From Lachnospiraceae bacterium (GTDB lineage: Bacteria > Bacillota > Clostridia > Lachnospirales > Lachnospiraceae), in the NCBI GenBank assembly GCA_017473115.1, contig JAFUNC010000002.1, forward strand, positions 89,218 through 153,217: a stretch of DNA of 64,000 nt, read 5' to 3'. This document shows positions 1 to 64,000 of the stretch, piece by piece. The position numbers and the translations under genes were made by a program. The stretch's first letter is position 1; the number at the start of each line of letters is the position of its first letter. The notes beneath the pieces were generated by a model. That model was given only the letters and a program-made list of their open reading frames with translations. It was not told the DNA's origin and made no database searches.

Positions 1-1
1 T

Positions 2-652
2 GCAGAAATGTACAAGGCTTTCGGCGATGAATTGTATCGAACAGAGTTTGAAAATTATGTTAACCAAGAGATTCTGCACGGATATGGTTGGGAGGATGTG
101 GCAAGTTTTGGAAATCTTGCATATCTTTCAACCTCTTATCCTACGGATGAAAAAATTGCCGATAAATTGCGTGCATCCATGCTGGAGAAAGCGGATGCAT
201 TGATGAAGAAGTATGAAACCAATAATTTTGAAATTTCATTTGATGAAAAGGATTATATTTGGGGAAGTAATATGTATGTAGCCGAGAATGGCAGCCATTT
301 GTTTGACGCGTATAAGATTTCGGGAGAGGATAAGTATCTGACTGCGGCGAGAGAGCATATTCATTATATTTTAGGTAAAAATCCTTGTAATGTATGTTTT
401 ATTACAGGTTTCGGAACCAATAAGGTATTAGAACCGCATCATCGTCCGTCAGCAGCCACAAAGCAGGCAATGCCCGGTATGTTAATCGGAGGACCGGACA
501 GTGGTTTGCATGATCCGGATGCAGTGAGAGATTGTACAGGTCTTGCACCGGCGTTATGTCATACGGATAAACTGTTAAGTTATTCTACAAATGAAGTAAC
601 CATTTACTGGAATTCGGCATTATTAATGTTGATGGCACAGGTATTATCATAA
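2..652 (+). CDS. Glycoside hydrolase family 9 (cellulase-type), C-terminal part
   Basis: The reading frame is open to the window edge, so the gene starts upstream and only about 216 C-terminal residues are visible. The piece HIHYILGKNPCNVCFITGFG followed by HRPSAA matches the conserved histidine region of the GH9 (alpha/alpha)6-barrel. Near the end, D-K-L-L-S-Y-S-T-N-E with a following N-S fits the second GH9 signature, where the Asp and Glu are the catalytic pair. GH9 enzymes hydrolyse beta-1,4-glucans such as cellulose by inversion. Signal peptide, binding modules and the N-terminal half cannot be judged. No module follows the catalytic domain, which ends at the stop codon. A strong terminator lies directly downstream. 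Family call is confident; exact substrate is not. Confidence 0.88.
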   Translation, partial: AEMYKAFGDELYRTEFENYVNQEILHGYGWEDVASFGNLAYLSTSYPTDEKIADKLRASMLEKADALMKKYETNNFEISFDEKDYIWGSNMYVAENGSHLFDAYKISGEDKYLTAAREHIHYILGKNPCNVCFITGFGTNKVLEPHHRPSAATKQAMPGMLIGGPDSGLHDPDAVRDCTGLAPALCHTDKLLSYSTNEVTIYWNSALLMLMAQVLS

Positions 653-656
653 AAAG

Positions 657-682
657 AAAAGGGAAGCGTAGGCTTCCCTTTT
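657..682 (+). terminator. Rho-independent terminator of the GH9 gene
   Basis: A perfect hairpin AAAAGGGAAGC / GCTTCCCTTTT with a four-base loop starts five bases after the GH9 stop codon. The right arm ends in a short T run, as expected for intrinsic termination. Confidence 0.85.
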
Positions 683-730
683 ATAATACAGATAATAATA
701 TTCCAATATATCGTATTAAGATAAAAAAAG

Positions 731-762
731 AACCTCTTCGACATGACGGTATCGAAGAGGTT
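731..762. terminator. Bidirectional terminator, mainly for rpsT
   Basis: An 11-bp perfect stem AACCTCTTCGA / TCGAAGAGGTT with a 10-base loop. It has an A run on its left (a T run for minus-strand transcripts from rpsT) and TTTGTTTTTA on its right, so it can stop transcripts from both sides. Confidence 0.85.
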
Positions 763-786
763 TGTTTTTATTTTATAAACAAATAA

Positions 787-1050
787 TTAGTTCATTTTGT
801 TTACAGCGATGCTAAGACGAGAAATCTTTCTTGAAGCATAGTTCTTATGATAAACGCCCTTAGAAGTAGCCTTATCAATAGTACTTGTTGCAGCAAGTAA
901 AGCAGCCTTTGCGGCTTCCTTGTCGTTTGCATCAATAGCTGCGTAAACTTTCTTAACAGCGGTTTTAACACCTGAACGAATTGCTTTGTTTCTTTCAGTT
1001 CTAACCTCAGTTACGAGAATTCTTTTTTTTGCAGATTTGATGTTAGCCAA
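787..1050 (-). CDS. rpsT: 30S ribosomal protein S20
   Basis: The 87-residue basic protein begins ANIKSAKKRI after the start and has the S20 three-helix pattern (KNYASRKISRLS near the C-terminus). It binds 16S rRNA during small-subunit assembly. The start codon is TTG, preceded at good spacing by a strong Shine-Dalgarno GGGAGGTG; no in-frame ATG fits better. A UUG start is also known for E. coli rpsT, where it takes part in autogenous control. The gene is monocistronic: its own promoter lies about 90 bases upstream and a terminator closely follows the stop codon. Confidence 0.95.
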   Translation of the reverse strand: MANIKSAKKRILVTEVRTERNKAIRSGVKTAVKKVYAAIDANDKEAAKAALLAATSTIDKATSKGVYHKNYASRKISRLSIAVNKMN

Positions 1051-1139
1051 GACTCACACCTCCCATTTTCTTCAATCATTCTTGTGAAAATGTTCCATTA
1101 AAGCCGGACACGGACGTTCTAATGTAAACATACGATGTT

Positions 1140-1168
1140 ATTTTATCCGTCTAAAAGCAATCTGTCAA
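1140..1168 (-). promoter_or_regulatory. SigA-type promoter of rpsT
   Basis: On the minus strand, TTGACA (1168-1163) and TAAAAT (1145-1140) are separated by 17 bases. The predicted start near 1133 gives a leader of roughly 80 nt before the TTG start codon. Confidence 0.8.
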
Positions 1169-1229
1169 TACATAAAATCAATAATTTTGAGAAAAATAAG
1201 AGAAAAATTATGATTTAGAGGTTAAAAAA

Positions 1230-2111
1230 ATGGAAGTGTGTCGCGTGAGAACGGATTTGGCATTGGAATCGGCTGAAAGTATGCAAGGACCTGAGCAGGA
1301 AATGAGCGGGGTGTCCGTTTCCGAAGAATATCATGCAAGAACCGATGTTACAATTACAACGGTTGTGATTGAAAGTAAAAATGCATCCAAACGTTTGGGA
1401 AAGCCAAACGGAACTTATATTACTTTGGAAGCACCTTCCATGCACGAAGATGATGAAGCCTATCATCGGGAGATATCTAAAGAGTTAGCGGATTGTGTTT
1501 GTAAACTTTTGCCGTACAAAGAAAAGGAACTTTCGGTTCTTGTGGTAGGGTTGGGTAATCGTGCAGTGACTGCAGATTCATTGGGACCGCTTGTAATTGA
1601 TCATCTTCATGTTACCAGGCATATTTTGCTGGAGTATGGGGCAGCGGCCTATGACAACGCGACCAATATGATCAGCGGCATTGTTCCGGGGGTTATGGCG
1701 CGGACCGGTATGGAAAGTATGGAGATTGTTCGTGGCGTGGCAGAAAGTACGGAGCCGGATGTCATTATTGTTGTGGATGCGCTTGCGGCCAGATCTACCA
1801 AGCGATTGAACCGTACGATACAAATTACCAATACGGGGATTCATCCGGGCTCCGGTGTAGGGAATCACAGAAGCACTTTGAATGAAGATTCTTTAGGAAA
1901 ACCGGTAATCGCCATTGGAGTTCCTACGGTGGTAGATGCTGCAACCATCGTGAATGATGCCATCGGTCGTCAGTATGAAGAAATTCCTCTGTCCAATATG
2001 GCAGAACTTGCAAATATGTATGTGACCGGTAAGGACATTGATGAAATAATACAAAGATTGTCTTTTACAATTTCAGAAGGTATCAATATGGCTTTAAAGC
2101 GTAGTTATTGA
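1230..2111 (+). CDS. gpr: Germination protease GPR (SASP endopeptidase)
   Basis: The 293-residue protein matches spore protease GPR (peptidase family A25), which degrades small acid-soluble spore proteins at germination. The N-terminus has the propeptide-like stretch RTDLALESAES, where GPR zymogens are processed. The core LVVGLGNRAVTADSLGP and the later HPGSGVGNHR are typical of the family. The ATG is preceded by AGAGG. The next gene downstream is spoIIP, the same order as gpr-spoIIP in Bacillus subtilis, which supports both calls. GPR is normally made in the forespore under SigG; a convincing SigG promoter was not found by eye. Direct evidence that the organism makes spores. Confidence 0.95.
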   Translation: MEVCRVRTDLALESAESMQGPEQEMSGVSVSEEYHARTDVTITTVVIESKNASKRLGKPNGTYITLEAPSMHEDDEAYHREISKELADCVCKLLPYKEKELSVLVVGLGNRAVTADSLGPLVIDHLHVTRHILLEYGAAAYDNATNMISGIVPGVMARTGMESMEIVRGVAESTEPDVIIVVDALAARSTKRLNRTIQITNTGIHPGSGVGNHRSTLNEDSLGKPVIAIGVPTVVDAATIVNDAIGRQYEEIPLSNMAELANMYVTGKDIDEIIQRLSFTISEGINMALKRSY

Positions 2112-2171
2112 CGTGAGACGGAAAAGAAAATATTTTCAAAAAAGAGAGAATGTCTGTATTTCGAGAATGCC

Positions 2172-2202
2172 GGTAATTAAGGAGAGATACTTATCATATA
2201 AT
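2172..2202 (+). promoter_or_regulatory. Possible SigE-type promoter before spoIIP
   Basis: CATATAAT at 2195-2202 resembles the SigE -10 consensus (CATACAAT-like), and GGTAATTAA about 14 bases upstream is a weak match to the SigE -35. SpoIIP is a mother-cell SigE product in Bacillus, so the position makes sense, but the match is imperfect. Confidence 0.3.
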
Positions 2203-2255
2203 ATAAAAGTTATGGTAAGACAAGTCTTGTCTGCGCCGGTAAGGAGAAGAACGAT

Positions 2256-3563
2256 ATGAGAGGCAGTAAAAACGGAAAAATAACAGTCATAATGGTAATG
2301 CTCTTTTTTGTTTTTTTGGGGATTGCTGCCTGGATTGAGAATGTCGGAGTACAAAATTATAATGTGGAAACATTATGGCAAATAACTGAAACGGAACTGA
2401 AAACGGAATTGCTTTATGATATTTTTCCTTGCTTTGGATACGCGGGAGAAGAAATGTGGAAGGTTGAGACGTCCGCGGATGAAGAAGTGTTTGTGGGGGA
2501 GATTCCGTTGTATGAATATTCCAAAGAGAAAATGCAATTGGCATATACTATGGAAAACACACCGTTTGAATTGAACTATAGTTTAGTGCCGGAGGAGAGA
2601 CTGGAAACAAAAACGGAAGAGGAAATGGGGGTATTGGAAAATCCGGAGTTTTATAAGGAAATGATGACTGAAAATCATCATGCTGCGATTTTTGCAAAGA
2701 AGACCGATTTTTTTACATGCGGAAGCGGTTTTGTCAGTGAGATAACCACATTTTGGATTACTGAATTTGTTAAGGCTTCCGAAAAAACAGTAGAGTATGA
2801 GTACGGTAAATTGACGGATTACGAGTTTGTGATGGAAAATTTTTATACGGTAGATGCATGTACTGCAGCCGGTCCGGATGTGATTCGGCCGGAAGAATTT
2901 TTGCAGTATGATACAACAATAGATAAAACGGCTCCCGGACCTCATATTTTAATTTATCATACCCATTCCCAGGAAGCATTTGCAGACAGTGTACCGGGAG
3001 ATAAATCCACAACAATTGTGGGTGCCGGAGCAAAACTGTCGGAATTGTTGCGGGAGGAGTACGGATATGAAGTATATCACCATACGGGAGAGTATGATTT
3101 GAATACAAGAGATGATGCTTATGCCAAATCAGCCCCTGCAATCGAGGAGATTTTGGAACAGTATCCTCAAATTCAGGTAATTATTGATATACATAGAGAC
3201 GGGGTTGCGGAAAGCAGACATCTGGTTATGGATTGGGAAGGAAAGCGTGTTGCTCAATTTATGTTTTTTAATGGTCTTAGTTATTTAAATACAAAGGGAA
3301 ATATTGACTATTTACCAAATCCGAATTTGTACGGAAACCTGGCATTGTCTTATCAGACAACGGTGGTTGCCAATGAATATTACCCGGGACTGGCAAGAAG
3401 AACCTACCTGAACGGGTACCGCTACAATATGCATTATCGTGAAAAAACATTATTAATCGAATTGGGAGCACAGACAAACACCGTGGATGAAATTATGAAT
3501 GCCTGCGAGCCTTTGGCACATATTTTGGATATGGTATTTTCCGGAAAAGAAAAGGAAGATTAG
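2256..3563 (+). CDS. spoIIP: Stage II sporulation protein P
   Basis: The 435-residue protein has one N-terminal membrane segment (about residues 9-26) and then an extracytoplasmic domain. The motifs HILIYHTHSQEAF and VIIDIHRDGV belong to the SpoIIP amidase/endopeptidase fold; the His residues and the later Glu (LLIELG) are expected zinc ligands. SpoIIP works with SpoIID and SpoIIM to cut peptidoglycan during engulfment; a spoIID gene lies at 54.0 kb. The ATG follows AAGGAGAAG at normal spacing. About 110 residues between the membrane segment and the catalytic domain are low in recognisable motifs. Confidence 0.93.
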   Translation: MRGSKNGKITVIMVMLFFVFLGIAAWIENVGVQNYNVETLWQITETELKTELLYDIFPCFGYAGEEMWKVETSADEEVFVGEIPLYEYSKEKMQLAYTMENTPFELNYSLVPEERLETKTEEEMGVLENPEFYKEMMTENHHAAIFAKKTDFFTCGSGFVSEITTFWITEFVKASEKTVEYEYGKLTDYEFVMENFYTVDACTAAGPDVIRPEEFLQYDTTIDKTAPGPHILIYHTHSQEAFADSVPGDKSTTIVGAGAKLSELLREEYGYEVYHHTGEYDLNTRDDAYAKSAPAIEEILEQYPQIQVIIDIHRDGVAESRHLVMDWEGKRVAQFMFFNGLSYLNTKGNIDYLPNPNLYGNLALSYQTTVVANEYYPGLARRTYLNGYRYNMHYREKTLLIELGAQTNTVDEIMNACEPLAHILDMVFSGKEKED

Positions 3564-3578
3564 GTTTACATAAAAATA

Positions 3579-3607
3579 TTTACAGAAGATAGAAAGTGAA
3601 TTATAAT
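3579..3607 (+). promoter_or_regulatory. SigA-type promoter before the yfhO-lepA unit
   Basis: TTTACA (3579-3584) and TATAAT (3602-3607) are separated by 17 bases, about 80 bases before the yfhO start. Confidence 0.65.
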
Positions 3608-3691
3608 ATATTAGTTATGCTGTAATTATTATATGATATGGAATTTGTATTGTATTTGAAAGTTGTGTAAAAGACCAAAGGGAATGAAGTT

Positions 3692-6331
3692 ATGGAAAAA
3701 TACTTATCGAAAATTCAACCGAAACATTATGGTTTGGTTGCGTTTGTTTTGACCTGTTTGTCAATGTATATGATGTTTTCGTACGAAGAAGTGTTAAGTA
3801 CAGGAAGATATATCATTATGGAAGGTGACCTGTTCCATCAGTACGTTCCTTTTATCAAAATGTTTGTCAGAGATATATTGCAAGGCGAAAACCCCTTTTT
3901 CTCATGGAGTTTATCCATGGGAATGAATACGTCGCTCTGCTATGCTTATTATGTGTTAAGTCCGTTTAATTTGCTGTATTTGATTTTATACGGTGTGGAT
4001 GAAAATATTGTTACTGCTATTGTTATCATATTGAAATCAGGCTTAGCGGCATTTTTGTTCCAACGATTTGTTGCCAGGCACTTAAAATGTACCGGCGTAG
4101 AATCGATTGTTTTTGCCATATGTTATGCAATGTGCTCTTTTCAGGTAATATTTAACGTGATTCATATCGCGTGGATGGATGCGCTATATTTGTTGCCGTT
4201 GCTTTGCGGTCTGCTTATTTCTTTTGTAAAAGAGGGTAAGTGGAAAGCACTGGTGATTACATATGTATATTTATTTGTGGTACAGTTTTACATGGCCTAT
4301 ATTGTGGGGTTCTTTTCATTATTGTTTTTGCTGTGTGTAATCGTATGCAGTACCGAGATAAAAGTGAAAAAAACAGTTATAATGTTTCTAAAATATATCG
4401 GAATTGTGTTGTTGGCAATTGGAGCAACGGCAGTTATATGGTTGCCTGCCATTTTGTTTCTTATTGGGAATGTTGTACCGACAGAAGCATCCGTGGCATT
4501 GGAACTTACGGTCTTTGATGTTATTAAAAATATGTTTTGGGGACAGATGCAGGGATATGAAGGAATCTATCCATACGTGTACTGTGGAGTGCCGGCATTG
4601 ATTTTATTGCCTTTATTTTGGGGAAATAAAAAGATATGTCTGAAATACAGAGTGTGGGGCGGCATTTTACTTTTTGTTTTATTTTGCTTTATGTTGATAG
4701 AACCGTTATACTTTTTTATACACGCGTTTGATGTGCCGAATCAGTTTGGTTTTCGGTTTGCCTTTTTAATTAGTTTTTTGCTTTGTTGCATTGGGTGTTA
4801 TCAATACAGGAATGCGGACAGGCATTTTACCAAAGGTATGCTTTGCATTCCGGGCGTTGCAATTCTGTTGTACGCACTGGCTGTCATAATAAACGGAAAT
4901 AATGATAGCAGTGGGGCAGATTGGTTTCCATTGATGGTATCGGTTGCGTTTATGCTTGGTTGGATTGGCAGTATGTGGCTTTTGCAGAAAAAAACGCAAA
5001 AAAAGGTTTTGGTGGCAGTGTTTTGTGTTTTTTTGGTTATGGTTGAATTGGTTTCTAACGGTTATGTTTGTTTTCAATATTCGGGGCCGGAAACACATGA
5101 CAGGCAATATACCAATTACCGCAACAGCATAGACTATGCAATGCAGGAATTGGAGCAGGATCAAAGTTTTTATCGTGTAATATATTATAATGATTTTAAT
5201 GATAATTCCGATTCGTGGTTTGGATATAACGGAATGACGGATTTTAATTCTTCAATGAATGTTGTCCATCAAAAAGCAATGCGCAATTTGGGGCATATTT
5301 CCGGTGGGAATATGAATTACACCGTTGGTAATACTCCTGTTACGAGAATGTTGTTTGGGGTTAAATATTTGATTTACGGAATTCATCCGAATATGACAGC
5401 GGTGCAAATGCCGGATCCTTCCATTGCGATGTGCGAGCAGGTGTTGTCTTTGGGCTATATGGTTGATGAGGCTGTGTTGGACTGCGGAATGGCTGATAAT
5501 TATGTATTTGATAATATGGATGCGGTATTAAGCAGTATGATTGGGAAAAAAACGGATTGTTTTCAGGAAATACCGGAAGAAATGATTGACATAACCGAAG
5601 AAAATGCAACGCTGAAATTTGAAGATAATATGTTTGCAATATACCGGGCCAGTGAGAATGAAGACTGCGGATATGTAAGATACAGTGTCAGCGGTGAACC
5701 CGGCCAAACAGCGTATGTTCAGTTTGTGAGGGAACATATATATTTTTCGGACCAATCGCCGATTTTGCTTGGCGGAATTGAGAACAGTATTGAAGATATG
5801 GGATGCTTAACGGCATCTTATGCCAAGGAACTGATTCCTGTGGAGAACGGTTATGAGGTTGTGGTAGAGATGAGACCGGAACATGTACCCATGATTCGGT
5901 ATGAGTCGGCCGATTTCTTTTATTTAAACCGGAGCGAATTAGACAAGGCATACGATATTTTATCTCAAAATCAAATGAATGTGGAAGAATATGCCAATGG
6001 CTATGTAAAAGCAAATGTTACAGTGCCACAGGAGAAAACCGTTCTGTTTACCAGTATTCCTTATGATGAAGGATGGACCGTATATGCGGATGGTGTTGAA
6101 ACACAAACGGTAGCGGTAATTGATGACGCTTTTCTGGCATTGGAATTGGAGCCGGGATACCATGATTTGGAATTCCGGTATGAAGTTCCGGGAGCGAAGA
6201 TGGGAATGGGTGTTTCCGCGGTATCTGTCGGAATATTTGCAATATTCGTAATAACCGATTATATTAAAAAGAGAAAGAACAAAGCGAAGGAAGGAACAAT
6301 AGAACCCGATGTCGAAGATAGAACAGAGTAA
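3692..6331 (+). CDS. yfhO: YfhO-family polytopic membrane protein
   Basis: An 879-residue protein. After a short basic start come about a dozen hydrophobic segments through residue ~465, including the family-typical region [15 protein letters not shown] around residues 46-60. A soluble domain of about 370 residues follows, with a final membrane segment and a charged tail at the C-terminus. The YfhO family is related to GT-C type glycosyltransferases and is linked in some Firmicutes to decoration of teichoic or lipoteichoic acids; the donor here is unknown. The acidic GD in the first loop is the usual GT-C-like catalytic position. The last 23 bases overlap lepA, so the two are probably translationally coupled, although their functions are not obviously related. 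Confidence 0.8.
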
Positions 6332-8126
6332 AATCAGAAATTTTTGTATAGTAGCGCATATTGACCATGGTAAGTCAACGTTGGCTGACCGTATTATTGA
6401 GCAGACCGGTTTGTTAACCAGCCGTGAAATGCAGGCGCAGGTGTTAGATAACATGGATTTGGAGCGTGAGAGAGGTATTACCATTAAGTCTCAGGCAGTG
6501 CGAACCGTATATAAAGCCAAAGATGGTGGTGAGTATATTTTTAATTTAATTGATACTCCGGGCCATGTAGACTTCAATTATGAGGTAAGCCGTAGTCTGG
6601 CAGCCTGTGACGGTGCCATTCTTGTGGTGGATGCTGCTCAGGGTATTGAAGCCCAGACGCTTGCCAATGTATATTTGGCGTTGGATCATAACCTTGATGT
6701 GTTTCCCGTTATAAATAAAATCGATTTGCCCAGTGCGGATCCTCAGCGCGTGAAGGATGAGATAGAAGATATTATCGGTATTGAAGCGCAGGATGCACCG
6801 TTGATTTCTGCGAAGAACGGCATCGGAATTGAAGAGGTTTTAGAGGCAATTGTAAATAAAATACCCGCCCCGGACGGTAATGAAGATGCACCGCTTCAGG
6901 CATTGATTTTTGACTCTTTATATGATTCCTATAAGGGTGTTATTGTATTTTGCCGTGTAATGGAAGGTACGGTTAAAAAAGGGACAACCATTCAGATGAT
7001 GGCAACCAAGGCAAAGGCCGATGTTGTAGAAGTGGGAACTTTCGGTGCAGGACAGTTTATTCCCTGCGAAGAGTTGTCTGCCGGTATGGTAGGTTATATT
7101 ACTGCATCTATTAAAAATGTCAAAGATACCGCAGTAGGTGATACCGTAACCGATTTTAACAGACCCTGTAAAGAACCCCTTCCCGGTTATAAAAAAGTAC
7201 GCTCCATGGTATACTGTGGTGTGTATCCCGCAGACGGTGCAAAATATCCGGACTTAAGAGACGCATTGGAGAAGTTGCAGTTAAACGATGCGGCGCTTAA
7301 TTATGAACCTGAAACTTCCATTGCCTTAGGCTTCGGTTTCCGTTGCGGATTCCTTGGTTTGTTGCATTTGGAAATTATTCAGGAGCGTTTGGAAAGAGAA
7401 TATAATCTCGATTTGGTAACCACAGCACCTGGTGTAGTATATAAGGTGCATAAAACGGACGGTGAGATTATTGAGTTAACCAATCCCAGCAATTTGCCGG
7501 ATCCTTCCGAAATTGAATTTATGGAAGAACCTATCGTAACGGCGGAAATCATGGTAACAACGGAATATATCGGTTCCATTATGGAACTCTGTCAGGAACG
7601 CCGCGGCCGTTATCTTGGTATGGACTACATGGAAGAAACAAGAGCGCTTTTAAAATATGAGTTGCCTTTGAATGAAATCATTTACGATTTCTTTGATGCC
7701 TTAAAGTCCCGTTCCAGAGGATACGCATCCTTTGATTATGATTTAAAAGGATATGAGCAGTCTGAACTGGTGAAGTTGGACATTCTTGTTAACCGCGAAG
7801 AAGTGGATGCATTGTCTTTTATTGTGCATAAAGATACCGCTTATGAGCGTGGTCGTAAAATGTGTGAAAAGTTAAAGGACGAAATTCCCAGACACTTGTT
7901 TGAAATTCCTATTCAGGCAGCAGTGGGCGGAAAAATCATTGCCCGTGAAACCGTGAAGGCAATGCGTAAGGACGTACTCGCCAAGTGTTACGGCGGTGAT
8001 ATTACTCGTAAGAAGAAACTTCTTGAGAAACAGAAAGAAGGTAAGAAGCGTATGCGTCAGGTGGGCAATGTGGAGATTCCTCAGCAGGCATTTATGAGCG
8101 TGTTAAAACTGGATGATAAGAAGTGA
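6309..8126 (+). CDS. lepA: Elongation factor 4 (LepA)
   Basis: A 605-residue translational GTPase of normal length. G1 [10 protein letters not shown]3 DTPGHVDF, G4 NKIDLP and G5 SAK are all intact, and the LepA-specific C-terminal domain ([16 protein letters not shown] and the basic [19 protein letters not shown]) is present. EF4 acts on stalled or mistranslocated ribosomes. The start is inside the end of the YfhO gene; GAAGGAAGGA serves as Shine-Dalgarno about 13 bases upstream. hemW follows, the common lepA-hemW order in Firmicutes, but hrcA-grpE-dnaK, which often comes next, is absent here. Confidence 0.97.
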
Positions 8127-8217
8127 TTTGGAGTCTGACAGAAGAAGAGGTCTTACTAATATAGGACTTAAAGTATAACTGGAATTATGTAAACCAAAAA
8201 GGAAAGGGGTGTGCAGT

Positions 8218-9354
8218 ATGAATCGCAAATCATTAGGGATTTATATACACATTCCTTTTTGTGTACGGAAATGTCTGTATTGTGACTTTGTATCCGGTCC
8301 TTCAACGCCGGAAATACAAATAAATTATGTTAACCAACTTAAAAAGGAAATATGCAGGACTTCCAATGGTAATATTGTTGATACCGTTTTTATCGGGGGA
8401 GGTACGCCGTCCGTGCTGGATGTCAATCTCTTAGAAGAAGTTTTATGTAAACTAAAAGAAACGTTTTGTTTGGTGCCGGAGTGCGAATGCAGCATAGAAA
8501 TAAACCCCGGTACCGTTGACTACGATAAACTGATAAAATATCGTAAAATGGGCATCAATCGTCTGAGCATCGGTTTACAGTCCTGCAATGACAATGAATT
8601 AAAAGCACTTGGAAGAATCCATGATTGTAAAACGTTTGAAGAAACCTATTTTCTGGCACGAGAAGCAGGATTTGATAATATTAACGTGGATTTAATGTCT
8701 TCGGTGCCTGAGCAGACGCCGGAGAGTTTTAGCCGTTCATTACGTAAAGTGGCAGAACTGAATCCGGAGCATATATCGGTATACAGTTTGATTGTGGAAG
8801 AGGGAACTCCTTTTTATGATATGGAGTTAAAATTGCCGTCAGAGGAAGAAGAACGATTGATTTATCATAAGACCGGACGCATTCTCCGTGAATACGGTTA
8901 TGAGCAGTATGAAATATCCAACTATGCAAAAAAAGGAAGAGAATGCAGGCATAATATCCGTTATTGGCAATGTGAAGAATATCTCGGTTTTGGAGTTGCG
9001 GCAGCCTCTTATCGAAATGGCGTGCGATGGAAAAACACCGTGGATTTGAAACGGTATCTGGGCGCAGAATTAGAAGAGCCTATGGAGAACTCTTTTTATG
9101 AAGAAATGGAGTATCTGACCGAGAAGGATCAATATGCGGAGTTTATGTTTATGGGACTTCGAATGAATAGCGGTATTTCGAAAGAAACGTTTAGAAAACG
9201 GTTTGGTATTTCGATGGAAGAAATATATGGGGATGTGTTGGAAAAACATATCCAAAACGGACTGTTGGAACGGGCAGAACAAAGTATACGGTTAACCGAA
9301 CGCGGTAGGGATATTTCCAATTTTGTAATGGCGGATTTTATTCTTTTAGAGTGA
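8218..9354 (+). CDS. hemW: Radical SAM haem chaperone HemW (HemN-like)
   Basis: A 378-residue protein with the radical SAM cluster motif C15-x3-C19-x2-C22 followed by DF, and the HemN-type glycine motif FIGGGTPS. HemW proteins resemble coproporphyrinogen dehydrogenase HemN but lack its extra features and are thought to insert haem into target proteins. The start was moved from an upstream GTG to the ATG at 8218 because GGAAAGGGG then lies at correct spacing. Possible alternative: an oxygen-independent coproporphyrinogen oxidase; its length and its place after lepA favour HemW. Confidence 0.9.
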   Translation: MNRKSLGIYIHIPFCVRKCLYCDFVSGPSTPEIQINYVNQLKKEICRTSNGNIVDTVFIGGGTPSVLDVNLLEEVLCKLKETFCLVPECECSIEINPGTVDYDKLIKYRKMGINRLSIGLQSCNDNELKALGRIHDCKTFEETYFLAREAGFDNINVDLMSSVPEQTPESFSRSLRKVAELNPEHISVYSLIVEEGTPFYDMELKLPSEEEERLIYHKTGRILREYGYEQYEISNYAKKGRECRHNIRYWQCEEYLGFGVAAASYRNGVRWKNTVDLKRYLGAELEEPMENSFYEEMEYLTEKDQYAEFMFMGLRMNSGISKETFRKRFGISMEEIYGDVLEKHIQNGLLERAEQSIRLTERGRDISNFVMADFILLE

Positions 9355-9432
9355 TTTTTATATATTTCATGTTAAGTAAATCAAAAGTATATGAAAAAAA
9401 ACATTTTTTCGGCGGAAAATACATAATTTTGC

Positions 9433-9461
9433 TTGCAAGGTTTGGACCTAATCTGTATAAT
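9433..9461 (+). promoter_or_regulatory. SigA-type promoter before the sigK-like gene
   Basis: TTGCAA (9433-9438) and a perfect TATAAT (9456-9461) are 17 bases apart, about 78 bases before the start codon. This looks vegetative, which is unusual for a late mother-cell sigma factor. Confidence 0.6.
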
Positions 9462-9538
9462 ATTTTGTAGACGCGTGGAAAGGCACAATTGAAATCGTCC
9501 TCTCATAGAATGTGATAAAGAGTTCATGGAGGCTTCTT

Positions 9539-10183
9539 TTGAAAACTTTTCAACAACCGCTTACTGCAGACGAGGAAGCCTTTTATATACGGCAGATGCA
9601 AGAAGATGGCAATGGAGAAAAGGGACTTGAAGCACGAAATATTCTCATTGAAAGAAATTTAAGACTGGTGGCGCATGTTGCGAAGAAATATCAGGGTGTG
9701 GATGAGAATACGGAGGATTTGATTTCGGTGGGAACCATAGGATTGATGAAGGCAATTGCCACCTTTGATGCAACAAAAGGAAATAAGTTGGCAACCTATG
9801 CGGCCCGATGTATTGAGAATGAACTTCTGATGATGTTTCGTTCAAGAAAAAAACTTTCCAGGGAAGTGTCCTTGTATGAGCCGATCGGAACCGATACGGA
9901 AGGAAATGAAATCAGCCTTCTGGATGTAATCGAGAGCGAGCAGGCAGATGTGGTGGAGGAAATGGAGCGCACAGAGAATCTTAGGAAACTTGGTTCGCTG
10001 ATAGATAATTGCCTGACACCGCGGGAGAAAGAAATCATTTTTATGCGTTATGGGTTAATGAGAGAGCACGAGATGACCCAGAGAGAGGTTGGAATGGCCT
10101 TGGGAATTTCCAGAAGTTATGTCTCAAGAATTGAGAAGAAGGCTTTGAAGAAATTAAGGGAGGGCTTTGACCATACAAAATAG
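9539..10183 (+). CDS. sigK: Sporulation sigma factor, SigK type
   Basis: A 214-residue sigma-70 family protein. ARNILIERNLRLVAHVAKKY (region 2.1), DLISVGTIGLMKAIATFD (2.3-2.4), LATYAARCIENE and the C-terminal region 4 helix-turn-helix TQREVGMALGISRSYVSRIE all closely follow SigK/SigE. The TTG at 9539 is chosen as start: GGAGG sits six bases upstream, whereas the upstream GTG at 9512 has none. The protein then begins about five residues before the conserved PLT-x-EEE, so there is no hydrophobic pro-sequence. This resembles the short SigK of Clostridioides difficile and differs from pro-SigK of Bacillus. The gene is not interrupted by a skin element. SigK versus another sporulation sigma is judged from the N-terminal motif only. 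Confidence 0.82.
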   Translation: MKTFQQPLTADEEAFYIRQMQEDGNGEKGLEARNILIERNLRLVAHVAKKYQGVDENTEDLISVGTIGLMKAIATFDATKGNKLATYAARCIENELLMMFRSRKKLSREVSLYEPIGTDTEGNEISLLDVIESEQADVVEEMERTENLRKLGSLIDNCLTPREKEIIFMRYGLMREHEMTQREVGMALGISRSYVSRIEKKALKKLREGFDHTK

Positions 10184-10231
10184 TGTACCTTTATCCTGAT
10201 AAAGTACCAAATAAGAAAAGGGGAAAGAACT

Positions 10232-11311
10232 ATGCCACGTATTGAAGAAATATTACAGGTTGCAATGGATGCCAGAGCATCCGATATTCATTTAACAGCA
10301 GGTTTACCGCCTAAAATGCGTGTAAACGGACATTTGTTAAATATGGATTTTCCGATTTTAAAACCGGACGATACATTAGCAATTGTTGCACAGATTATGA
10401 CAGACCATCAGAAGCAGATGTTCGAAGAACGAGGAGAACTGGATATGTCTTTCGCGGTTACCAACCTTGGTCGTTACCGTGTTAATGCATTCCGTCAGAG
10501 AGGTTCCGTAGCAATGGCGCTCCGTGCCGTTAATACCGTTATTCCTTCTCCTGCGCAGTTGGGTGTTCCCAATTCCGTAGTTGAACTTTACAACCGTAAG
10601 AGAGGTCTTGTATTGGTAACAGGTCCTACCGGTTCCGGTAAATCAACAACACTTGCTTCCATCATTGATAAGGCGAACAACAACCGTGATGCACATATCA
10701 TTACACTGGAAGACCCTATCGAGTATCTGCACTTACATAAAATGTCAATGGTTAACCAGCGAGAAATCGGTTTTGACTCTATGAGTTATGAGAGAGCCTT
10801 AAGAGCTGCCCTTCGAGAAGATCCCGATATTATCCTCGTAGGTGAAATGCGTGACTACGAAACTATTTCCGTAGCAATCACCGCAGCCGAAACAGGTCAC
10901 TTGGTGCTTTCTACACTGCATACTATCGGTGCAGCAAGTACAATCGACCGTATCATCGACGTTTTCCCGCCTCATCAGCAGCAACAGATTCGTGTTCAGC
11001 TTGCTAACGTATTGGAGGCAGTTATTTCTCAGCAGTTGATTCCTACCGCTGACGGTAGAGGTCGAGTTGCAGCATTCGAGGTAATGCATGCAAACCATGC
11101 GGTACGTAACCTGATTCGTGAAGGTAAGTCACATCAGTTACAGTCAACCATGCAGACAAACCGTAAGATGGGTATGATCACCATGGACGAAGCCCTTACA
11201 CAGCTTTACTTGGAAGGTAAGATTGATAAGGAAATGGTTGTTCAGTATGCACAGGATCCTGACGGTATGATTCAGAAGTTAGGTTTAAGAGGTGTATACG
11301 CTCCTATGTAA
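10232..11311 (+). CDS. pilT: Type IV pilus retraction ATPase PilT
   Basis: A 359-residue secretion ATPase of full PilT length. Walker A GPTGSGKSTT begins at residue 131; the Asp box EDPIEYLH, Walker B ILVGEMRD and His box TGHLVLSTLHT follow in order. The retraction-specific AIRNLIREGK-like motif is present (AVRNLIREGKSHQ). PilT hexamers power pilus retraction and twitching. No other pilus gene (pilB, pilC, pilin) lies beside it here. A small hairpin (GTAC-c-TTTATC / GATAAAGTAC) lies just upstream. The strong codon bias toward GGT/CGT suggests good expression. Confidence 0.93.
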   Translation: MPRIEEILQVAMDARASDIHLTAGLPPKMRVNGHLLNMDFPILKPDDTLAIVAQIMTDHQKQMFEERGELDMSFAVTNLGRYRVNAFRQRGSVAMALRAVNTVIPSPAQLGVPNSVVELYNRKRGLVLVTGPTGSGKSTTLASIIDKANNNRDAHIITLEDPIEYLHLHKMSMVNQREIGFDSMSYERALRAALREDPDIILVGEMRDYETISVAITAAETGHLVLSTLHTIGAASTIDRIIDVFPPHQQQQIRVQLANVLEAVISQQLIPTADGRGRVAAFEVMHANHAVRNLIREGKSHQLQSTMQTNRKMGMITMDEALTQLYLEGKIDKEMVVQYAQDPDGMIQKLGLRGVYAPM

Positions 11312-11333
11312 ATTTTATACATAAGCAAATGAG

Positions 11334-11361
11334 AGACCGGCGTTTTACGTCGGTCTTTTTT
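11334..11361 (+). terminator. Terminator after pilT
   Basis: Stem AGACCGGCG / CGTCGGTCT with one G-U pair and a five-base loop, followed by TTTTTTA. Confidence 0.85.
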
Positions 11362-11442
11362 ATTTTGGTGAATCAACCGGACAGACGTAAACCATGTATG
11401 ATTTTGCGCCTGATTATCATGTTGAAAATTCTGTATTTTTCA

Positions 11443-11471
11443 TTTCCAAAACTACAATTTTAAGATATAAT
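11443..11471 (+). promoter_or_regulatory. Likely promoter before the FapA-type gene
   Basis: TATAAT at 11466-11471 is perfect; the element 17 bases upstream, TTTCCA, is a four-of-six match to the -35. Confidence 0.45.
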
Positions 11472-11533
11472 AAAATATAGAAAAAGGCATACGATTCTGT
11501 TTGATTTAGTATCTTTTTGGGGTGGGGATTTTT

Positions 11534-13735
11534 ATGGAAAATGCTGTATTGGAACAATTAAAGAAAAAAGGATTTATGGATATCCAGTTGCATCAAATTC
11601 AATTGGGCTTGTCGGAAGGGTTGGCGGTTGAGCATTATGCCAAACCTGAATTTGACTGGTTCCAAATGGAGGAGATCAGGAAAGGACTGAAAGCAAAACT
11701 GGATGTGAAATGTTATGCCAATCCGGAGATTTCTTTTGAGAAGATGCGTCAAATTCGTAAAGGGTTGCAGGATGGCATTGATCTTATGCCTTATCTTGAA
11801 TGGAATGCCGGTGTTTTAAAAGAATTCCGCCTTGCAAAAGGAAAGGGTATTGATTTGCTTGCTTATATTCATGAGGGGTATGATGCATTACAACTTGCGG
11901 AAATCAGAAAAGCATTGGAAAAAAATATAGTTTTTACGCCGCACATTAACAGGGAATACAGGGCTGCATCCATTGCTGAAATTTGCAATGGATTGGAAAG
12001 TGGCGTGGATGTATCCGTTTATGCCAAAGAGATGTACAGTTGGCGTAAAATGAGAGAACTTCGCCTTGGTTTAGAAAATCGTTTGGATGTTTCCAAATAT
12101 AGCGGAGAATTTTATGATTGGGAACAGATGCGGGAAATCCGATTAGGATTAAAAGCTGGTATTGAAGTTGATTCATATTGTTCTTTGCGATATTCGGCAA
12201 AAGAAATGCGTAAGAAACGACTGGAACTTTTATTAAAGACCCATGTAAACGGCAATGCATTTGTAAAACAAATGGAAGCATCGGTAAGTAATATATTATC
12301 CTCTGAGCATGCTTTGGATGTACATCATTTTCCGGTGAAAGCAGAAAATGAAGATAATGTCAGAACGGATGATTCTAAAAAACCGGTATTGGGTAAAGAA
12401 CATTTGGCGTTGGAATTCCGTGCGGGCAATATGGAAGCGTATCTTACCGTTGAAATACCGAATGGCACCATAGAACATGAAACTCTTATGGATTTTTTAA
12501 GAGAGAAGAACATAAAAAAAGGGATATTGGATACTGTACTGGAACGGATTTGCAATAGCGGATACGAAGCAGGCCCCATATTAATTGCGCAGGGTAAAAT
12601 ACCGTTAAAAGGTGAAGACGGTCGTTACGAGTATTTCTTCCGTACGGATGTACAGAAAAAACCGAAGGTTTTAGAAGACGGAAGTACGGATTATAAAGAT
12701 ATTGAATGGTTTGAAGTAGTACGCGAAGGTCAAAAAATTGCATATTATCATGAAGCGAAAGAAGGCATTGACGGATATGACGTGCTTGGAAATGTAATCA
12801 AAGGCCGAAAAGGCACGGAGAAACGCGTGCTGAGAGGAAAAGGATTCCGATTGGAAGAGGACAAGAAAACATATACAGCCTTGTATAACGGAATGATACG
12901 TCTGGAGGACGAGGAACTGTCGGTGGTAAATCATTTGGAATTAGATGAAATTAATATGACCACAGGAAACATTTTTTTTGACGGAAGTCTTCATATCCGC
13001 GGGAATGTGAGCAGCGGAATGACGGTAAAAGCAACCGGTGATATTGTAATTGACGGTAATGTTGAAGTTGCAGTGATTGAAACCGAAGGCAGTGTCATGC
13101 TTAAAAAGGGTATGAACTCCTCCGGCTTGGGAACGGTAAAAGCAGGAAAAAATATAGTGAGCCGATTTTTTGATGCTACCAAGGTTATGGCCGACGGTAA
13201 TATCGAAGTAGAGAAGTGTCTGAACAGTCAGTTGTATGCAAAAGGAATCATTACGTCAACGAAGATTTTTGCCGGGGGCGTGGCAAGTTCGGAATCCGGT
13301 TTTTATCTGAATAATGTGGGGAATCATGCAGGATTAAAAACCGTTTTAAAAGTACAAATTAATGAGGCTGCACGTAATGATTATCAGAATATTCTTTTTA
13401 ATATAAAAGATGTCGCCCGGCAATTAGAGGTATTAAGCAGAACCTATGGCGAACTTATGGAGAAATATTCGGCGCAGGAACGCAGTGAAATGGAACTTTT
13501 TCAAAAGGTTGAAAATGCAGTTTTTCTGAAACAAAAACAGTTGGATAAAATGAAAGAACTGGAGAAGAAATTAAAAAGAATGATTGATAAAGAAAAACTC
13601 GTCAGCATTGTGATTGGCGGAAATGCTTATGAAGGTACTGTGATTGAAATGGGCAGCAGCCGATGGGAAGCCAAAAATCAACGTAATATCACCGTGAAGC
13701 AGCAAAACAGCGATATTTCAGTATACAACAATTAA
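11534..13735 (+). CDS. FapA (DUF342) protein with N-terminal 26-residue repeats
   Basis: A 733-residue protein; the ATG is chosen because GGGGTGGGG lies six bases upstream. Residues ~14-235 consist of about eight and a half degenerate repeats of some 26 residues, with the pattern W-x-x-M-x-E-I-R-x-G-L-x-x-x-L/I-D-V-x-x-Y-A. Residues ~290 onward match the flagellar-assembly/polymer protein A family (DUF342): IAYYHEAKEGIDGYDVLGN, then a beta-helix-like run (IRGNVSSGMTVKATGDIVIDGNVEVA). A coiled-coil-like charged stretch follows near the end (KQKQLDKMKELEKKLKRM). FapA proteins affect motility or polar organisation in some bacteria, but the biochemical role is poorly known. The repeats look like an added recognition domain. 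The REC/HD-GYP gene follows after 18 bases, so the two are probably co-transcribed. Confidence 0.8.
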   Translation: MENAVLEQLKKKGFMDIQLHQIQLGLSEGLAVEHYAKPEFDWFQMEEIRKGLKAKLDVKCYANPEISFEKMRQIRKGLQDGIDLMPYLEWNAGVLKEFRLAKGKGIDLLAYIHEGYDALQLAEIRKALEKNIVFTPHINREYRAASIAEICNGLESGVDVSVYAKEMYSWRKMRELRLGLENRLDVSKYSGEFYDWEQMREIRLGLKAGIEVDSYCSLRYSAKEMRKKRLELLLKTHVNGNAFVKQMEASVSNILSSEHALDVHHFPVKAENEDNVRTDDSKKPVLGKEHLALEFRAGNMEAYLTVEIPNGTIEHETLMDFLREKNIKKGILDTVLERICNSGYEAGPILIAQGKIPLKGEDGRYEYFFRTDVQKKPKVLEDGSTDYKDIEWFEVVREGQKIAYYHEAKEGIDGYDVLGNVIKGRKGTEKRVLRGKGFRLEEDKKTYTALYNGMIRLEDEELSVVNHLELDEINMTTGNIFFDGSLHIRGNVSSGMTVKATGDIVIDGNVEVAVIETEGSVMLKKGMNSSGLGTVKAGKNIVSRFFDATKVMADGNIEVEKCLNSQLYAKGIITSTKIFAGGVASSESGFYLNNVGNHAGLKTVLKVQINEAARNDYQNILFNIKDVARQLEVLSRTYGELMEKYSAQERSEMELFQKVENAVFLKQKQLDKMKELEKKLKRMIDKEKLVSIVIGGNAYEGTVIEMGSSRWEAKNQRNITVKQQNSDISVYNN

Positions 13736-13753
13736 TATGTCGGGGGGATTGGA

Positions 13754-14854
13754 ATGAGAAATAAGATATTGGTTGTGGATGATTCCGCATTTAATCGTCA
13801 GGTTTTAATTGATATTCTGAAGGATACTTATGCCGTTGCAGAAGCGGGAAACGGTGTGGAGGCTTTGAAAATCGTTGAGGAGCAGATGCAGGAGATTGCT
13901 GCTGTTTTTCTTGATATTAATATGCCGGAAATGGACGGAATTACTTTTTTGAAAAAAATGACCGAGAGAAAGTATCTGGGTGCGTTTCCTGTATTGGTGG
14001 TTACCAGCGAACAGTCGGTAGAACAGGTGGCGGAATGTTTTGAGTATGGTGCGGTAGATTATATTCGCAAGCCGGTCAATAAAGATTTTATCATGCAAAG
14101 ATTAAATAAGTTATTGGTATTGTTTGAGCAAAAAAATGATTTTAAAGAACGGCTGGATAAGCAGACTTTAACGTTGCAATCCCAATATCGGCTGTTAAAG
14201 CAACAGGCGTTGCAGTTGAAAAAGAATCAGGAGAATATAATCAATATTTTAGGAACGGTGGTAGAGTACCGAAATTTAGAGGGACGTATGCATACCACCA
14301 GAGTAAAGGGTTTTACTAAGATTCTCGGTACTTATATGATGAAACACTATCCGGAATATGAATTGACCGGAGAAAAGATCAATGCTATTGCAGCGGCCAG
14401 TGTTTTGCATGATGTGGGTAAGGTTATGCTTTCGGATGCGATTCTCTTAAAACCGGGGAAACTGACGAAAGAGGAGTTTGAATATGTGAAGTCACATTCC
14501 GTCAAAGGATATGATATTGTAAACAGTTTAACGGATATGTTGGATGAAGAATATGTCCGATACGGTACAGAAATCGTAAGATGGCATCATGAAAAGTATG
14601 ACGGCTCCGGATATCCGGACGGATTAAAAGGAGATGAGATACCGATTTCGGCCCAACTGGTATCTGTAGCGGATTGTTTTGAATCATTGCTTTCGGAAAG
14701 TGTATATAAAGGAGCGATTCCTTTTGAAGAGGCGTATAATATGATTCTTCAGGGTGAATGCGGTATATTTTCGTATAAACTGTTGGAGTGCTTCCGTAAG
14801 GCCAAAGATGATATGGCAAATTATATCAAAAAGGTTGAAAAAAGTGTAGAATAA
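13754..14854 (+). CDS. Response regulator with HD-GYP domain (cyclic-di-GMP hydrolase type)
   Basis: A 366-residue two-domain protein. Residues 1-120 form a receiver domain with DD at 9-10, phospho-acceptor D54 in FLDINMPEMDG, and K106. A charged linker leads to the HD-GYP domain: H219-D220, HHEKYDG at 278-284 and GYP at 286-288 are intact. HD-GYP enzymes linearise cyclic-di-GMP to pGpG or GMP. The usual ADVYDALTS segment reads ADCFESLLS, a mild divergence. No histidine kinase lies adjacent, so it is an orphan regulator. Its place in one unit with the FapA-type gene, just after pilT, suggests a role in surface motility; that is inference. Confidence 0.88.
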   Translation: MRNKILVVDDSAFNRQVLIDILKDTYAVAEAGNGVEALKIVEEQMQEIAAVFLDINMPEMDGITFLKKMTERKYLGAFPVLVVTSEQSVEQVAECFEYGAVDYIRKPVNKDFIMQRLNKLLVLFEQKNDFKERLDKQTLTLQSQYRLLKQQALQLKKNQENIINILGTVVEYRNLEGRMHTTRVKGFTKILGTYMMKHYPEYELTGEKINAIAAASVLHDVGKVMLSDAILLKPGKLTKEEFEYVKSHSVKGYDIVNSLTDMLDEEYVRYGTEIVRWHHEKYDGSGYPDGLKGDEIPISAQLVSVADCFESLLSESVYKGAIPFEEAYNMILQGECGIFSYKLLECFRKAKDDMANYIKKVEKSVE

Positions 14855-14912
14855 TCGTCTATTCCTGCCGAAATGTAAATACAATGTAGTAATAACTTTT
14901 CTGAGGTTACAT

Positions 14913-16094
14913 ATGAGGCAAAATAAAACGTTTGGAATAGTAAGATGTTTCATTGCAGTGCTTTTTTCAATGTGTATGATTTTTCAAACGGCAACAACCA
15001 TTTGTGCAGCGGCTCCCGCACATCATTCAACTTCCGTGATTCTGGTGGAAGAGACTACGGGACAGGTTATTTATGAGGTAAATGCCGATGAACAAAAAAG
15101 TCCTGCCAGTATTACCAAAGTAATGACTATGATTTTGGTGTTTGAAGCAATCGAAAACGGTCAAATTACTATGAATGACAAGGTGGTAACCAGTGCTCAT
15201 GCCCAGTCGATGGGAGGTTCCCAGGTTTTTCTGGAGGAAGGAGAATTACAGACAGTAGAGACGCTTTTAAAATGTGTGGCAGTATCCAGCGGTAACGATG
15301 CCAGCGTTGCTCTGGCTGAGTATGTGGCAGGAACAGAAGAGGAGTTTGTGGCCCGTATGAATGAAAAAGCGTCCGAACTGGGGATGGAGAATACGCATTT
15401 TGTGGATTGCTGCGGCTTGACGGATTCGCCGGAACATTATACCACGGCACGGGATATTGCTACCATGTCCCGATACCTGATTCATCAATATCCCGAAGTA
15501 TATCATTTTACCACCATATGGATGGAAGATATTGTGCATTCCACGAATCGCGGAGATTCTACTTTTACTTTATCCAGTACGAATAAATTATTAAAGCAGT
15601 ATCCATATACTACGGGGTTGAAAACCGGTTTTACCAGTACGGCAAAATATTGCATCAGTGCTACAGCGAAGAAGGATAATATTTCCCTGATTGCGGTGGT
15701 TATGGCGGCAGAAACTTCAGATTTGCGAAATAAAGATGCCATCAGCCTTTTTAATTATGGGTTCTCTGTGAGCCGTCTGTATCAGGATACCAGAAGTTTG
15801 GGATGCGACAGCCTTCCGGTAAAAGGTGCGATTATTGATGAGATTCCGGTGGCTTGTGAGGAACAATTTACTTATCTTGACATAACGGGAATGGATTTTG
15901 CTAACGTAGAACGTAAAATCATGGTAAAAGAAGAAATTGAGGCACCGGTTCAGATGGGGCAGGTTGTAGGTGAAATTGTATATAGTTGTGACGGAAAAGA
16001 ACTCGGAAGCGTAGATATTGTCTCTTTGGCAGAGGCGGAGAAAGCCGGTGTTTGGGATTATTATGGTAAGGTTTTTATAAAATATCTTTTGTAA
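14913..16094 (+). CDS. D-alanyl-D-alanine carboxypeptidase, PBP5/DacF type (first copy)
   Basis: A 393-residue secreted S11 peptidase. An N-terminal signal peptide with a cleavage zone near CAAAPA (residues 31-36) is visible. The active-site triad motifs are intact: S66-I-T-K69, S-G-N (in VSSGNDAS) and K-T-G (in GLKTGFTS). These enzymes trim the terminal D-Ala from peptidoglycan pentapeptides. A PBP5 C-terminal domain follows. It is about 28% longer than the minimal catalytic domain, as usual for DacF. A second S11 gene lies 2.6 kb downstream beyond scpAB; the two are only moderately similar, so this is not a recent duplication. Confidence 0.9.
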   Translation: MRQNKTFGIVRCFIAVLFSMCMIFQTATTICAAAPAHHSTSVILVEETTGQVIYEVNADEQKSPASITKVMTMILVFEAIENGQITMNDKVVTSAHAQSMGGSQVFLEEGELQTVETLLKCVAVSSGNDASVALAEYVAGTEEEFVARMNEKASELGMENTHFVDCCGLTDSPEHYTTARDIATMSRYLIHQYPEVYHFTTIWMEDIVHSTNRGDSTFTLSSTNKLLKQYPYTTGLKTGFTSTAKYCISATAKKDNISLIAVVMAAETSDLRNKDAISLFNYGFSVSRLYQDTRSLGCDSLPVKGAIIDEIPVACEEQFTYLDITGMDFANVERKIMVKEEIEAPVQMGQVVGEIVYSCDGKELGSVDIVSLAEAEKAGVWDYYGKVFIKYLL

Positions 16095-16115
16095 TCAGGT
16101 GAGATATGTTAAAAT

Positions 16116-16166
16116 AATCAGGTATGGTCTGTTATTGATGTCGTAAGTAACGGACGATACCTGATT
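16116..16166 (+). terminator. Stem-loop after the first carboxypeptidase gene
   Basis: A long hairpin: AATCAGGTAT / ATACCTGATT on the outside and TCTGTTA / TAACGGA inside, followed by TTTAT. Probably a terminator, although the T run is short. Confidence 0.55.
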
Positions 16167-16251
16167 TTATGTAAAAGTAAAAGATATGTGCTGAAATGCT
16201 TACACATATCAAAACAAGAATCCTATTTTTATGGTTTTGAATGGAGAATGT

Positions 16252-17118
16252 ATGGGATATATCATATTGGGAATTTGTATCGCAGTTGCTCTGTTTTTTT
16301 TCATAGTGAACATTCGGGACATGAACCGTTTTGTGGTGCGAGAGTACACTTTTACCTCTGATAAAATCGCAAAAGAAGGTACTTTTGTATTTTTGAGTGA
16401 TTTGCATAACAAGAGTTACGGGAAAGAGAATGAAAAATTATTGAATGCAATTCATGAAGTTAAGCCGGATGTTTTGTTGGTGGGCGGTGATATGATTGTG
16501 GCAAGCCCCGGAGAAGGAAATGATACGGCGAAGGCTTTTATGCATACTTTGGCAAAGAATTATACCGTGTACCATGGTATGGGCAATCATGAGTACCGTT
16601 CGGATTTGTACCGGGAAAAATATGAAAGTATGTATGATGAATACAGTATGCCGTTGATAGAAAAGGGCGTTGTTTTTTTGCGAAACGAAACGGTATTTCT
16701 CAAAGAATATAATATTCGGATTCGCGGCGCGGAAATCGATCGCAAGTATTATAAAAGATTTGTGGTACGCCATATGGAGAATACTTACTTGGAAGAAATC
16801 CTGGGAAAAAGTGACAAAGAGTGTTACGAAATTCTTCTGGCACATAATCCGGATTATTTTAGACAATACGCTGCATACGGAGCAGACTTGACGTTGGCAG
16901 GACATGTTCACGGTGGTATTATCCGTATGCCGTTTGTAGGAGGAATTGCATCGCCGGCAGTGCGATTCTTTCCGAGATATAACGGAGGACTGTATCACAG
17001 AGGGGATGCCGATATGATTGTAAGTTGCGGATTGGGAACCCATACGCTCCCTATGCGTATTTTTAATCCGGCAGAATTAATCGTAATTCATTTAAAGCCT
17101 GCTTGCAAAGATGCGTAA
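16252..17118 (+). CDS. Calcineurin-like metallophosphoesterase (YkuE-like), membrane-anchored
   Basis: A 288-residue protein with one N-terminal membrane segment (IILGICIAVALFFFIV). Metal-ligand motifs of the calcineurin fold follow in order: LSDLHN, GGDM, GNHE, an AHNPD segment and GHVHGG. The substrate is unknown; relatives include YkuE and UDP-diacylglucosamine hydrolase-like enzymes. The ATG at 16252 is favoured over one 21 bases upstream because TGGAGA precedes it at correct spacing. The gene lies directly before scpA, with 43 bases between. Confidence 0.82.
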   Translation: MGYIILGICIAVALFFFIVNIRDMNRFVVREYTFTSDKIAKEGTFVFLSDLHNKSYGKENEKLLNAIHEVKPDVLLVGGDMIVASPGEGNDTAKAFMHTLAKNYTVYHGMGNHEYRSDLYREKYESMYDEYSMPLIEKGVVFLRNETVFLKEYNIRIRGAEIDRKYYKRFVVRHMENTYLEEILGKSDKECYEILLAHNPDYFRQYAAYGADLTLAGHVHGGIIRMPFVGGIASPAVRFFPRYNGGLYHRGDADMIVSCGLGTHTLPMRIFNPAELIVIHLKPACKDA

Positions 17119-17161
17119 AAACGGATAAAATAGAGTGGATTTGTAAAAACGGAGAAATTTT

Positions 17162-17992
17162 ATGGCAATACCTGTTAAACTGGAGGTTTTTGAAGGTCCT
17201 CTTGATCTTCTCCTTCATTTGATTGAAAAGAATAAAGTAGACATTTATGATATTCCCATTGCGGAAATTACCCAGCAGTATCTGGAATATATTAATCAGA
17301 TGCATACGGATGATATGAATGTAATGAGTGAATTTCTTGTGATGGCGGCTACACTTTTGGATATTAAGTGTAAAATGCTTCTTCCGCCCGAAGTGAATGA
17401 AGACGGTGAGGAAGAAGATCCCAGAGCGGAACTGGTCCAGAAATTGTTGGAATATAAGATGTACAAATATATGTCCTATGAACTGAAAGATATGCAGATG
17501 GGAGCAGAGAAATATCTGTACAAGAAACCGACCATTCCCAAGGAAGTTCTGGAATATCAGGCACCAATTGATTATGAAGAACTGGTGGGAGATTCCACCT
17601 TACAACTTTTAAATGAATTATTCCAAAGTATTATGAAACGTCAGGAAGATAAAATTGACCCTGTGCGCAGTACTTTTGGTAAAATCCAAAAAGAAGAAAT
17701 TGATCTGGAAAAGAAACAGTCTTATATTTTTGACTACATTGAGAAGAATCGTAAATGCAGTTTCAGACAGTTGCTGGAGAAACAGAAGAGCAAGATGGAA
17801 GTGATTGTGACATTCCTTATTGTTCTGGAGTTGATTAAAGTCGGTAGTGTGGATGTGGAACAGGATGATACGTTCGGCGAAATCAATATTACATATAAGG
17901 CCCCGTTCAGTGGTGTGATTGATTTATCGGAAACAAAGAAAGAAGAAAAAGAGGACCCGTTGGCAGGTGTTTTGCCGGCATCGGATACCTGA
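17162..17992 (+). CDS. scpA: Segregation and condensation protein A (kleisin)
   Basis: A 276-residue protein starting with the characteristic ScpA sequence KLEVFEGPLDLLLHLIEK and continuing DIPIAEITQQYLEYI. A short winged-helix-like C-terminal region ends near residue 245, then an acidic/lysine-rich tail. ScpA bridges the SMC ATPase heads and binds ScpB in the chromosome condensation complex. scpB follows after 15 bases, which confirms the assignment. Confidence 0.96.
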   Translation: MAIPVKLEVFEGPLDLLLHLIEKNKVDIYDIPIAEITQQYLEYINQMHTDDMNVMSEFLVMAATLLDIKCKMLLPPEVNEDGEEEDPRAELVQKLLEYKMYKYMSYELKDMQMGAEKYLYKKPTIPKEVLEYQAPIDYEELVGDSTLQLLNELFQSIMKRQEDKIDPVRSTFGKIQKEEIDLEKKQSYIFDYIEKNRKCSFRQLLEKQKSKMEVIVTFLIVLELIKVGSVDVEQDDTFGEINITYKAPFSGVIDLSETKKEEKEDPLAGVLPASDT

Positions 17993-18007
17993 TTGAGGTG
18001 ATGAAAA

Positions 18008-18577
18008 GTGGAACGAGAAAGAGCGCAGGCGGTAATCGAGGCGGTTTTGTTTGCTATGGGAGATTCCGTAAGTATTTCGGATTTGGCAATTGCCGTGGAT
18101 GAGAATGAGAAATTTGTAAAAGAAATATTGGAAGAGATGAAGGTCTTTTATGCGGAAAGCAATCGCGGTATTCAAATTGTGGAACTTGAGGACGCTGTCC
18201 AGTTACGCACAAAGGATGAGTTTTATGATGAGTTGATTAAGGTTGCGTCAGCACCGAAAAAACAGACGCTGACAGATGCTTTGTTGGAGGTTTTATCCAT
18301 TATTGCATACAAGCAGCCCGTAACGCGTTTGGATGTGGAGAAAATCCGTGGTGTAAACAGCGATCATGGTATCAGCCGCTTGGTAGAGTTGGGCTTTGTA
18401 AAAGAGTTAGGACGCCTGGATGCACCGGGAAGACCGCTTTTGTTTGGAACTACAGAGCAGTTTTTACGTAGTTTTGGCGTGAAATCCATCGATGATTTGC
18501 CGGAGATGAGCAGAGATTTGTTGGAAGATTTCAAAGTACAGGCAGAACAGGAAATTCAATTAAAACTGGATATTTAA
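18008..18577 (+). CDS. scpB: Segregation and condensation protein B
   Basis: A 189-residue protein with GTG start preceded by GAGGTGATGAAAA. It has the ScpB double winged-helix pattern: AVIEAVLFAMGDSVSISDLA at the N-terminus and LSIIAYKQPVTRLDVEKIRGV in the second domain, then GRPLLFGTTEQFL. ScpB dimers bind ScpA and regulate SMC. The partner smc gene is not in the window. Confidence 0.96.
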   Translation: MERERAQAVIEAVLFAMGDSVSISDLAIAVDENEKFVKEILEEMKVFYAESNRGIQIVELEDAVQLRTKDEFYDELIKVASAPKKQTLTDALLEVLSIIAYKQPVTRLDVEKIRGVNSDHGISRLVELGFVKELGRLDAPGRPLLFGTTEQFLRSFGVKSIDDLPEMSRDLLEDFKVQAEQEIQLKLDI

Positions 18578-18728
18578 AAATGGTTAAGAATCTCAGAAGT
18601 GTTTGAATACTTTTTTTCTGGGGTTCTTTTTGTTTACGGTAAATTTAGGGGAGTAAGGAGAAAATAATCGGTGATTTTATACCATTGAATATCATATAGT
18701 GATAATAAGTGTAAAACAGGTGAATAAG

Positions 18729-19889
18729 ATGAGAAAAATGATAAGAAAAGGTCTGCTTCTTTTTTGTGTATTGCTGCTGTGGTTGAATGCGTCAATTACG
18801 GTATCTGCCGAAGAGGCAGACCTTAAATTGTATGCCCGTTCGGCACTTTTGATGGATGCCGAATCCGGGCGGGTATTATATGAGGAAAACGGATACGAAG
18901 TGATGCCCATGGCAAGTACCACCAAAATAATGACATGCATTTTAGCCTTGGAATCCGGAAAAGCCGATGAATATGTAACCGTATCCCGGAAAGCACAGGG
19001 ACAGCCCAAAGTGAGACTGGGAATCAAAGAAGGTGAATCCTATAATTTAAAAGATTTGCTATACTCTCTGATGTTGGAATCTCACAATGATGTTGCGGTA
19101 GCAATTGCGGAATATCTTGGTGGCAGTGTGGATGGTTTTGCGGATATGATGAATGCCAAGGCTGCGGAATTAGGATGTGAAAATACTTTTTTTGTTACGC
19201 CCAACGGACTGGATGCATCGAGAGCCGGAAAACAACATGGAAGTACGGCCTATGATATGGCATTGATTACTGCGTACGCTCTGGATAATAAAGATTTTTG
19301 CGAAATTATTGCTACGGGAAGTTATTCTTTTATGGAGAAAGCGGGACAGAAACAGTATACGGTTTATAATAAAGATGCATTTTTGAATATGTATGAAGGG
19401 GCAATAGGAGTAAAAACCGGTTTCACAAACGGTGCAGGGTATTGTTTTGTGGGAGCGGTGAAGCAGGGAGAAGCAACTTTTATTTCCGTGGTATTGGCAA
19501 GCGGATGGCCGCCTAATAAAAGTTGGAAGTGGGCGGATACAAAGACTTTAATGAACTACGGTACGCAGAATTATTTTTATCAATCTTATATCGGTGAAGG
19601 AACTTATGGACCGCTGGAGGTTGAGGACGGAGTTGTACCGGAAGCATACCTTACGTTGGAAAGGGAGGAAGTTGGTATGCTGCTACGGGAGGATGAAGAA
19701 ATTGTTACCGAATATGAATTGGTTGATAAACTGACGGCTCCGGTGGAAGAAGGACAGATTGTGGGATATGAAAGATATGTTCTGAATGGTGAAGTTTTGG
19801 CGGAATTTCCCATACGAACATTGGAAAAAACAGATAAAATCACGCCTTGGTATTGTTTTGGTAAAATTGTTGAAAAATTTTTGATTTAA
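18729..19889 (+). CDS. dacF: D-alanyl-D-alanine carboxypeptidase, DacF type (second copy)
   Basis: A 386-residue secreted S11 peptidase. The start is set at the ATG at 18729 because AGGTGA precedes it; this gives a clean signal peptide (basic MRKMIRKG, hydrophobic LLLFCVLLLWL, cleavage near VSA-EE). The catalytic motifs are S63-T-T-K66, S-H-N (in LESHNDVAVA) and K-T-G (in GVKTGFTNGAGYC). SxN reads SHN here, versus SGN in the upstream paralogue. A C-terminal domain of about 120 residues follows. It trims peptidoglycan stem peptides, possibly in the spore cortex as DacF does; spore-specific use is inference. Confidence 0.9.
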   Translation: MRKMIRKGLLLFCVLLLWLNASITVSAEEADLKLYARSALLMDAESGRVLYEENGYEVMPMASTTKIMTCILALESGKADEYVTVSRKAQGQPKVRLGIKEGESYNLKDLLYSLMLESHNDVAVAIAEYLGGSVDGFADMMNAKAAELGCENTFFVTPNGLDASRAGKQHGSTAYDMALITAYALDNKDFCEIIATGSYSFMEKAGQKQYTVYNKDAFLNMYEGAIGVKTGFTNGAGYCFVGAVKQGEATFISVVLASGWPPNKSWKWADTKTLMNYGTQNYFYQSYIGEGTYGPLEVEDGVVPEAYLTLEREEVGMLLREDEEIVTEYELVDKLTAPVEEGQIVGYERYVLNGEVLAEFPIRTLEKTDKITPWYCFGKIVEKFLI

Positions 19890-19933
19890 AACGAAAAAAA
19901 TGTCAAAATATGCTAGAAGAATTGACAGACTTA

Positions 19934-19942
19934 TGTTATACT
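19934..19942 (+). promoter_or_regulatory. Possible extended -10 promoter before the decarboxylase operon
   Basis: TGTTATACT is an extended -10 element. A nearby TTGACA at 19922-19927 is only nine bases away, too close to act as its -35, so the call rests on the extended -10 alone. The leader to the first gene would be about 130 nt. Confidence 0.35.
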
Positions 19943-20078
19943 TTTAGAGTGTGTGGGTTTTTTGTAGTAATAAAGTGAAAAGCGCGCAAATTGTTTGTGC
20001 AAACTGACATTTTACGAAAGAAGAAACCGCCGTGAATAGTATAATTTTTATTAAAAATCATAAATGGAGGTCAACAAA

Positions 20079-21515
20079 ATGAGTACTACTTCAACAAGTG
20101 AAGCGAGACAGAGAATTAATGCTTTGCTCGACGAAAACAGTTTCGTTGAAATAGGGGCACTTGTAAGTGCAAGAGCTACTGATTTCAATCTGAAGCAGCT
20201 GGATACTCCTTCTGACGGTGTTATTACCGGCTACGGAGTAATCAACGACAATCTTGTGTATGTTTACAGCCAGGATGCATCCGTAATCAACGGTACCATT
20301 GGTGAAATGCATGCCAAGAAAATTGTAAATCTTTATGATTTGGCTATGAAGATGGGTGCGCCTGTAATCGGTCTCATCGATTCAGCCGGCTTAAGATTAC
20401 AGGAGGCTACTGACGCGCTGAATGCATTCGGTGAAATTTATTTAAAGCAGTCTATGGCAAGCGGTGTGATTCCTCAGATTACTGCAATTTTTGGAACCTG
20501 CGGAGGCGGACTTGCAGTGATTCCTTCTTTAACCGACTTTACTTTTATGGAAGAAAAGAAGGCAAAATTATTTGTGAACTCACCTAATGCATTGGATGGT
20601 AATGAAATCGGAAAATGTGACACATCTTCTGCACAGTTCCAGTCAGAAGAAAGCGGTTTGGTTGATTTTGTGGGCTCTGAAAATGAAATTATGGGACAGA
20701 TTCGTCAGTTGGTATCCCTTCTTCCTGGAAATAACGAAGAGGAAGCAGAGTTTACGGAATGCGCGGATGATTTGAACCGCTTATGTTCTCAGGTAGAAGC
20801 AGGAGCCGGCGATACAGTAATTGCATTAAGTGATATTGCAGATGACGGAATGTTCGTTGAAGTTAAAGCAAACTATGGCAAGGATATGGTTGTTGGTTTA
20901 ATGAAATTAAACGGAATGACCATAGGTGCTGTTGCAAACAGAAGTGAAATTTACGGGGAAGACGGTAAAGTTGCAGAGAAGTTAGGTGAAGAACTCTCTG
21001 TTCGCGGATGCGAAAAGGCAGCAGAATTTATTAATTTCTGTGATGCATTCTCAATTCCCGTACTTTCTCTTACCAATGTTAAGGGATTTAAGGCGACAAA
21101 GTGTGCCGAAAAGGGTATGGCCAAAGCCGTTGCAAAACTTACTTATGCATTTGCAAATGCAACCGTTCCCAAGGTAAATGTAATTACCAAGAAGGCTTAC
21201 GGTAGTGCATATGTTGCAATGAACTCCAAGGCAATCGGTGCAGATGTGACTTTTGCATGGGACAAGGCAGAAATCGGCACCATGGATGCAAAACTTGCAG
21301 CAAAGATTATGTACGATGGTGAAGGCGCTGATGTTTTAGATGAAAAGGCAAAAGAATATGCTGCATTGCAGAACAGTGCATTGAGTGCTGCAAAGAGAGG
21401 TTATGTAGATTATATTATTTCTGCTGCTGAAACAAGAAAGTATGTTATCGGTGCGTTTGAAATGCTTTACAGCAAGAGAGAAGACCGTCCTGCAAAGAAG
21501 CATGGCACAGTATAA
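20079..21515 (+). CDS. Acyl-CoA carboxyltransferase subunit (MmdA / transcarboxylase 12S type)
   Basis: A 478-residue protein of the biotin-dependent carboxyltransferase superfamily. ATG at 20079 follows GGAGG. N-terminal crotonase-fold motifs include GVITGYGVINDNLVYVYSQD and LIDSAGLRLQEATDAL; FGTCGGGLAV is the oxyanion-type glycine segment, and the C-terminal half repeats the fold (PKVNVITKKAYGSAYVAMNS). In methylmalonyl-CoA decarboxylase or glutaconyl-CoA decarboxylase this subunit moves CO2 from the acyl-CoA to biotin. It heads an operon with oadG, a biotin carrier, oadB and oadA. Substrate (methylmalonyl-CoA versus another malonyl-type CoA) cannot be read from sequence alone. Confidence 0.85.
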   Translation: MSTTSTSEARQRINALLDENSFVEIGALVSARATDFNLKQLDTPSDGVITGYGVINDNLVYVYSQDASVINGTIGEMHAKKIVNLYDLAMKMGAPVIGLIDSAGLRLQEATDALNAFGEIYLKQSMASGVIPQITAIFGTCGGGLAVIPSLTDFTFMEEKKAKLFVNSPNALDGNEIGKCDTSSAQFQSEESGLVDFVGSENEIMGQIRQLVSLLPGNNEEEAEFTECADDLNRLCSQVEAGAGDTVIALSDIADDGMFVEVKANYGKDMVVGLMKLNGMTIGAVANRSEIYGEDGKVAEKLGEELSVRGCEKAAEFINFCDAFSIPVLSLTNVKGFKATKCAEKGMAKAVAKLTYAFANATVPKVNVITKKAYGSAYVAMNSKAIGADVTFAWDKAEIGTMDAKLAAKIMYDGEGADVLDEKAKEYAALQNSALSAAKRGYVDYIISAAETRKYVIGAFEMLYSKREDRPAKKHGTV

Positions 21516-21536
21516 TTCGGAAAGGATAACACAACT

Positions 21537-22409
21537 ATGAAAAAAATAATTACTTTGATTTGTTGTGTGCTTTTCTCCATGCTGCTTTTGACCGGTTGTG
21601 CAAGTCAGGAAGTAAATTTGGATGAGACCCAAATTCAGCAGGTTGAGGGGAATGTGAAATCATTAATCAGCCTGATTGTAGTGGAACTTCCTACAGATGC
21701 TTCTGCTGAAGGTGATTGGACAGCCAATGCCGCTTACAGTGAAGCGGATCGTGAAGTGCAGTTGAACCTGTCAAAAGATATATGGGAAGAATTGCAGACA
21801 AAATGGAAAAAAGAAAACAACTTAAAGATTGAATCCCAGGATACATATGAGAAAGCGATTGCGTCTTATCTTTCTTCGGAAGAAGAGAACGGTACGCCTA
21901 CCGGTTTGGTAGATGGTTATGTATATGCTTCCGCAGAGGATGGTTTCACCGTAACTGCTACTTTGGTAACAGAAGTAAGAAACGTTGAAATGGTTGTTTT
22001 ATATGATGAAGATATGTATATTACCAATGTGGCATTTAATCCTGTTTACACCGTAGGTGAAAATATGGAAAGAGCAGCATTAAATACGCTCCTTGGTATG
22101 GGAACCGTATTTGCAGTTTTAATTCTGATTATGTTTATTATTCAGAGTTTTACCTTGATTTCAAAAATCGAGAAGGCTTCTGCTAATAAAAAAGAAAAGA
22201 AGACTGCAAAGAAAACAGGAGATGCAGTAGATAATACCATTGCACAGATTATTGAAAAAGAAGAGACGGAACTCGCTGATGATTTGGAATTGGTAGCTGT
22301 AATCAGTGCCGCAATTGCCGCGTACGAAGGAAGTACTTCAACAGACGGATTTGTGGTTAGAAGCATTAAGAAGTCAAATAAAAGAAGCTGGAAAAGCACG
22401 CTTAATTAG
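21537..22409 (+). CDS. OadG-type gamma subunit with N-terminal lipoprotein domain
   Basis: A 290-residue protein, much longer than classical OadG (about 80-120 residues). It begins with a lipoprotein signal ending LLLTGC (Cys21 would be lipidated). Residues ~25-175 form a soluble, presumably external domain. A membrane segment (TVFAVLILIMFIIQSFTLI, ~190-208) then leads to a Lys/Ala-rich cytoplasmic linker and the OadG tail AVISAAIAAYEG, ending with RSIKKSNKRSWK. The family's small subunit anchors the complex and helps assembly. Its place between the carboxyltransferase and the biotin carrier supports the call. Confidence 0.78.
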   Translation: MKKIITLICCVLFSMLLLTGCASQEVNLDETQIQQVEGNVKSLISLIVVELPTDASAEGDWTANAAYSEADREVQLNLSKDIWEELQTKWKKENNLKIESQDTYEKAIASYLSSEEENGTPTGLVDGYVYASAEDGFTVTATLVTEVRNVEMVVLYDEDMYITNVAFNPVYTVGENMERAALNTLLGMGTVFAVLILIMFIIQSFTLISKIEKASANKKEKKTAKKTGDAVDNTIAQIIEKEETELADDLELVAVISAAIAAYEGSTSTDGFVVRSIKKSNKRSWKSTLN

Positions 22410-22421
22410 GAGGATAAAGAA

Positions 22422-22796
22422 ATGAAAAATTATACAATTACCGTTAATGGAAACGTATATGACGTTGTTGTAGAAGAAGGTGCAGGCAGTGGTGTGGCTC
22501 CCGTTGCGGCTCCCGTAGTAAAGAAGGCAGCTCCCGTAGTTGCAGCAGCTCCCGCAGCGGCTCCTGCGGCAGGCGGAACAGGCAGCATTAAGGTAGAAGC
22601 AGGTGCTGCCGGTAAAATCTTTAAGATTGAAGCAAAAGTCGGACAGGCAGTGAAGAAGGGTGACGCAGTTATCATTCTTGAAGCTATGAAAATGGAAATC
22701 CCTGTTGTTGCTCCCGAAGACGGTACAGTAGCAAGTATTGATGTTGCTGTTGGTGATGCTGTTGAAGCTGGTGCAGTTCTTGCAACATTGAACTAA
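22422..22796 (+). CDS. Biotin carboxyl carrier protein of the decarboxylase (1.3S / MmdC type)
   Basis: A 124-residue protein. Residues 1-18 form a short N-terminal strand; residues ~24-50 are an Ala/Pro/Val-rich flexible linker; the rest is a biotinyl domain. The biotin site is EAMKM with K90. The swinging biotin would carry CO2 between the carboxyltransferase(s) and the membrane decarboxylase OadB. The gene begins 12 bases after the OadG stop codon, with AGGAGGATAAAG as ribosome binding site. Confidence 0.93.
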   Translation: MKNYTITVNGNVYDVVVEEGAGSGVAPVAAPVVKKAAPVVAAAPAAAPAAGGTGSIKVEAGAAGKIFKIEAKVGQAVKKGDAVIILEAMKMEIPVVAPEDGTVASIDVAVGDAVEAGAVLATLN

Positions 22797-22837
22797 TCAC
22801 TTATCGTGGATTTAAATTAACAGGAGGTTTCTAAAAG

Positions 22838-24004
22838 ATGGATTATATTATTAATACGCTGGGTAATCTGATTCAACAGACAGCTTTCTTTAATCTGACG
22901 ATTGGAAACTATATTATGATCGCGGTTGCATGTGTATTTTTATATCTTGCAATTAAGAAGGAATACGAACCGTTGCTGTTGCTTCCCATTGCATTCGGTA
23001 TGTTGCTGGTTAATATCTACCCTGATATTATGGCACCTGTTGGAGAGAATGGAGAAGCCGGCGGATTACTCTATTATTTTTACTTGTTGGATGAATGGGC
23101 AATTATGCCTTCCCTGATTTTTATGGGTGTAGGTGCTATGACTGACTTCGGTCCCCTGATTGCCAATCCTAAGAGTTTCTTACTTGGTGCAGCGGCACAG
23201 TTTGGTATTTTCGCTGCATACTTCGGAGCATTGTTATTTAACGAGACAGGTTGGGTAGACTTTAATGATAAGGCTGCTGCAGCAATTTCAATTATCGGTG
23301 GTGCAGACGGACCGACCTCTATTTTCCTTGCCGGTAAACTCGGACAGACTGCATTACTCGGACCTATTGCGGTTGCGGCATATTCTTATATGTCATTGGT
23401 ACCCATTATCCAGCCGCCTATTATGAAACTTTTGACAACAAAGAAGGAAAGAGCAATCAAGATGGAACAGCTTCGTCCTGTATCCAAATTGGAGAAGATT
23501 TTGTTCCCTATCGTTGTTACAATCGTTGTATGTTTGATTCTTCCTACAACAGCACCTTTGGTTGGTATGTTGATGTTAGGTAACTTATTCCGTGAATCAG
23601 GCGTAGTCAGACAGTTGACAGAAACAGCATCCAATGCATTGATGTACATCGTAGTAATTTTACTTGGTACATCCGTTGGTGCAACTACAAGTGCGGAAGC
23701 ATTCCTTAAGATGGATACTATTTGTATCGTAATTTTAGGTTTGATTGCGTTTGCATTCGGTACTGCGGCAGGTGTTGTATTCGGTAAGATTATGTGTTGG
23801 GCAACCAAGGGTAAGGTAAATCCCCTTATCGGTTCAGCAGGTGTATCTGCGGTTCCTATGGCGGCCCGTGTATCCCAGAAAGTTGGTGCAGAAGAAGATC
23901 CTACAAACTTCTTATTGATGCATGCTATGGGACCTAACGTTGCAGGTGTTATCGGTACTGCGGTTGCAGCCGGTACATTTATGGCAATCTTTGGGGTATT
24001 CTGA
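22838..24004 (+). CDS. oadB: Sodium-translocating decarboxylase beta subunit
   Basis: A 388-residue polytopic protein with about nine hydrophobic segments. The family signature [10 protein letters not shown] is present, including the Asp implicated in Na+ coupling, as is the later [11 protein letters not shown] and [15 protein letters not shown]. It decarboxylates carboxybiotin and exports Na+. ATG follows ACAGGAGG. The subunit is shared by oxaloacetate, methylmalonyl-CoA and glutaconyl-CoA decarboxylases, so oadB is a family name only. Confidence 0.92.
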
Positions 24005-24051
24005 TTTGATTCAGAGGCAAAATGTTTTATATAAAATTGGAGGAAAATATA

Positions 24052-25491
24052 ATGGATAACGCTGAAAATAAAGTGGTGAAAAAACCCATTGGAATTACAG
24101 AAACCGTTCTGCGTGATGCACATCAATCTTTGCTTGCAACCAGAATGCCGACTGAATTCATGTTACCCATCGTTGATAAGATGGACAAAGTTGGATACCA
24201 TTCCGTAGAATGCTGGGGTGGTGCAACATTCGATGCTTCTCTCAGATTCTTAAAGGAAGATCCCTGGGAGAGACTTCGTAAATTAAGAGACGGATTTAAG
24301 AATACAAAACTTCAGATGCTTTTTAGAGGTCAGAATATCTTGGGTTACCGTCACTATGCCGATGATGTGGTAGATCAGTTTGTACAGAAGTCTATCTCTA
24401 ACGGTATTGATATCATCAGAATTTTTGACTGCTTGAATGACTTAAGAAACCTTCAGGCAGCCGTAGATGCTACAAATAAAGCAAAACAGCAGGAAGGCCG
24501 CGGTCATGCGCAGATTGCCCTTTCTTATACATTAGGTGATGCATATACATTGGATTACTGGACCAAGATGGCAAAAGACATCGAAAACATGGGTGCAGAT
24601 TCTATTTGTATTAAGGATATGGCTGGTCTTCTCGTTCCTTACAAGGCAGAAGAACTTGTTAAGGCAATGAAGAGTGCTACAAAACTTCCCATCCAATTAC
24701 ATACACACTATACCTCAGGTGTTGGTAGTATGACATACTTAAAGGCTGTAGAAGCCGGTGTGGATGTAATTGACTGTGCAATGTCACCTCTTGCTTTGGG
24801 TACATCACAGCCTGCTACAGAAGTTATGGTTGAAACCTTCAAGGGAACTCCTTTTGATACAGGTTACGATCAGAACCTTCTTGCAGAAATCGCTGATTAC
24901 TTCAGACCTTACAGAGATGAGTGTCTTGCAAACGGACTCTTAAATCCTAAGGTTATGGGTGTTGATATTAAGACATTGTTATATCAGGTACCCGGCGGTA
25001 TGCTTTCTAACATGGTTAGCCAGTTAAAAGAGCAGAATGCTGAAGACAAGTACTATGATGTATTAAAGGAAATTCCTGAAGTTCGTAAGGATTTAGGTGA
25101 GCCTCCTTTGGTTACACCTTCTTCACAGATCGTTGGTACACAGGCTGTATTCAATGTACTTATGGGTGAAAGATATAAGATGGCTACCAAGGAAACCAAG
25201 GCTGTTCTTCGCGGTGAATACGGTCAGACCGTTAAGCCTTTCAATAAAGAAGTTCAGGATAAGGTTATCCCCGGTGAAGAAATTATCACCTGCCGTCCCG
25301 CAGATTTGCTTCCTAACGAGTTAGATAAGATTGAAGCAGAGATGAAGGAATGGAAGCAGCAGGATGAAGACGTATTGTCATACGCCTTATTCCCTCAGGT
25401 TGCTGTTGACTTCTTTAAGTATCGTCTTGCACAGCAGGAAAAAGTTGATCTTGCTCAGGCTGACACCAAGAATGGTGCATACCCTGTATAA
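24052..25491 (+). CDS. oadA: Oxaloacetate decarboxylase alpha / transcarboxylase 5S-type subunit
   Basis: A 479-residue protein with a DRE-TIM-like carboxyltransferase barrel: ITETVLRDAHQSLLATR at the N-terminus, CWGGATFDASLRFL and the metal-binding HTHYTSG. The conserved catalytic Lys lies in SICIKDMAG. It lacks the C-terminal biotinyl domain of OadA, so it must use the separate carrier encoded two genes upstream. It moves CO2 between biotin and pyruvate/oxaloacetate. ATG at 24052 follows TTGGAGG. A terminator closes the operon. Confidence 0.9.
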   Translation: MDNAENKVVKKPIGITETVLRDAHQSLLATRMPTEFMLPIVDKMDKVGYHSVECWGGATFDASLRFLKEDPWERLRKLRDGFKNTKLQMLFRGQNILGYRHYADDVVDQFVQKSISNGIDIIRIFDCLNDLRNLQAAVDATNKAKQQEGRGHAQIALSYTLGDAYTLDYWTKMAKDIENMGADSICIKDMAGLLVPYKAEELVKAMKSATKLPIQLHTHYTSGVGSMTYLKAVEAGVDVIDCAMSPLALGTSQPATEVMVETFKGTPFDTGYDQNLLAEIADYFRPYRDECLANGLLNPKVMGVDIKTLLYQVPGGMLSNMVSQLKEQNAEDKYYDVLKEIPEVRKDLGEPPLVTPSSQIVGTQAVFNVLMGERYKMATKETKAVLRGEYGQTVKPFNKEVQDKVIPGEEIITCRPADLLPNELDKIEAEMKEWKQQDEDVLSYALFPQVAVDFFKYRLAQQEKVDLAQADTKNGAYPV

Positions 25492-25503
25492 TTAATATGA
25501 ATG

Positions 25504-25550
25504 AAAACCCTTTTACGAAAGTAAAACTCTTTTGTAAAAGGGTTTTCTTT
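25504..25550 (+). terminator. Terminator of the decarboxylase operon
   Basis: A 13-bp perfect stem AAAACCCTTTTAC / GTAAAAGGGTTTT with a 17-base loop, followed by CTTTTG. Confidence 0.85.
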
Positions 25551-25640
25551 TGTTTTATGTTGTAAGAAAAAGAATATAAGATTGTTATGATATTTCATAA
25601 GATTGTTTTACAGATATGCCTTTTTTATTTCGGCAAAATA

Positions 25641-25649
25641 TGGTATACT
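25641..25649 (+). promoter_or_regulatory. Extended -10 promoter before the RpiR-family gene
   Basis: TGGTATACT is a good extended -10. The -35 region is only a T run. The leader to the gene is about 135 nt and holds no structure that I recognise. Confidence 0.5.
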
Positions 25650-25791
25650 TTATTATAATGTAAAATTGTGTGTATTGTATGCTTTGGCAGGCTGTACTGC
25701 ATTGTCGAAGCAGCATTAAAATGATTCTGTTTTCTTTTGGCAGAATGCGAGAATAAAAGGAATAAGTACATCAAAAGGAGCGATATTTATA

Positions 25792-26700
25792 ATGGAAATG
25801 AACGTGATGGACCGAGTTCTTGAAGCAAGAAATAAGAGAAGTAAAGGATATAGGGCTATTGCGGAATATATCGTGCAAAATACCAAACAGGCTGTGTTTA
25901 TGACTGCGGCAGCGATAGCGAAAGAAACCGGCGTAAGTGAGTCGACAGTTGTCCGTTTTGCGGCAGCACTGGGGTATGAAGGATTTCCGGAATTTCATAA
26001 AGCCTTGGAAGATTGGTTGCAGGAGCAGTTGGAGAGTAATGATAGTGTGGTAAATATTGCATCCAAAACATCGGAATCGGAACTGATTCAAAATGTGATG
26101 ACTTCTGATATGAAAAAAATCAATGATACCATTGAACGTACGGACGTGACGTCTTTTCATATGGCAGTGGATATGATTTTATCGGCGAAGAATATTTATG
26201 TTATGGGACTTCGAAATAGCGAGCCTGTGGCGCATTTTCTTGCATTTTATCTGCAGATGATTCGTGGAAATGTGACACTTTTGACTACCGGAAGTACTAC
26301 GGAATTTTTTGAACAGATGATTCGGATTGGTAAGGACGATGTGTTTATCGGTATCGGTTTTCCAAGATATTCCATGCGTACTTTAAAGGCTATGGAGTTT
26401 GCCAATGACAGGAAGGCTACAGTGATTGCCATTACGGATAACGAACATTCTCCCATGAAAATGTATGCTACCTGCAATTTGTTTGCAGCAAGTGATTCCT
26501 CCACGTTTATTGATTCCATGGTTGCACCTATGAGTTTAATCAATGCATTGCTGACAGCCATATGCCTAAAGAAACCGAAAGAAATACAAAAGCATTTAAA
26601 GTTACTGGAACAGACGTGGAATACGTATCAGGTGTATTTGAATGATGAGATAGACTTTATTGGAGACGACCCGATTATCAAAGAGGTAAAAAATGAGTAA
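25792..26700 (+). CDS. RpiR/MurR-family transcriptional regulator
   Basis: A 302-residue regulator. Residues 1-80 carry the RpiR helix-turn-helix (AAAIAKETGVSESTVVRFAAALGYEGFPEFHKAL), and ~125-260 a SIS sugar-phosphate isomerase domain (IYVMGLRNSEPVAHFL, IGIGFPRYSMRTLKAMEFA, VIAITDNEHSPM). Such proteins sense phosphorylated sugars. SIS-type conserved Ser/Thr positions are present (TTGSTTEF). The next gene, a flavoprotein, overlaps it by eight bases, so they are one transcript. No sugar catabolic gene is adjacent, and the target is unknown. Confidence 0.88.
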   Translation: MEMNVMDRVLEARNKRSKGYRAIAEYIVQNTKQAVFMTAAAIAKETGVSESTVVRFAAALGYEGFPEFHKALEDWLQEQLESNDSVVNIASKTSESELIQNVMTSDMKKINDTIERTDVTSFHMAVDMILSAKNIYVMGLRNSEPVAHFLAFYLQMIRGNVTLLTTGSTTEFFEQMIRIGKDDVFIGIGFPRYSMRTLKAMEFANDRKATVIAITDNEHSPMKMYATCNLFAASDSSTFIDSMVAPMSLINALLTAICLKKPKEIQKHLKLLEQTWNTYQVYLNDEIDFIGDDPIIKEVKNE

Positions 26701-28036
26701 AATTGCAGTAATCGGTGGTGGGGCTGCAGGAATGATGGCTGCTATCAGAGCAGCAGAGCGCGGTCACCATGTAACCATATATGAAAAAAATGAAAAATTG
26801 GGGAAAAAGGTTTACATAACAGGTAAAGGAAGATGCAATGTTACCAATGCCTGTGATGCGGAAACATTTTTCGAACATATAACAGGCAATGCGAAATTTT
26901 TCTATAGTGCATTTTATGGTTTTGATAATTTTAGGGTTATGGAGTTGCTTGAAAAACTGGGTTGTCCGTTAAAGACAGAGCGCGGGAATCGTGTTTTTCC
27001 GATATCTGACCATTCTTCTGATGTTATTAAAGCCTTGCGGAAGTATATTGAGAAATTAAATTGTCAGGTTTGTTATAATACACCGGTAAAAGCGTTATTA
27101 ACGGAAGAATACAAAGATAATGATACTGCTTTTTATGAAGGTAACAACGTATATGAATACGGTTTTCCGGAAAAAGCAGAGGATAATAAAAGAAGTGAAA
27201 AGAAAAAGAAGAATAAGTACGTACAAAAAATAGTCGGCGTGGAGTTGGCAGGCGGTAAGAAGGTTTTTTATGATAATGTCATCCTTGCTACCGGAGGAGT
27301 ATCTTATCCCTCTACCGGCTCTACCGGTGACGGACATAGATTTGCGAAAGAATTGGGGCTAAATGTTACGGAATGTAAGCCTTCTTTGGTCCCTTTCGAA
27401 GTAAAGGAGGAGTGGTGCGGCCGCTTGCAGGGGTTGGCACTTAAGAATGTAACCGCTACTTTATATGTGGACGGAAAAAAAGTGTTTTCGCAAATGGGAG
27501 AACTGCTGTTTACACATTTTGGCGTCAGCGGTCCCTTGATTTTGACCGCAAGCAGCGTGCTTGCGCAAAAGAAGAATGCTAATGATGTTATGTTAACTAT
27601 TGATTTGAAGCCTGCCTTGACGGAAGAGCAGTTGGACAAACGTTTTTTAAAAGAGTTTGAGGAAGGGCATAACAAACAGTTAAAGAATATTTTATCCTCT
27701 TTATATCCGTCCGGTTTGGCAGCTATAATGCCAAAACTTGCCGGAGTTGAGGAAAGCAAACCGGCACATTCCATTACCCGGGAAGAGCGTGAGCGTTTGG
27801 TACGTAATACCAGGGAATTGAAACTTACGGTAATCGGAACGAGAGGATTTGCGGAAGCAATTATAACCAGTGGAGGTATAGATTTAAAAGAAGTTAATCC
27901 ATCCACCATGGAATGTAAAACGGTGAAGAATTTGTATGTGGCGGGAGAATTATTAAATTTGGATGCCCATACGGGTGGCTATAATTTACAGATTGCGTGG
28001 TCAACCGGTTATTTGGCCGGAGATTGCGTAGAGTAA
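26693..28036 (+). CDS. HI0933/BaiN-family FAD-dependent oxidoreductase
   Basis: A 447-residue flavoprotein. It starts with the Rossmann motif VIGGGAAGMMAAIRAAERG, then KLGKKVYITGKGRCNVTN, a family signature. A second nucleotide-binding motif ILATGGVSYPSTGSTGDG and the C-terminal RGFAEAIITSGGI and LDAHTGGYNLQIAWSTG are intact. Family members include BaiN, implicated in bile acid 7-dehydroxylation, but most have unknown substrates. The start overlaps the RpiR gene end by eight bases. A Lys-rich insert (EKAEDNKRSEKKKKNK, about residue 160) is unusual. Confidence 0.87.
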   Translation: MSKIAVIGGGAAGMMAAIRAAERGHHVTIYEKNEKLGKKVYITGKGRCNVTNACDAETFFEHITGNAKFFYSAFYGFDNFRVMELLEKLGCPLKTERGNRVFPISDHSSDVIKALRKYIEKLNCQVCYNTPVKALLTEEYKDNDTAFYEGNNVYEYGFPEKAEDNKRSEKKKKNKYVQKIVGVELAGGKKVFYDNVILATGGVSYPSTGSTGDGHRFAKELGLNVTECKPSLVPFEVKEEWCGRLQGLALKNVTATLYVDGKKVFSQMGELLFTHFGVSGPLILTASSVLAQKKNANDVMLTIDLKPALTEEQLDKRFLKEFEEGHNKQLKNILSSLYPSGLAAIMPKLAGVEESKPAHSITREERERLVRNTRELKLTVIGTRGFAEAIITSGGIDLKEVNPSTMECKTVKNLYVAGELLNLDAHTGGYNLQIAWSTGYLAGDCVE

Positions 28037-28122
28037 CGTAAAGTGTTTGATGCAGTATGGTCGAAACATATAACTTATTACAACACAAATGAGATGCATA
28101 ACACTGATTAGGGGTGCTTACG

Positions 28123-30837
28123 ATGAAAATGAGAAAACGAATTGCCTTGTTATTAGGGCAACCGGGAGAAGACAATCAGAAAAATTTTATGACAGGGTTT
28201 ATGAAGCAGGCTTTTTCCTACAATTATGATGTCTGTGTTTTTGCCATGTATCATAAAATTCAGGAATCAAAACCGAGAGAAATTGGTGAGTCCAATATTT
28301 TTAAATTGATTCAGTTTAACTCTTTTGATGCGGTGGTAATTATGGGCGATACCATTCAAACTCCCGGCGTATTATATAATATTGAGAAGAAATTGAAATC
28401 TTCTTACAAGGGTGTTGTATTGTGCGTTGATAAGGAAAGTATAAATTTTCCTACCATTCGTATGAATCATTATGAACCGATTATGCAGCTTGTATCACAT
28501 TTGATTGAAAAGCATGGTATACATGATATTGCATTTTTGACCGGAACAAAGTGGCATTCACATTCTACGGAACGCTTACGTGCTTATATAGATTGTATGC
28601 ATGCACATAATCTTCCCATTGAAGATGATTATGTCATGTACGGAGATTACTGGTATGACAGTGGAGTCAAAGCAGTAGAGCGTCTTCTTGAGAAACGCGG
28701 TAAAATGCCAAGAGCCATTGCCTGTGCCAATGATTATATGGCAATTGGTGTGGCGGACGGCTTAACCAAAAAAGGATATCGTATTCCGGAAGATGTTGCA
28801 GTTACGGGGTATGGTTGTACGGAAGAGGGAAGAACCAGTCCACAGCCGATTACATCTGTTTATTTTCCCTCATGGGAATTTGGTATTTTTGCTGCGGATT
28901 ACGTTGATGCAATGCTGAATCGGAAAGAATTACCGGAATTTAAGCCGGAGTATAAGTTTTTTGTGGGAAGCAGTTGCGGTTGCAGTAACGACAGTGTGAT
29001 TCCTGTGGCACCGGTACGGGCGGTTTGGCCGATTTATGCAACAAAAGGTATTTTACATACCAATGTGGATTATCTGTTAGAGGATATGCTATCCAGAAAT
29101 AATTTCCGCGGCTTAATGGATACCATCCAAACTTATACGTATCAAATTCGAGAATTTGACAGTTTTCATATATGTCTGAATGCATCTTGGGATAATACGA
29201 AAAATGATGAAAGTAATTTGATAAAAAACGGATATGCCGAACATATCATTCCGGTGTTAAAATGCGGTCCCTCCGGGAAAGGTGAAGACCAGTTGAATTT
29301 TACGGAAATGTTTGATGCAAAGGAAATGCTGCCTCATATGTACAAGGACAGAGAAGTGCCGAAAGCATATATTTTTACTCCGTTGTATTTTGAAGATATT
29401 TGTTTTGGTTATGCGGTAATCAGTTACGGTAATGAAGCAAAAAGTTACGGAGAAAATTATTATATGTGGCTTCGTAATGTTATGCTGGGATTGGAATATT
29501 ATCGCAGAATTGCTGCACTTCGGGCCCAAAATCAAATTATCGAAGAACAGAAAATCATGGATTCACTGACCGGCGTCTTTGATTATAACGGATTTGTAAA
29601 ACACGCAAAGCCCATGATTGAACGTGTTAAGTCTACCCATCAATATGTCGGTGTACTGGCTATTGATGTTTGTGATATTGGCGAGATTAATGCCAAGAAG
29701 GGCAGGGAAGTCGGCGATAAGGTTCTGGTGGAATTGGCCGGAATGCTGAAAGCAACCTCAGGTGAAGGTGCTATGTGCTGTCGTTTGGGAAATGATGAAT
29801 TTATTGTGGCACAAATTTCACCGGAAGATAATTCCGATATGACCCGCCGTATCAGTGAGAAACTTTTGGAGGCATTGTTTACTTATAATGCAAGTCCGGA
29901 TGCGGTAGCCCATATTGAAATTAATGCAGGAACCAAGACAGGATATGTTGCGAGTTGGCCGGATTTGGAAAACCTGATGAATATAGCGGTCAGCCGTAAA
30001 AACGGTAATAAAGCAAAAGCATTACAAGTCCGTATCGGTAAGAAACTGTCGGAAGAAGAATTAAATGAAGCCAAAGTGGTAGGTAATATTTTGGATCATA
30101 ATCTGTTTACCTATCATTTCCAGCCCATTGTAAATGCAAAGGATGGTAGTATATATGCGTATGAGGCTTTGATGCGTACCAATGTTGAACCCAGGGTATC
30201 GCCTTTGCAGGTAATCAAATACGCAGAGTATCTTGGTCGTCTTTATGATGTGGAGAAAGCAACCTTCTATAATGTGATTCAGTGTATTGAGAATAACAGG
30301 GATCTGTTCGAAGGAAAGAAAGTTTTTATTAACAGTATTCCGGGCAATCAGTTGGAAGGAAATGATGCGGAGCATTTGGCAATTAAGTTGCGTAAATTCA
30401 GTTCTTCTGTGGTTGTAGAATTGACGGAACAGTCGGAAGCGGATGATATTGCACTGGAACGTATGAAAGAAATATTCCATACCATCGGCGTGGAAACGGC
30501 GGTTGATGATTACGGTACGGGATATTCCAATATCATAAATCTTTTAAGGTATGCACCCAATTATGTTAAAATTGACCGTATGCTTTTAAGCGGTATTGAT
30601 AATAACCAGCAAAAACAACATTTTGTCAAAAGTATCATCAGTTTTGCACATGAAAATAATTTTAAGGCATTGGCGGAAGGCGTGGAAACTTCGAAAGAAA
30701 TGGAAACGGTGATTTCACTTGGCGTAGATTTGATTCAGGGCTATTATACAGCCAAACCCAATGCAGAAATTGTACAAAGCATTTCTTCTGATGTTGAGAA
30801 AGAAATCAAAGATTTTTATGCAAAAGCGAATTTATAA
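28123..30837 (+). CDS. LacI-type sensor domain fused to degenerate GGDEF and EAL domains
   Basis: A 904-residue cytoplasmic protein. ATG at 28123 follows AGGGGTG. Residues ~1-290 resemble a LacI/PurR ligand-binding domain (ERLRAYIDCM, AIACANDYMAIGVADGL, VAVTGYG) without a DNA-binding domain. A linker region follows (~290-460). The GGDEF domain (~475-610) reads L-G-N-D-E-F with G556-N557-D558, so the catalytic motif is degenerate. The EAL domain (from ~650) is intact: E681-A682-L683, the Asn of FINSIP, VELTE, VDDYGTGYS, VKIDR and LAEGVET, and QGYY. It probably hydrolyses cyclic-di-GMP in response to a small ligand, perhaps a sugar. No transmembrane segment was seen. Confidence 0.85.
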   Translation: MKMRKRIALLLGQPGEDNQKNFMTGFMKQAFSYNYDVCVFAMYHKIQESKPREIGESNIFKLIQFNSFDAVVIMGDTIQTPGVLYNIEKKLKSSYKGVVLCVDKESINFPTIRMNHYEPIMQLVSHLIEKHGIHDIAFLTGTKWHSHSTERLRAYIDCMHAHNLPIEDDYVMYGDYWYDSGVKAVERLLEKRGKMPRAIACANDYMAIGVADGLTKKGYRIPEDVAVTGYGCTEEGRTSPQPITSVYFPSWEFGIFAADYVDAMLNRKELPEFKPEYKFFVGSSCGCSNDSVIPVAPVRAVWPIYATKGILHTNVDYLLEDMLSRNNFRGLMDTIQTYTYQIREFDSFHICLNASWDNTKNDESNLIKNGYAEHIIPVLKCGPSGKGEDQLNFTEMFDAKEMLPHMYKDREVPKAYIFTPLYFEDICFGYAVISYGNEAKSYGENYYMWLRNVMLGLEYYRRIAALRAQNQIIEEQKIMDSLTGVFDYNGFVKHAKPMIERVKSTHQYVGVLAIDVCDIGEINAKKGREVGDKVLVELAGMLKATSGEGAMCCRLGNDEFIVAQISPEDNSDMTRRISEKLLEALFTYNASPDAVAHIEINAGTKTGYVASWPDLENLMNIAVSRKNGNKAKALQVRIGKKLSEEELNEAKVVGNILDHNLFTYHFQPIVNAKDGSIYAYEALMRTNVEPRVSPLQVIKYAEYLGRLYDVEKATFYNVIQCIENNRDLFEGKKVFINSIPGNQLEGNDAEHLAIKLRKFSSSVVVELTEQSEADDIALERMKEIFHTIGVETAVDDYGTGYSNIINLLRYAPNYVKIDRMLLSGIDNNQQKQHFVKSIISFAHENNFKALAEGVETSKEMETVISLGVDLIQGYYTAKPNAEIVQSISSDVEKEIKDFYAKANL

Positions 30838-30858
30838 ATAATAAGGGAGATGCAGAAT

Positions 30859-31524
30859 ATGGCGTTTAATGTAGCAATTGACGGACCTGCGGGAGCAGGT
30901 AAAAGTACCATTGCCAAAAGTGTGGCGGCGGAATTGAATTTTATATATGTGGATACGGGAGCAATGTACCGTGCCATTGCATTGTATTTAATCCGTAACG
31001 GAATTACTGCAGAGGAAAGTGCTAAAATTTCCGAGAAATGTAAGGAAGCCAAAGTGTCCATTCAGTATGTAGAAGGGAAGCAGGTAGTGCTTTTAAACGG
31101 CGAGGATGTGAATCCGTATATTCGTACGGAGGAAGTCGGAAATATGGCATCTGCAAGTTCCACGAACCCTGATGTAAGAGCGCAACTTCTTGATTTGCAG
31201 CGTGATCTTGCGGCAAAAAATGATGTAATTATGGACGGTCGTGATATTGGTACGAATATTTTACCGAATGCACAGGTAAAAATATATTTGACGGCGAGCA
31301 TTGCGGTAAGAGCAAAGCGTCGTTACAATGAATTGATTGCCAAAGGAATGGATTGTGATTTAAAGGAAATTGAGAAAGATATCGCGGAACGTGATGAGCG
31401 TGATATGAACCGTGAAATCGCACCGTTAAAGCAGGCAGAGGACGCAGTTTTTCTGGATACTTCCGATATGGGAATTGAGGAAGTAAAGAATGCGATTATC
31501 GAGTTAATCCGTTCCAAACAGTAG
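30859..31524 (+). CDS. cmk: Cytidylate kinase
   Basis: A 221-residue (d)CMP kinase. Starts AFNVAIDGPAGAGKSTIAK (P-loop) after the ATG at 30859, which has AAGGGAG nine bases upstream; an ATG nine bases earlier is too close to that site. The NMP-bind segment (VDTGAMYRAIALYLI) and DGRDIGT are typical. It phosphorylates CMP and dCMP. cmk-ispH-rpsA is a common clostridial gene order. Confidence 0.95.
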   Translation: MAFNVAIDGPAGAGKSTIAKSVAAELNFIYVDTGAMYRAIALYLIRNGITAEESAKISEKCKEAKVSIQYVEGKQVVLLNGEDVNPYIRTEEVGNMASASSTNPDVRAQLLDLQRDLAAKNDVIMDGRDIGTNILPNAQVKIYLTASIAVRAKRRYNELIAKGMDCDLKEIEKDIAERDERDMNREIAPLKQAEDAVFLDTSDMGIEEVKNAIIELIRSKQ

Positions 31525-31613
31525 AGCGTGCTTTGGCTTAGAAAATGCAGGATTTTATATCAAAATGGCATATGGAGCCTCAATCATAAAAGAAGTAAAA
31601 GAGGAATTGAAAA

Positions 31614-32462
31614 ATGGAAGTAAAACTGGCAAAAACCGCAGGCTTTTGTTTTGGAGTGAAGCGTGCGGTGGATAAAGTTTACGAACAGATTGAAACCGGT
31701 AAAAAGATATATACGTACGGCCCCATTATTCACAATGAAGAGGTTGTAAAAGATTTGGCAAGCAAAGGCGTTTTGGTCATAGAAAACGAAGAGGAGTTGC
31801 GGAACCTGACGGAAGGAACCGTCATAATCCGTTCGCACGGTGTTGCCAAGGATGTTTACCGTATCATTGAGGAAAACGGTTTGGAGTATGAGGATGCCAC
31901 CTGTCCTTTTGTAAAAAGGATTCATTCCATTGTGGAAAAAGAGAGTGCCGAAGGGAAGCAGATTATTATTATCGGTAACGAAGGTCATCCGGAAGTGGAA
32001 GGTATTCGCGGATGGGCTTCAACCCCTGCAATTGTGGTAGAATCTCATGAGCAGGCTGAAAAAATTACAATCGAAAAAGATAGAAAAGTATGCATTGTCT
32101 CACAAACGACATTTAATTATAGGAAATTTCAAGAATTAGTTGAAATTTTTACAAAAAAAGGGTATGATATTAGTGTTGCGAATACTATTTGCAATGCGAC
32201 AGAAGTACGGCAGAAAGAAGCCCGTGAAATTGCGGATGAGGCTGACGTTATGATTGTCATTGGTGGGGCTCATAGTTCAAACTCACGTAAGTTGTATGAA
32301 ATATGTGCGAAAGAGTGTGAGAATACTCACTTTATTCAGACACTGGATGACTTGCATTTAGACTTACCTAAATCTGTGGAACTAGTGGGAATTACAGCAG
32401 GGGCATCAACCCCAAATAAAATTATTGAGGAGGTTCAAAATTATGTCAGAATTAACTTTTGA
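31614..32462 (+). CDS. ispH: 4-Hydroxy-3-methylbut-2-enyl diphosphate reductase
   Basis: A 282-residue [4Fe-4S] enzyme. The three cluster cysteines lie in TAGFCFGVKRAV, DATCPFVKR and VANTICNAT. HTDQ-type histidines are present in GPIIHNEE and EGHPEV. It makes isopentenyl and dimethylallyl diphosphate in the last step of the MEP pathway. In many clostridia ispH is fused to rpsA; here it is a separate gene whose last 20 bases overlap the start of rpsA in another frame. Confidence 0.95.
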   Translation: MEVKLAKTAGFCFGVKRAVDKVYEQIETGKKIYTYGPIIHNEEVVKDLASKGVLVIENEEELRNLTEGTVIIRSHGVAKDVYRIIEENGLEYEDATCPFVKRIHSIVEKESAEGKQIIIIGNEGHPEVEGIRGWASTPAIVVESHEQAEKITIEKDRKVCIVSQTTFNYRKFQELVEIFTKKGYDISVANTICNATEVRQKEAREIADEADVMIVIGGAHSSNSRKLYEICAKECENTHFIQTLDDLHLDLPKSVELVGITAGASTPNKIIEEVQNYVRINF

Positions 32463-33546
32463 ACAAATGCTTGAAGAATCATTAAAAACTATTCATACAG
32501 GAGAGGTAGTTGAAGGTACAGTTATCGACGTGAAACCTGATGAGATTATTCTCAACATCGGCTATAAGTCAGATGGTATTTTACCCAAGTCTGAGTATAC
32601 CAATGATTCTGCAATCGATTTGACAGAAGCAGTCAAGGTGGGGGACAAGCTTGATGTCAAAGTCGTTAAAGTAAACGATGGTGACGGACAGGTTGCTCTT
32701 ACATATAAGAGACTGGTTGCTGACAGGGGTAGCAAGAGAATTGAAGAAGCATTTAACAATCAGGAAGTACTTACAGCGAAGGTTGCTCAACTTTTAAACG
32801 GTGGTTTATCTGTTGTTGTGGATGAAGTAAGAATTTTTATTCCTGCAAGTCTTGTATCTGATGTATACGAGAAGGATTTAAGCAAGTATGCTGATCAGGA
32901 AATCCAGTTTGTTGTTACAGAATACAATCCTAAGAAGAGAAGATATATCGGTGACCGTAAACAGCTTATCGTTGCTGAAAAGGCGAAAGCACAGGAAGAA
33001 CTTCTTGCTAAGGTGAAAGAAGGCGATGTGATTGAAGGTACCGTTAAGAATGTAACGGACTTCGGTGCATTTATTGATTTAGGCGGTGTTGACGGATTAC
33101 TTCACATTTCTGAAATGAGTTGGGGAAGAATTGAACATCCCAAGAAATTATTTAAGACCGGCGATGTGGTTAATGTAATGATTAAAGAAATTAACGGAAC
33201 CAAGATTGCTTTAAGCACAAAGTTTGATGATGCAAATCCTTGGAAGGATGCAGCAGAGAAATATGCGGTAGGCAATACAGTGACCGGTAAGGTTGCAAGA
33301 ATGACTGAATTCGGTGCATTCATTGAATTGGAAGCAGGTGTAGATGCACTTCTTCATGTTTCGCAGATTTCTAAGGAACATATCGAGAAACCTGCAGATG
33401 CATTAAAGATTGGTGATGAAGTAACCGCAAAGGTTGTTGATTTCAATGCAGAAAGCCAGAAAATCAGTTTAAGCGTGAAAGCCCTTCTTCCTGATGATGA
33501 AGTGGCAGAAGAAGCAGTTGCTGAAGAAGCACCCGCAGAAGAATAA
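32443..33546 (+). CDS. rpsA: Ribosomal protein S1 (four S1 domains)
   Basis: A 367-residue protein with four OB-fold S1 domains, at residues ~15-85, ~100-170, ~185-255 and ~270-340, with GEVVEGTVIDV, AKVAQLLNGGLSVVV, IEGTVKNVTDFGAFIDL and VTGKVARMTEFGAFIEL as cores. A short acidic tail (EEAVAEEAPAEE) ends it. S1 helps mRNA binding on the 30S subunit; the four-domain Firmicutes form is shorter than the six-domain E. coli S1. ATG at 32443 is inside ispH with GAGGAGGTTC upstream, so translation is probably coupled. Confidence 0.93.
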   Translation: MSELTFEQMLEESLKTIHTGEVVEGTVIDVKPDEIILNIGYKSDGILPKSEYTNDSAIDLTEAVKVGDKLDVKVVKVNDGDGQVALTYKRLVADRGSKRIEEAFNNQEVLTAKVAQLLNGGLSVVVDEVRIFIPASLVSDVYEKDLSKYADQEIQFVVTEYNPKKRRYIGDRKQLIVAEKAKAQEELLAKVKEGDVIEGTVKNVTDFGAFIDLGGVDGLLHISEMSWGRIEHPKKLFKTGDVVNVMIKEINGTKIALSTKFDDANPWKDAAEKYAVGNTVTGKVARMTEFGAFIELEAGVDALLHVSQISKEHIEKPADALKIGDEVTAKVVDFNAESQKISLSVKALLPDDEVAEEAVAEEAPAEE

Positions 33547-33566
33547 GAGTAAGGAATTGTTCTGAT

Positions 33567-34349
33567 ATGGTATATGATTACGAGTATTTCAAGAAACAGG
33601 TGCTGGCGCTGACCAAGATTGATTTGAACTGCTACAAAGAGAAGCAGATGAAACGTAGAATCGATACCTTGATTGGCAGACATAATCTGGATGGGTATGA
33701 TGCATTTCTTGGAAAACTTAAAACGGATGCAACATTGTTGGAAGAGTTTGTGAATTATCTCACCATTAATGTATCTGAGTTTTATCGTAATCCGGATCAG
33801 TGGCAGATTCTTGATAAAGATGTTTTTCCGCAGTTGATCAATACTTTTGGGCAGCAGTTGACGATTTGGAGTGCTGCATGTTCTACGGGAGACGAGCCGT
33901 ATTCATTGGTTATGGCGTTGTCCAGACATGTACCTTTGTCCAAGATTAAGATTTTGGCAACGGATATTGATAAGCAGGTATTAGCGGCTGCTAAGAATGG
34001 TATTTATGCAGAAAAAAGTTTGGTGGGAGTACCTGCCGACTTGAAAGCGAAATATTTTACAAAAGTTGGTTCTTCTTATCGTATTTCGGATGAAATCAAG
34101 GCAAGAGTAGAGTTTAAGGAGCATAATCTTTTAAGAGATCCTTATCCCACGAATGTTAATTTGATTGTTTGCAGAAATGTACTCATCTATTTTACGGAGG
34201 AAGCAAAGGAAGATATCTTCCGAAAATATTATAATTCATTGGCGCCCGGCGGAATGTTGTTTTTAGGCAGTACGGAGCAGATGATGAATTACAAAGAAGT
34301 AGGGTATGAGAGAAAGGCATCGTTCTTTTTTATCAGACCACAGAATTAA
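33567..34349 (+). CDS. cheR: Chemotaxis protein methyltransferase CheR
   Basis: A 260-residue SAM-dependent enzyme. N-terminal helical domain, then WSAACSTGDEPYSLVMAL (SAM-binding motif I), the second conserved region NLIVCRNVLIYF and the C-terminal LFLGSTEQM. It methylates receptor glutamates. No other chemotaxis gene is adjacent, so it may serve a distant system or a non-chemotaxis pathway. The ribosome binding site is weak (TAAGGA at long spacing). It is followed by a terminator. Confidence 0.93.
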   Translation: MVYDYEYFKKQVLALTKIDLNCYKEKQMKRRIDTLIGRHNLDGYDAFLGKLKTDATLLEEFVNYLTINVSEFYRNPDQWQILDKDVFPQLINTFGQQLTIWSAACSTGDEPYSLVMALSRHVPLSKIKILATDIDKQVLAAAKNGIYAEKSLVGVPADLKAKYFTKVGSSYRISDEIKARVEFKEHNLLRDPYPTNVNLIVCRNVLIYFTEEAKEDIFRKYYNSLAPGGMLFLGSTEQMMNYKEVGYERKASFFFIRPQN

Positions 34350-34354
34350 AAATA

Positions 34355-34392
34355 AAGCACTTTCGGTTCAAAAGTCCGGAAGTGCTTTTTTA
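34355..34392 (+). terminator. Terminator of cheR
   Basis: A 12-bp stem AAGCACTTTCGG / CCGGAAGTGCTT with one T-G pair, followed by TTTTTAT. Confidence 0.85.
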
Positions 34393-34434
34393 TGTTATTC
34401 AGTAATTTTCGGAATAATATAGGACAAAATGAAT

Positions 34435-34457
34435 GCCCCAAGCAAGTTGCCTGGGGC
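34435..34457 (-). terminator. Likely terminator of the minus-strand exonuclease gene
   Basis: Read on the minus strand, GCCCCAGGC pairs with GCTTGGGGC. The T run after it (ATTCATTTTG) is imperfect. Confidence 0.55.
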
Positions 34458-34477
34458 CGTATTGTGTTTCATAATTA

Positions 34478-35587
34478 TTATACAAAATCGGACATTAACA
34501 TTGTCTGTAGAATGTGTTCTGCATACTGATTAAATGATGCACGACTTGTTTTAAATTCATCGGTTAATTCAAAGAACATATCGCGTTCGCGATAACCTCT
34601 CTTATAAAAAGGTGTAAACAACATTTCCCACTGCGGCAGATATGATGCCTGTTTTCTGGTGTAACAGTTGGCAGCGGTGGCCTGTTCGCGGTGCTCTTTA
34701 TCCACGAAACTTGCTACTGATTTATGAATGGCAATGTCTTCTTCGGGGAGATAGTAGTAATCTCTGTAGTTAGAGTAAAAGTATTTCATTTCTTCTTCAT
34801 AAAGAGGCACTTTGATAATACCGTTGATTTCGTTTCCGGTAAAATAGCAACCCATAGCCGCATAAGATACGGGAACCGGAAGCGGAGTCATAAAACGTAA
34901 GTTAAGTACGAGTTCCTGACGCTTTTTATTTTCATAATCATTATAGTAATTTGCCTGCACCTTCATAACACGCAACGGCAGATTAAATAAATCACTAAAA
35001 GCAAGAATAGCAGTCAAATCCAACATACCTTCTACATCTTCCTGATTATGTAATAAAATTGCATTCATCAGTTCTTCGCTGTGTGAGCAAACATAATCAT
35101 GATAATAATTGATTAATTCGCCGCCGGAGAACTTGTCCTCGCGCTCAAGCCCGAGAAACTGTTCCAACGTCTTTTGTTTCAAATCGTTTAATTTTAAGAA
35201 ACTTTTGTAGGGTTTGATACGCTTGTATAAATCTACACCCTTATATACATCAAACATAAAAGGAATGTTATACATATTGCATTTTTGCTGTAAATAGGGG
35301 ATATCAAAGCGGTTACCGTTAAAATGAATCAGGAAAGTATATCCCAGACAAAATTCTAAAAATGCCTGTAAAACAACGGTTTCTTCATCATAATTCTCGG
35401 CAAGCCACTGGATGGTGTGCCATTCATTCTCCTTATAGTATGCACAACCAATCAAATAAAGATTGGAGTTCTGTGCGGTAAAACCGGTGGTTTCAATATC
35501 AAGGAACAGAATTTCTTCCGGTTTTGCAAGATTTTCAATCGGATAATTCGGTTTTTTGTTACCGAGATCTTTTACAATTGTTTTCAT
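34478..35587 (-). CDS. RNase H-like 3'-5' exonuclease domain protein (YprB type)
   Basis: A 369-residue protein. The DEDD-type signature begins FLDIETTGF (Asp and Glu metal ligands), continues HFNGNRFDIPYL (second Asp) and later HNQEDVEGMLDL (last Asp). The fold is the RNase_H_2/YprB exonuclease type. The C-terminal ~150 residues have no recognised motif. It is transcribed away from the rnf operon; its promoter on the minus strand includes TGCTATAAT (35694-35686), an extended -10. Substrate unknown. Confidence 0.8.
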   Translation of the reverse strand: MKTIVKDLGNKKPNYPIENLAKPEEILFLDIETTGFTAQNSNLYLIGCAYYKENEWHTIQWLAENYDEETVVLQAFLEFCLGYTFLIHFNGNRFDIPYLQQKCNMYNIPFMFDVYKGVDLYKRIKPYKSFLKLNDLKQKTLEQFLGLEREDKFSGGELINYYHDYVCSHSEELMNAILLHNQEDVEGMLDLTAILAFSDLFNLPLRVMKVQANYYNDYENKKRQELVLNLRFMTPLPVPVSYAAMGCYFTGNEINGIIKVPLYEEEMKYFYSNYRDYYYLPEEDIAIHKSVASFVDKEHREQATAANCYTRKQASYLPQWEMLFTPFYKRGYRERDMFFELTDEFKTSRASFNQYAEHILQTMLMSDFV

Positions 35588-35720
35588 ATTTTATCACCCT
35601 TACAATACAATTCGTTTGTTTTTATAAAAAGGCTGTTACAAAGTAAAAACAGAGTAACATTTTTATAAAATAAGTTCGTTTCCATTATAGCACGAATTAT
35701 GAAAATAAAGTAGTATTTTT

Positions 35721-35749
35721 TTGCGAAATATAGTACATTTATATATAAG
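35721..35749 (+). promoter_or_regulatory. SigA-type promoter of the rnf operon
   Basis: TTGCGA (35721-35726) and TATAAG (35744-35749) at 17 bases, about 50 bases before the rnfC start. Confidence 0.65.
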
Positions 35750-35800
35750 AATTATTGTCGAAAATAAGAGAAAATGCTGTTTCGGGAGAGAGGAGCGTTT

Positions 35801-37120
35801 ATGGTTAAGTTTACATTTACCGGAGGGGTTCATCCGTATGACGGAAAGGAACTTTCCAAGGAAAAACCTATTAGAGAATATTTGCCCAAAGGGGATATGG
35901 TTTACCCTTTGTCCCAACATATCGGAGCACCGGCAAAGCCTATTGTAAAAAAAGGTGATTATGTGCTGGTGGGGCAAAAAATAGCAGAGGCAGACGGTTA
36001 TGTATCCGCACCGATTTATGCTACGGTTTCCGGAACGGTAAAAGCCATTGAACCCTGTCGCGTAGTGACGGGAGATGGTGTTATGTCGATTGTGGTAGAG
36101 AATGACGGTGAATACAAGGAAGTGATTTTTCATCAGCCTAAAGCAGTGGAATTACTTTTAAAAGAAGATATCTTAAAATTAATTCAGGAGGCCGGTGTTG
36201 TGGGAATGGGAGGAGCCGGATTCCCGACACATGTGAAGTTGGCGCCAAAAGATCCGGAAGAGATTGATTTTGTGGTAATTAATTGTGCGGAGTGTGAGCC
36301 TTATTTAACCAGCGATTACCGACGAATGATGGAAGAACCGGAAAAACTGGTGGAAGGATTGCGTATTATTCTTCGCCTGTTCGATAAGGCAAGAGGAATT
36401 CTCGCAGTGGAAGACAATAAAAAAGACTGTATTCAAAAATTAAGAAATCTGACAAGAACCGACGAGCGCATTTCCGTTGCGACGTTACATACCAAATATC
36501 CGCAGGGCTCTGAGCGACATTTGATTTATGCGGTTACCGGCAGGGCAATCAATTCTTCCAAACTTCCGGCGGATGTCGGATGTATTGTTAATAATGTGGA
36601 TACGGTTGTATCTGTTTATAACGCCGTAAAGGAAGGAAAACCGGTGATGCAACGTATTGTTACCGTAACAGGTGATTGCATTAAGGAACCACGTAATTTT
36701 ATGGTTAAAATCGGTACTTCTTATGCTGAGTTAATAGAAGAGGCCGGTGGTTTTGTGAAAGAACCGGAGAAAATTGTATCCGGTGGTCCCATGATGGGAT
36801 TTGCACTGTTTGATACCAATGTACCTGTGACGAAAACGTCATCGGCACTACTATGTTTAAGCAAGGACGAGGTATCATGTGCGAAACAGACCGCATGTAT
36901 CAATTGCGGACGTTGTGTGGAGGTTTGTCCGGGCAGGGTAGTACCAAGCAGATTGGCAGTGTTGGCTGACAGGGGCGAGAAGGAAGCCTTTGAATCTATG
37001 AATGGTATGGAATGCTGCGAGTGTGGTTGTTGCAGTTATATTTGTCCGGCAAAACGTCATTTGACACAATCCATTAAGTCCATGAGACGAATGATTCTTG
37101 CGGACAGAAAGAAAAAATAG
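35801..37120 (+). CDS. rnfC: Rnf complex subunit C (NADH-binding)
   Basis: A 439-residue peripheral subunit. The N-terminal barrel-like domain includes HIGAPAKPIV and GYVSAPIYATVSGTV; GMGGAGFPTHVKL is the NADH/flavin-binding glycine-rich motif. Two [4Fe-4S] sites, CINCGRCVEVCP and CCECGCCSYICP, lie near the C-terminus. In the Rnf complex RnfC oxidises NADH (or reduces NAD+) and passes electrons to the membrane part. ATG at 35801 follows GAGAGGAG. Confidence 0.95.
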   Translation: MVKFTFTGGVHPYDGKELSKEKPIREYLPKGDMVYPLSQHIGAPAKPIVKKGDYVLVGQKIAEADGYVSAPIYATVSGTVKAIEPCRVVTGDGVMSIVVENDGEYKEVIFHQPKAVELLLKEDILKLIQEAGVVGMGGAGFPTHVKLAPKDPEEIDFVVINCAECEPYLTSDYRRMMEEPEKLVEGLRIILRLFDKARGILAVEDNKKDCIQKLRNLTRTDERISVATLHTKYPQGSERHLIYAVTGRAINSSKLPADVGCIVNNVDTVVSVYNAVKEGKPVMQRIVTVTGDCIKEPRNFMVKIGTSYAELIEEAGGFVKEPEKIVSGGPMMGFALFDTNVPVTKTSSALLCLSKDEVSCAKQTACINCGRCVEVCPGRVVPSRLAVLADRGEKEAFESMNGMECCECGCCSYICPAKRHLTQSIKSMRRMILADRKKK

Positions 37121-37130
37121 GAGGAAGGGC

Positions 37131-38063
37131 ATGAAAGAGAAGATGGAAGTATCCTCAAATCCGCATATCCGGGATAAGGACAGCACTGATAATATTATGT
37201 TATCCGTAGTGATTGCCCTAATGCCTGCAACCTTGTTTGGTGTGTGGAATTTTGGATGGTATGCGGCTGTTTTAATAGTTGTCACAGTGTTTTCGGCTGT
37301 TTTATCAGAACATATTTTTTGTAAAATTTGTAAAAAACCTTCCACCATAAAGGATATGAGTGCTGTGGTAACGGGATTGTTACTGGCATTAAATTTACCG
37401 CCGCATTTTCCTTTGTGGATGGCGGTAACAGGTGCCGTTTTTGCTATTGTAGTGGTGAAAATGTTGTTTGGCGGATTGGGTCAGAATTTTATGAATCCGG
37501 CTTTGGGTGCAAGATGTTTTCTTATGATATCGTTTGCGCGTTATATGACGGATTTTCAGTGCGACGCATATACGGGAGCTACACCGCTTGCTACGATGAA
37601 GGCCGGCGGAAGTGTGAATATTATTGATATGGTAATCGGAAGAACCGGAGGTACCATTGGTGAAACTTCCATGATTGCCATTATTCTGGGTGCATGCTTT
37701 TTGATTGCAAGAGGTGTGATTGATTTAAAAATACCGGCGATGTATTTATTAAGTTTCATTGCTTTTATGAGTCTTTTAGGCGGTTACGGATTTGACATTT
37801 CTTATATATCCGCCCATTTGGCAGGCGGTGGTCTGATGCTGGGTGCCTTTTTTATGGCAACGGATTATGCGACCAGACCCATTACGAAAAAAGGACAATA
37901 TTTATATGGTATTTTGCTGGGACTCCTTACGGGTATTTTCCGTTTGTACGGTCCGGGAGCGGAAGGAGTGTCGTATGCCATTATCATTGGTAATCTTTTC
38001 GTGCCTTTGATTGAAAAGATTACGCTTCCCAAAGCCTTTGGTAAAGGAGGGGAACGTGTATGA
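37131..38063 (+). CDS. rnfD: Rnf complex subunit D (FMN-binding membrane protein)
   Basis: A 310-residue membrane protein with about nine hydrophobic segments. The covalent FMN site is seen as TGAT in DAYTGATPLATMK. ATG at 37131 has AGGAGG nearby. The stop overlaps rnfG in ATGA. Covalent flavinylation would need ApbE, encoded at 41.5 kb on the other strand. Confidence 0.94.
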   Translation: MKEKMEVSSNPHIRDKDSTDNIMLSVVIALMPATLFGVWNFGWYAAVLIVVTVFSAVLSEHIFCKICKKPSTIKDMSAVVTGLLLALNLPPHFPLWMAVTGAVFAIVVVKMLFGGLGQNFMNPALGARCFLMISFARYMTDFQCDAYTGATPLATMKAGGSVNIIDMVIGRTGGTIGETSMIAIILGACFLIARGVIDLKIPAMYLLSFIAFMSLLGGYGFDISYISAHLAGGGLMLGAFFMATDYATRPITKKGQYLYGILLGLLTGIFRLYGPGAEGVSYAIIIGNLFVPLIEKITLPKAFGKGGERV

Positions 38064-38761
38064 AAAATGTGATAAAAGATACATTGATTCTTTTTGTCAT
38101 TACACTGATAGCCGGAGTACTGCTGGGATTTGTAAACGAGGCAACAAAAGAACCGATTGCACAGTATGAAGCCGAAAAAAAATCGTTGGCTTGCAGTGAA
38201 GTCTTTTATGAAGAGGATGAGAACGGAGAATTGACGGCGACAGTTTCTTTGGTTTTTGAAGAAATGAGTGACGAGGAAGTGCAGACGATTCAGGAGTCTC
38301 TCGGAGATAAAATCACAGGAAACATTCTCGTTGATGAGATATATCGTGCATATGCCGTGCCTGGGTCCGTGGAAGAACCGGAAGACGGTACTGTCACCGA
38401 ATTAGGAGATGCTGTATCAAAGGAGAATTTTTACGGATATGTTATCGGAATTACCACGAAAGAGGGTTATAACGGCGAGATTTCTTTTTATGTGGGAATT
38501 ACGTCAGATGGTACATTAAAAGGTGTGTCTTTGCTTCAAATCGCTGAGACACCGGGGCTTGGTATGAACGCGGAGAGTGTTTTGGTGCCGCAGTTTCATA
38601 ATGTTCCGGCCGGAGTTTTTACCGTGGTAAAGAGCGGAGCAACATCAGCGGATGAAATCGATGCAATTTCCGGTGCTACCGTGACCTCCGAGGCAATTAC
38701 CGTGGGTGTTAATGCGGCGTATGAGTGCTATGCACTTTTGCAGGAAGGGGGGACGTTATGA
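38060..38761 (+). CDS. rnfG: Rnf complex subunit G (FMN-binding)
   Basis: A 233-residue protein with one N-terminal membrane segment (LILFVITLIAGVLLGFV) and an external FMN_bind domain. The flavinylation motif is SGAT in DAISGATVTSEA; the Thr is the expected phosphoester link to FMN. ETPGLG lies upstream, typical of RnfG. Start and stop overlap its neighbours by four bases (ATGA on both sides). Confidence 0.94.
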   Translation: MKNVIKDTLILFVITLIAGVLLGFVNEATKEPIAQYEAEKKSLACSEVFYEEDENGELTATVSLVFEEMSDEEVQTIQESLGDKITGNILVDEIYRAYAVPGSVEEPEDGTVTELGDAVSKENFYGYVIGITTKEGYNGEISFYVGITSDGTLKGVSLLQIAETPGLGMNAESVLVPQFHNVPAGVFTVVKSGATSADEIDAISGATVTSEAITVGVNAAYECYALLQEGGTL

Positions 38762-39999
38762 AACAGTGTCTGGAACGACTGTATAACGGTATCATAAAAG
38801 AAAATCCTACTTTCGTGTTAATGTTAGGTATGTGTCCCACCTTAGCGGTAACTACCTCTGCAATCAATGGTCTTGGTATGGGATTGTCTACTATGGTGGT
38901 GTTGGCCCTGAGCAATCTTATGATTTCGGCCCTGCGTAAAATTATTCCGGATAAAGTACGCATTCCTGCGTATATCGTAATCATTGCTACATTTGTAACG
39001 CTGGTGGAACTGCTTTTACATGCCTATGTGCCGGTACTTCATGAATCGCTTGGAATATATATCAGTTTGATTGTGGTAAACTGTATTATTCTTGGGCGTG
39101 CGGAAAGTTACGCATCCAAAAACAAAATGATGCCTTCGTTGTTTGACGGTATCGGTATGGGGTTAGGATTTACCATAGCATTGACCATAATCGGATTGGT
39201 GCGGGAATTTTTGGGAGCCGGAACCGTGTTTGGTTTTTCGGGTCCGGATTTGTATGGAGCACCTTTGCCGGAATTGCTTATCGGCCTAATCAATCGGTGG
39301 TTGGATCCGAACAGTTTGTCCGAGAGCGTCCGGTTTTGGAATCGCGTCCTGACAGATGAAATTGCAAGTTTTGGACCTATGAGTATTATGATTATGGCTC
39401 CGGGAGCATTTTTTATCCTTGCAATTTTGACGTCTGTCCAGAATGTCGTAAAAGAAAAAGGAAAGAAAAACGGCAAAGATGTAAGCAAAATTCAGTCCGG
39501 CTGTAACAGTGATTGTATGAATTGTAAAGATAGCGGTTGCAGTAAGTCGTTGACGGAAACGGAAGAGAAAGAGAGTTTGCAACCGGTTGCGGCTGAGCCG
39601 GAAGATACTGTGAAAGTATCTGGAAGTAAAGATGCGGCAGACAAAGAAGCAAAAGAGCATTGTGATAATGAAGCGATAGAACAGTGTGACAACGAAGCGG
39701 GAGAGCATTGCGACAATGAAGAAAAAGAAGTAAATGTTGAGGTGAAAGAACCGGCAGATACGGATGGAGATAATGAAGCAATTGCAACGGATGCCGATGC
39801 GGAGATTACAGTACATATCGACAATGCTGGCAAGAAAGAAAATACAACGAAGGAAGAGCAGACAGGCAAGAAAGATAAGGCTGAAGGTACTGATAAAAAG
39901 AAACATAAGAAAACACTTCTGGAAGTAACCCAGGAGATTGACATTGTAGAACTGGAAGAATTACTTGGCGAAGAAGAGGAGGGCAATGCGGATGAATAA
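38758..39999 (+). CDS. rnfE: Rnf complex subunit E with long Cys-rich acidic C-terminal extension
   Basis: A 413-residue protein; the membrane part (residues ~1-231) is of normal RnfE size with about six segments, including VLMLGMCPTLAVTTSA and FGPMSIMIMAPGAFF. The following ~182 residues are unusual: Cys249, Cys253, Cys256 and Cys261 lie in CNSDCMNCKDSGC, and three octapeptide-like repeats (E-H/Q-C-D-N-E-A-x) start at residues 300, 308 and 316, each with one Cys. The rest is rich in Lys, Glu, Asp and Thr. Membrane topology places this tail on the cytoplasmic side if usual; not proven. rnfA starts inside its last bases. Confidence 0.9.
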   Translation: MKQCLERLYNGIIKENPTFVLMLGMCPTLAVTTSAINGLGMGLSTMVVLALSNLMISALRKIIPDKVRIPAYIVIIATFVTLVELLLHAYVPVLHESLGIYISLIVVNCIILGRAESYASKNKMMPSLFDGIGMGLGFTIALTIIGLVREFLGAGTVFGFSGPDLYGAPLPELLIGLINRWLDPNSLSESVRFWNRVLTDEIASFGPMSIMIMAPGAFFILAILTSVQNVVKEKGKKNGKDVSKIQSGCNSDCMNCKDSGCSKSLTETEEKESLQPVAAEPEDTVKVSGSKDAADKEAKEHCDNEAIEQCDNEAGEHCDNEEKEVNVEVKEPADTDGDNEAIATDADAEITVHIDNAGKKENTTKEEQTGKKDKAEGTDKKKHKKTLLEVTQEIDIVELEELLGEEEEGNADE

Positions 40000-40579
40000 T
40001 TATATTGTGCAGTTAATTGTAATTGCCCTGGGTTCTTCTTTGATATCCAATGTGGTATTGAGTCAGTTTTTGGGACTGTGCCCCTTTTTGGGTGTATCCA
40101 AACGGGTGAAAACGGCTGCCGGTATGGGTGGTGCCGTTATATTTGTCATTACTCTGGCATCTTTGGTTGCAGGTCTTTTATACGAATTTGTATTGGAACC
40201 ATTGGGAATCACATTTTTAAAAACCATTGTTTTTATCTTGGTAATCGCTGCTTTGGTACAATTTGTAGAGTTGTTTTTGAAGAAGTATTTGAAAAGTCTG
40301 TACAAGGCGTTAGGTGTGTTCTTGCCGCTCATTACCACAAATTGTGCGGTTTTGGGTGTCGCAATTAATAATGTGAATCTGGAGTACGACCTTTTAACAG
40401 GGGTGGTAAACGGTTTTGCCACCAGTGTCGGATTCGCCATAGCCATTATTATATTAGCGGGAATTCGTGAAAAGATTGAATTTAATGATATTCCTAAACC
40501 ATTTCAGGGAATGCCGATTGTATTGGTAACGGCAGGATTGATGGCAATTGCATTTTGCGGTTTCGCAGGTTTGATTTAA
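39992..40579 (+). CDS. rnfA: Rnf complex subunit A
   Basis: A 195-residue membrane protein, about six hydrophobic segments, with SNVVLSQFLGLCPFLGVSK and LITTNCAVLGVA, the conserved Cys-bearing regions of RnfA/NqrE that hold a [2Fe-2S] cluster at the RnfA-RnfE interface. The ATG at 39992 is chosen over two upstream ATGs because GAGGAGGG lies eight bases before it. It overlaps the rnfE stop codon. Confidence 0.94.
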   Translation: MNNYIVQLIVIALGSSLISNVVLSQFLGLCPFLGVSKRVKTAAGMGGAVIFVITLASLVAGLLYEFVLEPLGITFLKTIVFILVIAALVQFVELFLKKYLKSLYKALGVFLPLITTNCAVLGVAINNVNLEYDLLTGVVNGFATSVGFAIAIIILAGIREKIEFNDIPKPFQGMPIVLVTAGLMAIAFCGFAGLI

Positions 40580-40594
40580 GCAAAGGAGGCGGGG

Positions 40595-41392
40595 ATGAAC
40601 TATATCGGTATATTGACGGCTGTGGCAGTTGTGGCTGCCGTTGGCTTGTTTATCGGAATATTTTTGGGCATAGCATCCGTTGCTTTTCAGATCAATACGG
40701 ATGAGCGGGAAGAAAAAGTATTGGCTGCATTGCCGGGAAATAATTGCGGCGGTTGCGGATATCCGGGATGTAGCGGTTTGGCTGCTGCCATTGTAAAAGG
40801 TGATGCACCGGTCAATGCCTGTCCTGTGGGCGGAGAGACGGTGGCTAAGGCGGTAGGTACCATTATGGGAGTAGAAGCGGATGCAACTAAGAGAATGGTT
40901 GCGTTTGTAAAATGCCGGGGTGATTGTGAACATACGCATATGGATTATAATTATACAGGGTTATATGATTGCCAAATGTTGAATTTTGTGCCGAATCAGG
41001 GGCCTAAGAGTTGTAATTACGGTTGCCAGGGGTTTGGCAGTTGCGAGCGGGTGTGCCCGTTTGATGCCATTCATGTAGTTGATGGTGTGGCAGTGGTTGA
41101 TAAAGAAAAGTGTAAGGCCTGCGGAAAGTGTTTGGCGGTTTGTCCCCGTGCCTTGATTGAAATGGTGCCATACAATGCAAAATATCTGGTGGCGTGTTCC
41201 TCAAAGGAAAAAGGGCCTGCAACGATGCAATCCTGTACCATCGGTTGTATCGGTTGCGGTTTGTGTAAAAAGAATTGTGAAGCGTCTGCAGTTACGGTAG
41301 ACAATTTTCTGGCAATCATTGATTACGACAAATGCGTATCCTGCGGTGTTTGTGCAGAAAAGTGTCCGAAGAAATGCATAGTAGAAAAATAA
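40595..41392 (+). CDS. rnfB: Rnf complex subunit B (ferredoxin-like)
   Basis: A 265-residue protein with an N-terminal membrane segment. NCGGCGYPGC holds the first [4Fe-4S] cluster; further cluster motifs are CNYGCQGFGSCERVCP, CKACGKCLAVCP, CTIGCIGCGLCKKNC and CVSCGVCAEKCP. It takes electrons from reduced ferredoxin. It ends the operon and is followed by a strong stem-loop. Confidence 0.95.
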   Translation: MNYIGILTAVAVVAAVGLFIGIFLGIASVAFQINTDEREEKVLAALPGNNCGGCGYPGCSGLAAAIVKGDAPVNACPVGGETVAKAVGTIMGVEADATKRMVAFVKCRGDCEHTHMDYNYTGLYDCQMLNFVPNQGPKSCNYGCQGFGSCERVCPFDAIHVVDGVAVVDKEKCKACGKCLAVCPRALIEMVPYNAKYLVACSSKEKGPATMQSCTIGCIGCGLCKKNCEASAVTVDNFLAIIDYDKCVSCGVCAEKCPKKCIVEK

Positions 41393-41397
41393 AAGAA

Positions 41398-41456
41398 AGC
41401 CATAATCCGGGATGTATGTCCGGAAACAGATAAGAACATTCGGATTGTGGCTTTTT
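41398..41456. terminator. Bidirectional terminator between rnfB and apbE
   Basis: AGCCATAATCCG / CGGATTGTGGCT (one wobble pair) with a 31-base loop, followed by TTTTT on the plus strand and a T-rich run (reverse of AAAGAAAG) on the minus strand. It separates convergent rnfB and apbE. Confidence 0.75.
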
Positions 41457-41465
41457 GGTTGTGTA

Positions 41466-42467
41466 TTATTTGTAAGAATACGTTATGTGTTCGGAAGAAT
41501 CAATCAGGATACATTCCGTATCATTTAATGTAGAGATATATTCCTGTGCATCTTCCAAACCAAGAACAAAGCAGGTGGTACTTAACGCATCCGCTTGGGT
41601 GGAAGAATCACAAAGAATGGTAACACCGGTTAAATTATTTTCTATCGGGTAACCCGTGGTTGCATCCAATATGTGATGATATGTTTTATCTTCGTATATA
41701 AAATACCGCTCATAGGTACCGGAAGTGACCACGGAAGAATCTTTTACCTGCAAAACATCCAAGGTAGTGCCGGCAGGTGAAAAGGGTTTCTGTATCCCTA
41801 CCGTATATGGGCTGCCGTCGGGTTTGCTTCCGATGACACAGACGTTTCCGCCCAGATTTATTAAGGCTGAAGTGACACCTTGCGATACCAGGTATTCTTT
41901 TAATTTATCTGCTATATAGCCCTTGGCAATAAAACCTAAATCGATGGCGGCTTCCGGGTCTTTTAAGGTGACGGTGTTTTGTTCGCCTAAAAGAACCTGC
42001 CTGTAATCCACGTGAGAAAGCAGGGCGGAAATTTCATCTTCGGTGGGGGGCTCCTGTCCGTCTGCGGCAGTTGTAAAATTCCACAAATCCATTAGGGGAG
42101 CAATGGTAATATCGATTTTGCCTTCGGTCAGTTCGCAATAAAATAAGGCTTCCTCCAACAGCGCATAGGTTTCTTCCGATACCGTAACCGGCGCACCGTT
42201 GCTGTGATTGATACGCCAGATATCACTTCCTTCCACCGTACGGCTCAGCATATTTTCATAGGTGGCACAAAGATTAAAACACTCTTCGGCTAAGTCGTTG
42301 TCTTCACTGTTATAAAAGGTCAGATGGATAACCGTATCAAAATAATAAGCGGTATGTGTTATCGGCTGTGCCTGTTTTTGGCATCCCGTAGCAATAATAA
42401 TACTCAGGCAAACAAGCAGAAGTGCAATGTACTTTGAACAGATATTGGTTAACTTTGTTTTTTTCAT
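41466..42467 (-). CDS. apbE: FAD:protein FMN transferase (ApbE lipoprotein)
   Basis: A 333-residue lipoprotein: signal peptide ending ATGC (lipobox Cys) and then the ApbE domain. YYFDTVIHLTFY starts it, AIDLGFIAKGYIADKL is the FAD-binding region, and HHILDATTGYPIENNLTGVTIL with Asp/Thr is the catalytic Mg2+ site. It transfers FMN from FAD to Ser/Thr of target proteins. The sites in RnfG (SGAT) and RnfD (TGAT), encoded by the facing operon, are the obvious targets. Confidence 0.94.
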   Translation of the reverse strand: MKKTKLTNICSKYIALLLVCLSIIIATGCQKQAQPITHTAYYFDTVIHLTFYNSEDNDLAEECFNLCATYENMLSRTVEGSDIWRINHSNGAPVTVSEETYALLEEALFYCELTEGKIDITIAPLMDLWNFTTAADGQEPPTEDEISALLSHVDYRQVLLGEQNTVTLKDPEAAIDLGFIAKGYIADKLKEYLVSQGVTSALINLGGNVCVIGSKPDGSPYTVGIQKPFSPAGTTLDVLQVKDSSVVTSGTYERYFIYEDKTYHHILDATTGYPIENNLTGVTILCDSSTQADALSTTCFVLGLEDAQEYISTLNDTECILIDSSEHITYSYK

Positions 42468-42552
42468 AAAATTAAGAACATGCGCCTTTCAAAGAGAATG
42501 ATATTTTTTTAATTATATAACAGATACGGAAGAAAAATAAAGTGAAATGCGG

Positions 42553-42581
42553 TTGAGAAAAACAGAGAATTATATTATGAT
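42553..42581 (+). promoter_or_regulatory. Promoter before the GH25 gene
   Basis: TTGAGA (42553-42558) and TATGAT (42576-42581) at 17 bases, about 85 bases before the start codon. Confidence 0.6.
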
Positions 42582-42664
42582 GATTATAGTGTATTGTAAA
42601 AGGCAATGTTCGGAAGAAAAGTGCTTGTTCAATATCGGATGCGGCACGGTTTAGGAGAAATAAA

Positions 42665-43747
42665 ATGCGTTTGGACGAACGGTTTGAAGATGAAACATCG
42701 GTAAAAGGAACAAGTTTTATGTTAACCGCTGTTGTTAGCGTGGCTGTGTTTCTTTTAGTGGTGTTGGGAATTGTATTATTTGTGAACAGAGAAACTTTGT
42801 TTCATAATTCATCCAATCAGGGGACGGTTGCGGTAAAACCTTCCGAAGAGGATGAAAGTTCGGTCATCAGCGGCAGTACGTTGGTGTCCAACGATTTGGA
42901 TATTTGGGATGATTATCCTTCGGAAGAAAAAAGTGAGACGGTTTCTGAAGTGATTTCAGAAGAAACTACAGAAGAGAATCCTACGGAAGGAGGAACCAAA
43001 ACCATGGTTACTTTTCCGGATGGCACGGAAGAATGGTATAGTATCAGCAAATATCTTCCACAGAATGAATATGATGAGACCGGATTTGTTTTAGGGAATG
43101 GACGTATGGCTTACTACGTAGAAGGAAATAAAGAGTCCTACCTCGGCATTGATATATCCAAATACCAGGGATATATTGATTTTAATGAGGTCAAAAAAGA
43201 CGGTGTTGATTTTGTAATTATCAAACTGGGTTCCAGAGGATACAGTACCGGGCAACTTACATTGGATGATTATTTCCAGGATAATATTAAACGGGCGACG
43301 GATGCCGGCCTTGAAGTAGGTGTATCTTTCAGTTCCCAGGCGATTACCGTGGATGAGGCCAAGGAAGAAGCAGCATTTGTATTGCAATATTTAATGGATT
43401 ATGATATCAGTTATCCGGTTATTTTCGAAATGGAACATATTGTAAACGATACAGCGAGAATCGATACTCTGACCAAAGAGGATAAAACCCAGATTGCCAA
43501 GGCTTTTTTGGAGGATATTGAGACGGCAGGATATAATGTTATGTTTTCCGGTAATAAGGCGTGGTTGTTTGCGGATATCAATTACGCGGCCCTTTCGGCG
43601 TATGATGTACGATTGGAACAGCAGGAGGATTTGCCGGATTATCCGTATCGCTTTTATATGTGGCAATACACACAAAAAGGAACCGTAGACGGAATTTCCG
43701 GTGAGGTCCCTTTGAATATTTGCTTTATTGATTATACTGTTAAATAG
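42665..43747 (+). CDS. Membrane-anchored GH25 (lysozyme-like) protein
   Basis: A 360-residue protein. A single membrane segment (residues ~19-40) is followed by a Ser/Glu/Thr-rich linker of about 80 residues, then a GH25 domain (~155-360). LGIDISKYQGYIDF holds the first catalytic Asp. In the strand that usually reads DxE, this protein has IFEMEH, so the first acid is Glu rather than Asp. WQYTQKGTVDGISGEVPLN fits the C-terminal family motif. GH25 enzymes cut the glycan backbone of peptidoglycan. The altered acid raises the possibility of weak activity. Confidence 0.85.
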   Translation: MRLDERFEDETSVKGTSFMLTAVVSVAVFLLVVLGIVLFVNRETLFHNSSNQGTVAVKPSEEDESSVISGSTLVSNDLDIWDDYPSEEKSETVSEVISEETTEENPTEGGTKTMVTFPDGTEEWYSISKYLPQNEYDETGFVLGNGRMAYYVEGNKESYLGIDISKYQGYIDFNEVKKDGVDFVIIKLGSRGYSTGQLTLDDYFQDNIKRATDAGLEVGVSFSSQAITVDEAKEEAAFVLQYLMDYDISYPVIFEMEHIVNDTARIDTLTKEDKTQIAKAFLEDIETAGYNVMFSGNKAWLFADINYAALSAYDVRLEQQEDLPDYPYRFYMWQYTQKGTVDGISGEVPLNICFIDYTVK

Positions 43748-43759
43748 GTTAACATAATT

Positions 43760-44554
43760 TTATAATTTGTAATTTGCTATGCGGGGATTTATTTCCAAAA
43801 CGGAATAAATTTCCGCATATTCTTTTGGAGAAATATCTTCCACAAAATTAGGAGTGTATTGCTTGCGGATACCGTTTTTATGCAAAAGATCAATGGCTTT
43901 ATTGTACGCAATGGCAGCCTCTGCCTCTGAAAGATAGGTACCGACTTTTATGTTGCCTTTGATATGAATGCGGGTAATGTATGTCGGTCTCTGAAGTCCG
44001 GGCTGCATGGATACGCCGTGATAACGGTTTACAATGTTTATGTTTGCATAGCGGAAATCATGTTCGTCTTTGTTGATAAAATGATAATCCCTGCCGGGTA
44101 CGGCATAATTCATAATACCGTAACGGTTTAATATATTGACCTGCATTCCGTAATCCGATACAAAGAGATGTTTTCCGCGACTCATAATTTTGTGTGAGGA
44201 ATAGTAAAATAAATCATCCTTGTCAAATTTAAGAATACAGTCTTTAGATAAGTAATATAAAAAGAAACTGGGGCGTAAATAAATGGGCGTGGGAAAATAA
44301 ATGCCGTTGTCCCGCAGATTATGCAGAATAATCCATTTATCATAAGGCATAATTGTTTCGCCGGGATAGTCTTCAATGTGTGTTCTTTTTTTCTCTAATA
44401 TATCGCGGGCCAGAAGATAGCAGCGGTGAGCGGCTTCTTCCCGGTCGAAACTCCCCAGACTGATGTGTTTTCCTTTGTAGGTCAGGGATGCACGATAATA
44501 TATGGAATTGTCTTTTTTTTTGGCGGTATAGACCCCTGTACTGTTCTTTTTCAT
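43760..44554 (-). CDS. Double AP2-domain protein with HNH-like centre
   Basis: A 264-residue basic, Tyr-rich protein. Residues ~7-51 (GVYTAKKKDNSIYYRA, then GSFDREEAAHRCY) and ~192-225 (YITRIHIKG, GTYLSEAEAAIAYN) fit the AP2 DNA-binding fold: three strands, then a helix with the pattern S/F-x-x-x-E/E-A-A. Between them, residues ~155-181 (RDYHFINKDEHDFRYANINI) resemble an HNH region with D and N at the usual spacing but lacking a clear second His. Plausible origin is an AP2-HNH homing endonuclease. It is convergent with the GH25 gene; only 12 bases separate the stops and no terminator is seen. Function is probably DNA binding; inference. Confidence 0.65.
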   Translation of the reverse strand: MKKNSTGVYTAKKKDNSIYYRASLTYKGKHISLGSFDREEAAHRCYLLARDILEKKRTHIEDYPGETIMPYDKWIILHNLRDNGIYFPTPIYLRPSFFLYYLSKDCILKFDKDDLFYYSSHKIMSRGKHLFVSDYGMQVNILNRYGIMNYAVPGRDYHFINKDEHDFRYANINIVNRYHGVSMQPGLQRPTYITRIHIKGNIKVGTYLSEAEAAIAYNKAIDLLHKNGIRKQYTPNFVEDISPKEYAEIYSVLEINPRIANYKL

Positions 44555-44781
44555 AACGTTATCATATCATAAATGTTCTTTTTTTTCGACACTGTACCAC
44601 ATTTTTCATCATGAATTTCATAAGGTCAAAAAACGGGGTATCCTGTCTTATTTTATCGAATGGTCATTTTTGGCCCTTTCTTTGCATAAAATGTTAAATA
44701 TGTGCTTAAAAAGTACAAGCCTGTCGTATAAAAATCCTATCCGTATTTTGGCATGGGAGTCGTCAAGAAAGGTCGAAAGAT
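44555..44781. other. Intergenic region between divergent genes
   Basis: A 227-base AT-rich spacer between the AP2 gene (minus) and the SleB-type gene (plus). TCATTTTTGGCCC and CTTAAAAAGTACAAG show no strong hairpin or clean SigA promoter by eye; a sporulation promoter cannot be excluded. Confidence 0.4.
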
Positions 44782-45450
44782 ATGTATAAAAAATATGCAG
44801 GAATGTTACTTATGATAAGCCTGATGCTGGGACTTGCAGTTATTTGTACGGAAGAGAAGGACTTTTTAGATAATCTTAGCAAATACAATGAAGCAATGTA
44901 CATTAAAAAAACGGATTTGACATATGACTGCATGAACGGAATGATTGCAGAACGCGATATGGTGTCCGGAAATTTGTTTCGTGTTAATGTGGAATACAAC
45001 AATGTCATTATTGCAGGTAATCAGCCGCAGTTTATGATAGAATCCGTGGAACGGGAAGGCATTGTTTTAAGTGAAGAAGATAAATGGATTCTTTATAAAA
45101 TAGTAGAGGCTGAAGCCGGCGGAGAGGATCGTACCGGTAAAATTCTTGTGGCTAATGTTATTTTAAACCGCCTGGAAGATGAAAGTTTTCCCAATACGGT
45201 GGAAGGAGTGGTATTTCAACAGGATGATGGTGTCGCCCAGTTTTCGCCTGTGGCAAACGGCCGGTATCAGGCGGCGGTTCCAGGAAAAGAAACCATAGAA
45301 GCGGTGGAAGCGGCCATTGCCGGAGAAGATTATTCAGAAGGGGCGTTGTATTTTATGGCAAGAAAATATGCGGATGAAGGGAATGTAAAATGGTTTGATA
45401 CAAGCCTTGATAAAGTATTGGTGCATGGGGGACACGAATTTTATAAGTAA
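44782..45450 (+). CDS. Cell wall hydrolase, SleB/CwlJ type
   Basis: A 222-residue protein with a signal peptide-like N-terminus (YKKYAGMLLMISLMLGLAVI). From residue ~95 comes a Hydrolase_2 domain: YKIVEAEAGGEDRTGKILVANVILNR with the catalytic Glu, then VVFQQDDGVAQFSPVANG and ALYFMARKYAD. SleB and CwlJ are lytic transglycosylases of the spore cortex; this protein lacks the N-terminal peptidoglycan-binding domain of SleB, so a different or vegetative role is possible. Confidence 0.85.
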   Translation: MYKKYAGMLLMISLMLGLAVICTEEKDFLDNLSKYNEAMYIKKTDLTYDCMNGMIAERDMVSGNLFRVNVEYNNVIIAGNQPQFMIESVEREGIVLSEEDKWILYKIVEAEAGGEDRTGKILVANVILNRLEDESFPNTVEGVVFQQDDGVAQFSPVANGRYQAAVPGKETIEAVEAAIAGEDYSEGALYFMARKYADEGNVKWFDTSLDKVLVHGGHEFYK

Positions 45451-45481
45451 AATAGAATCCGTTTTCTGTAGGTTTTATGGT

Positions 45482-45510
45482 TTGCATATAAAATGTGAGT
45501 GTGGTATAAT
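45482..45510 (+). promoter_or_regulatory. Strong SigA-type promoter of thrC
   Basis: TTGCAT (45482-45487), 17 bases, then TATAAT (45505-45510) with an extended -10 TGG before it. The leader is about 65 nt. Confidence 0.75.
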
Positions 45511-45582
45511 CATAATACTGAAATGATATTTAGTCGTAGTCTGTTTAAAATTTGACTGCGAAGAAACGGAGAATAAAGAACT

Positions 45583-47070
45583 ATGAACTTACAATACAGA
45601 AGCTCAAGAGGTGGACAGGAAGGAGTCAGTGCTTCGGAAGCAATTATCCAGGGACTTGCGAAAGACGGAGGTCTTTTTGTACCGGATTGTTTTCCGAAAC
45701 TTGAAATCAGCCTGGAAGATTGTGCAAAGTTAAATTATAAAGAACTTGCTTATGAGGTGATGAAGTTATTCCTGACAGATTTTACCGAGGAAGAGTTGCG
45801 GGGCTGTATTGAAAGAGCCTATGACGAGAAGTTTGATACAGAGGAAATTGCACCTTTGGCAGAAGTGGACCAGGCATATTATCTGGAATTATTCCACGGA
45901 GCGACCATTGCTTTTAAGGATATGGCATTATCCATCCTTCCTCATTTGATGACTACAGCTGCAAAGAAGAATCATGTAGAGCAGGAAATCGTAATTTTAA
46001 CCGCAACATCCGGAGATACCGGTAAGGCTGCTTTGGCAGGTTTTGCAGGTGTGGAAGGTACCAGAATTGTAGTCTTTTATCCTAAAAACGGTGTATCCGC
46101 AATTCAGGAAAAACAGATGGTAACCCAGAAAGGAAATAATGTTAAAGTAATCGGTATTACCGGTAATTTTGATGATGCCCAGACCGGTGTAAAGAATATT
46201 TTCGGTGATAAGGAAATGGCAGAAGAACTTGCCAAGGCAGGTTTTGTATTTTCGTCTGCAAACTCCATTAATATCGGACGTTTGGTGCCGCAGGTGGTTT
46301 ACTACGTTTATGCTTATGCCAAATTAGTAAAAGAAGGCAGAATCAAAGCAGGAGATGCAATTAATGTTACCGTTCCTACCGGTAACTTTGGAAATATTTT
46401 AGCGGGATATTATGCAAAACAGATTGGCGTGCCTATTGCAAAATTGATTTGTGCGTCCAATGAGAATAAAGTTTTGTTTGATTTCTTTGCGACCGGATGT
46501 TATGACAGAAACCGTGAGTTTATTTTAACTACATCACCGTCCATGGATATTCTGATTTCAAGTAATCTTGAAAGATTGATTTATCTGATTGCAGGAAGTG
46601 ATGCAGATAAGAATCGCGGTTTGATGGAGAGTTTATCTGCAACCGGTAAATATACCATTGATGAAGACATGAAGAAGAAGTTGGAAGACTTTGAGGGTGG
46701 TTTTGCGAGTGAAGCAGAAGTGGCAGAGACTATTCGTCGTGTGTATGAAAAGACCGGTTATGTAATGGATACACACACAGCCGTAGCATCTACGGTATAC
46801 GAGCAATATCGTGAGAAAACAGCAGATGAAACTCCTACCGTAATTGTATCTACAGCCAGTCCTTTTAAATTTACAAGAAGTGTAATGGAAGCGGTAGCAG
46901 GTTCCGTTGAAAATAAGAGTGATTTTGAACTGATTGATAAACTTTCCCAAATTGCCAATGTAAGTATTCCGAACGCAATTGAAGAAATCAGAACCGCAGA
47001 GGTGTTGCATGATACCGTATGCGATAAGGAAGATATGAAGAACCAGGTAAAGAAGTTTTTGGGCTTATAG
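45583..47070 (+). CDS. thrC: Threonine synthase
   Basis: A 495-residue PLP enzyme. The N-terminal YRSSRGGQEGVSASEAIIQGLAKDGGLF is typical of thrC; the PLP lysine lies in GATIAFKDMAL, and TATSGDTGKAALAGF and VPTGNFGNI bind phosphate and PLP. It converts O-phosphohomoserine to threonine. Full length for the microbial ThrC class. The next gene starts 16 bases downstream, so a REC-GGDEF protein is probably on the same transcript, an odd pairing. Confidence 0.95.
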   Translation: MNLQYRSSRGGQEGVSASEAIIQGLAKDGGLFVPDCFPKLEISLEDCAKLNYKELAYEVMKLFLTDFTEEELRGCIERAYDEKFDTEEIAPLAEVDQAYYLELFHGATIAFKDMALSILPHLMTTAAKKNHVEQEIVILTATSGDTGKAALAGFAGVEGTRIVVFYPKNGVSAIQEKQMVTQKGNNVKVIGITGNFDDAQTGVKNIFGDKEMAEELAKAGFVFSSANSINIGRLVPQVVYYVYAYAKLVKEGRIKAGDAINVTVPTGNFGNILAGYYAKQIGVPIAKLICASNENKVLFDFFATGCYDRNREFILTTSPSMDILISSNLERLIYLIAGSDADKNRGLMESLSATGKYTIDEDMKKKLEDFEGGFASEAEVAETIRRVYEKTGYVMDTHTAVASTVYEQYREKTADETPTVIVSTASPFKFTRSVMEAVAGSVENKSDFELIDKLSQIANVSIPNAIEEIRTAEVLHDTVCDKEDMKNQVKKFLGL

Positions 47071-47085
47071 TTTTGGGAGAAAAAG

Positions 47086-48441
47086 ATGGAAAAAGCGAAA
47101 CATATTCTGATCGTAGATGATGTGACCACAAATTTAAAATTGGCTGCAGAAGTTTTGCAGGAGCACTATAAACTTTCCATGGCTAAGTCCGGACAGCAGG
47201 CGCTTCAGTTTTTGCAGAAAGCAAGACCGGATTTGATTCTGTTGGATGTCAGAATGCCCGAAATGGATGGGTATCAGACTTTGGAATTGATTAAAGCAAA
47301 CCCTGATACTGCTAATATTCCCGTAGTATTTTTAACTGTGGACGATCAGAGGGAGAGTGAAATCAAAGGCTTAAAAATGGGGGCAATGGATTTTATTTTA
47401 AAACCTTTCGAACCGGAAGTAATGTTAAGCCGTATTGATAAAATTCTTCAGATTGAGGATTTGCGCAAGAATTTATCCATCAGTGCCCGGAAGGATGTTT
47501 TGACAGGACTCTGGAATCGTAAACATTTAGAAGATGAAGTGGAACGTTTCCTGGATGAAAATGGCCAAAAAGCTGTTTTTATGATTATGGATATTGATAA
47601 TTTTAAGCATGTAAATGATACTTACGGTCACATTATGGGTGATGCGGTTCTTGAATGCATCGGAAGTATTCTTAAGAACAGCGTTGGACCGCGTGACATT
47701 GCGGCCAGAATCGGTGGGGATGAATTTGCCCTTTTCTTAAAAGGTGATTATACCGATGGCGAAGTGTGTGAATATTGCGAAATGATTTTTGAACAGATTG
47801 AGAATGAGATGACTGAGGTCATTAAAAAGGATAAGGCAGTGTCTCTTTCGATTGGTATTGCACAGGTTCCTATGGATGCGTACGATTATTTCGGATTGTA
47901 TTCCAAGGCAGATAAGGCGTTGTACTATGTGAAGCAGAATGGAAAAAATGATTATCATTTCTTTAGCCGTAAAGAAGAAATCCCGGAAGTGCAGGAAGCA
48001 GAAAGCGAAGTCAGTTCCGTGGATATGGAGAAATTGGAACAGTTTGTTGAGGAACGCAATGAGGTGGAAGGTGCATACCGGGTTGAGTATGAAGGATTTA
48101 AGCACATATACCATTTTGTTTCAAGAGGTCTCGGTCGAAATGGTCAGACGGTTCAGATGGCATTGTTTACCTTAAATTATATTAAAAGTATGGGCATTAC
48201 CCATGAAATGTTGCAGGAAGCGATGAAGGAGTTAGAACGTGCCATTATTGTATCCTTGCGTCAAGGAGATGTTACTACACAGTACAGCAGTTTCCAATAT
48301 GTAGTTCTTTTAATGAATACCAGTGAGGAAAACGGTGAAAAAGTAGTGCACAGAATTCTGGATACGTGGGAGCAGATGAATGAATACGGCGGTATTCAGT
48401 TGGATTATGCCATCAAGCAGGTGGAAGCCAAGCATAAATAG
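47086..48441 (+). CDS. Response regulator with GGDEF diguanylate cyclase domain
   Basis: A 451-residue protein. The receiver domain (1-120) has DD at 11-12, D54 in LLDVRMPEMDG and K106 in LKPF. The cyclase domain (~130-300) has an intact G210-G-D-E-F214 and MDIDNFKHVNDTYGH. The inhibitory I-site RxxD, nine residues before the motif, reads GPRD, so the Arg is missing and feedback inhibition may be weak. The last ~120 residues (from ~330) form an extra domain with some GGDEF-like character (TQYSSFQYVVLL) but no motif. ATG follows TTTTGGGAG. Confidence 0.88.
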   Translation: MEKAKHILIVDDVTTNLKLAAEVLQEHYKLSMAKSGQQALQFLQKARPDLILLDVRMPEMDGYQTLELIKANPDTANIPVVFLTVDDQRESEIKGLKMGAMDFILKPFEPEVMLSRIDKILQIEDLRKNLSISARKDVLTGLWNRKHLEDEVERFLDENGQKAVFMIMDIDNFKHVNDTYGHIMGDAVLECIGSILKNSVGPRDIAARIGGDEFALFLKGDYTDGEVCEYCEMIFEQIENEMTEVIKKDKAVSLSIGIAQVPMDAYDYFGLYSKADKALYYVKQNGKNDYHFFSRKEEIPEVQEAESEVSSVDMEKLEQFVEERNEVEGAYRVEYEGFKHIYHFVSRGLGRNGQTVQMALFTLNYIKSMGITHEMLQEAMKELERAIIVSLRQGDVTTQYSSFQYVVLLMNTSEENGEKVVHRILDTWEQMNEYGGIQLDYAIKQVEAKHK

Positions 48442-48500
48442 TTAGGAATAAAGCATATCATAGATTTTAAAAGTTCATAGTCGGTTTTTGTCAAATAATA

Positions 48501-48532
48501 AAGGGTGTTCATTTCGAACACCCTTATTTTTT
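48501..48532. terminator. Bidirectional terminator between REC-GGDEF and citrate synthase
   Basis: A 10-bp perfect stem AAGGGTGTTC / GAACACCCTT with a five-base loop, followed by ATTTTTT on the plus strand; the left flank AATAATA is a weak T run for the minus strand. Confidence 0.8.
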
Positions 48533-48537
48533 GGAAA

Positions 48538-49902
48538 TTATCTGTTTTCGATGGGAAGATAAGGCATATCTTCATGGATAGGTCTGTATGCAGGACGGAT
48601 AATTTTACCGTTGTTTGCAAGTTCTTCCAGACGATGCGCGGACCAGCCTACAATTCTTGCCATGGCAAACATGGGAGTATAAAGTTCGTGAGGAAGCCCT
48701 AACATGTTATAAATAAATCCGGAATAGAAGTCTACGTTGATACTTACGCCCTTATACATCTTGCGTTCTGCAGCGATAATTTCAGGAGCAAGACGTTCTA
48801 CAAGAGAGTAGAGTTCAAATTCAGCCATAAGACCTTTTTCTGCGGATAAGTCATCTACGTACTGTTTTAAAATAACGGAACGGGGGTCTGACTTGGAGTA
48901 AATTGCATGACCTACACCGTAAATCAAACCGGCATGATCAAAGGCCTCTTTGTGAAGCAGTTTCTTTAAGTAATTACTTACTTCATCTTCATCCTTCCAA
49001 TCTTTTACCTGTTTTTTCATATCTTCAAACATCTGTACAACCTTAATGTTGGCGCCGCCGTGACGGGGACCTTTTAAGGAACCGATTGCTGCTGCAATTG
49101 CGGAGTAAGTATCGGTTAAGGTTGAAGTTACAACGTGAGTAGTAAAAGTAGAGTTGTTACCGCCACCATGTTCCATATGAAGTACCAAGGCAATGTCAAG
49201 TAATTGAGCCTCGAGAGGTGTATATTTACTGTCCGGTCTTAACATATGCAGAATGTTTTCTGCAGTAGATAATTCGGGCTGAGGATTGTGAATATACATA
49301 CTCTTGCCGTCATGATAATGATTATAAGCATGATATCCGTAAATGCTCAGCATGGGGAACATGCTGATAAGTTGTAAGGATTGTCTTAATACGTTGGGCA
49401 AAGAAGTGTCATCTGCTCTGTCATCGTAAGAGTAGAGTGTCAGAACACTTCGTGCAAGAGTATTCATCATATCCTTACTGGGAGCTTTCATAATAATATC
49501 ACGTACAAAACTTGTAGGCAGAGTACGATAGCCTGCCAACATTTGCTTGAAGTTTTCAAGTTCTTTTGCATCCGGTAATTTATCGAAAAGAAGCAGATAG
49601 GTTACTTCTTCGAAACCAAAACGATTCTGTTCTGCAAATCCTTTTACTAAATCTTTTACATTATATCCGCGATAGAAGAGTTCGCCGTGAGTAGGAACCT
49701 GCTCACCGTTTACCAATTTGTTTGCGCGTACGTCTGAAATATGGGTAAGACCGGCAAGAACACCTTTGCCGTTCAAATCTCTTAAACCACGTTTTACTTC
49801 ATATTTTGTAAAAAGTTCGGAATCTATGACTCCGTGCTCACTACACATATTCGCTAAACGGATAATATCGGGTGTTATTTCACAGTACTTATTGTATTCC
49901 AT
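48538..49902 (-). CDS. gltA: Citrate synthase family enzyme
   Basis: A 454-residue type-II-like citrate synthase. ELFYRGYNVKDLV starts the active core; MEHGGGNNSTFTTHV (His), LKGPRHGGANIKV (His) and IYGVGHAIYSKSDPR match the conserved His/Asp/Arg sites. The length and N-terminal SELFTKYEVKRGLRDLNGKGVLAGLT fit the clostridial citrate (Si/Re-uncertain) group; citrate versus 2-methylcitrate cannot be told by eye. The gene stands alone, with an AGAAAGGTGG ribosome binding site and its own promoter. Confidence 0.92.
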   Translation of the reverse strand: MEYNKYCEITPDIIRLANMCSEHGVIDSELFTKYEVKRGLRDLNGKGVLAGLTHISDVRANKLVNGEQVPTHGELFYRGYNVKDLVKGFAEQNRFGFEEVTYLLLFDKLPDAKELENFKQMLAGYRTLPTSFVRDIIMKAPSKDMMNTLARSVLTLYSYDDRADDTSLPNVLRQSLQLISMFPMLSIYGYHAYNHYHDGKSMYIHNPQPELSTAENILHMLRPDSKYTPLEAQLLDIALVLHMEHGGGNNSTFTTHVVTSTLTDTYSAIAAAIGSLKGPRHGGANIKVVQMFEDMKKQVKDWKDEDEVSNYLKKLLHKEAFDHAGLIYGVGHAIYSKSDPRSVILKQYVDDLSAEKGLMAEFELYSLVERLAPEIIAAERKMYKGVSINVDFYSGFIYNMLGLPHELYTPMFAMARIVGWSAHRLEELANNGKIIRPAYRPIHEDMPYLPIENR

Positions 49903-49956
49903 ATTTTTCCACCTTTCTTTGTCTGTCTAGTGTTTACATAAAATGCAACCGAATAT

Positions 49957-49986
49957 ATCTTATCACGGGATAAACATCAATGACAA
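49957..49986 (-). promoter_or_regulatory. Likely promoter of citrate synthase
   Basis: On the minus strand TTGTCA (49986-49981), 18 bases, then TAAGAT (49962-49957) with TGA before it as extended -10. Leader about 48 nt. Confidence 0.5.
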
Positions 49987-50096
49987 GTAAAAATTCCAGA
50001 ATATGCAAAAAGTTAATATTTTCAACACAAAATGTACACATTCTATGGTAAAATAAAGGAGTCCCAATTTGTTTTGATGTATAAATATAAAAAAGA

Positions 50097-50247
50097 TGCA
50101 GGAAGAATTATTTTATATTCCAACAGAACACACTCGCGTTCGGTTGAAAACGTAACGGTACTAAACTCGTACTGCATTGCATTTGTACTCGTCAAGTACC
50201 GACGTTTTCAAAACGGTTCTTTATGGAATAAAAATATTCTTCCTGCA
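50097..50247. repeat. Structured palindromic repeat, copy 1
   Basis: A 151-base element in the 414-base spacer between gltA and the next gene. The outer arms TGCAGGAAGAAT / ATTCTTCCTGCA are perfect and continue with TATTTTATATTCCA facing TGGAATAAAAATA. Inside, TTGAAAACGT / ACGTTTTCAA, GGTACT / AGTACC and GTAC / GTAC make a nested stem closed by the loop TGCATTGCATTT (50173-50184). A second copy lies at 56854-57003. The middle strands and loop are almost identical in both, while arms change together and still pair. Either a conserved RNA or a mobile palindromic repeat; orientation of function is unknown. Confidence 0.85.
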
Positions 50248-50316
50248 TTCGTTTAGATTGCGTAAATCAACACAAATTGAACTCTTAATATTAAACATTT
50301 ATGTGAGGCATAGATT

Positions 50317-50871
50317 ATGGAATTAAAATTTGATGCCAATGAAGTTTTGCAAGAACGATTAGCTTCAAGTATGGGATTAAATAAATATCAATTTATAATT
50401 GGTCAATTGAATAAAACTGATATATCTACCAATGAAAATTTTCAAAGAGTTTTCAATGGATTCTACATAGTTAGAAGAAACGAGACATGGAGAAAAGTAT
50501 ATTATGAATATTTTGAGCACGTTAAAAATGAAAAACCTACTTTCGCAAGTATTTTGATGTACTTATATGAGAAGACAGGAAACATAGAACCATCATTTGC
50601 AAGTAAGATGCTTGCAACCATAATTCCGGAAAAACCAATATGGGATCATTATGTTATTCAGAATTTAAATTTAAAGTTGGTTGGTGCAACGAAAAGAGAG
50701 AGATTAGAGAATGCCATAGCAATCTATTCCGATATTGAAAAATGGTATGAAGATTTTCTGCAAACAGATGAAGCAAAAGAATGTATTGAAGTATTTGACC
50801 GTATGCTACCAAAGTATAAAAATATATCAAGCATAAAGAAAATAGATAGCATTATTTGGAGTATAAGATAA
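50317..50871 (+). CDS. Hypothetical protein, 184 residues
   Basis: Not recognised. A soluble, helix-rich, basic protein (no membrane segment or signal peptide). Notable pieces: YIVRRNETWRKVYYEYFE, SILMYLYEKTGNIEPSFASKMLATI, and KPIWDHYVIQNLNLKL, in a pattern seen in helical unknown-function proteins. Base composition is clearly more AT-rich than the flanking genes and the codon choice differs (many ATA, AAT, AAA), which suggests recent acquisition. It sits 70 bases downstream of repeat copy 1 and before pepP. Start has GTGAGG upstream. Possibly a stress or defence gene; that is only a guess. Confidence 0.6.
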   Translation: MELKFDANEVLQERLASSMGLNKYQFIIGQLNKTDISTNENFQRVFNGFYIVRRNETWRKVYYEYFEHVKNEKPTFASILMYLYEKTGNIEPSFASKMLATIIPEKPIWDHYVIQNLNLKLVGATKRERLENAIAIYSDIEKWYEDFLQTDEAKECIEVFDRMLPKYKNISSIKKIDSIIWSIR

Positions 50872-50932
50872 AATACATATGGCAATTATTGCATTAATAA
50901 TTGTGCATAAATAATAGTGTAAGGAGCAATTT

Positions 50933-52774
50933 ATGGCTACCATCTACAAAACAAGAATCAACTTATTACAAACTAAATTAAAAGAACTCAATATTGATTA
51001 CTTCATCATTAGTGATGCAGACCCGCATCATTCGGAGTACGTATGCGACTATTATAAAATGCGCAGTGCCTTCAGTGGTTTTACGGGTTCCAACGGAACA
51101 CTTCTTGTGGGAAGGGAAGATGCGTACCTTTGGACGGACGGCAGATATTTTATCCAGGCGGAGAAGGAACTTGCGGGCAGTGATATTGTGCTGATGCGTG
51201 TGGGTGAAAAAAATGTGCCCACAGTGTGTGATTTTTTGGCACAACATAGCGAAGAGGGTGAGGGCAAGTCTATCACCATTGGCTGTGACGGCAGTTGTAT
51301 GATGAAAGGTGCCATGGATGAAATCAAGGATGCCCTTGCGAAAGTTGGTAAAAAGGCAGACTTTTATTTCAATGACAAAATAATAAGAGAAATTTTGCAA
51401 GAAACCGGCGCTGAGGAGAAATATTTTAAATCTAACAGCGGTAAAATCCGCGTCTTGCCCGATTCTTTACAGGGAAAACGTGTTGATAATAATATCCAAG
51501 CAATCAGAGAAGCATTGTTGCAAGCACGAGCAGATGTCTTTTTGTCTGCAAAACTTGACAGCAATATGTATCTATTCAATATCAGAGGTGAAGATATCAC
51601 CTACAATCCTGTGGCTTTTTCTTATGTGCTGGTTACGGATAAGGACGTTGTTTTATTTGTAAAAGACGAGGCGGTGACGGAAGAATTAATAGAACATGCA
51701 AATCGTTATAATATCTTACTCGAAAGTTATGATAACTTTGAAGAAAATTTGGCGTTTTACGGGGCGGGAAAAAATGTTGTGACAGAGTCGGCGTCCTTAA
51801 GTGCCAAATCTTATGAAGTATTGACCGCAAACAATGCTAAAGTGTTGGAAGGCGACTGTGGTGTTGCACTTTTGCAGGCGGTGAAAAGTAAAAAGGAAAT
51901 TAAATTAATCAAGGAAATTTACGTAAAAGACAGTGCAGTAGTATGCAAGTTTTTATATTGGTTATCGAAACAGACACCGGGCACGATTACGGAATATGAT
52001 GCGGCTTGTAAAATGGATGCGTTACGTGGCGAAATTCCGGAAAACAGAGGATTGTCTTTTCACACAATTTCAGCCTTTGGACCGAATGCGGCGATGATGC
52101 ATTATGAAACGGCAAAAGAAACTTGCGCTACTATAGAAGAAGGCAATTTGTATCTTCTGGATTCCGGTGGGCAGTATGACGGTGGTACTACGGATGTAAC
52201 AAGAACGGTTGTGATTGGTGAGCCCACAGAAGAAATGAAGCAGGACTTTACAAGGGTGGTAAGAGGAATGCTTGCGCTTCAGAATGCGGTTTTTATGAAG
52301 GGCTGTACCGGAATGAATCTGGATATTTTGGCGCGGAAACCTATGTGGGAAGCGTATATGGATTATAAGTGCGGTACGGGGCACGGCATCGGTTATATGC
52401 TAAATGTTCACGAAGGTCCTCAGGCAATACGAATGAGAGGAACCGGTGTTGCCGGGAAAACAGAGTTTGAACCGGGAATGTTGATTTCGGATGAACCCGG
52501 TGTCTATTTGGAAGGCAAATACGGTATCCGTATAGAAAATATTTTATTATGCCGTGAGATTTGTGAAAATGAGAACGGAGATTTTCTCGGATTTGAGTCT
52601 TTAACTTATGTTCCTGTGGATATGCGCCTGATTGCGAAAGAGCAGATGGAACCGAAAGAGTGGCAGGCGCTTTGTAAGTACCAAAAGGAAGTGTATGAGA
52701 AGGTGGCACCGCTTTTAACTGAGGAGGAACGTAAGTGGTTGGAAACCGAAACGATACGTAGTTGTGCAAAGTAG
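50933..52774 (+). CDS. pepP: Xaa-Pro aminopeptidase (M24B)
   Basis: A 613-residue peptidase with two creatinase N-terminal domains, as in large Xaa-Pro aminopeptidases, and a C-terminal pita-bread domain. Metal ligands are LDSGGQYDGGTTDVTRT (two Asp), GTGHGIGYMLNVHEGP (His) and ISDEPGVY / GIRIENI (two Glu). It removes N-terminal residues before proline. ATG follows TAAGGAGCAA. It is not obviously in an operon with its neighbours. Confidence 0.92.
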   Translation: MATIYKTRINLLQTKLKELNIDYFIISDADPHHSEYVCDYYKMRSAFSGFTGSNGTLLVGREDAYLWTDGRYFIQAEKELAGSDIVLMRVGEKNVPTVCDFLAQHSEEGEGKSITIGCDGSCMMKGAMDEIKDALAKVGKKADFYFNDKIIREILQETGAEEKYFKSNSGKIRVLPDSLQGKRVDNNIQAIREALLQARADVFLSAKLDSNMYLFNIRGEDITYNPVAFSYVLVTDKDVVLFVKDEAVTEELIEHANRYNILLESYDNFEENLAFYGAGKNVVTESASLSAKSYEVLTANNAKVLEGDCGVALLQAVKSKKEIKLIKEIYVKDSAVVCKFLYWLSKQTPGTITEYDAACKMDALRGEIPENRGLSFHTISAFGPNAAMMHYETAKETCATIEEGNLYLLDSGGQYDGGTTDVTRTVVIGEPTEEMKQDFTRVVRGMLALQNAVFMKGCTGMNLDILARKPMWEAYMDYKCGTGHGIGYMLNVHEGPQAIRMRGTGVAGKTEFEPGMLISDEPGVYLEGKYGIRIENILLCREICENENGDFLGFESLTYVPVDMRLIAKEQMEPKEWQALCKYQKEVYEKVAPLLTEEERKWLETETIRSCAK

Positions 52775-52835
52775 CAGGAATAATAAAATAATATGCGAAT
52801 TAAGGTAAGAATAATAAAAGAATAGAACTTTTAAC

Positions 52836-52863
52836 TTGAAAAAGTATTGTTATATGATATGAT
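52836..52863 (+). promoter_or_regulatory. Likely promoter before the DUF4190-type gene
   Basis: TTGAAA (52836-52841) and TATGAT (52858-52863) at 16 bases, in the 172-base spacer after pepP. Confidence 0.45.
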
Positions 52864-52946
52864 AGGGATGTGTTTCACAGAGTATTGCTTTATACGAAAG
52901 TGGCATGAATGAATCAACAGTATTTAGGTAAAAGAGGAGAATGAAA

Positions 52947-53582
52947 ATGGACAATCAGACAATGAATTCACAAGAATTACAGGATCTCGCGAATTTGAAA
53001 CAGTTACATAAGGGCAAAGGTATTACGGCAACAGTTTTCGGTATTATATCCTTATTCGGATGCCTTGGACCGATTGCATTAATCTGTGGTATCGTAGCGA
53101 TTATTGTTGGTGCAAATGCAAGAAAGAAGAGTCAGAAGACGACAGGTACAGCAGGTATGGTTATGGGTATTATCGGTGTGGCACTTTCTGTGATTGCAAC
53201 AATTTTTATCATTGCTATGATGGCAGGTATTATGGCACCCTCAATGGTAAATTATGTGGATAAAACAGAAATTGCAAGTGATACACAACTCTGCGACACT
53301 GTGAAAACAGCGATTACGGTTGCATTATATGATCCTTCTTGTGCAGACGAAGAGTCTTTAGATTTTATTGCGTATTACAGTGATGGTTATTATCATGACC
53401 TTTCTGAAATTTATGAAGATGATTGTAAATTTGCAGAGTCTGTAAAAGAAATGTTGGGATATACTTCTTATGAGGATCTTTGCGCGGATTTACAATCTGA
53501 TGGTGCGGAAAATATTTTATTCTATATTAATGGTGATACAGTAGCGGTTAAAATTCCCGGCGCGGATATTGAAGTAGAGTAA
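52947..53582 (+). CDS. DUF4190-like membrane protein with pilin-like tail
   Basis: A 211-residue protein; ATG at 52947 has AGGAGA six bases before it. Residues ~25-100 show the DUF4190-type layout: two membrane segments with Gly-rich GIISLFGCLGPIALICGIVAIIVG and GTAGMVMGIIGVALSVIATI, and a basic KKSQK loop between. After the second segment, AGIMAPSMVNYVDKTEIASD resembles the start of a pilin or pseudopilin helix, followed by a soluble ~110-residue acidic domain ending EDIEVE. The role is unknown; an anchored, pilin-like surface protein is one reading. Confidence 0.6.
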   Translation: MDNQTMNSQELQDLANLKQLHKGKGITATVFGIISLFGCLGPIALICGIVAIIVGANARKKSQKTTGTAGMVMGIIGVALSVIATIFIIAMMAGIMAPSMVNYVDKTEIASDTQLCDTVKTAITVALYDPSCADEESLDFIAYYSDGYYHDLSEIYEDDCKFAESVKEMLGYTSYEDLCADLQSDGAENILFYINGDTVAVKIPGADIEVE

Positions 53583-53618
53583 TTTATAGAAATATAAAAA
53601 TCACATTCAGAAAAACTG

Positions 53619-53670
53619 AACCGACCTTCCAATGTTAGAATGAATAAACAACAATGGAAGGTCGGTTTTT
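53619..53670 (+). terminator. Terminator of the DUF4190-type gene
   Basis: A 13-bp perfect stem AACCGACCTTCCA / TGGAAGGTCGGTT followed by TTT. Confidence 0.8.
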
Positions 53671-53716
53671 ATGTAATAATTACTAAAAATTACAAGTGAG
53701 AAATACGCAATACAGA

Positions 53717-53745
53717 TTGCATTTTTTGCGTTTTTCGCATATAAT
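53717..53745 (+). promoter_or_regulatory. Strong SigA-type promoter of the 6S-like RNA
   Basis: TTGCAT (53717-53722), 17 bases, then TATAAT (53740-53745). No open reading frame follows, consistent with a non-coding RNA starting near 53752. Confidence 0.75.
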
Positions 53746-53751
53746 ATAACT

Positions 53752-53968
53752 ATCCTGAAATGTTCGAGAACTCTCGTTATTTTGAACCTACAAAACTTTA
53801 AACGGGATTCCTATATTGCTTTGCCTATGTCAGGCCTCACCGGATCTCAGTGGAAGGCAGAAGTAAAGTTGCGGTCGCCCACCTAGCCATAGCTAGGAGT
53901 CAAAATACGGGAACCGGCATTTTGGGTATTACGTGAAGACAAAGGGCGACTCTCAATGAGTCGCTTTT
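53752..53968 (+). ncRNA. ssrS: Probable 6S RNA (SsrS)
   Basis: A 217-base non-coding unit with its own promoter and terminator. TTATTTTGA near the 5' end pairs with TCAAAATA near 53899, enclosing a large region with a central hairpin built from CTTTGCC and GGCAGAAGTAAAG; this gives the closed-stem, open-centre look of Firmicutes 6S RNAs. The ACTTTAAACGGG and CCCACCTAG pieces resemble clostridial 6S sequences as I remember them. 6S RNA mimics an open promoter and sequesters SigA holoenzyme. An SRP RNA was considered because of GTCAGG, but the GGAA tetraloop and AGCAG side are missing. Confidence 0.6.
53942..53968 (+). terminator. Terminator of the 6S-like RNA
   Basis: GCGACTC / GAGTCGC with a five-base loop, extended by flanking AAGG / TTTT pairs and ending in TTTT. 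Confidence 0.75.
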
Positions 53969-54035
53969 ATTCTTTGTTAGCATAAAATTCACATTTGAAT
54001 CGTAAAATATACAAATTGGGACAACAAGGAAGAGA

Positions 54036-55628
54036 ATGAAGAAAAATTTATTTAAAATAGTGATTATACTCGTATGTTTTGCCTTTGTTCTGATTGTAGC
54101 AATCAAAGAGCCGGAGGTATCATTCGGAGACCAAACAGAGCCGGAAGCCGAAACGGAAGACGAGAGTATGGTTCCGGAACCTTCCGATACAACAGAAACT
54201 GATGCATTACCGATTGAACTTGTAAACAATCCGGACCTGAGAATTCTGATTACTACCGATGATTTCAGCAGGGATATACATGATAAAGTCAAGGTTTCTT
54301 CCAATAAGGATTTTCAGTTGTTAGGAGAGGACGGAACTGTTTTTGCAGATTATAATGCGTGGGAAATAATTGATTTGGACAGTTTTCGGTTGGAAACAGG
54401 AGAAACATTGATTTTTAAAGGCGAAGGAAAGATATCCATCCCTTCATTGAAGCGAATGCAGGGGACTCCGGAATACTACGGAAGCCTGCAGATTTACAAA
54501 GAGGAGGAAGGGTTTTGCATTATCAATATTGTTCCTATGGAGAAGTATTTGCTTACGGTGGTCCCCAGTGAAATGCCCTCTGCTTATCCCTTGGAAGCAT
54601 TGAAAGCACAGGCGGTTTGCGCAAGAAGTTATGCTTACCACTATGTTGTGAATGAACCCGGCTTACCTCATGGCGCACATATGAATGACAGTACGGATTA
54701 TCAGGTGTATAATAATATTCAGGAGACGGAAAGTACCAATCTTGCAGTAAAAGAAACCGAGGGGATACTTTTGACCAGGGATGAACTTCCGGTTTCCACA
54801 TATTTCTTTTCTACTTCTTGCGGGTTTACCACAAATGAAACGGTTTGGAAAGAGTATTTTAACGGAGAAGAGTGGCAGGATGGTCAAATGCCTCAAGTTG
54901 CTTATAAAGCCGGGAGCCCCAAAGTACATTCCGATGTAGTGTTTGAACCCGTGGCAGTGGCACAACCTCCGGCGGTGGAAGCAATCAGTACCGATTCCGG
55001 AGTTGGTCTTTTATATACGCCGGAAGCCTTGGCAAGAGAAGATAATTTCAGAGCATATATTACGTCGGACATAAAAGATTTTTTGGAAGCGGAAGAACAA
55101 TGGTATCGATGGACATATCAAGGTATCATATCGGCAGATACGATAGAAGAGCGACTGCTTGCCAGATATGAGGCGAGACCGGATTTGATTCTTACGTTTG
55201 ACCAAAAGAAAGACATTTATGTAAACCAAGAGATTGATAAAATCGGTAAAATAACAAATATAGAAGTGATAAAAAGATTACCCGGTGGTGTGGCAGATGA
55301 ACTTTTGATTGAAACAACGAAGGATACTTATCTTGTAATCGGAGAATATAATATACGATATGTATTATCTGACGGCGAATCGGAGATTGTACGTAATGAC
55401 GGTTCTGTGGTTGCTGTATCAAATTTACTTCCCAGTGCATACTTTATCATAGAACCTGAATTTGCATCTTCAGACAACGGTGAAACGATTACATTGCTTG
55501 GCGGAGGTTACGGTCATGGTGTGGGTATGTCACAGAACGGGGCACGACAGGCCGCTCTGCAGGGAATGACTTATGAAGAAATTCTGGAACTGTTTTATCA
55601 TGGTCTGGAACTGAAGAAAGCAAACTGA
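54036..55628 (+). CDS. spoIID: Stage II sporulation protein D (SpoIID/LytB domain)
   Basis: A 530-residue protein with an N-terminal membrane segment (LFKIVIILVCFAFVLIVAI), then an acidic Glu/Asp/Thr linker. The SpoIID domain starts around residue 155: VVPSEMPSAYPLEALKAQAVCARSYAYHYV has the catalytic Glu; the C-terminal LGGGYGHGVGMSQNGA is the other signature. SpoIID is a lytic transglycosylase acting with SpoIIP in engulfment. It is longer than the ~340-residue Bacillus protein because of the linker and an insert of ~130 residues before the C-terminal motif, so a LytB-like vegetative role is an alternative. Confidence 0.88.
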   Translation: MKKNLFKIVIILVCFAFVLIVAIKEPEVSFGDQTEPEAETEDESMVPEPSDTTETDALPIELVNNPDLRILITTDDFSRDIHDKVKVSSNKDFQLLGEDGTVFADYNAWEIIDLDSFRLETGETLIFKGEGKISIPSLKRMQGTPEYYGSLQIYKEEEGFCIINIVPMEKYLLTVVPSEMPSAYPLEALKAQAVCARSYAYHYVVNEPGLPHGAHMNDSTDYQVYNNIQETESTNLAVKETEGILLTRDELPVSTYFFSTSCGFTTNETVWKEYFNGEEWQDGQMPQVAYKAGSPKVHSDVVFEPVAVAQPPAVEAISTDSGVGLLYTPEALAREDNFRAYITSDIKDFLEAEEQWYRWTYQGIISADTIEERLLARYEARPDLILTFDQKKDIYVNQEIDKIGKITNIEVIKRLPGGVADELLIETTKDTYLVIGEYNIRYVLSDGESEIVRNDGSVVAVSNLLPSAYFIIEPEFASSDNGETITLLGGGYGHGVGMSQNGARQAALQGMTYEEILELFYHGLELKKAN

Positions 55629-55668
55629 TTTCAGGGATAAAAGCATAAAATACGAAAGGATGAACGGA

Positions 55669-56493
55669 ATGAAAGAATCGTGTAAACAGGCAATTGGTAA
55701 TGTAAGACGTTTTACGAGGGCCTTTAAAACAGCCCAGGTGACAACTTATGCCTCCAGTGCGGCATTTTACATATTTTTATCTATCATTCCCATTATTGTG
55801 CTTTTATTTACCATTGTACCCTATACACCTTTGACGCAGGAGGGGGTATTGAAGGTACTGTTGGAAATTCTTCCGGATTCTTTGGATTCTTTTACAACAG
55901 GAATTGTTGCTGAGGTTTACGACAAGAATATAGCAATCTTATCCGTATCGGCAGTGGTGCTTCTTTGGTCGGCATCCAAAGGAATGCAGGCGATTACATT
56001 AGGATTGAATTCCATTAACGGTGTAAAAGAAACGCGAAATTTTGTGTTATTACGTTTAGAGGCATGTTTGTATACGGTAATTTTACTGGTGCTTATGATT
56101 CTTTCTTTGGGTCTGTTTATCTTTGGCAGTTTTATTATGGATCGTTTGGTATTATGGATGCATGTTGATCGAATTTATCAGGTGTTGGTGGATTGGCGTT
56201 TTCTGGTGGAATGGATTTTTTATGCGATTCCGATTACTTTTTTATATGCATGGGTACCAAACCGCAGAACAAAACCTCATAAAATGTGGAGGGGTGCGGC
56301 ATTTACAGGTGTAACCTGGACCTTGTTTTCTTATGCGTTTTCTTTATATTTAAGTATTTTTCCGGCGTTTTCCATTTATGGAAGTCTGACAACGGTTATT
56401 ATTACCATGTTTTGGCTCTTTGTTGCTATGAATATATTGTTTTTGGGAGCCTTGATTAATGTATTTTGGAACAATAGTGAGAAAAAAGCCTGA
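55669..56493 (+). CDS. yihY: YihY/BrkB-family membrane protein
   Basis: A 274-residue protein with about six membrane segments. Typical motifs are TYASSAAFYIFLSIIPIIVLLF near the start, KGMQAITLGLNSI and WRGAAFTGVTWTLFSYAFSLYLS. Formerly thought to be RNase BN, the family is now of uncertain function. The ATG at 55669 has GAAAGGA eight bases upstream; an ATG nine bases earlier is directly on that site. It follows spoIID after 41 bases. Confidence 0.85.
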   Translation: MKESCKQAIGNVRRFTRAFKTAQVTTYASSAAFYIFLSIIPIIVLLFTIVPYTPLTQEGVLKVLLEILPDSLDSFTTGIVAEVYDKNIAILSVSAVVLLWSASKGMQAITLGLNSINGVKETRNFVLLRLEACLYTVILLVLMILSLGLFIFGSFIMDRLVLWMHVDRIYQVLVDWRFLVEWIFYAIPITFLYAWVPNRRTKPHKMWRGAAFTGVTWTLFSYAFSLYLSIFPAFSIYGSLTTVIITMFWLFVAMNILFLGALINVFWNNSEKKA

Positions 56494-56521
56494 AATACGT
56501 AAATTTTTCCGTATTTATAAG

Positions 56522-56550
56522 TTGACAGAACTGAAAACATTCATTAAAAT
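56522..56550 (+). promoter_or_regulatory. SigA-type promoter of the T-box-pheST unit
   Basis: TTGACA (56522-56527), 17 bases, then TAAAAT (56545-56550). Predicted start near 56557, just before the T-box. Confidence 0.8.
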
Positions 56551-56559
56551 ATGGATTTA

Positions 56560-56820
56560 GAAGTGAAAAATAAAGGCAGTGAAGGTGTTGAGTAGATTGC
56601 TTGTTTCGTGCAGAGAGAGGAGGTCGTCGGCTGGAAGCCCCCTTACGTTCAGGAAGTAATTGAAGTTCCCACCGGAGCCGGTTTCCCCAAGCGCAGGTGA
56701 GTAAGGAAGCCCGTGTAAGACGCGTTAAGTTGTAATGAGTGTCCTTAATTGGAAAATAGGGTGGTACCGCGGAATTGAAGTTTCGTCCCTTGTCATTTTA
56801 TGACAAGGGACTTTTTTTGT
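56560..56820 (+). promoter_or_regulatory. T-box riboswitch, phenylalanine type
   Basis: The conserved T-box AGGGTGGTACCGCG lies at 56758-56771. A long structured Stem I region precedes it, and a terminator GTCCCTTGTCA / TGACAAGGGAC with T run follows at 56785-56818. The antiterminator competes with this hairpin. Uncharged tRNA-Phe would bind and allow transcription into pheST. Two TTC triplets (in ACGTTCAGG and AAGTTCCC) could be the specifier; I could not decide which without folding. Boundaries of the 5' end are approximate. Confidence 0.9.
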
Positions 56821-56853
56821 CCGATTTGCTTCATTGTGTGTTTGCGTATGATG

Positions 56854-57003
56854 AGCGTATGGATTATTTTATATTCCAACAGAACACGCTCTCGCTCGGT
56901 TGAATACGTAACAGTACTAAACTCGCAGTGCATTGCATTTCTGCTCGTTAAGTGCTGACGCATTCAAAACGGTTCTTTATGGAATAAAAATATCCATACT
57001 GCT
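56854..57003. repeat. Structured palindromic repeat, copy 2, inside the pheST leader
   Basis: A 150-base element between the T-box terminator and pheS. The outer arm TATGGAT / ATCCATA replaces the GGAAGAAT / ATTCTTCC arm of copy 1 yet still pairs. The middle strand TATTTTATATTCCAACAGAA and the reverse half GGTTCTTTATGGAATAAAA are the same as copy 1. The inner stem reads TTGAATACGT / ACGCATTCAA (one mismatch), AGTACT / AGTGCT, GCAG / CTGC, with loop TGCATTGCATTT identical. Read-through transcripts of pheST must contain the hairpin, so it might affect expression; no test possible here. Confidence 0.85.
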
Positions 57004-57099
57004 AGTTAGTTTATTGAAACACAATGAACCAAATCGTCGTAATAGAAATAGTAATTTGCAAGTACATTCAGTGACGAATTAATATATGGAGGAAGAGAA

Positions 57100-58119
57100 A
57101 TGAAAGAGACATTACAGGCAATTGAAGCCAAAGCTCTGGAGCAGATTAAGCAGGGCGACACCTTGGACAAGTTAAACGAAGTCAAAGTTGCTTATCTTGG
57201 TAAAAAAGGTGAATTAACAGCTGTTTTAAAAGGTATGAAGGACGTATCTCCGGAAGACAGACCTAAGGTTGGTCAGATGGTGAACGATACCAGAGCAGTG
57301 ATTGAAGAAGCATTGGATAAGGCAATCAAGGCTTTGGAAGCAGAATTGATGGAGGCAAAATTAAAGGAAGAAGTAATCGACGTAACACTTCCTGCCAAGA
57401 AGCCTGAAATCGGTCACAGACATCCTAACACCATTGCTTTGGAAGAAGTTGAACGTATCTTCGTAGGTATGGGTTATGAAGTTGTGGAAGGTCCCGAAAT
57501 CGAAAAGGATTATTATAACTTTGAAGCATTGAATATTCCTGCGGATCATCCCGCAAAGGACGAACAGGATACCTTTTATATCAATTCCGATATTCTTCTT
57601 CGTACACAGACTTCATCTGTTCAGGTGCACGTAATGGAGAATCAAAAGCCTCCCATTCGTATGATTGCGCCCGGTAGAGTATTCCGTGCTGATGAAGTGG
57701 ATGCAACCCATTCGCCTTCCTTCCATCAGATTGAAGGCCTCGTAATTGATAAAAATGTAACATTTGCAGACTTAAAAGGAACTCTTGCTGAGTTTGCGAA
57801 GGAATTGTTCGGGGAGGAAACCAAGGTTAAATTCAGACCTCATCATTTCCCCTTCACAGAGCCTTCTGCGGAAATGGACGTTACCTGCTTTAAGTGCGGT
57901 GGTTCCGGTTGCCGTTTCTGTAAAGGTTCCGGCTGGATTGAGATTCTTGGTTGCGGTATGGTACATCCCAGAGTTCTTACCATGTGTGGCATCGACCCTA
58001 AGGAATACACCGGTTTTGCTTTCGGTGTAGGTTTGGAACGTATCGCATTGTTAAAATATGAAATCGACGATATGCGTCTTTTATATGAAAACGATATCCG
58101 TTTCTTGAAGCAGTTTTAA
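57100..58119 (+). CDS. pheS: Phenylalanyl-tRNA synthetase alpha subunit
   Basis: A 339-residue class II synthetase subunit. N-terminal coiled coil (~1-85), then the catalytic core: DATHSPSFHQIEGL (motif 2 region) and FAFGVGLERIALLKY (motif 3). A Cys-rich insert CFKCGGSGCRFCKGSGW with four Cys, likely metal-binding, sits before LGCGMVHP, as in many clostridial PheS. Expression is expected to be under T-box control. pheT follows 22 bases later. Confidence 0.97.
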   Translation: MKETLQAIEAKALEQIKQGDTLDKLNEVKVAYLGKKGELTAVLKGMKDVSPEDRPKVGQMVNDTRAVIEEALDKAIKALEAELMEAKLKEEVIDVTLPAKKPEIGHRHPNTIALEEVERIFVGMGYEVVEGPEIEKDYYNFEALNIPADHPAKDEQDTFYINSDILLRTQTSSVQVHVMENQKPPIRMIAPGRVFRADEVDATHSPSFHQIEGLVIDKNVTFADLKGTLAEFAKELFGEETKVKFRPHHFPFTEPSAEMDVTCFKCGGSGCRFCKGSGWIEILGCGMVHPRVLTMCGIDPKEYTGFAFGVGLERIALLKYEIDDMRLLYENDIRFLKQF

Positions 58120-58141
58120 TGGATAAAAGGAGGAAAAAAAG

Positions 58142-60562
58142 ATGAATACAGCCCTTTCGTGGATTAAAGCATATGTTCCCGAGTTAGAGTGCACCGACCA
58201 GGAGTACTGTGATGCAATGACTTTAAGCGGAACCAAAGTAGAAGGTTTTGAGCGTTTGGACAAGAACCTTGATAAAATTTATGTCGGTGAAATTCTTTCT
58301 ATCGAAAGACATCCCGATGCAGACAAGTTGATTATTTGTCAGGTGGATATCGGAACTGAAAAGTTACAGATTGTAACCGGTGCGCCTAATGTAAAAGTAG
58401 GAGATAAGGTACCTGTTGTTATTGACGGCGGTAAAGTGGCAGGCGGTCATGACGGCGGTCCTTTGCCTGAAGAAGGTATTGTGATTAAGAACGGTAAACT
58501 TCGCGGAATCGATTCTTACGGTATGATGTGTTCCATCGAAGAACTTGGAAGCGACAGAAATATGTATCCTGAAGCACCCGAATACGGTATTTACATTTTC
58601 CCTGCCGATACGAAGGTAGGAGCAGATGCCATTGAAGAATTAGGTCTTCGTGACACTGTTTTTGAATATGAAATTACTTCAAACCGTGTAGACTGCTACA
58701 GTGTTCTTGGTATTGCAAGAGAAGCGGCAGCGACTTTTAGAAAGCCTTTCGTTGCTCCTGAAGTAGTGGTAAAAGAAAACGGCGAAAAGATTGAAGATTA
58801 CATCAGCGTTAAAGTAGAAGATACAGACCTTTGCCCCAGATACTGTGCAAGAGTTTGTACAAATATTAAAATCGGACCTTCACCCAAGTGGATGCAGAGA
58901 AGATTGGCAGCAAGCGGTATCCGTCCTATCAACAATTTGGTTGACATAACAAACTATGTAATGGAAGAATACGGACAGCCTATGCATGCTTTTGATTTAT
59001 CAACAATTGAAGGCAACACTATTATTGTAAAAAGAGCAAAAGACGGTGAAGAATTCCAGACTTTAGACGGTCAGATGAGAACTTTGGATTCAGAAATGCT
59101 TATGATTAATGATGCAAACAGAGCAATCGGTATTGCAGGTATCATGGGTGGCGAAAATTCCAAGATTTCTGATGATGTGAAGACAGTTGTATTTGAAGCG
59201 GCTGCTTTTAACGGTCCTAACATCCGTAAGTCTGCTAAAAGACTTGGCCTTAGAACCGATGCGAGCGGTAAGTTTGAAAAGGGTGTAGATCCTTACAATG
59301 CAGAAGCGGCGATCAACAGAGCCTGCCAGTTGGTTCAGGAATTGGGCTGTGGTGAAGTTGTAAGCGGTATGATTGACGTAAGCGTGGAATTACCCGCTGC
59401 AAGAAGAATTGCTTTTGAGCCGGAAAGAATCAATGGATTACTTGGTACAGATGTATCCGAAGAAGAAATGAAGGAAATTTTTGCCCGCATTGAATTAACA
59501 TTGGACGAGGCAACAAACGAGTTGATTATTCCTTCTTTCCGTCAGGATTTGGAAGGTTTTGCGGATATCGCAGAAGAAATTGCAAGATTTTATGGTTATG
59601 ATAAAATTCCTGTATCCTTACCGAAGGGTGAGGCAACTGCCGGTAAATTATCTTATAAGCTTCGTATTGAACAGAAGGCACGTGAGATTGCAGAGTTCTG
59701 CGGTTTCTCACAGGGCATGACCTATTCTTTCGAAAGTCCCAAGGTATTTGATAAACTTTTACTTCCTGCAGATGCAAAAGAAAGAGAAGCAATCACAATT
59801 TCAAATCCTTTAGGAGAAGACTTCTCAATTATGAGAACGATTTCCTTAAACGGAATGCTTACTTCTTTGGCAACCAACTATAACAGAAGAAATAAAGACG
59901 TTAAATTATATGAGCAGGGCAATATCTACATTGCAAAGAGCTTACCTTTGACAGAACTTCCCGAAGAAAGAATGCAGATGACCTTCGGTTCTTACGGTGA
60001 GGGAGATTTCTTCAGCATGAAGGGTGTATTGGAAACCTTCTTTGAGTCAGTTGGTATGAAAGAAAAAGTAGAATACGATCCTAACGCAGGCAAGAGTTTC
60101 TTACATCCCGGGCGTCAGGCTAGCGTAATTTATAAGGGCGTTGTACTTGGTTACTTGGGTGAAGTACATCCTATGGTTTGTGCAAACTATGACTTAAAGG
60201 GTAAGGTTTATGTGGCAGTGCTTGATATGCCTAACGTAATTCCTTTTACAACCTACGACAGAAAGTACGAAGGCATTGCGAAATTCCCCGCAGTGACACG
60301 TGACATCAGTATGGTAGTGCCCAAGAATATTCTTGCAGGCGATATCGAAAAGATGCTTGCGCAGCGCGGCGGTAAAATCCTTGAAAGCTACAGACTCTTC
60401 GATATTTACGAAGGCGAGCAGATTGAAGCAGGCTTTAAGTCTATGGCATATGCACTCAGCTTCCGCGATAAGACCAAGACTTTGCAGGAAGAAGAAGTTG
60501 CAGGTGCAATGAAGAAGATTATGAACGGACTGACAAGTTTGGGAATTGAACTTAGAAAATAA
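58142..60562 (+). CDS. pheT: Phenylalanyl-tRNA synthetase beta subunit
   Basis: An 806-residue subunit with the tRNA-binding domain at ~40-150 (ADKLIICQVDIGTEKLQIVTGAPN), the B3/B4 editing domain (SNRVDCYSVLGIAREAAATF; YGQPMHAFDL), B5 (DLEGFADIAEEIARFYGYD) and the C-terminal anticodon-binding domain (KFPAVTRDISMVVP). It joins PheS in an alpha2beta2 enzyme. Normal length. Terminator follows 11 bases after the stop. Confidence 0.97.
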   Translation: MNTALSWIKAYVPELECTDQEYCDAMTLSGTKVEGFERLDKNLDKIYVGEILSIERHPDADKLIICQVDIGTEKLQIVTGAPNVKVGDKVPVVIDGGKVAGGHDGGPLPEEGIVIKNGKLRGIDSYGMMCSIEELGSDRNMYPEAPEYGIYIFPADTKVGADAIEELGLRDTVFEYEITSNRVDCYSVLGIAREAAATFRKPFVAPEVVVKENGEKIEDYISVKVEDTDLCPRYCARVCTNIKIGPSPKWMQRRLAASGIRPINNLVDITNYVMEEYGQPMHAFDLSTIEGNTIIVKRAKDGEEFQTLDGQMRTLDSEMLMINDANRAIGIAGIMGGENSKISDDVKTVVFEAAAFNGPNIRKSAKRLGLRTDASGKFEKGVDPYNAEAAINRACQLVQELGCGEVVSGMIDVSVELPAARRIAFEPERINGLLGTDVSEEEMKEIFARIELTLDEATNELIIPSFRQDLEGFADIAEEIARFYGYDKIPVSLPKGEATAGKLSYKLRIEQKAREIAEFCGFSQGMTYSFESPKVFDKLLLPADAKEREAITISNPLGEDFSIMRTISLNGMLTSLATNYNRRNKDVKLYEQGNIYIAKSLPLTELPEERMQMTFGSYGEGDFFSMKGVLETFFESVGMKEKVEYDPNAGKSFLHPGRQASVIYKGVVLGYLGEVHPMVCANYDLKGKVYVAVLDMPNVIPFTTYDRKYEGIAKFPAVTRDISMVVPKNILAGDIEKMLAQRGGKILESYRLFDIYEGEQIEAGFKSMAYALSFRDKTKTLQEEEVAGAMKKIMNGLTSLGIELRK

Positions 60563-60573
60563 TATTTATGATA

Positions 60574-60606
60574 AAAAGAGGCAAGGAGACTTGTCTCTTT
60601 TGCTTT
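60574..60606 (+). terminator. Terminator of pheST
   Basis: AAAAGAGGCAAG / CTTGTCTCTTTT (one G-T pair) with a four-base loop, followed by GCTTTT. Confidence 0.75.
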
Positions 60607-60649
60607 TAGGGGAAGATTTTTATCGTATAGTTGAAAATCAATTCTTTCA

Positions 60650-60679
60650 TTGCTAATTTTACCCATTTTAGGCTATAAT
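60650..60679 (+). promoter_or_regulatory. Likely promoter of the M18 aminopeptidase gene
   Basis: TTGCTA (60650-60655), 18 bases, then perfect TATAAT (60674-60679), about 55 bases before the start codon. Confidence 0.5.
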
Positions 60680-60734
60680 ATAAAACAGTGAGAGATTAAG
60701 AAAGGAGCGACGTTTCGACGTCTGATTTTAAAAT

Positions 60735-62147
60735 ATGGAAAATAAAAATGTTTGGACTACTTATAATAAGCGTCAGTTAAAAGAGTTGGAAACTTTAAAT
60801 GCAGATTATATGCAGTTTTTGACTGAGTGCAAGACTGAGCGCGAATGCGTGGATTACATCGTAACAGAAATGGAAGAACAGGGTTATGTGGAACTCGGTA
60901 AATTGATTAAGGAAAACAAAACCTTACAGCCCGGTGATAAGATTTACACTGTGAATATGAACAAGTCCTTGATTATGTTGCAGATTGGTAAGGCGCCTTT
61001 GGAAGAGGGTATCAATATCCTTGGTGCGCATATTGATTCTCCCCGTATGGACATTAAGCAGAATCCTTTGTATGAAGATGGCGGTTTGGCTTATCTTGAC
61101 ACACATTACTACGGCGGTATCAAGAAGTACCAGTGGGTAACCATTCCCTTGGCTTTGCATGGTGTGGTAGTAAAGAAGGACGGCACAACTATTTTAATTA
61201 ATGTAGGTGATAAAGAAGGCGACCCTGTATTTTTTATCTCGGATTTATTGATTCACTTGTCTGCAGAACAACTTGAAAAGAAGGCTGCAAAGGTAATTGA
61301 GGGTGAGGCTTTGGATATTGTAATCGGAAGCAGACCTTACGTGGACGAAGACAAGAAGAAAAAAGACAAAGAAGATAAGGCTGAGAAAGAAGCCGTTAAG
61401 AAGAGCATTTTAAAAATTTTAAAAGATTACTATGATATGGAAGAAGAAGACTTCCTTTCTGCGGAATTGGAAGTGGTTCCTGCCGGAAAAGCATACGAGG
61501 CAGGTTTTGATCGCAGTATGATTATGGCATACGGCCAGGATGACAGAGTGTGCGCTTTCCCTTCTTACCGCGCAATGTTTGCAGTGGAAGAGTTAGAGAA
61601 GACCGCTTGCTGTATCTTAGTAGATAAGGAAGAAATCGGTAGTGTCGGTGCGACCGGTATGCAGTCTATGTTCTTTGAAAACACTATGGCAGAAGTGATG
61701 AATCTCTGCGGTGATTACAATGAATTAAAACTTCGCAGATGTTTGGCAAATTCCAATATGCTTTCTTCTGACGTAAGTTCCGCTTTTGATCCTTCTTATG
61801 CATCAAGTTTTGATAAAAAGAACGTGGCTTATTTAGGAAAAGGTATGGTGCTTTGTAAGTTTACCGGTGCGAGAGGTAAGTCCGGTTCTAATGATGCTAA
61901 TGCGGAGTATTTAGGCAAACTTCGTGGTATTTTTGATAAGGATAAGGTTGCTTTCCAACTTGCAGAACTTGGTAAGGTTGATTTGGGCGGTGGCGGAACC
62001 ATCGCATACATTCTTGCAAAGTATGGTATGAATGTTATCGACTGTGGTGTGGCTGTGCTTAATATGCATGCGCCTTATGAAGTAACAAGTAAAGCCGATG
62101 TGTATGAGACTTACAGAGGCTATATCAGTTTCATTAAGAATGCGTAA
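60735..62147 (+). CDS. M18-family aminopeptidase
   Basis: A 470-residue zinc peptidase of M18 type (aspartyl/neutral aminopeptidase). ILGAHIDSPRMDI holds the first metal-binding His-x-Asp, KEEIGSVGATGMQS the catalytic Glu pair, GQDDRVCAF the bridging Asp and LNMHAPYEVTSKADV the last metal His. It removes N-terminal acidic or neutral residues in the cytoplasm. A Lys/Asp-rich insert (KKKDKEDKAEKEAVKK, around residue 210) is atypical. It ends directly before the promoter of the antisense RNA described next. Confidence 0.9.
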   Translation: MENKNVWTTYNKRQLKELETLNADYMQFLTECKTERECVDYIVTEMEEQGYVELGKLIKENKTLQPGDKIYTVNMNKSLIMLQIGKAPLEEGINILGAHIDSPRMDIKQNPLYEDGGLAYLDTHYYGGIKKYQWVTIPLALHGVVVKKDGTTILINVGDKEGDPVFFISDLLIHLSAEQLEKKAAKVIEGEALDIVIGSRPYVDEDKKKKDKEDKAEKEAVKKSILKILKDYYDMEEEDFLSAELEVVPAGKAYEAGFDRSMIMAYGQDDRVCAFPSYRAMFAVEELEKTACCILVDKEEIGSVGATGMQSMFFENTMAEVMNLCGDYNELKLRRCLANSNMLSSDVSSAFDPSYASSFDKKNVAYLGKGMVLCKFTGARGKSGSNDANAEYLGKLRGIFDKDKVAFQLAELGKVDLGGGGTIAYILAKYGMNVIDCGVAVLNMHAPYEVTSKADVYETYRGYISFIKNA

Positions 62148-62154
62148 ATAGATA

Positions 62155-62183
62155 TTGTAAATATAGAATTGTTATGCTAGAAT
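62155..62183 (+). promoter_or_regulatory. Promoter of the antisense (antitoxin) RNA
   Basis: TTGTAA (62155-62160), 17 bases, then TAGAAT (62178-62183) with TGC directly before it as extended -10. The start is predicted near 62190. Confidence 0.7.
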
Positions 62184-62189
62184 AAGTCT

Positions 62190-62279
62190 AACAAAGAGTG
62201 GTACTAAGTTGACCTCTCTGCGTTAGTGTTTGGTTAAAAAATAACCGCGTACCTTGGCTGAGGGGCGGTTATTTTTTTT
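62190..62279 (+). ncRNA. Candidate antisense RNA antitoxin
   Basis: About 90 nt with no reading frame. It overlaps the 3' half of the small minus-strand toxin gene and ends in a perfect 13-bp stem ATAACCGC-type hairpin (62236-62248 with 62265-62277, 16-base loop) and T run. The arrangement, an RNA transcribed opposite the toxin's 3' end, is that of RatA, SR4 or SR5 in Bacillus type I systems. Confidence 0.65.
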
Positions 62280-62368
62280 GCTTTAAAGCATATCTGGATG
62301 ACCAGGCTAATGAGGGCTATAAGAAACAAACCAACTTGAATCAAGTTTTCGTATGTAACATAGTTCAT
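62234..62368 (-). CDS. Small hydrophobic type I toxin candidate (holin-like/TxpA-BsrG type)
   Basis: A 44-residue peptide too short for routine calling. It starts MNYVTYENLIQVGLF, has one membrane segment of about 18 residues (LIQVGLFLIALISLVIQI), then basic FKAKK and a tail ending in AVIF. This is the layout of putative holin-like toxins in Firmicutes (TxpA/BsrG-like). An excellent ribosome binding site, AAAGGGGGTG, lies eight bases upstream of ATG but can be covered by CCCCTTCT (62391-62398) in a hairpin. The last codons run through the arm and T run of the antisense RNA terminator, which reads symmetrically on this strand. No homologue search was possible. Confidence 0.75.
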   Translation of the reverse strand: MNYVTYENLIQVGLFLIALISLVIQICFKAKKITAPQPRYAVIF

Positions 62369-62661
62369 AGCTAACACCCCCTTTCTTCGCAGAAGGGGCA
62401 ACCGTTCCCACTTGAAGGTACTATAGCATTTTTATAATGAAAAAGATATAGTTGCGGGATGAAATGTTGTATGAATAAAAAATGGCCTTTGGAAGGTGGA
62501 AAGGCTAGAATATATGTGGCTTTGAGGGAGATTTGGAAAAGCAATGTGACGAAAAGTTTGTGAAAGGTGATGAATCGCTTGTTTTTTTATTACTCGAATG
62601 CTAGAATAATAAAGCATTTTACAAATAATCTTTTTACTATATATAAAAGAAGGAAACAATT
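62369..62661. other. Intergenic region with toxin promoter and leader
   Basis: 293 bases. It contains the toxin leader (62369-62413), with the SD-sequestering hairpin at 62378-62398, and on the minus strand an extended -10 TGCTATAGT (62428-62420) with no good -35. From ~62430 to 62661 I see only AT-rich sequence and the AAGAAGGAAAC ribosome binding site of queA; no gene or clear hairpin. Confidence 0.5.
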
Positions 62662-63705
62662 ATGACACAACTGACCAAATCAGACTTTTATTTCGATTTG
62701 CCCGAAGAATTGATTGCACAGGACCCGCTTCTTGACAGAAGTTCTTCGAGACTTCTTACCTTAAATAAGAACGATGGCAATTTTGAACATCATATTTTTA
62801 AGGATATCGTAGATTACTTAAATCCCGGCGATTGTCTGGTTCTTAATAATACGAAAGTAATTCCTGCCCGACTTTTTGGTGTAAAAGAAGAGACCGGCGC
62901 GGTTGTGGAGTTTCTTCTTTTAAAAAGAAAAGAAAACGATGTGTGGGAGACTTTGGTTAAGCCGGGTAAAAAGGCGCGCCCGGGAATGCGTTTCTCTTTT
63001 GGCGACGGACAACTCAAGTGTGAGATTGTAGGACTTGCGGAAGAGGGTAAGCGTCTGGTGCATTTTGAGTATGAAGGAATTTGGGAAGAGATTCTGGATA
63101 CCTTGGGCGAGATGCCGTTACCTCCGTATATCACACATAAATTAGAAGATAAAAACCGCTATCAAACGGTTTATGCAAAATATGAAGGTTCCGCTGCTGC
63201 ACCTACCGCAGGCCTGCATTTTACAAATGAGTTGCTGAAACAGATTGCGGATAAAGGCGTGGATGTGGCATATGTAACTTTGCATGTAGGTCTTGGCACG
63301 TTCCGCCCCGTGAAAGAAGATAATATTTTAGAACATCATATGCATTCGGAATATTATGAAATTACAGAAGAAGCCGCAGATAAAATCAATGCGTGTAAAG
63401 AACGCGGCGGAAGAGTGATATGCGTTGGCACTACAAGTTGTCGAACTGTGGAAAGTGCGGCGGATGAAAACGGCAGATTAAAAGCCTGCTGTAACAATAC
63501 GGAGATTTTTATTTATCCGGGATATAAATTTAAAATTCTCGATGCTTTGATTACTAACTTCCATTTGCCGGAGTCTACATTAATTATGTTGGTGTCTGCG
63601 TTGGCTGGGCGCGAAAATGTTTTAGCGGCATATGAAGAGGCAATTAGAGAGAAATATCGTTTCTTTTCCTTTGGAGATGCAATGTATATAGGAAATAATG
63701 TCTAA
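62662..63705 (+). CDS. queA: S-adenosylmethionine:tRNA ribosyltransferase-isomerase
   Basis: A 347-residue Que[25 protein letters not shown] starts it, and [12 protein letters not shown] and APTAGLHFT are typical, as is [16 protein letters not shown]. It transfers the ribosyl part of SAM to 7-aminomethyl-7-deazaguanine in tRNA, making epoxyqueuosine. ATG follows AAGAAGGAAAC. tgt, which often follows queA, is absent; instead a strong stable-RNA type promoter comes next. Confidence 0.95.
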
Positions 63706-63795
63706 TAAAATGTTGGCTTTTGTAAAAAAATTATGCAGTTTTATAATCGACAATAATCGTTCTAAAAAAACTAAAAAATATTTTGAAAAAAGCTG

Positions 63796-63824
63796 TTGAC
63801 ATTTCTTTTTTTTAATGTTATTCT
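63796..63824 (+). promoter_or_regulatory. Very strong stable-RNA type promoter
   Basis: TTGACA (63796-63801), 17 bases, then TATTCT (63819-63824) with TGT before it as extended -10. Upstream is an A/T-rich UP-like stretch (AAAAAACTAAAAAATATTTTG). Confidence 0.8.
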
Positions 63825-63830
63825 AACTAG

Positions 63831-64000
63831 GCTGTCGCGAACAAAGAACAAAAAGCGACAACAAAGTACCTTGACAAATAAACAGCAATCCAACCCTGAA
63901 AGTTCTAAAAACACTTTAAAGTGTGAGAGAAATTCAGAGAAAGAAACCTAAACAAAGTAACACGGAAAAATTAGCTAGATGTTGATTTTGAACGGACAAA
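63831..64000 (+). other. Leader of a probable rRNA operon, truncated at the window edge
   Basis: No open reading frame. It begins with a GTCGC / GCGAC hairpin, then CCTTGACAAATAAACAGC and the AAAGTGTGAGAG region, resembling leaders before 16S rRNA in clostridia. The 16S gene itself is not in the window. A tRNA or other stable RNA operon is possible. Confidence 0.45.

Follow-up and report, generated by a model that had tools for sequence, protein, structure and literature searches.

The window is a 64,000-nucleotide stretch of a Lachnospiraceae bacterium contig in which one intergenic hairpin element is present twice. Copy 1 is flanked by a minus-strand gene pointing away from it (48538-49902), which we take from its protein sequence to be citrate-synthase-like, and by a small ORF at 50317-50871. 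Copy 2 sits between a T-box terminator (T-box 56570-56793) and the downstream T-box-controlled gene, presumably pheS; it lies directly behind the terminator in the pheS leader, and co-transcription with pheS is predicted. The window also contains a 6S RNA gene (53749-53932; Rfam RF00013, 60.1 bits), which served as the RNA control.

Direct reading of the sequence bears out the two paired hairpin copies and the covarying arms described in the sequence-only reading. In copy 1, the arm GGAAGAAT (50101-50108) is complementary to ATTCTTCC (50236-50243); in copy 2, TATGGAT (56858-56864) is complementary to ATCCATA (56992-56998). The loop TGCATTGCATTT is common to both (50173-50184 and 56929-56940). 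The limits of about 150 nt first assigned to the element locate it correctly but are too short, as the hairpin extends outward to about 220 nt through outer complementarity at about 50060-50284 in copy 1 (AGTCCCAATTTG.../...CAAATTGAACT) and at 56819-57038 in copy 2 (GTCCGATTTG.../...CAAATCGTC). The features are as follows.

50060..50284, + strand: copy 1, whole palindrome with outer arms, approximate ends (arm complementarity; whole-region fold of L001)
50096..50250, + strand: copy 1, match to covariance model R1 of the first-noted element (G000:C23:139313-139467, 171.8 bits)
50118..50228, + strand: copy 1, core TTCC...GGAA with conserved bulges and internal loops (core boundaries, predicted structure)
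56819..57038, + strand: copy 2, whole palindrome with outer arms, approximate ends (arm complementarity; whole-region fold of L002)
56852..57006, + strand: copy 2, match to covariance model R1 (G000:C23:146069-146223, 178.3 bits)
56874..56984, + strand: copy 2, core (core boundaries, predicted structure)

Folded as RNA, the copies have far lower energies than dinucleotide shuffles (z -8.7 for copy 1, -4.9 for copy 2), and folds as single-stranded DNA, for both copies and both strands, also fall below their shuffles (z -10.3, -9.9, -7.5, -6.3).

The pair belongs to a large, apparently uncatalogued family of hairpin-forming intergenic DNA repeats in gut Lachnospiraceae. BLASTN within the same genome returned 34 matches, one of them the same copy on the opposite strand and several short. 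The covariance model R1, built from a 47-copy alignment, gave 45 matches at no fewer than 39 distinct places in this genome. Within the genus, 27 of 31 genomes have R1 matches (E up to 0.001). Across Lachnospiraceae, sampled at one genome per genus with this one included, R1 matches 40 of 100 (E up to 1e-4, under stricter filters). A class-wide draw of 291 genomes, again including this one, gave seven with matches (E up to 1e-6); all seven are Lachnospiraceae, of which the draw took in at least ten. A degenerate pattern search found at least 118 stretches in named genomes, and among the 80 listed most carry the titles Lachnospiraceae, Clostridiales or other Clostridia. One record titled Bacteroides sp. 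has the element (L266, JAMPBO010000004.1); this MAG may be misnamed, since the other matches are Lachnospiraceae or Clostridia. The first reading could put no name to these features. The element has no match in Rfam 15 (the window at the gathering threshold, 18 loci at E up to 0.5), in plasmids and phages (copy 1 as sole query) or in viral contigs (one exact pattern). No description of the hairpin family was found in the open-access literature searched.

The arms outside the core are specific to each copy and complementary to each other. Over 45 full copies, at 30-100 nt outward, the left arm pairs much better with its own right arm (mean 34.4) than with those of other copies (18.9, sd 4.8); the own partner is strictly best in 24 of 45 rows, a count lowered by the inclusion of orthologues. 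Further copies with unpaired arms, named at the outset as the outcome that would speak against a selected or copied fold, are not the rule, and some copies have lost outer-arm pairing. In G140 (14 of 16 matches read), core identity averages 96% with a minimum of 89%, while 8-16 nt outside the core agreement between copies is 0.34-0.40, which is too low because the comparison is ungapped and lengths differ, and self-pairing of each copy is 0.79. In G070 the stems are related but diverged; the ends and the core that flank them vary rather little. Complementary ends around AGTCCCAATTYG occur in many copies of G000, the genome of the window; elsewhere, as in G070, the ends are different.

In orthologous arms, 587 pairs were compared and 570 were comparable. 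Double Watson-Crick changes are seen in 15 of the 570, against one to four expected by chance on our own estimate from overall rates. The 60 one-sided losses of pairing comprise 13 G-T, 14 A-C and 33 transversions, with no preference for G-T. Occasional templated correction combined with neutral decay fits these changes better than selection for RNA pairing does.

Two other origins of the arms were considered and rejected. The first, that they are inverted copies of the target site, was prompted by L025, L033 and L041, where the right flank contains an inverted copy of the left-hand terminator (CGCCCTAACCGGGCGG in L041), and by the L008 site, where G027 retains only one arm of the element of G001. 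It was dropped because arms of different copies within a genome are recognisably related and because neither arm is present at the empty pheS and L009 sites. L025, L033 and L041 come from three species, and the arms between the terminator copies are wholly different in L025 from those in the other two. By eye, several copies directly follow terminator-like hairpins. The second origin, insertion into the loops of existing terminators, fails on arms of 20-35 bp, too long for terminators and too alike within a genome.

The covariation first noted from two copies holds with far more of them, above both shuffled and slid controls. Of the 1645 paired cells in 47 genus copies, standard pairs make up 96.4% and 229 are double-changed; shuffles give 84.1% and 73, and sliding the partners by 1-3 columns gives 34.6-38.7% and at most 30. 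In 34 rows from 29 other genera, 95.7% are standard and 373 double-changed, against 65.9% and 98 in shuffles; this alignment (A3) is model-aligned, leaning to the model structure, and one row is L118 read a second time, on the opposite strand.

The changes run almost entirely between Watson-Crick pairs. Among 33 copies from the 29 other genera, alternative Watson-Crick pairs fill 362 of 1131 paired cells, against 17 G-U (13 at one pair) and 17 A-C. The corresponding figures for the 47 genus copies are 239 of 1645, 34 G-U (20 at the same single pair) and 12 A-C, related copies being non-independent events in all such counts. The 6S RNA of the same genus, taken through the same MAFFT and RNAalifold steps, has G-U in 141 of 1232 cells (11.4%) over 28 sequences, with 4 A-C and 86 alternative Watson-Crick pairs. 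The G-U share of the element is thus about 1.5% across genera and 2.1% in the genus. We do not attribute this scarcity to the model fit, since G-U counts as a pair when copies are aligned to the model. Stems that change almost only between exact base pairs point to a structure maintained in the DNA itself and not to an ordinary regulatory RNA, the other possibility that the first reading had raised. Most G-U cells fall at one stem position beside a conserved bulge (A3 columns 71/152; A2 columns 71/115), which in A3 shows U-A 17 times, U-G 13 times and C-G four times, with U on the 5' side in every G-U. This position may make a special contact.

An asymmetry of mispairs was considered as a sign of RNA made from the + strand, but the initial count of 53 G-T against 17 A-C took in duplicate orthologues and more loosely aligned copies. 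Stricter G-T to A-C counts, without 12 of the orthologous rows, are 97:71 at 0-100 nt (p 0.053), 11:16 at 0-25, 45:26 at 10-100 (p 0.03) and 19:16 at 25-100. The asymmetry is weak at best as a sign of such an RNA.

Related genomes differ in which sites are occupied. At the pheS site, the element is absent in G019 and present with other arms in G001 and G027. At the L009 site it is absent, as aligned, in G001, G019 and G027; at the L008 site in G027 and G019; and at the L019 site in G027. No target duplication or clean-ended insertion was seen at the empty sites, where the flanks are too diverged to place junctions, and gain and loss are not distinguishable there. Relative to their neighbouring genes, 111 copies classified by a rough ORF rule are ++ in 45 cases, -- in 29, +- in 18 and -+ in 14, with one side open in 5. 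Copies are mostly intergenic and lie in both orientations, with a slight excess on the sense strand.

These observations allow a structured RNA to be weighed, either a cis-acting UTR element or a small RNA, whose fold would be under selection and whose spread would reflect its usefulness in many transcripts. The strong covariation, the conserved internal loops, the many copies in probable UTRs or operon gaps, the slight sense excess and the position of copy 2 in the pheS leader all suit such an RNA. It is nevertheless unlikely: G-U pairs are no commoner than A-C and far below the 6S level, pairing losses in orthologous arms show no lean towards G-T, both orientations are used, Rfam gives no match, and the pheS place is empty in G019. 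A minor RNA role would fit the sense excess (45 ++ against 29 --) and the G-T excess in one arm zone (45:26).

Comparison of flanks yielded ten orthologous sites, and at some of them the core differs while the arms stay. Clear replacement of the core with retention of the arms is seen at four sites, L005b/L045b, L005/L045, L022/L037 and L026/L053. At L005b/L045b, the arms are 0.97 alike and the cores 0.81, and the cores are nearer to copies in their own genomes (0.88 and 0.95). The other three follow the same core pattern, with arms at 0.66-0.72 against 0.54-0.59 for the best paralogous arms. Weaker cases are L031/L047 (arms 0.61 against 0.53), L032/L036 (cores 0.90 against 0.91 and 0.94) and L010/L043, where in one of the two a paralogue's arms are at least as close. 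The arms differ too between L002 and both L051 and L056, and between L025 and both L033 and L041. Sister cores are kept in 3 of 14 orthologous comparisons (L006/L038, L033/L041 and L051/L056). The core tree is poorly resolved and clusters by genome only in part (22 label changes against 27.7 when shuffled, with 0 of 200 shuffles as low), so exchange is partial. Cores of a few subtypes thus appear, from their sequences, to be exchanged without uniform homogenisation.

Most copies are solitary, and those that are not show a preferred arrangement. Of 29 neighbouring pairs within 800 nt, 24 are + then -, 5 are direct and none is - then +; G070 supplies seven of the 24 and a single MAG (CANRVK) another four, some regions in the sample were picked for holding two matches, and L083 and L103 represent the same orthologous site. 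Neighbouring copies lie 27 to 773 nt apart, nearly always + then -, as if the head-in doublet were itself a unit. Neighbouring copies are found at these loci.

L120, L187-L189, L191, L193, L196 (G070); L199, L200 (G101); L083 (own genome); L251, L289; others: loci with neighbouring copies

The first reading had suggested looking for a linked REP-type or IS200-like transposase. None was found in the own genome (85% complete), which is one of 8 among 13 element-rich genomes that have no Y1_Tnp (PF01797); five of the 8 are at least 96% complete. Of 9 element-poor genomes, 6 have one. No protein family recurs within 2.5 kb of the element in 206 loci, as judged from an all-against-all comparison of 3951 ORFs with inspection of the 25 largest clusters. 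The clusters inspected came down to spurious ORFs spanning the element, ABC transporters and genes in conserved synteny, with no linked partner gene among them.

A single-stranded DNA hairpin recombination site, resembling attC or the IS200/REP hairpins and read by a recombinase or an HUH enzyme other than Y1_Tnp, would account for the conservation of extrahelical bases in a Watson-Crick hairpin that covaries freely elsewhere, and for the fixed head-in arrangement of neighbours, with no pair in the opposite order. We consider it a doubtful explanation, given the hosts in which Y1_Tnp is absent, the lack of any protein family recurring beside the element in those loci, and the origin of about half of the head-in pairs in one or two genomes. 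Less probable again are old, dead repeats without present movement or function, in which pairing is restored only by template switching during replication. The double Watson-Crick changes in orthologous arms, found alongside 60 free one-sided mispairs, agree with this, and template switching has been published as an origin of compensatory changes that span several bases (part of PMC8794818). Dead repeats leave unexplained the nearly identical cores of G140, the conservation of loops across genera and the arrangement of neighbours.

REPINs are the nearest published case. As described in part of PMC3116915, they too are short, non-autonomous intergenic palindromes with inverted neighbouring units, and combine a conserved stretch with one required only to fold into a hairpin, where compensatory changes are reported. 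The Lachnospiraceae element differs in having its inside, the core, conserved and its outer arms variable, in a hairpin of about 150-225 nt, and in the absence of a Y1 transposase from most of the hosts tested. Each element is one long hairpin, usually solitary, with neighbours mostly in + then - order. The conserved foot of a REP is a GTAG (or CGTC) tetranucleotide in the palindrome, according to part of PMC3733652, and an older review cited in PMC3116915 asks in its title whether REPs evolve by gene conversion. Since most of the element-rich genomes lack the transposase, the element is not classed as a REPIN; a REP or REPIN proper, mobilised by a RAYT (TnpA_REP), is highly improbable despite the intergenic hairpins, the inverted neighbours and the compensatory changes also described for REPINs (part of PMC3116915), given that Y1_Tnp is missing from element-rich genomes and found in element-poor ones, and that conservation is concentrated within the hairpin and not at its feet.

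Other known repeats share single properties. The MITE-like bcr1-bcr3 of Bacillus cereus are likewise dispersed, often in UTRs or operon gaps, and resemble mobile elements (part of PMC3446304); by description they are set apart from the present element by its near Watson-Crick-only covariation, its replaced cores and its occurrence in many genera of one family. A parent transposase, as expected of a MITE, does not recur within 2.5 kb of the element in the 206 loci. Template-switch hairpins likewise have multi-base compensatory changes and arms homogenised by arm-to-arm copying (parts of PMC8794818 and PMC8604942), although template switching is a mutation process and not an element, and leaves dispersal and core exchange unexplained. 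The bacterial stem-loop repeat families, 92 in 40 genomes, are also interspersed intergenic repeats with a common predicted fold; their likeness to this element, from part of PMC2267715, is by description only.

Taken together, the element is probably a dispersed, non-autonomous DNA palindrome of Lachnospiraceae, REPIN- or MITE-like in its way of life but assigned to neither class. Its unit is a long hairpin, with a core of about 106-113 nt that carries conserved bulges and internal loops, set inside arms that need only be complementary. The dispersed, mostly intergenic copies, the differing presence between related species, the near Watson-Crick-only covariation, the copy-specific self-complementary arms and the swapping of cores between retained arms at some orthologous sites support this, and with it the earlier suggestion of a copying mechanism or mobile palindrome. 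Against it, neither the Y1_Tnp search nor the comparison of neighbouring genes turned up a mobilising enzyme, and no clean insertion event was seen.

Under such a DNA element, the hairpin would act as DNA, either extruded or single-stranded during replication. Ectopic recombination (gene conversion) would carry cores from one resident copy to another, and the arms would stay complementary through templated copying of one from the other, either by template switching or during the copying that movement involves. Copies would be made by a putative trans-acting enzyme that reads the conserved core. Hairpin cleavage and conversion are given their roles here from general background or by inference. 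Indiscriminate arm-to-arm copying would erase the conserved bulges and loops, so sequence selection on the core must also act. A more specific and only tentative version is a mobile DNA hairpin that homes into other copies of itself: its core, folded as a single strand, would be copied in place of a resident core through a putative single-strand recombinase, leaving the local arms, while stems would be rewritten arm from arm, keeping the pairing almost without G-U intermediates across the family.

Covariation is usually read as evidence of functional RNA. Here a hairpin family combines massive covariation with a DNA-level mark, the near absence of G-U, measured against an RNA control from the same genus; scarcity of G-U is a simple way to separate RNA selection from the upkeep of a DNA hairpin. 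The family, which reaches dozens of copies in the genomes of some hosts and is present in 40 of the 100 genera sampled, is a large natural data set for the study of hairpin copying and repair and of core passage between repeats. It is also a widespread gut-bacterial repeat, which automated searches for new RNAs might misread as a regulatory RNA.

More distant relatives, with the same architecture and little shared sequence, occur at or beside sites of the main family.

G001, L008 site (L088, about 5507-5746): distant relative
Own genome, C2:189731-189890 (L083 1432-1591): distant relative
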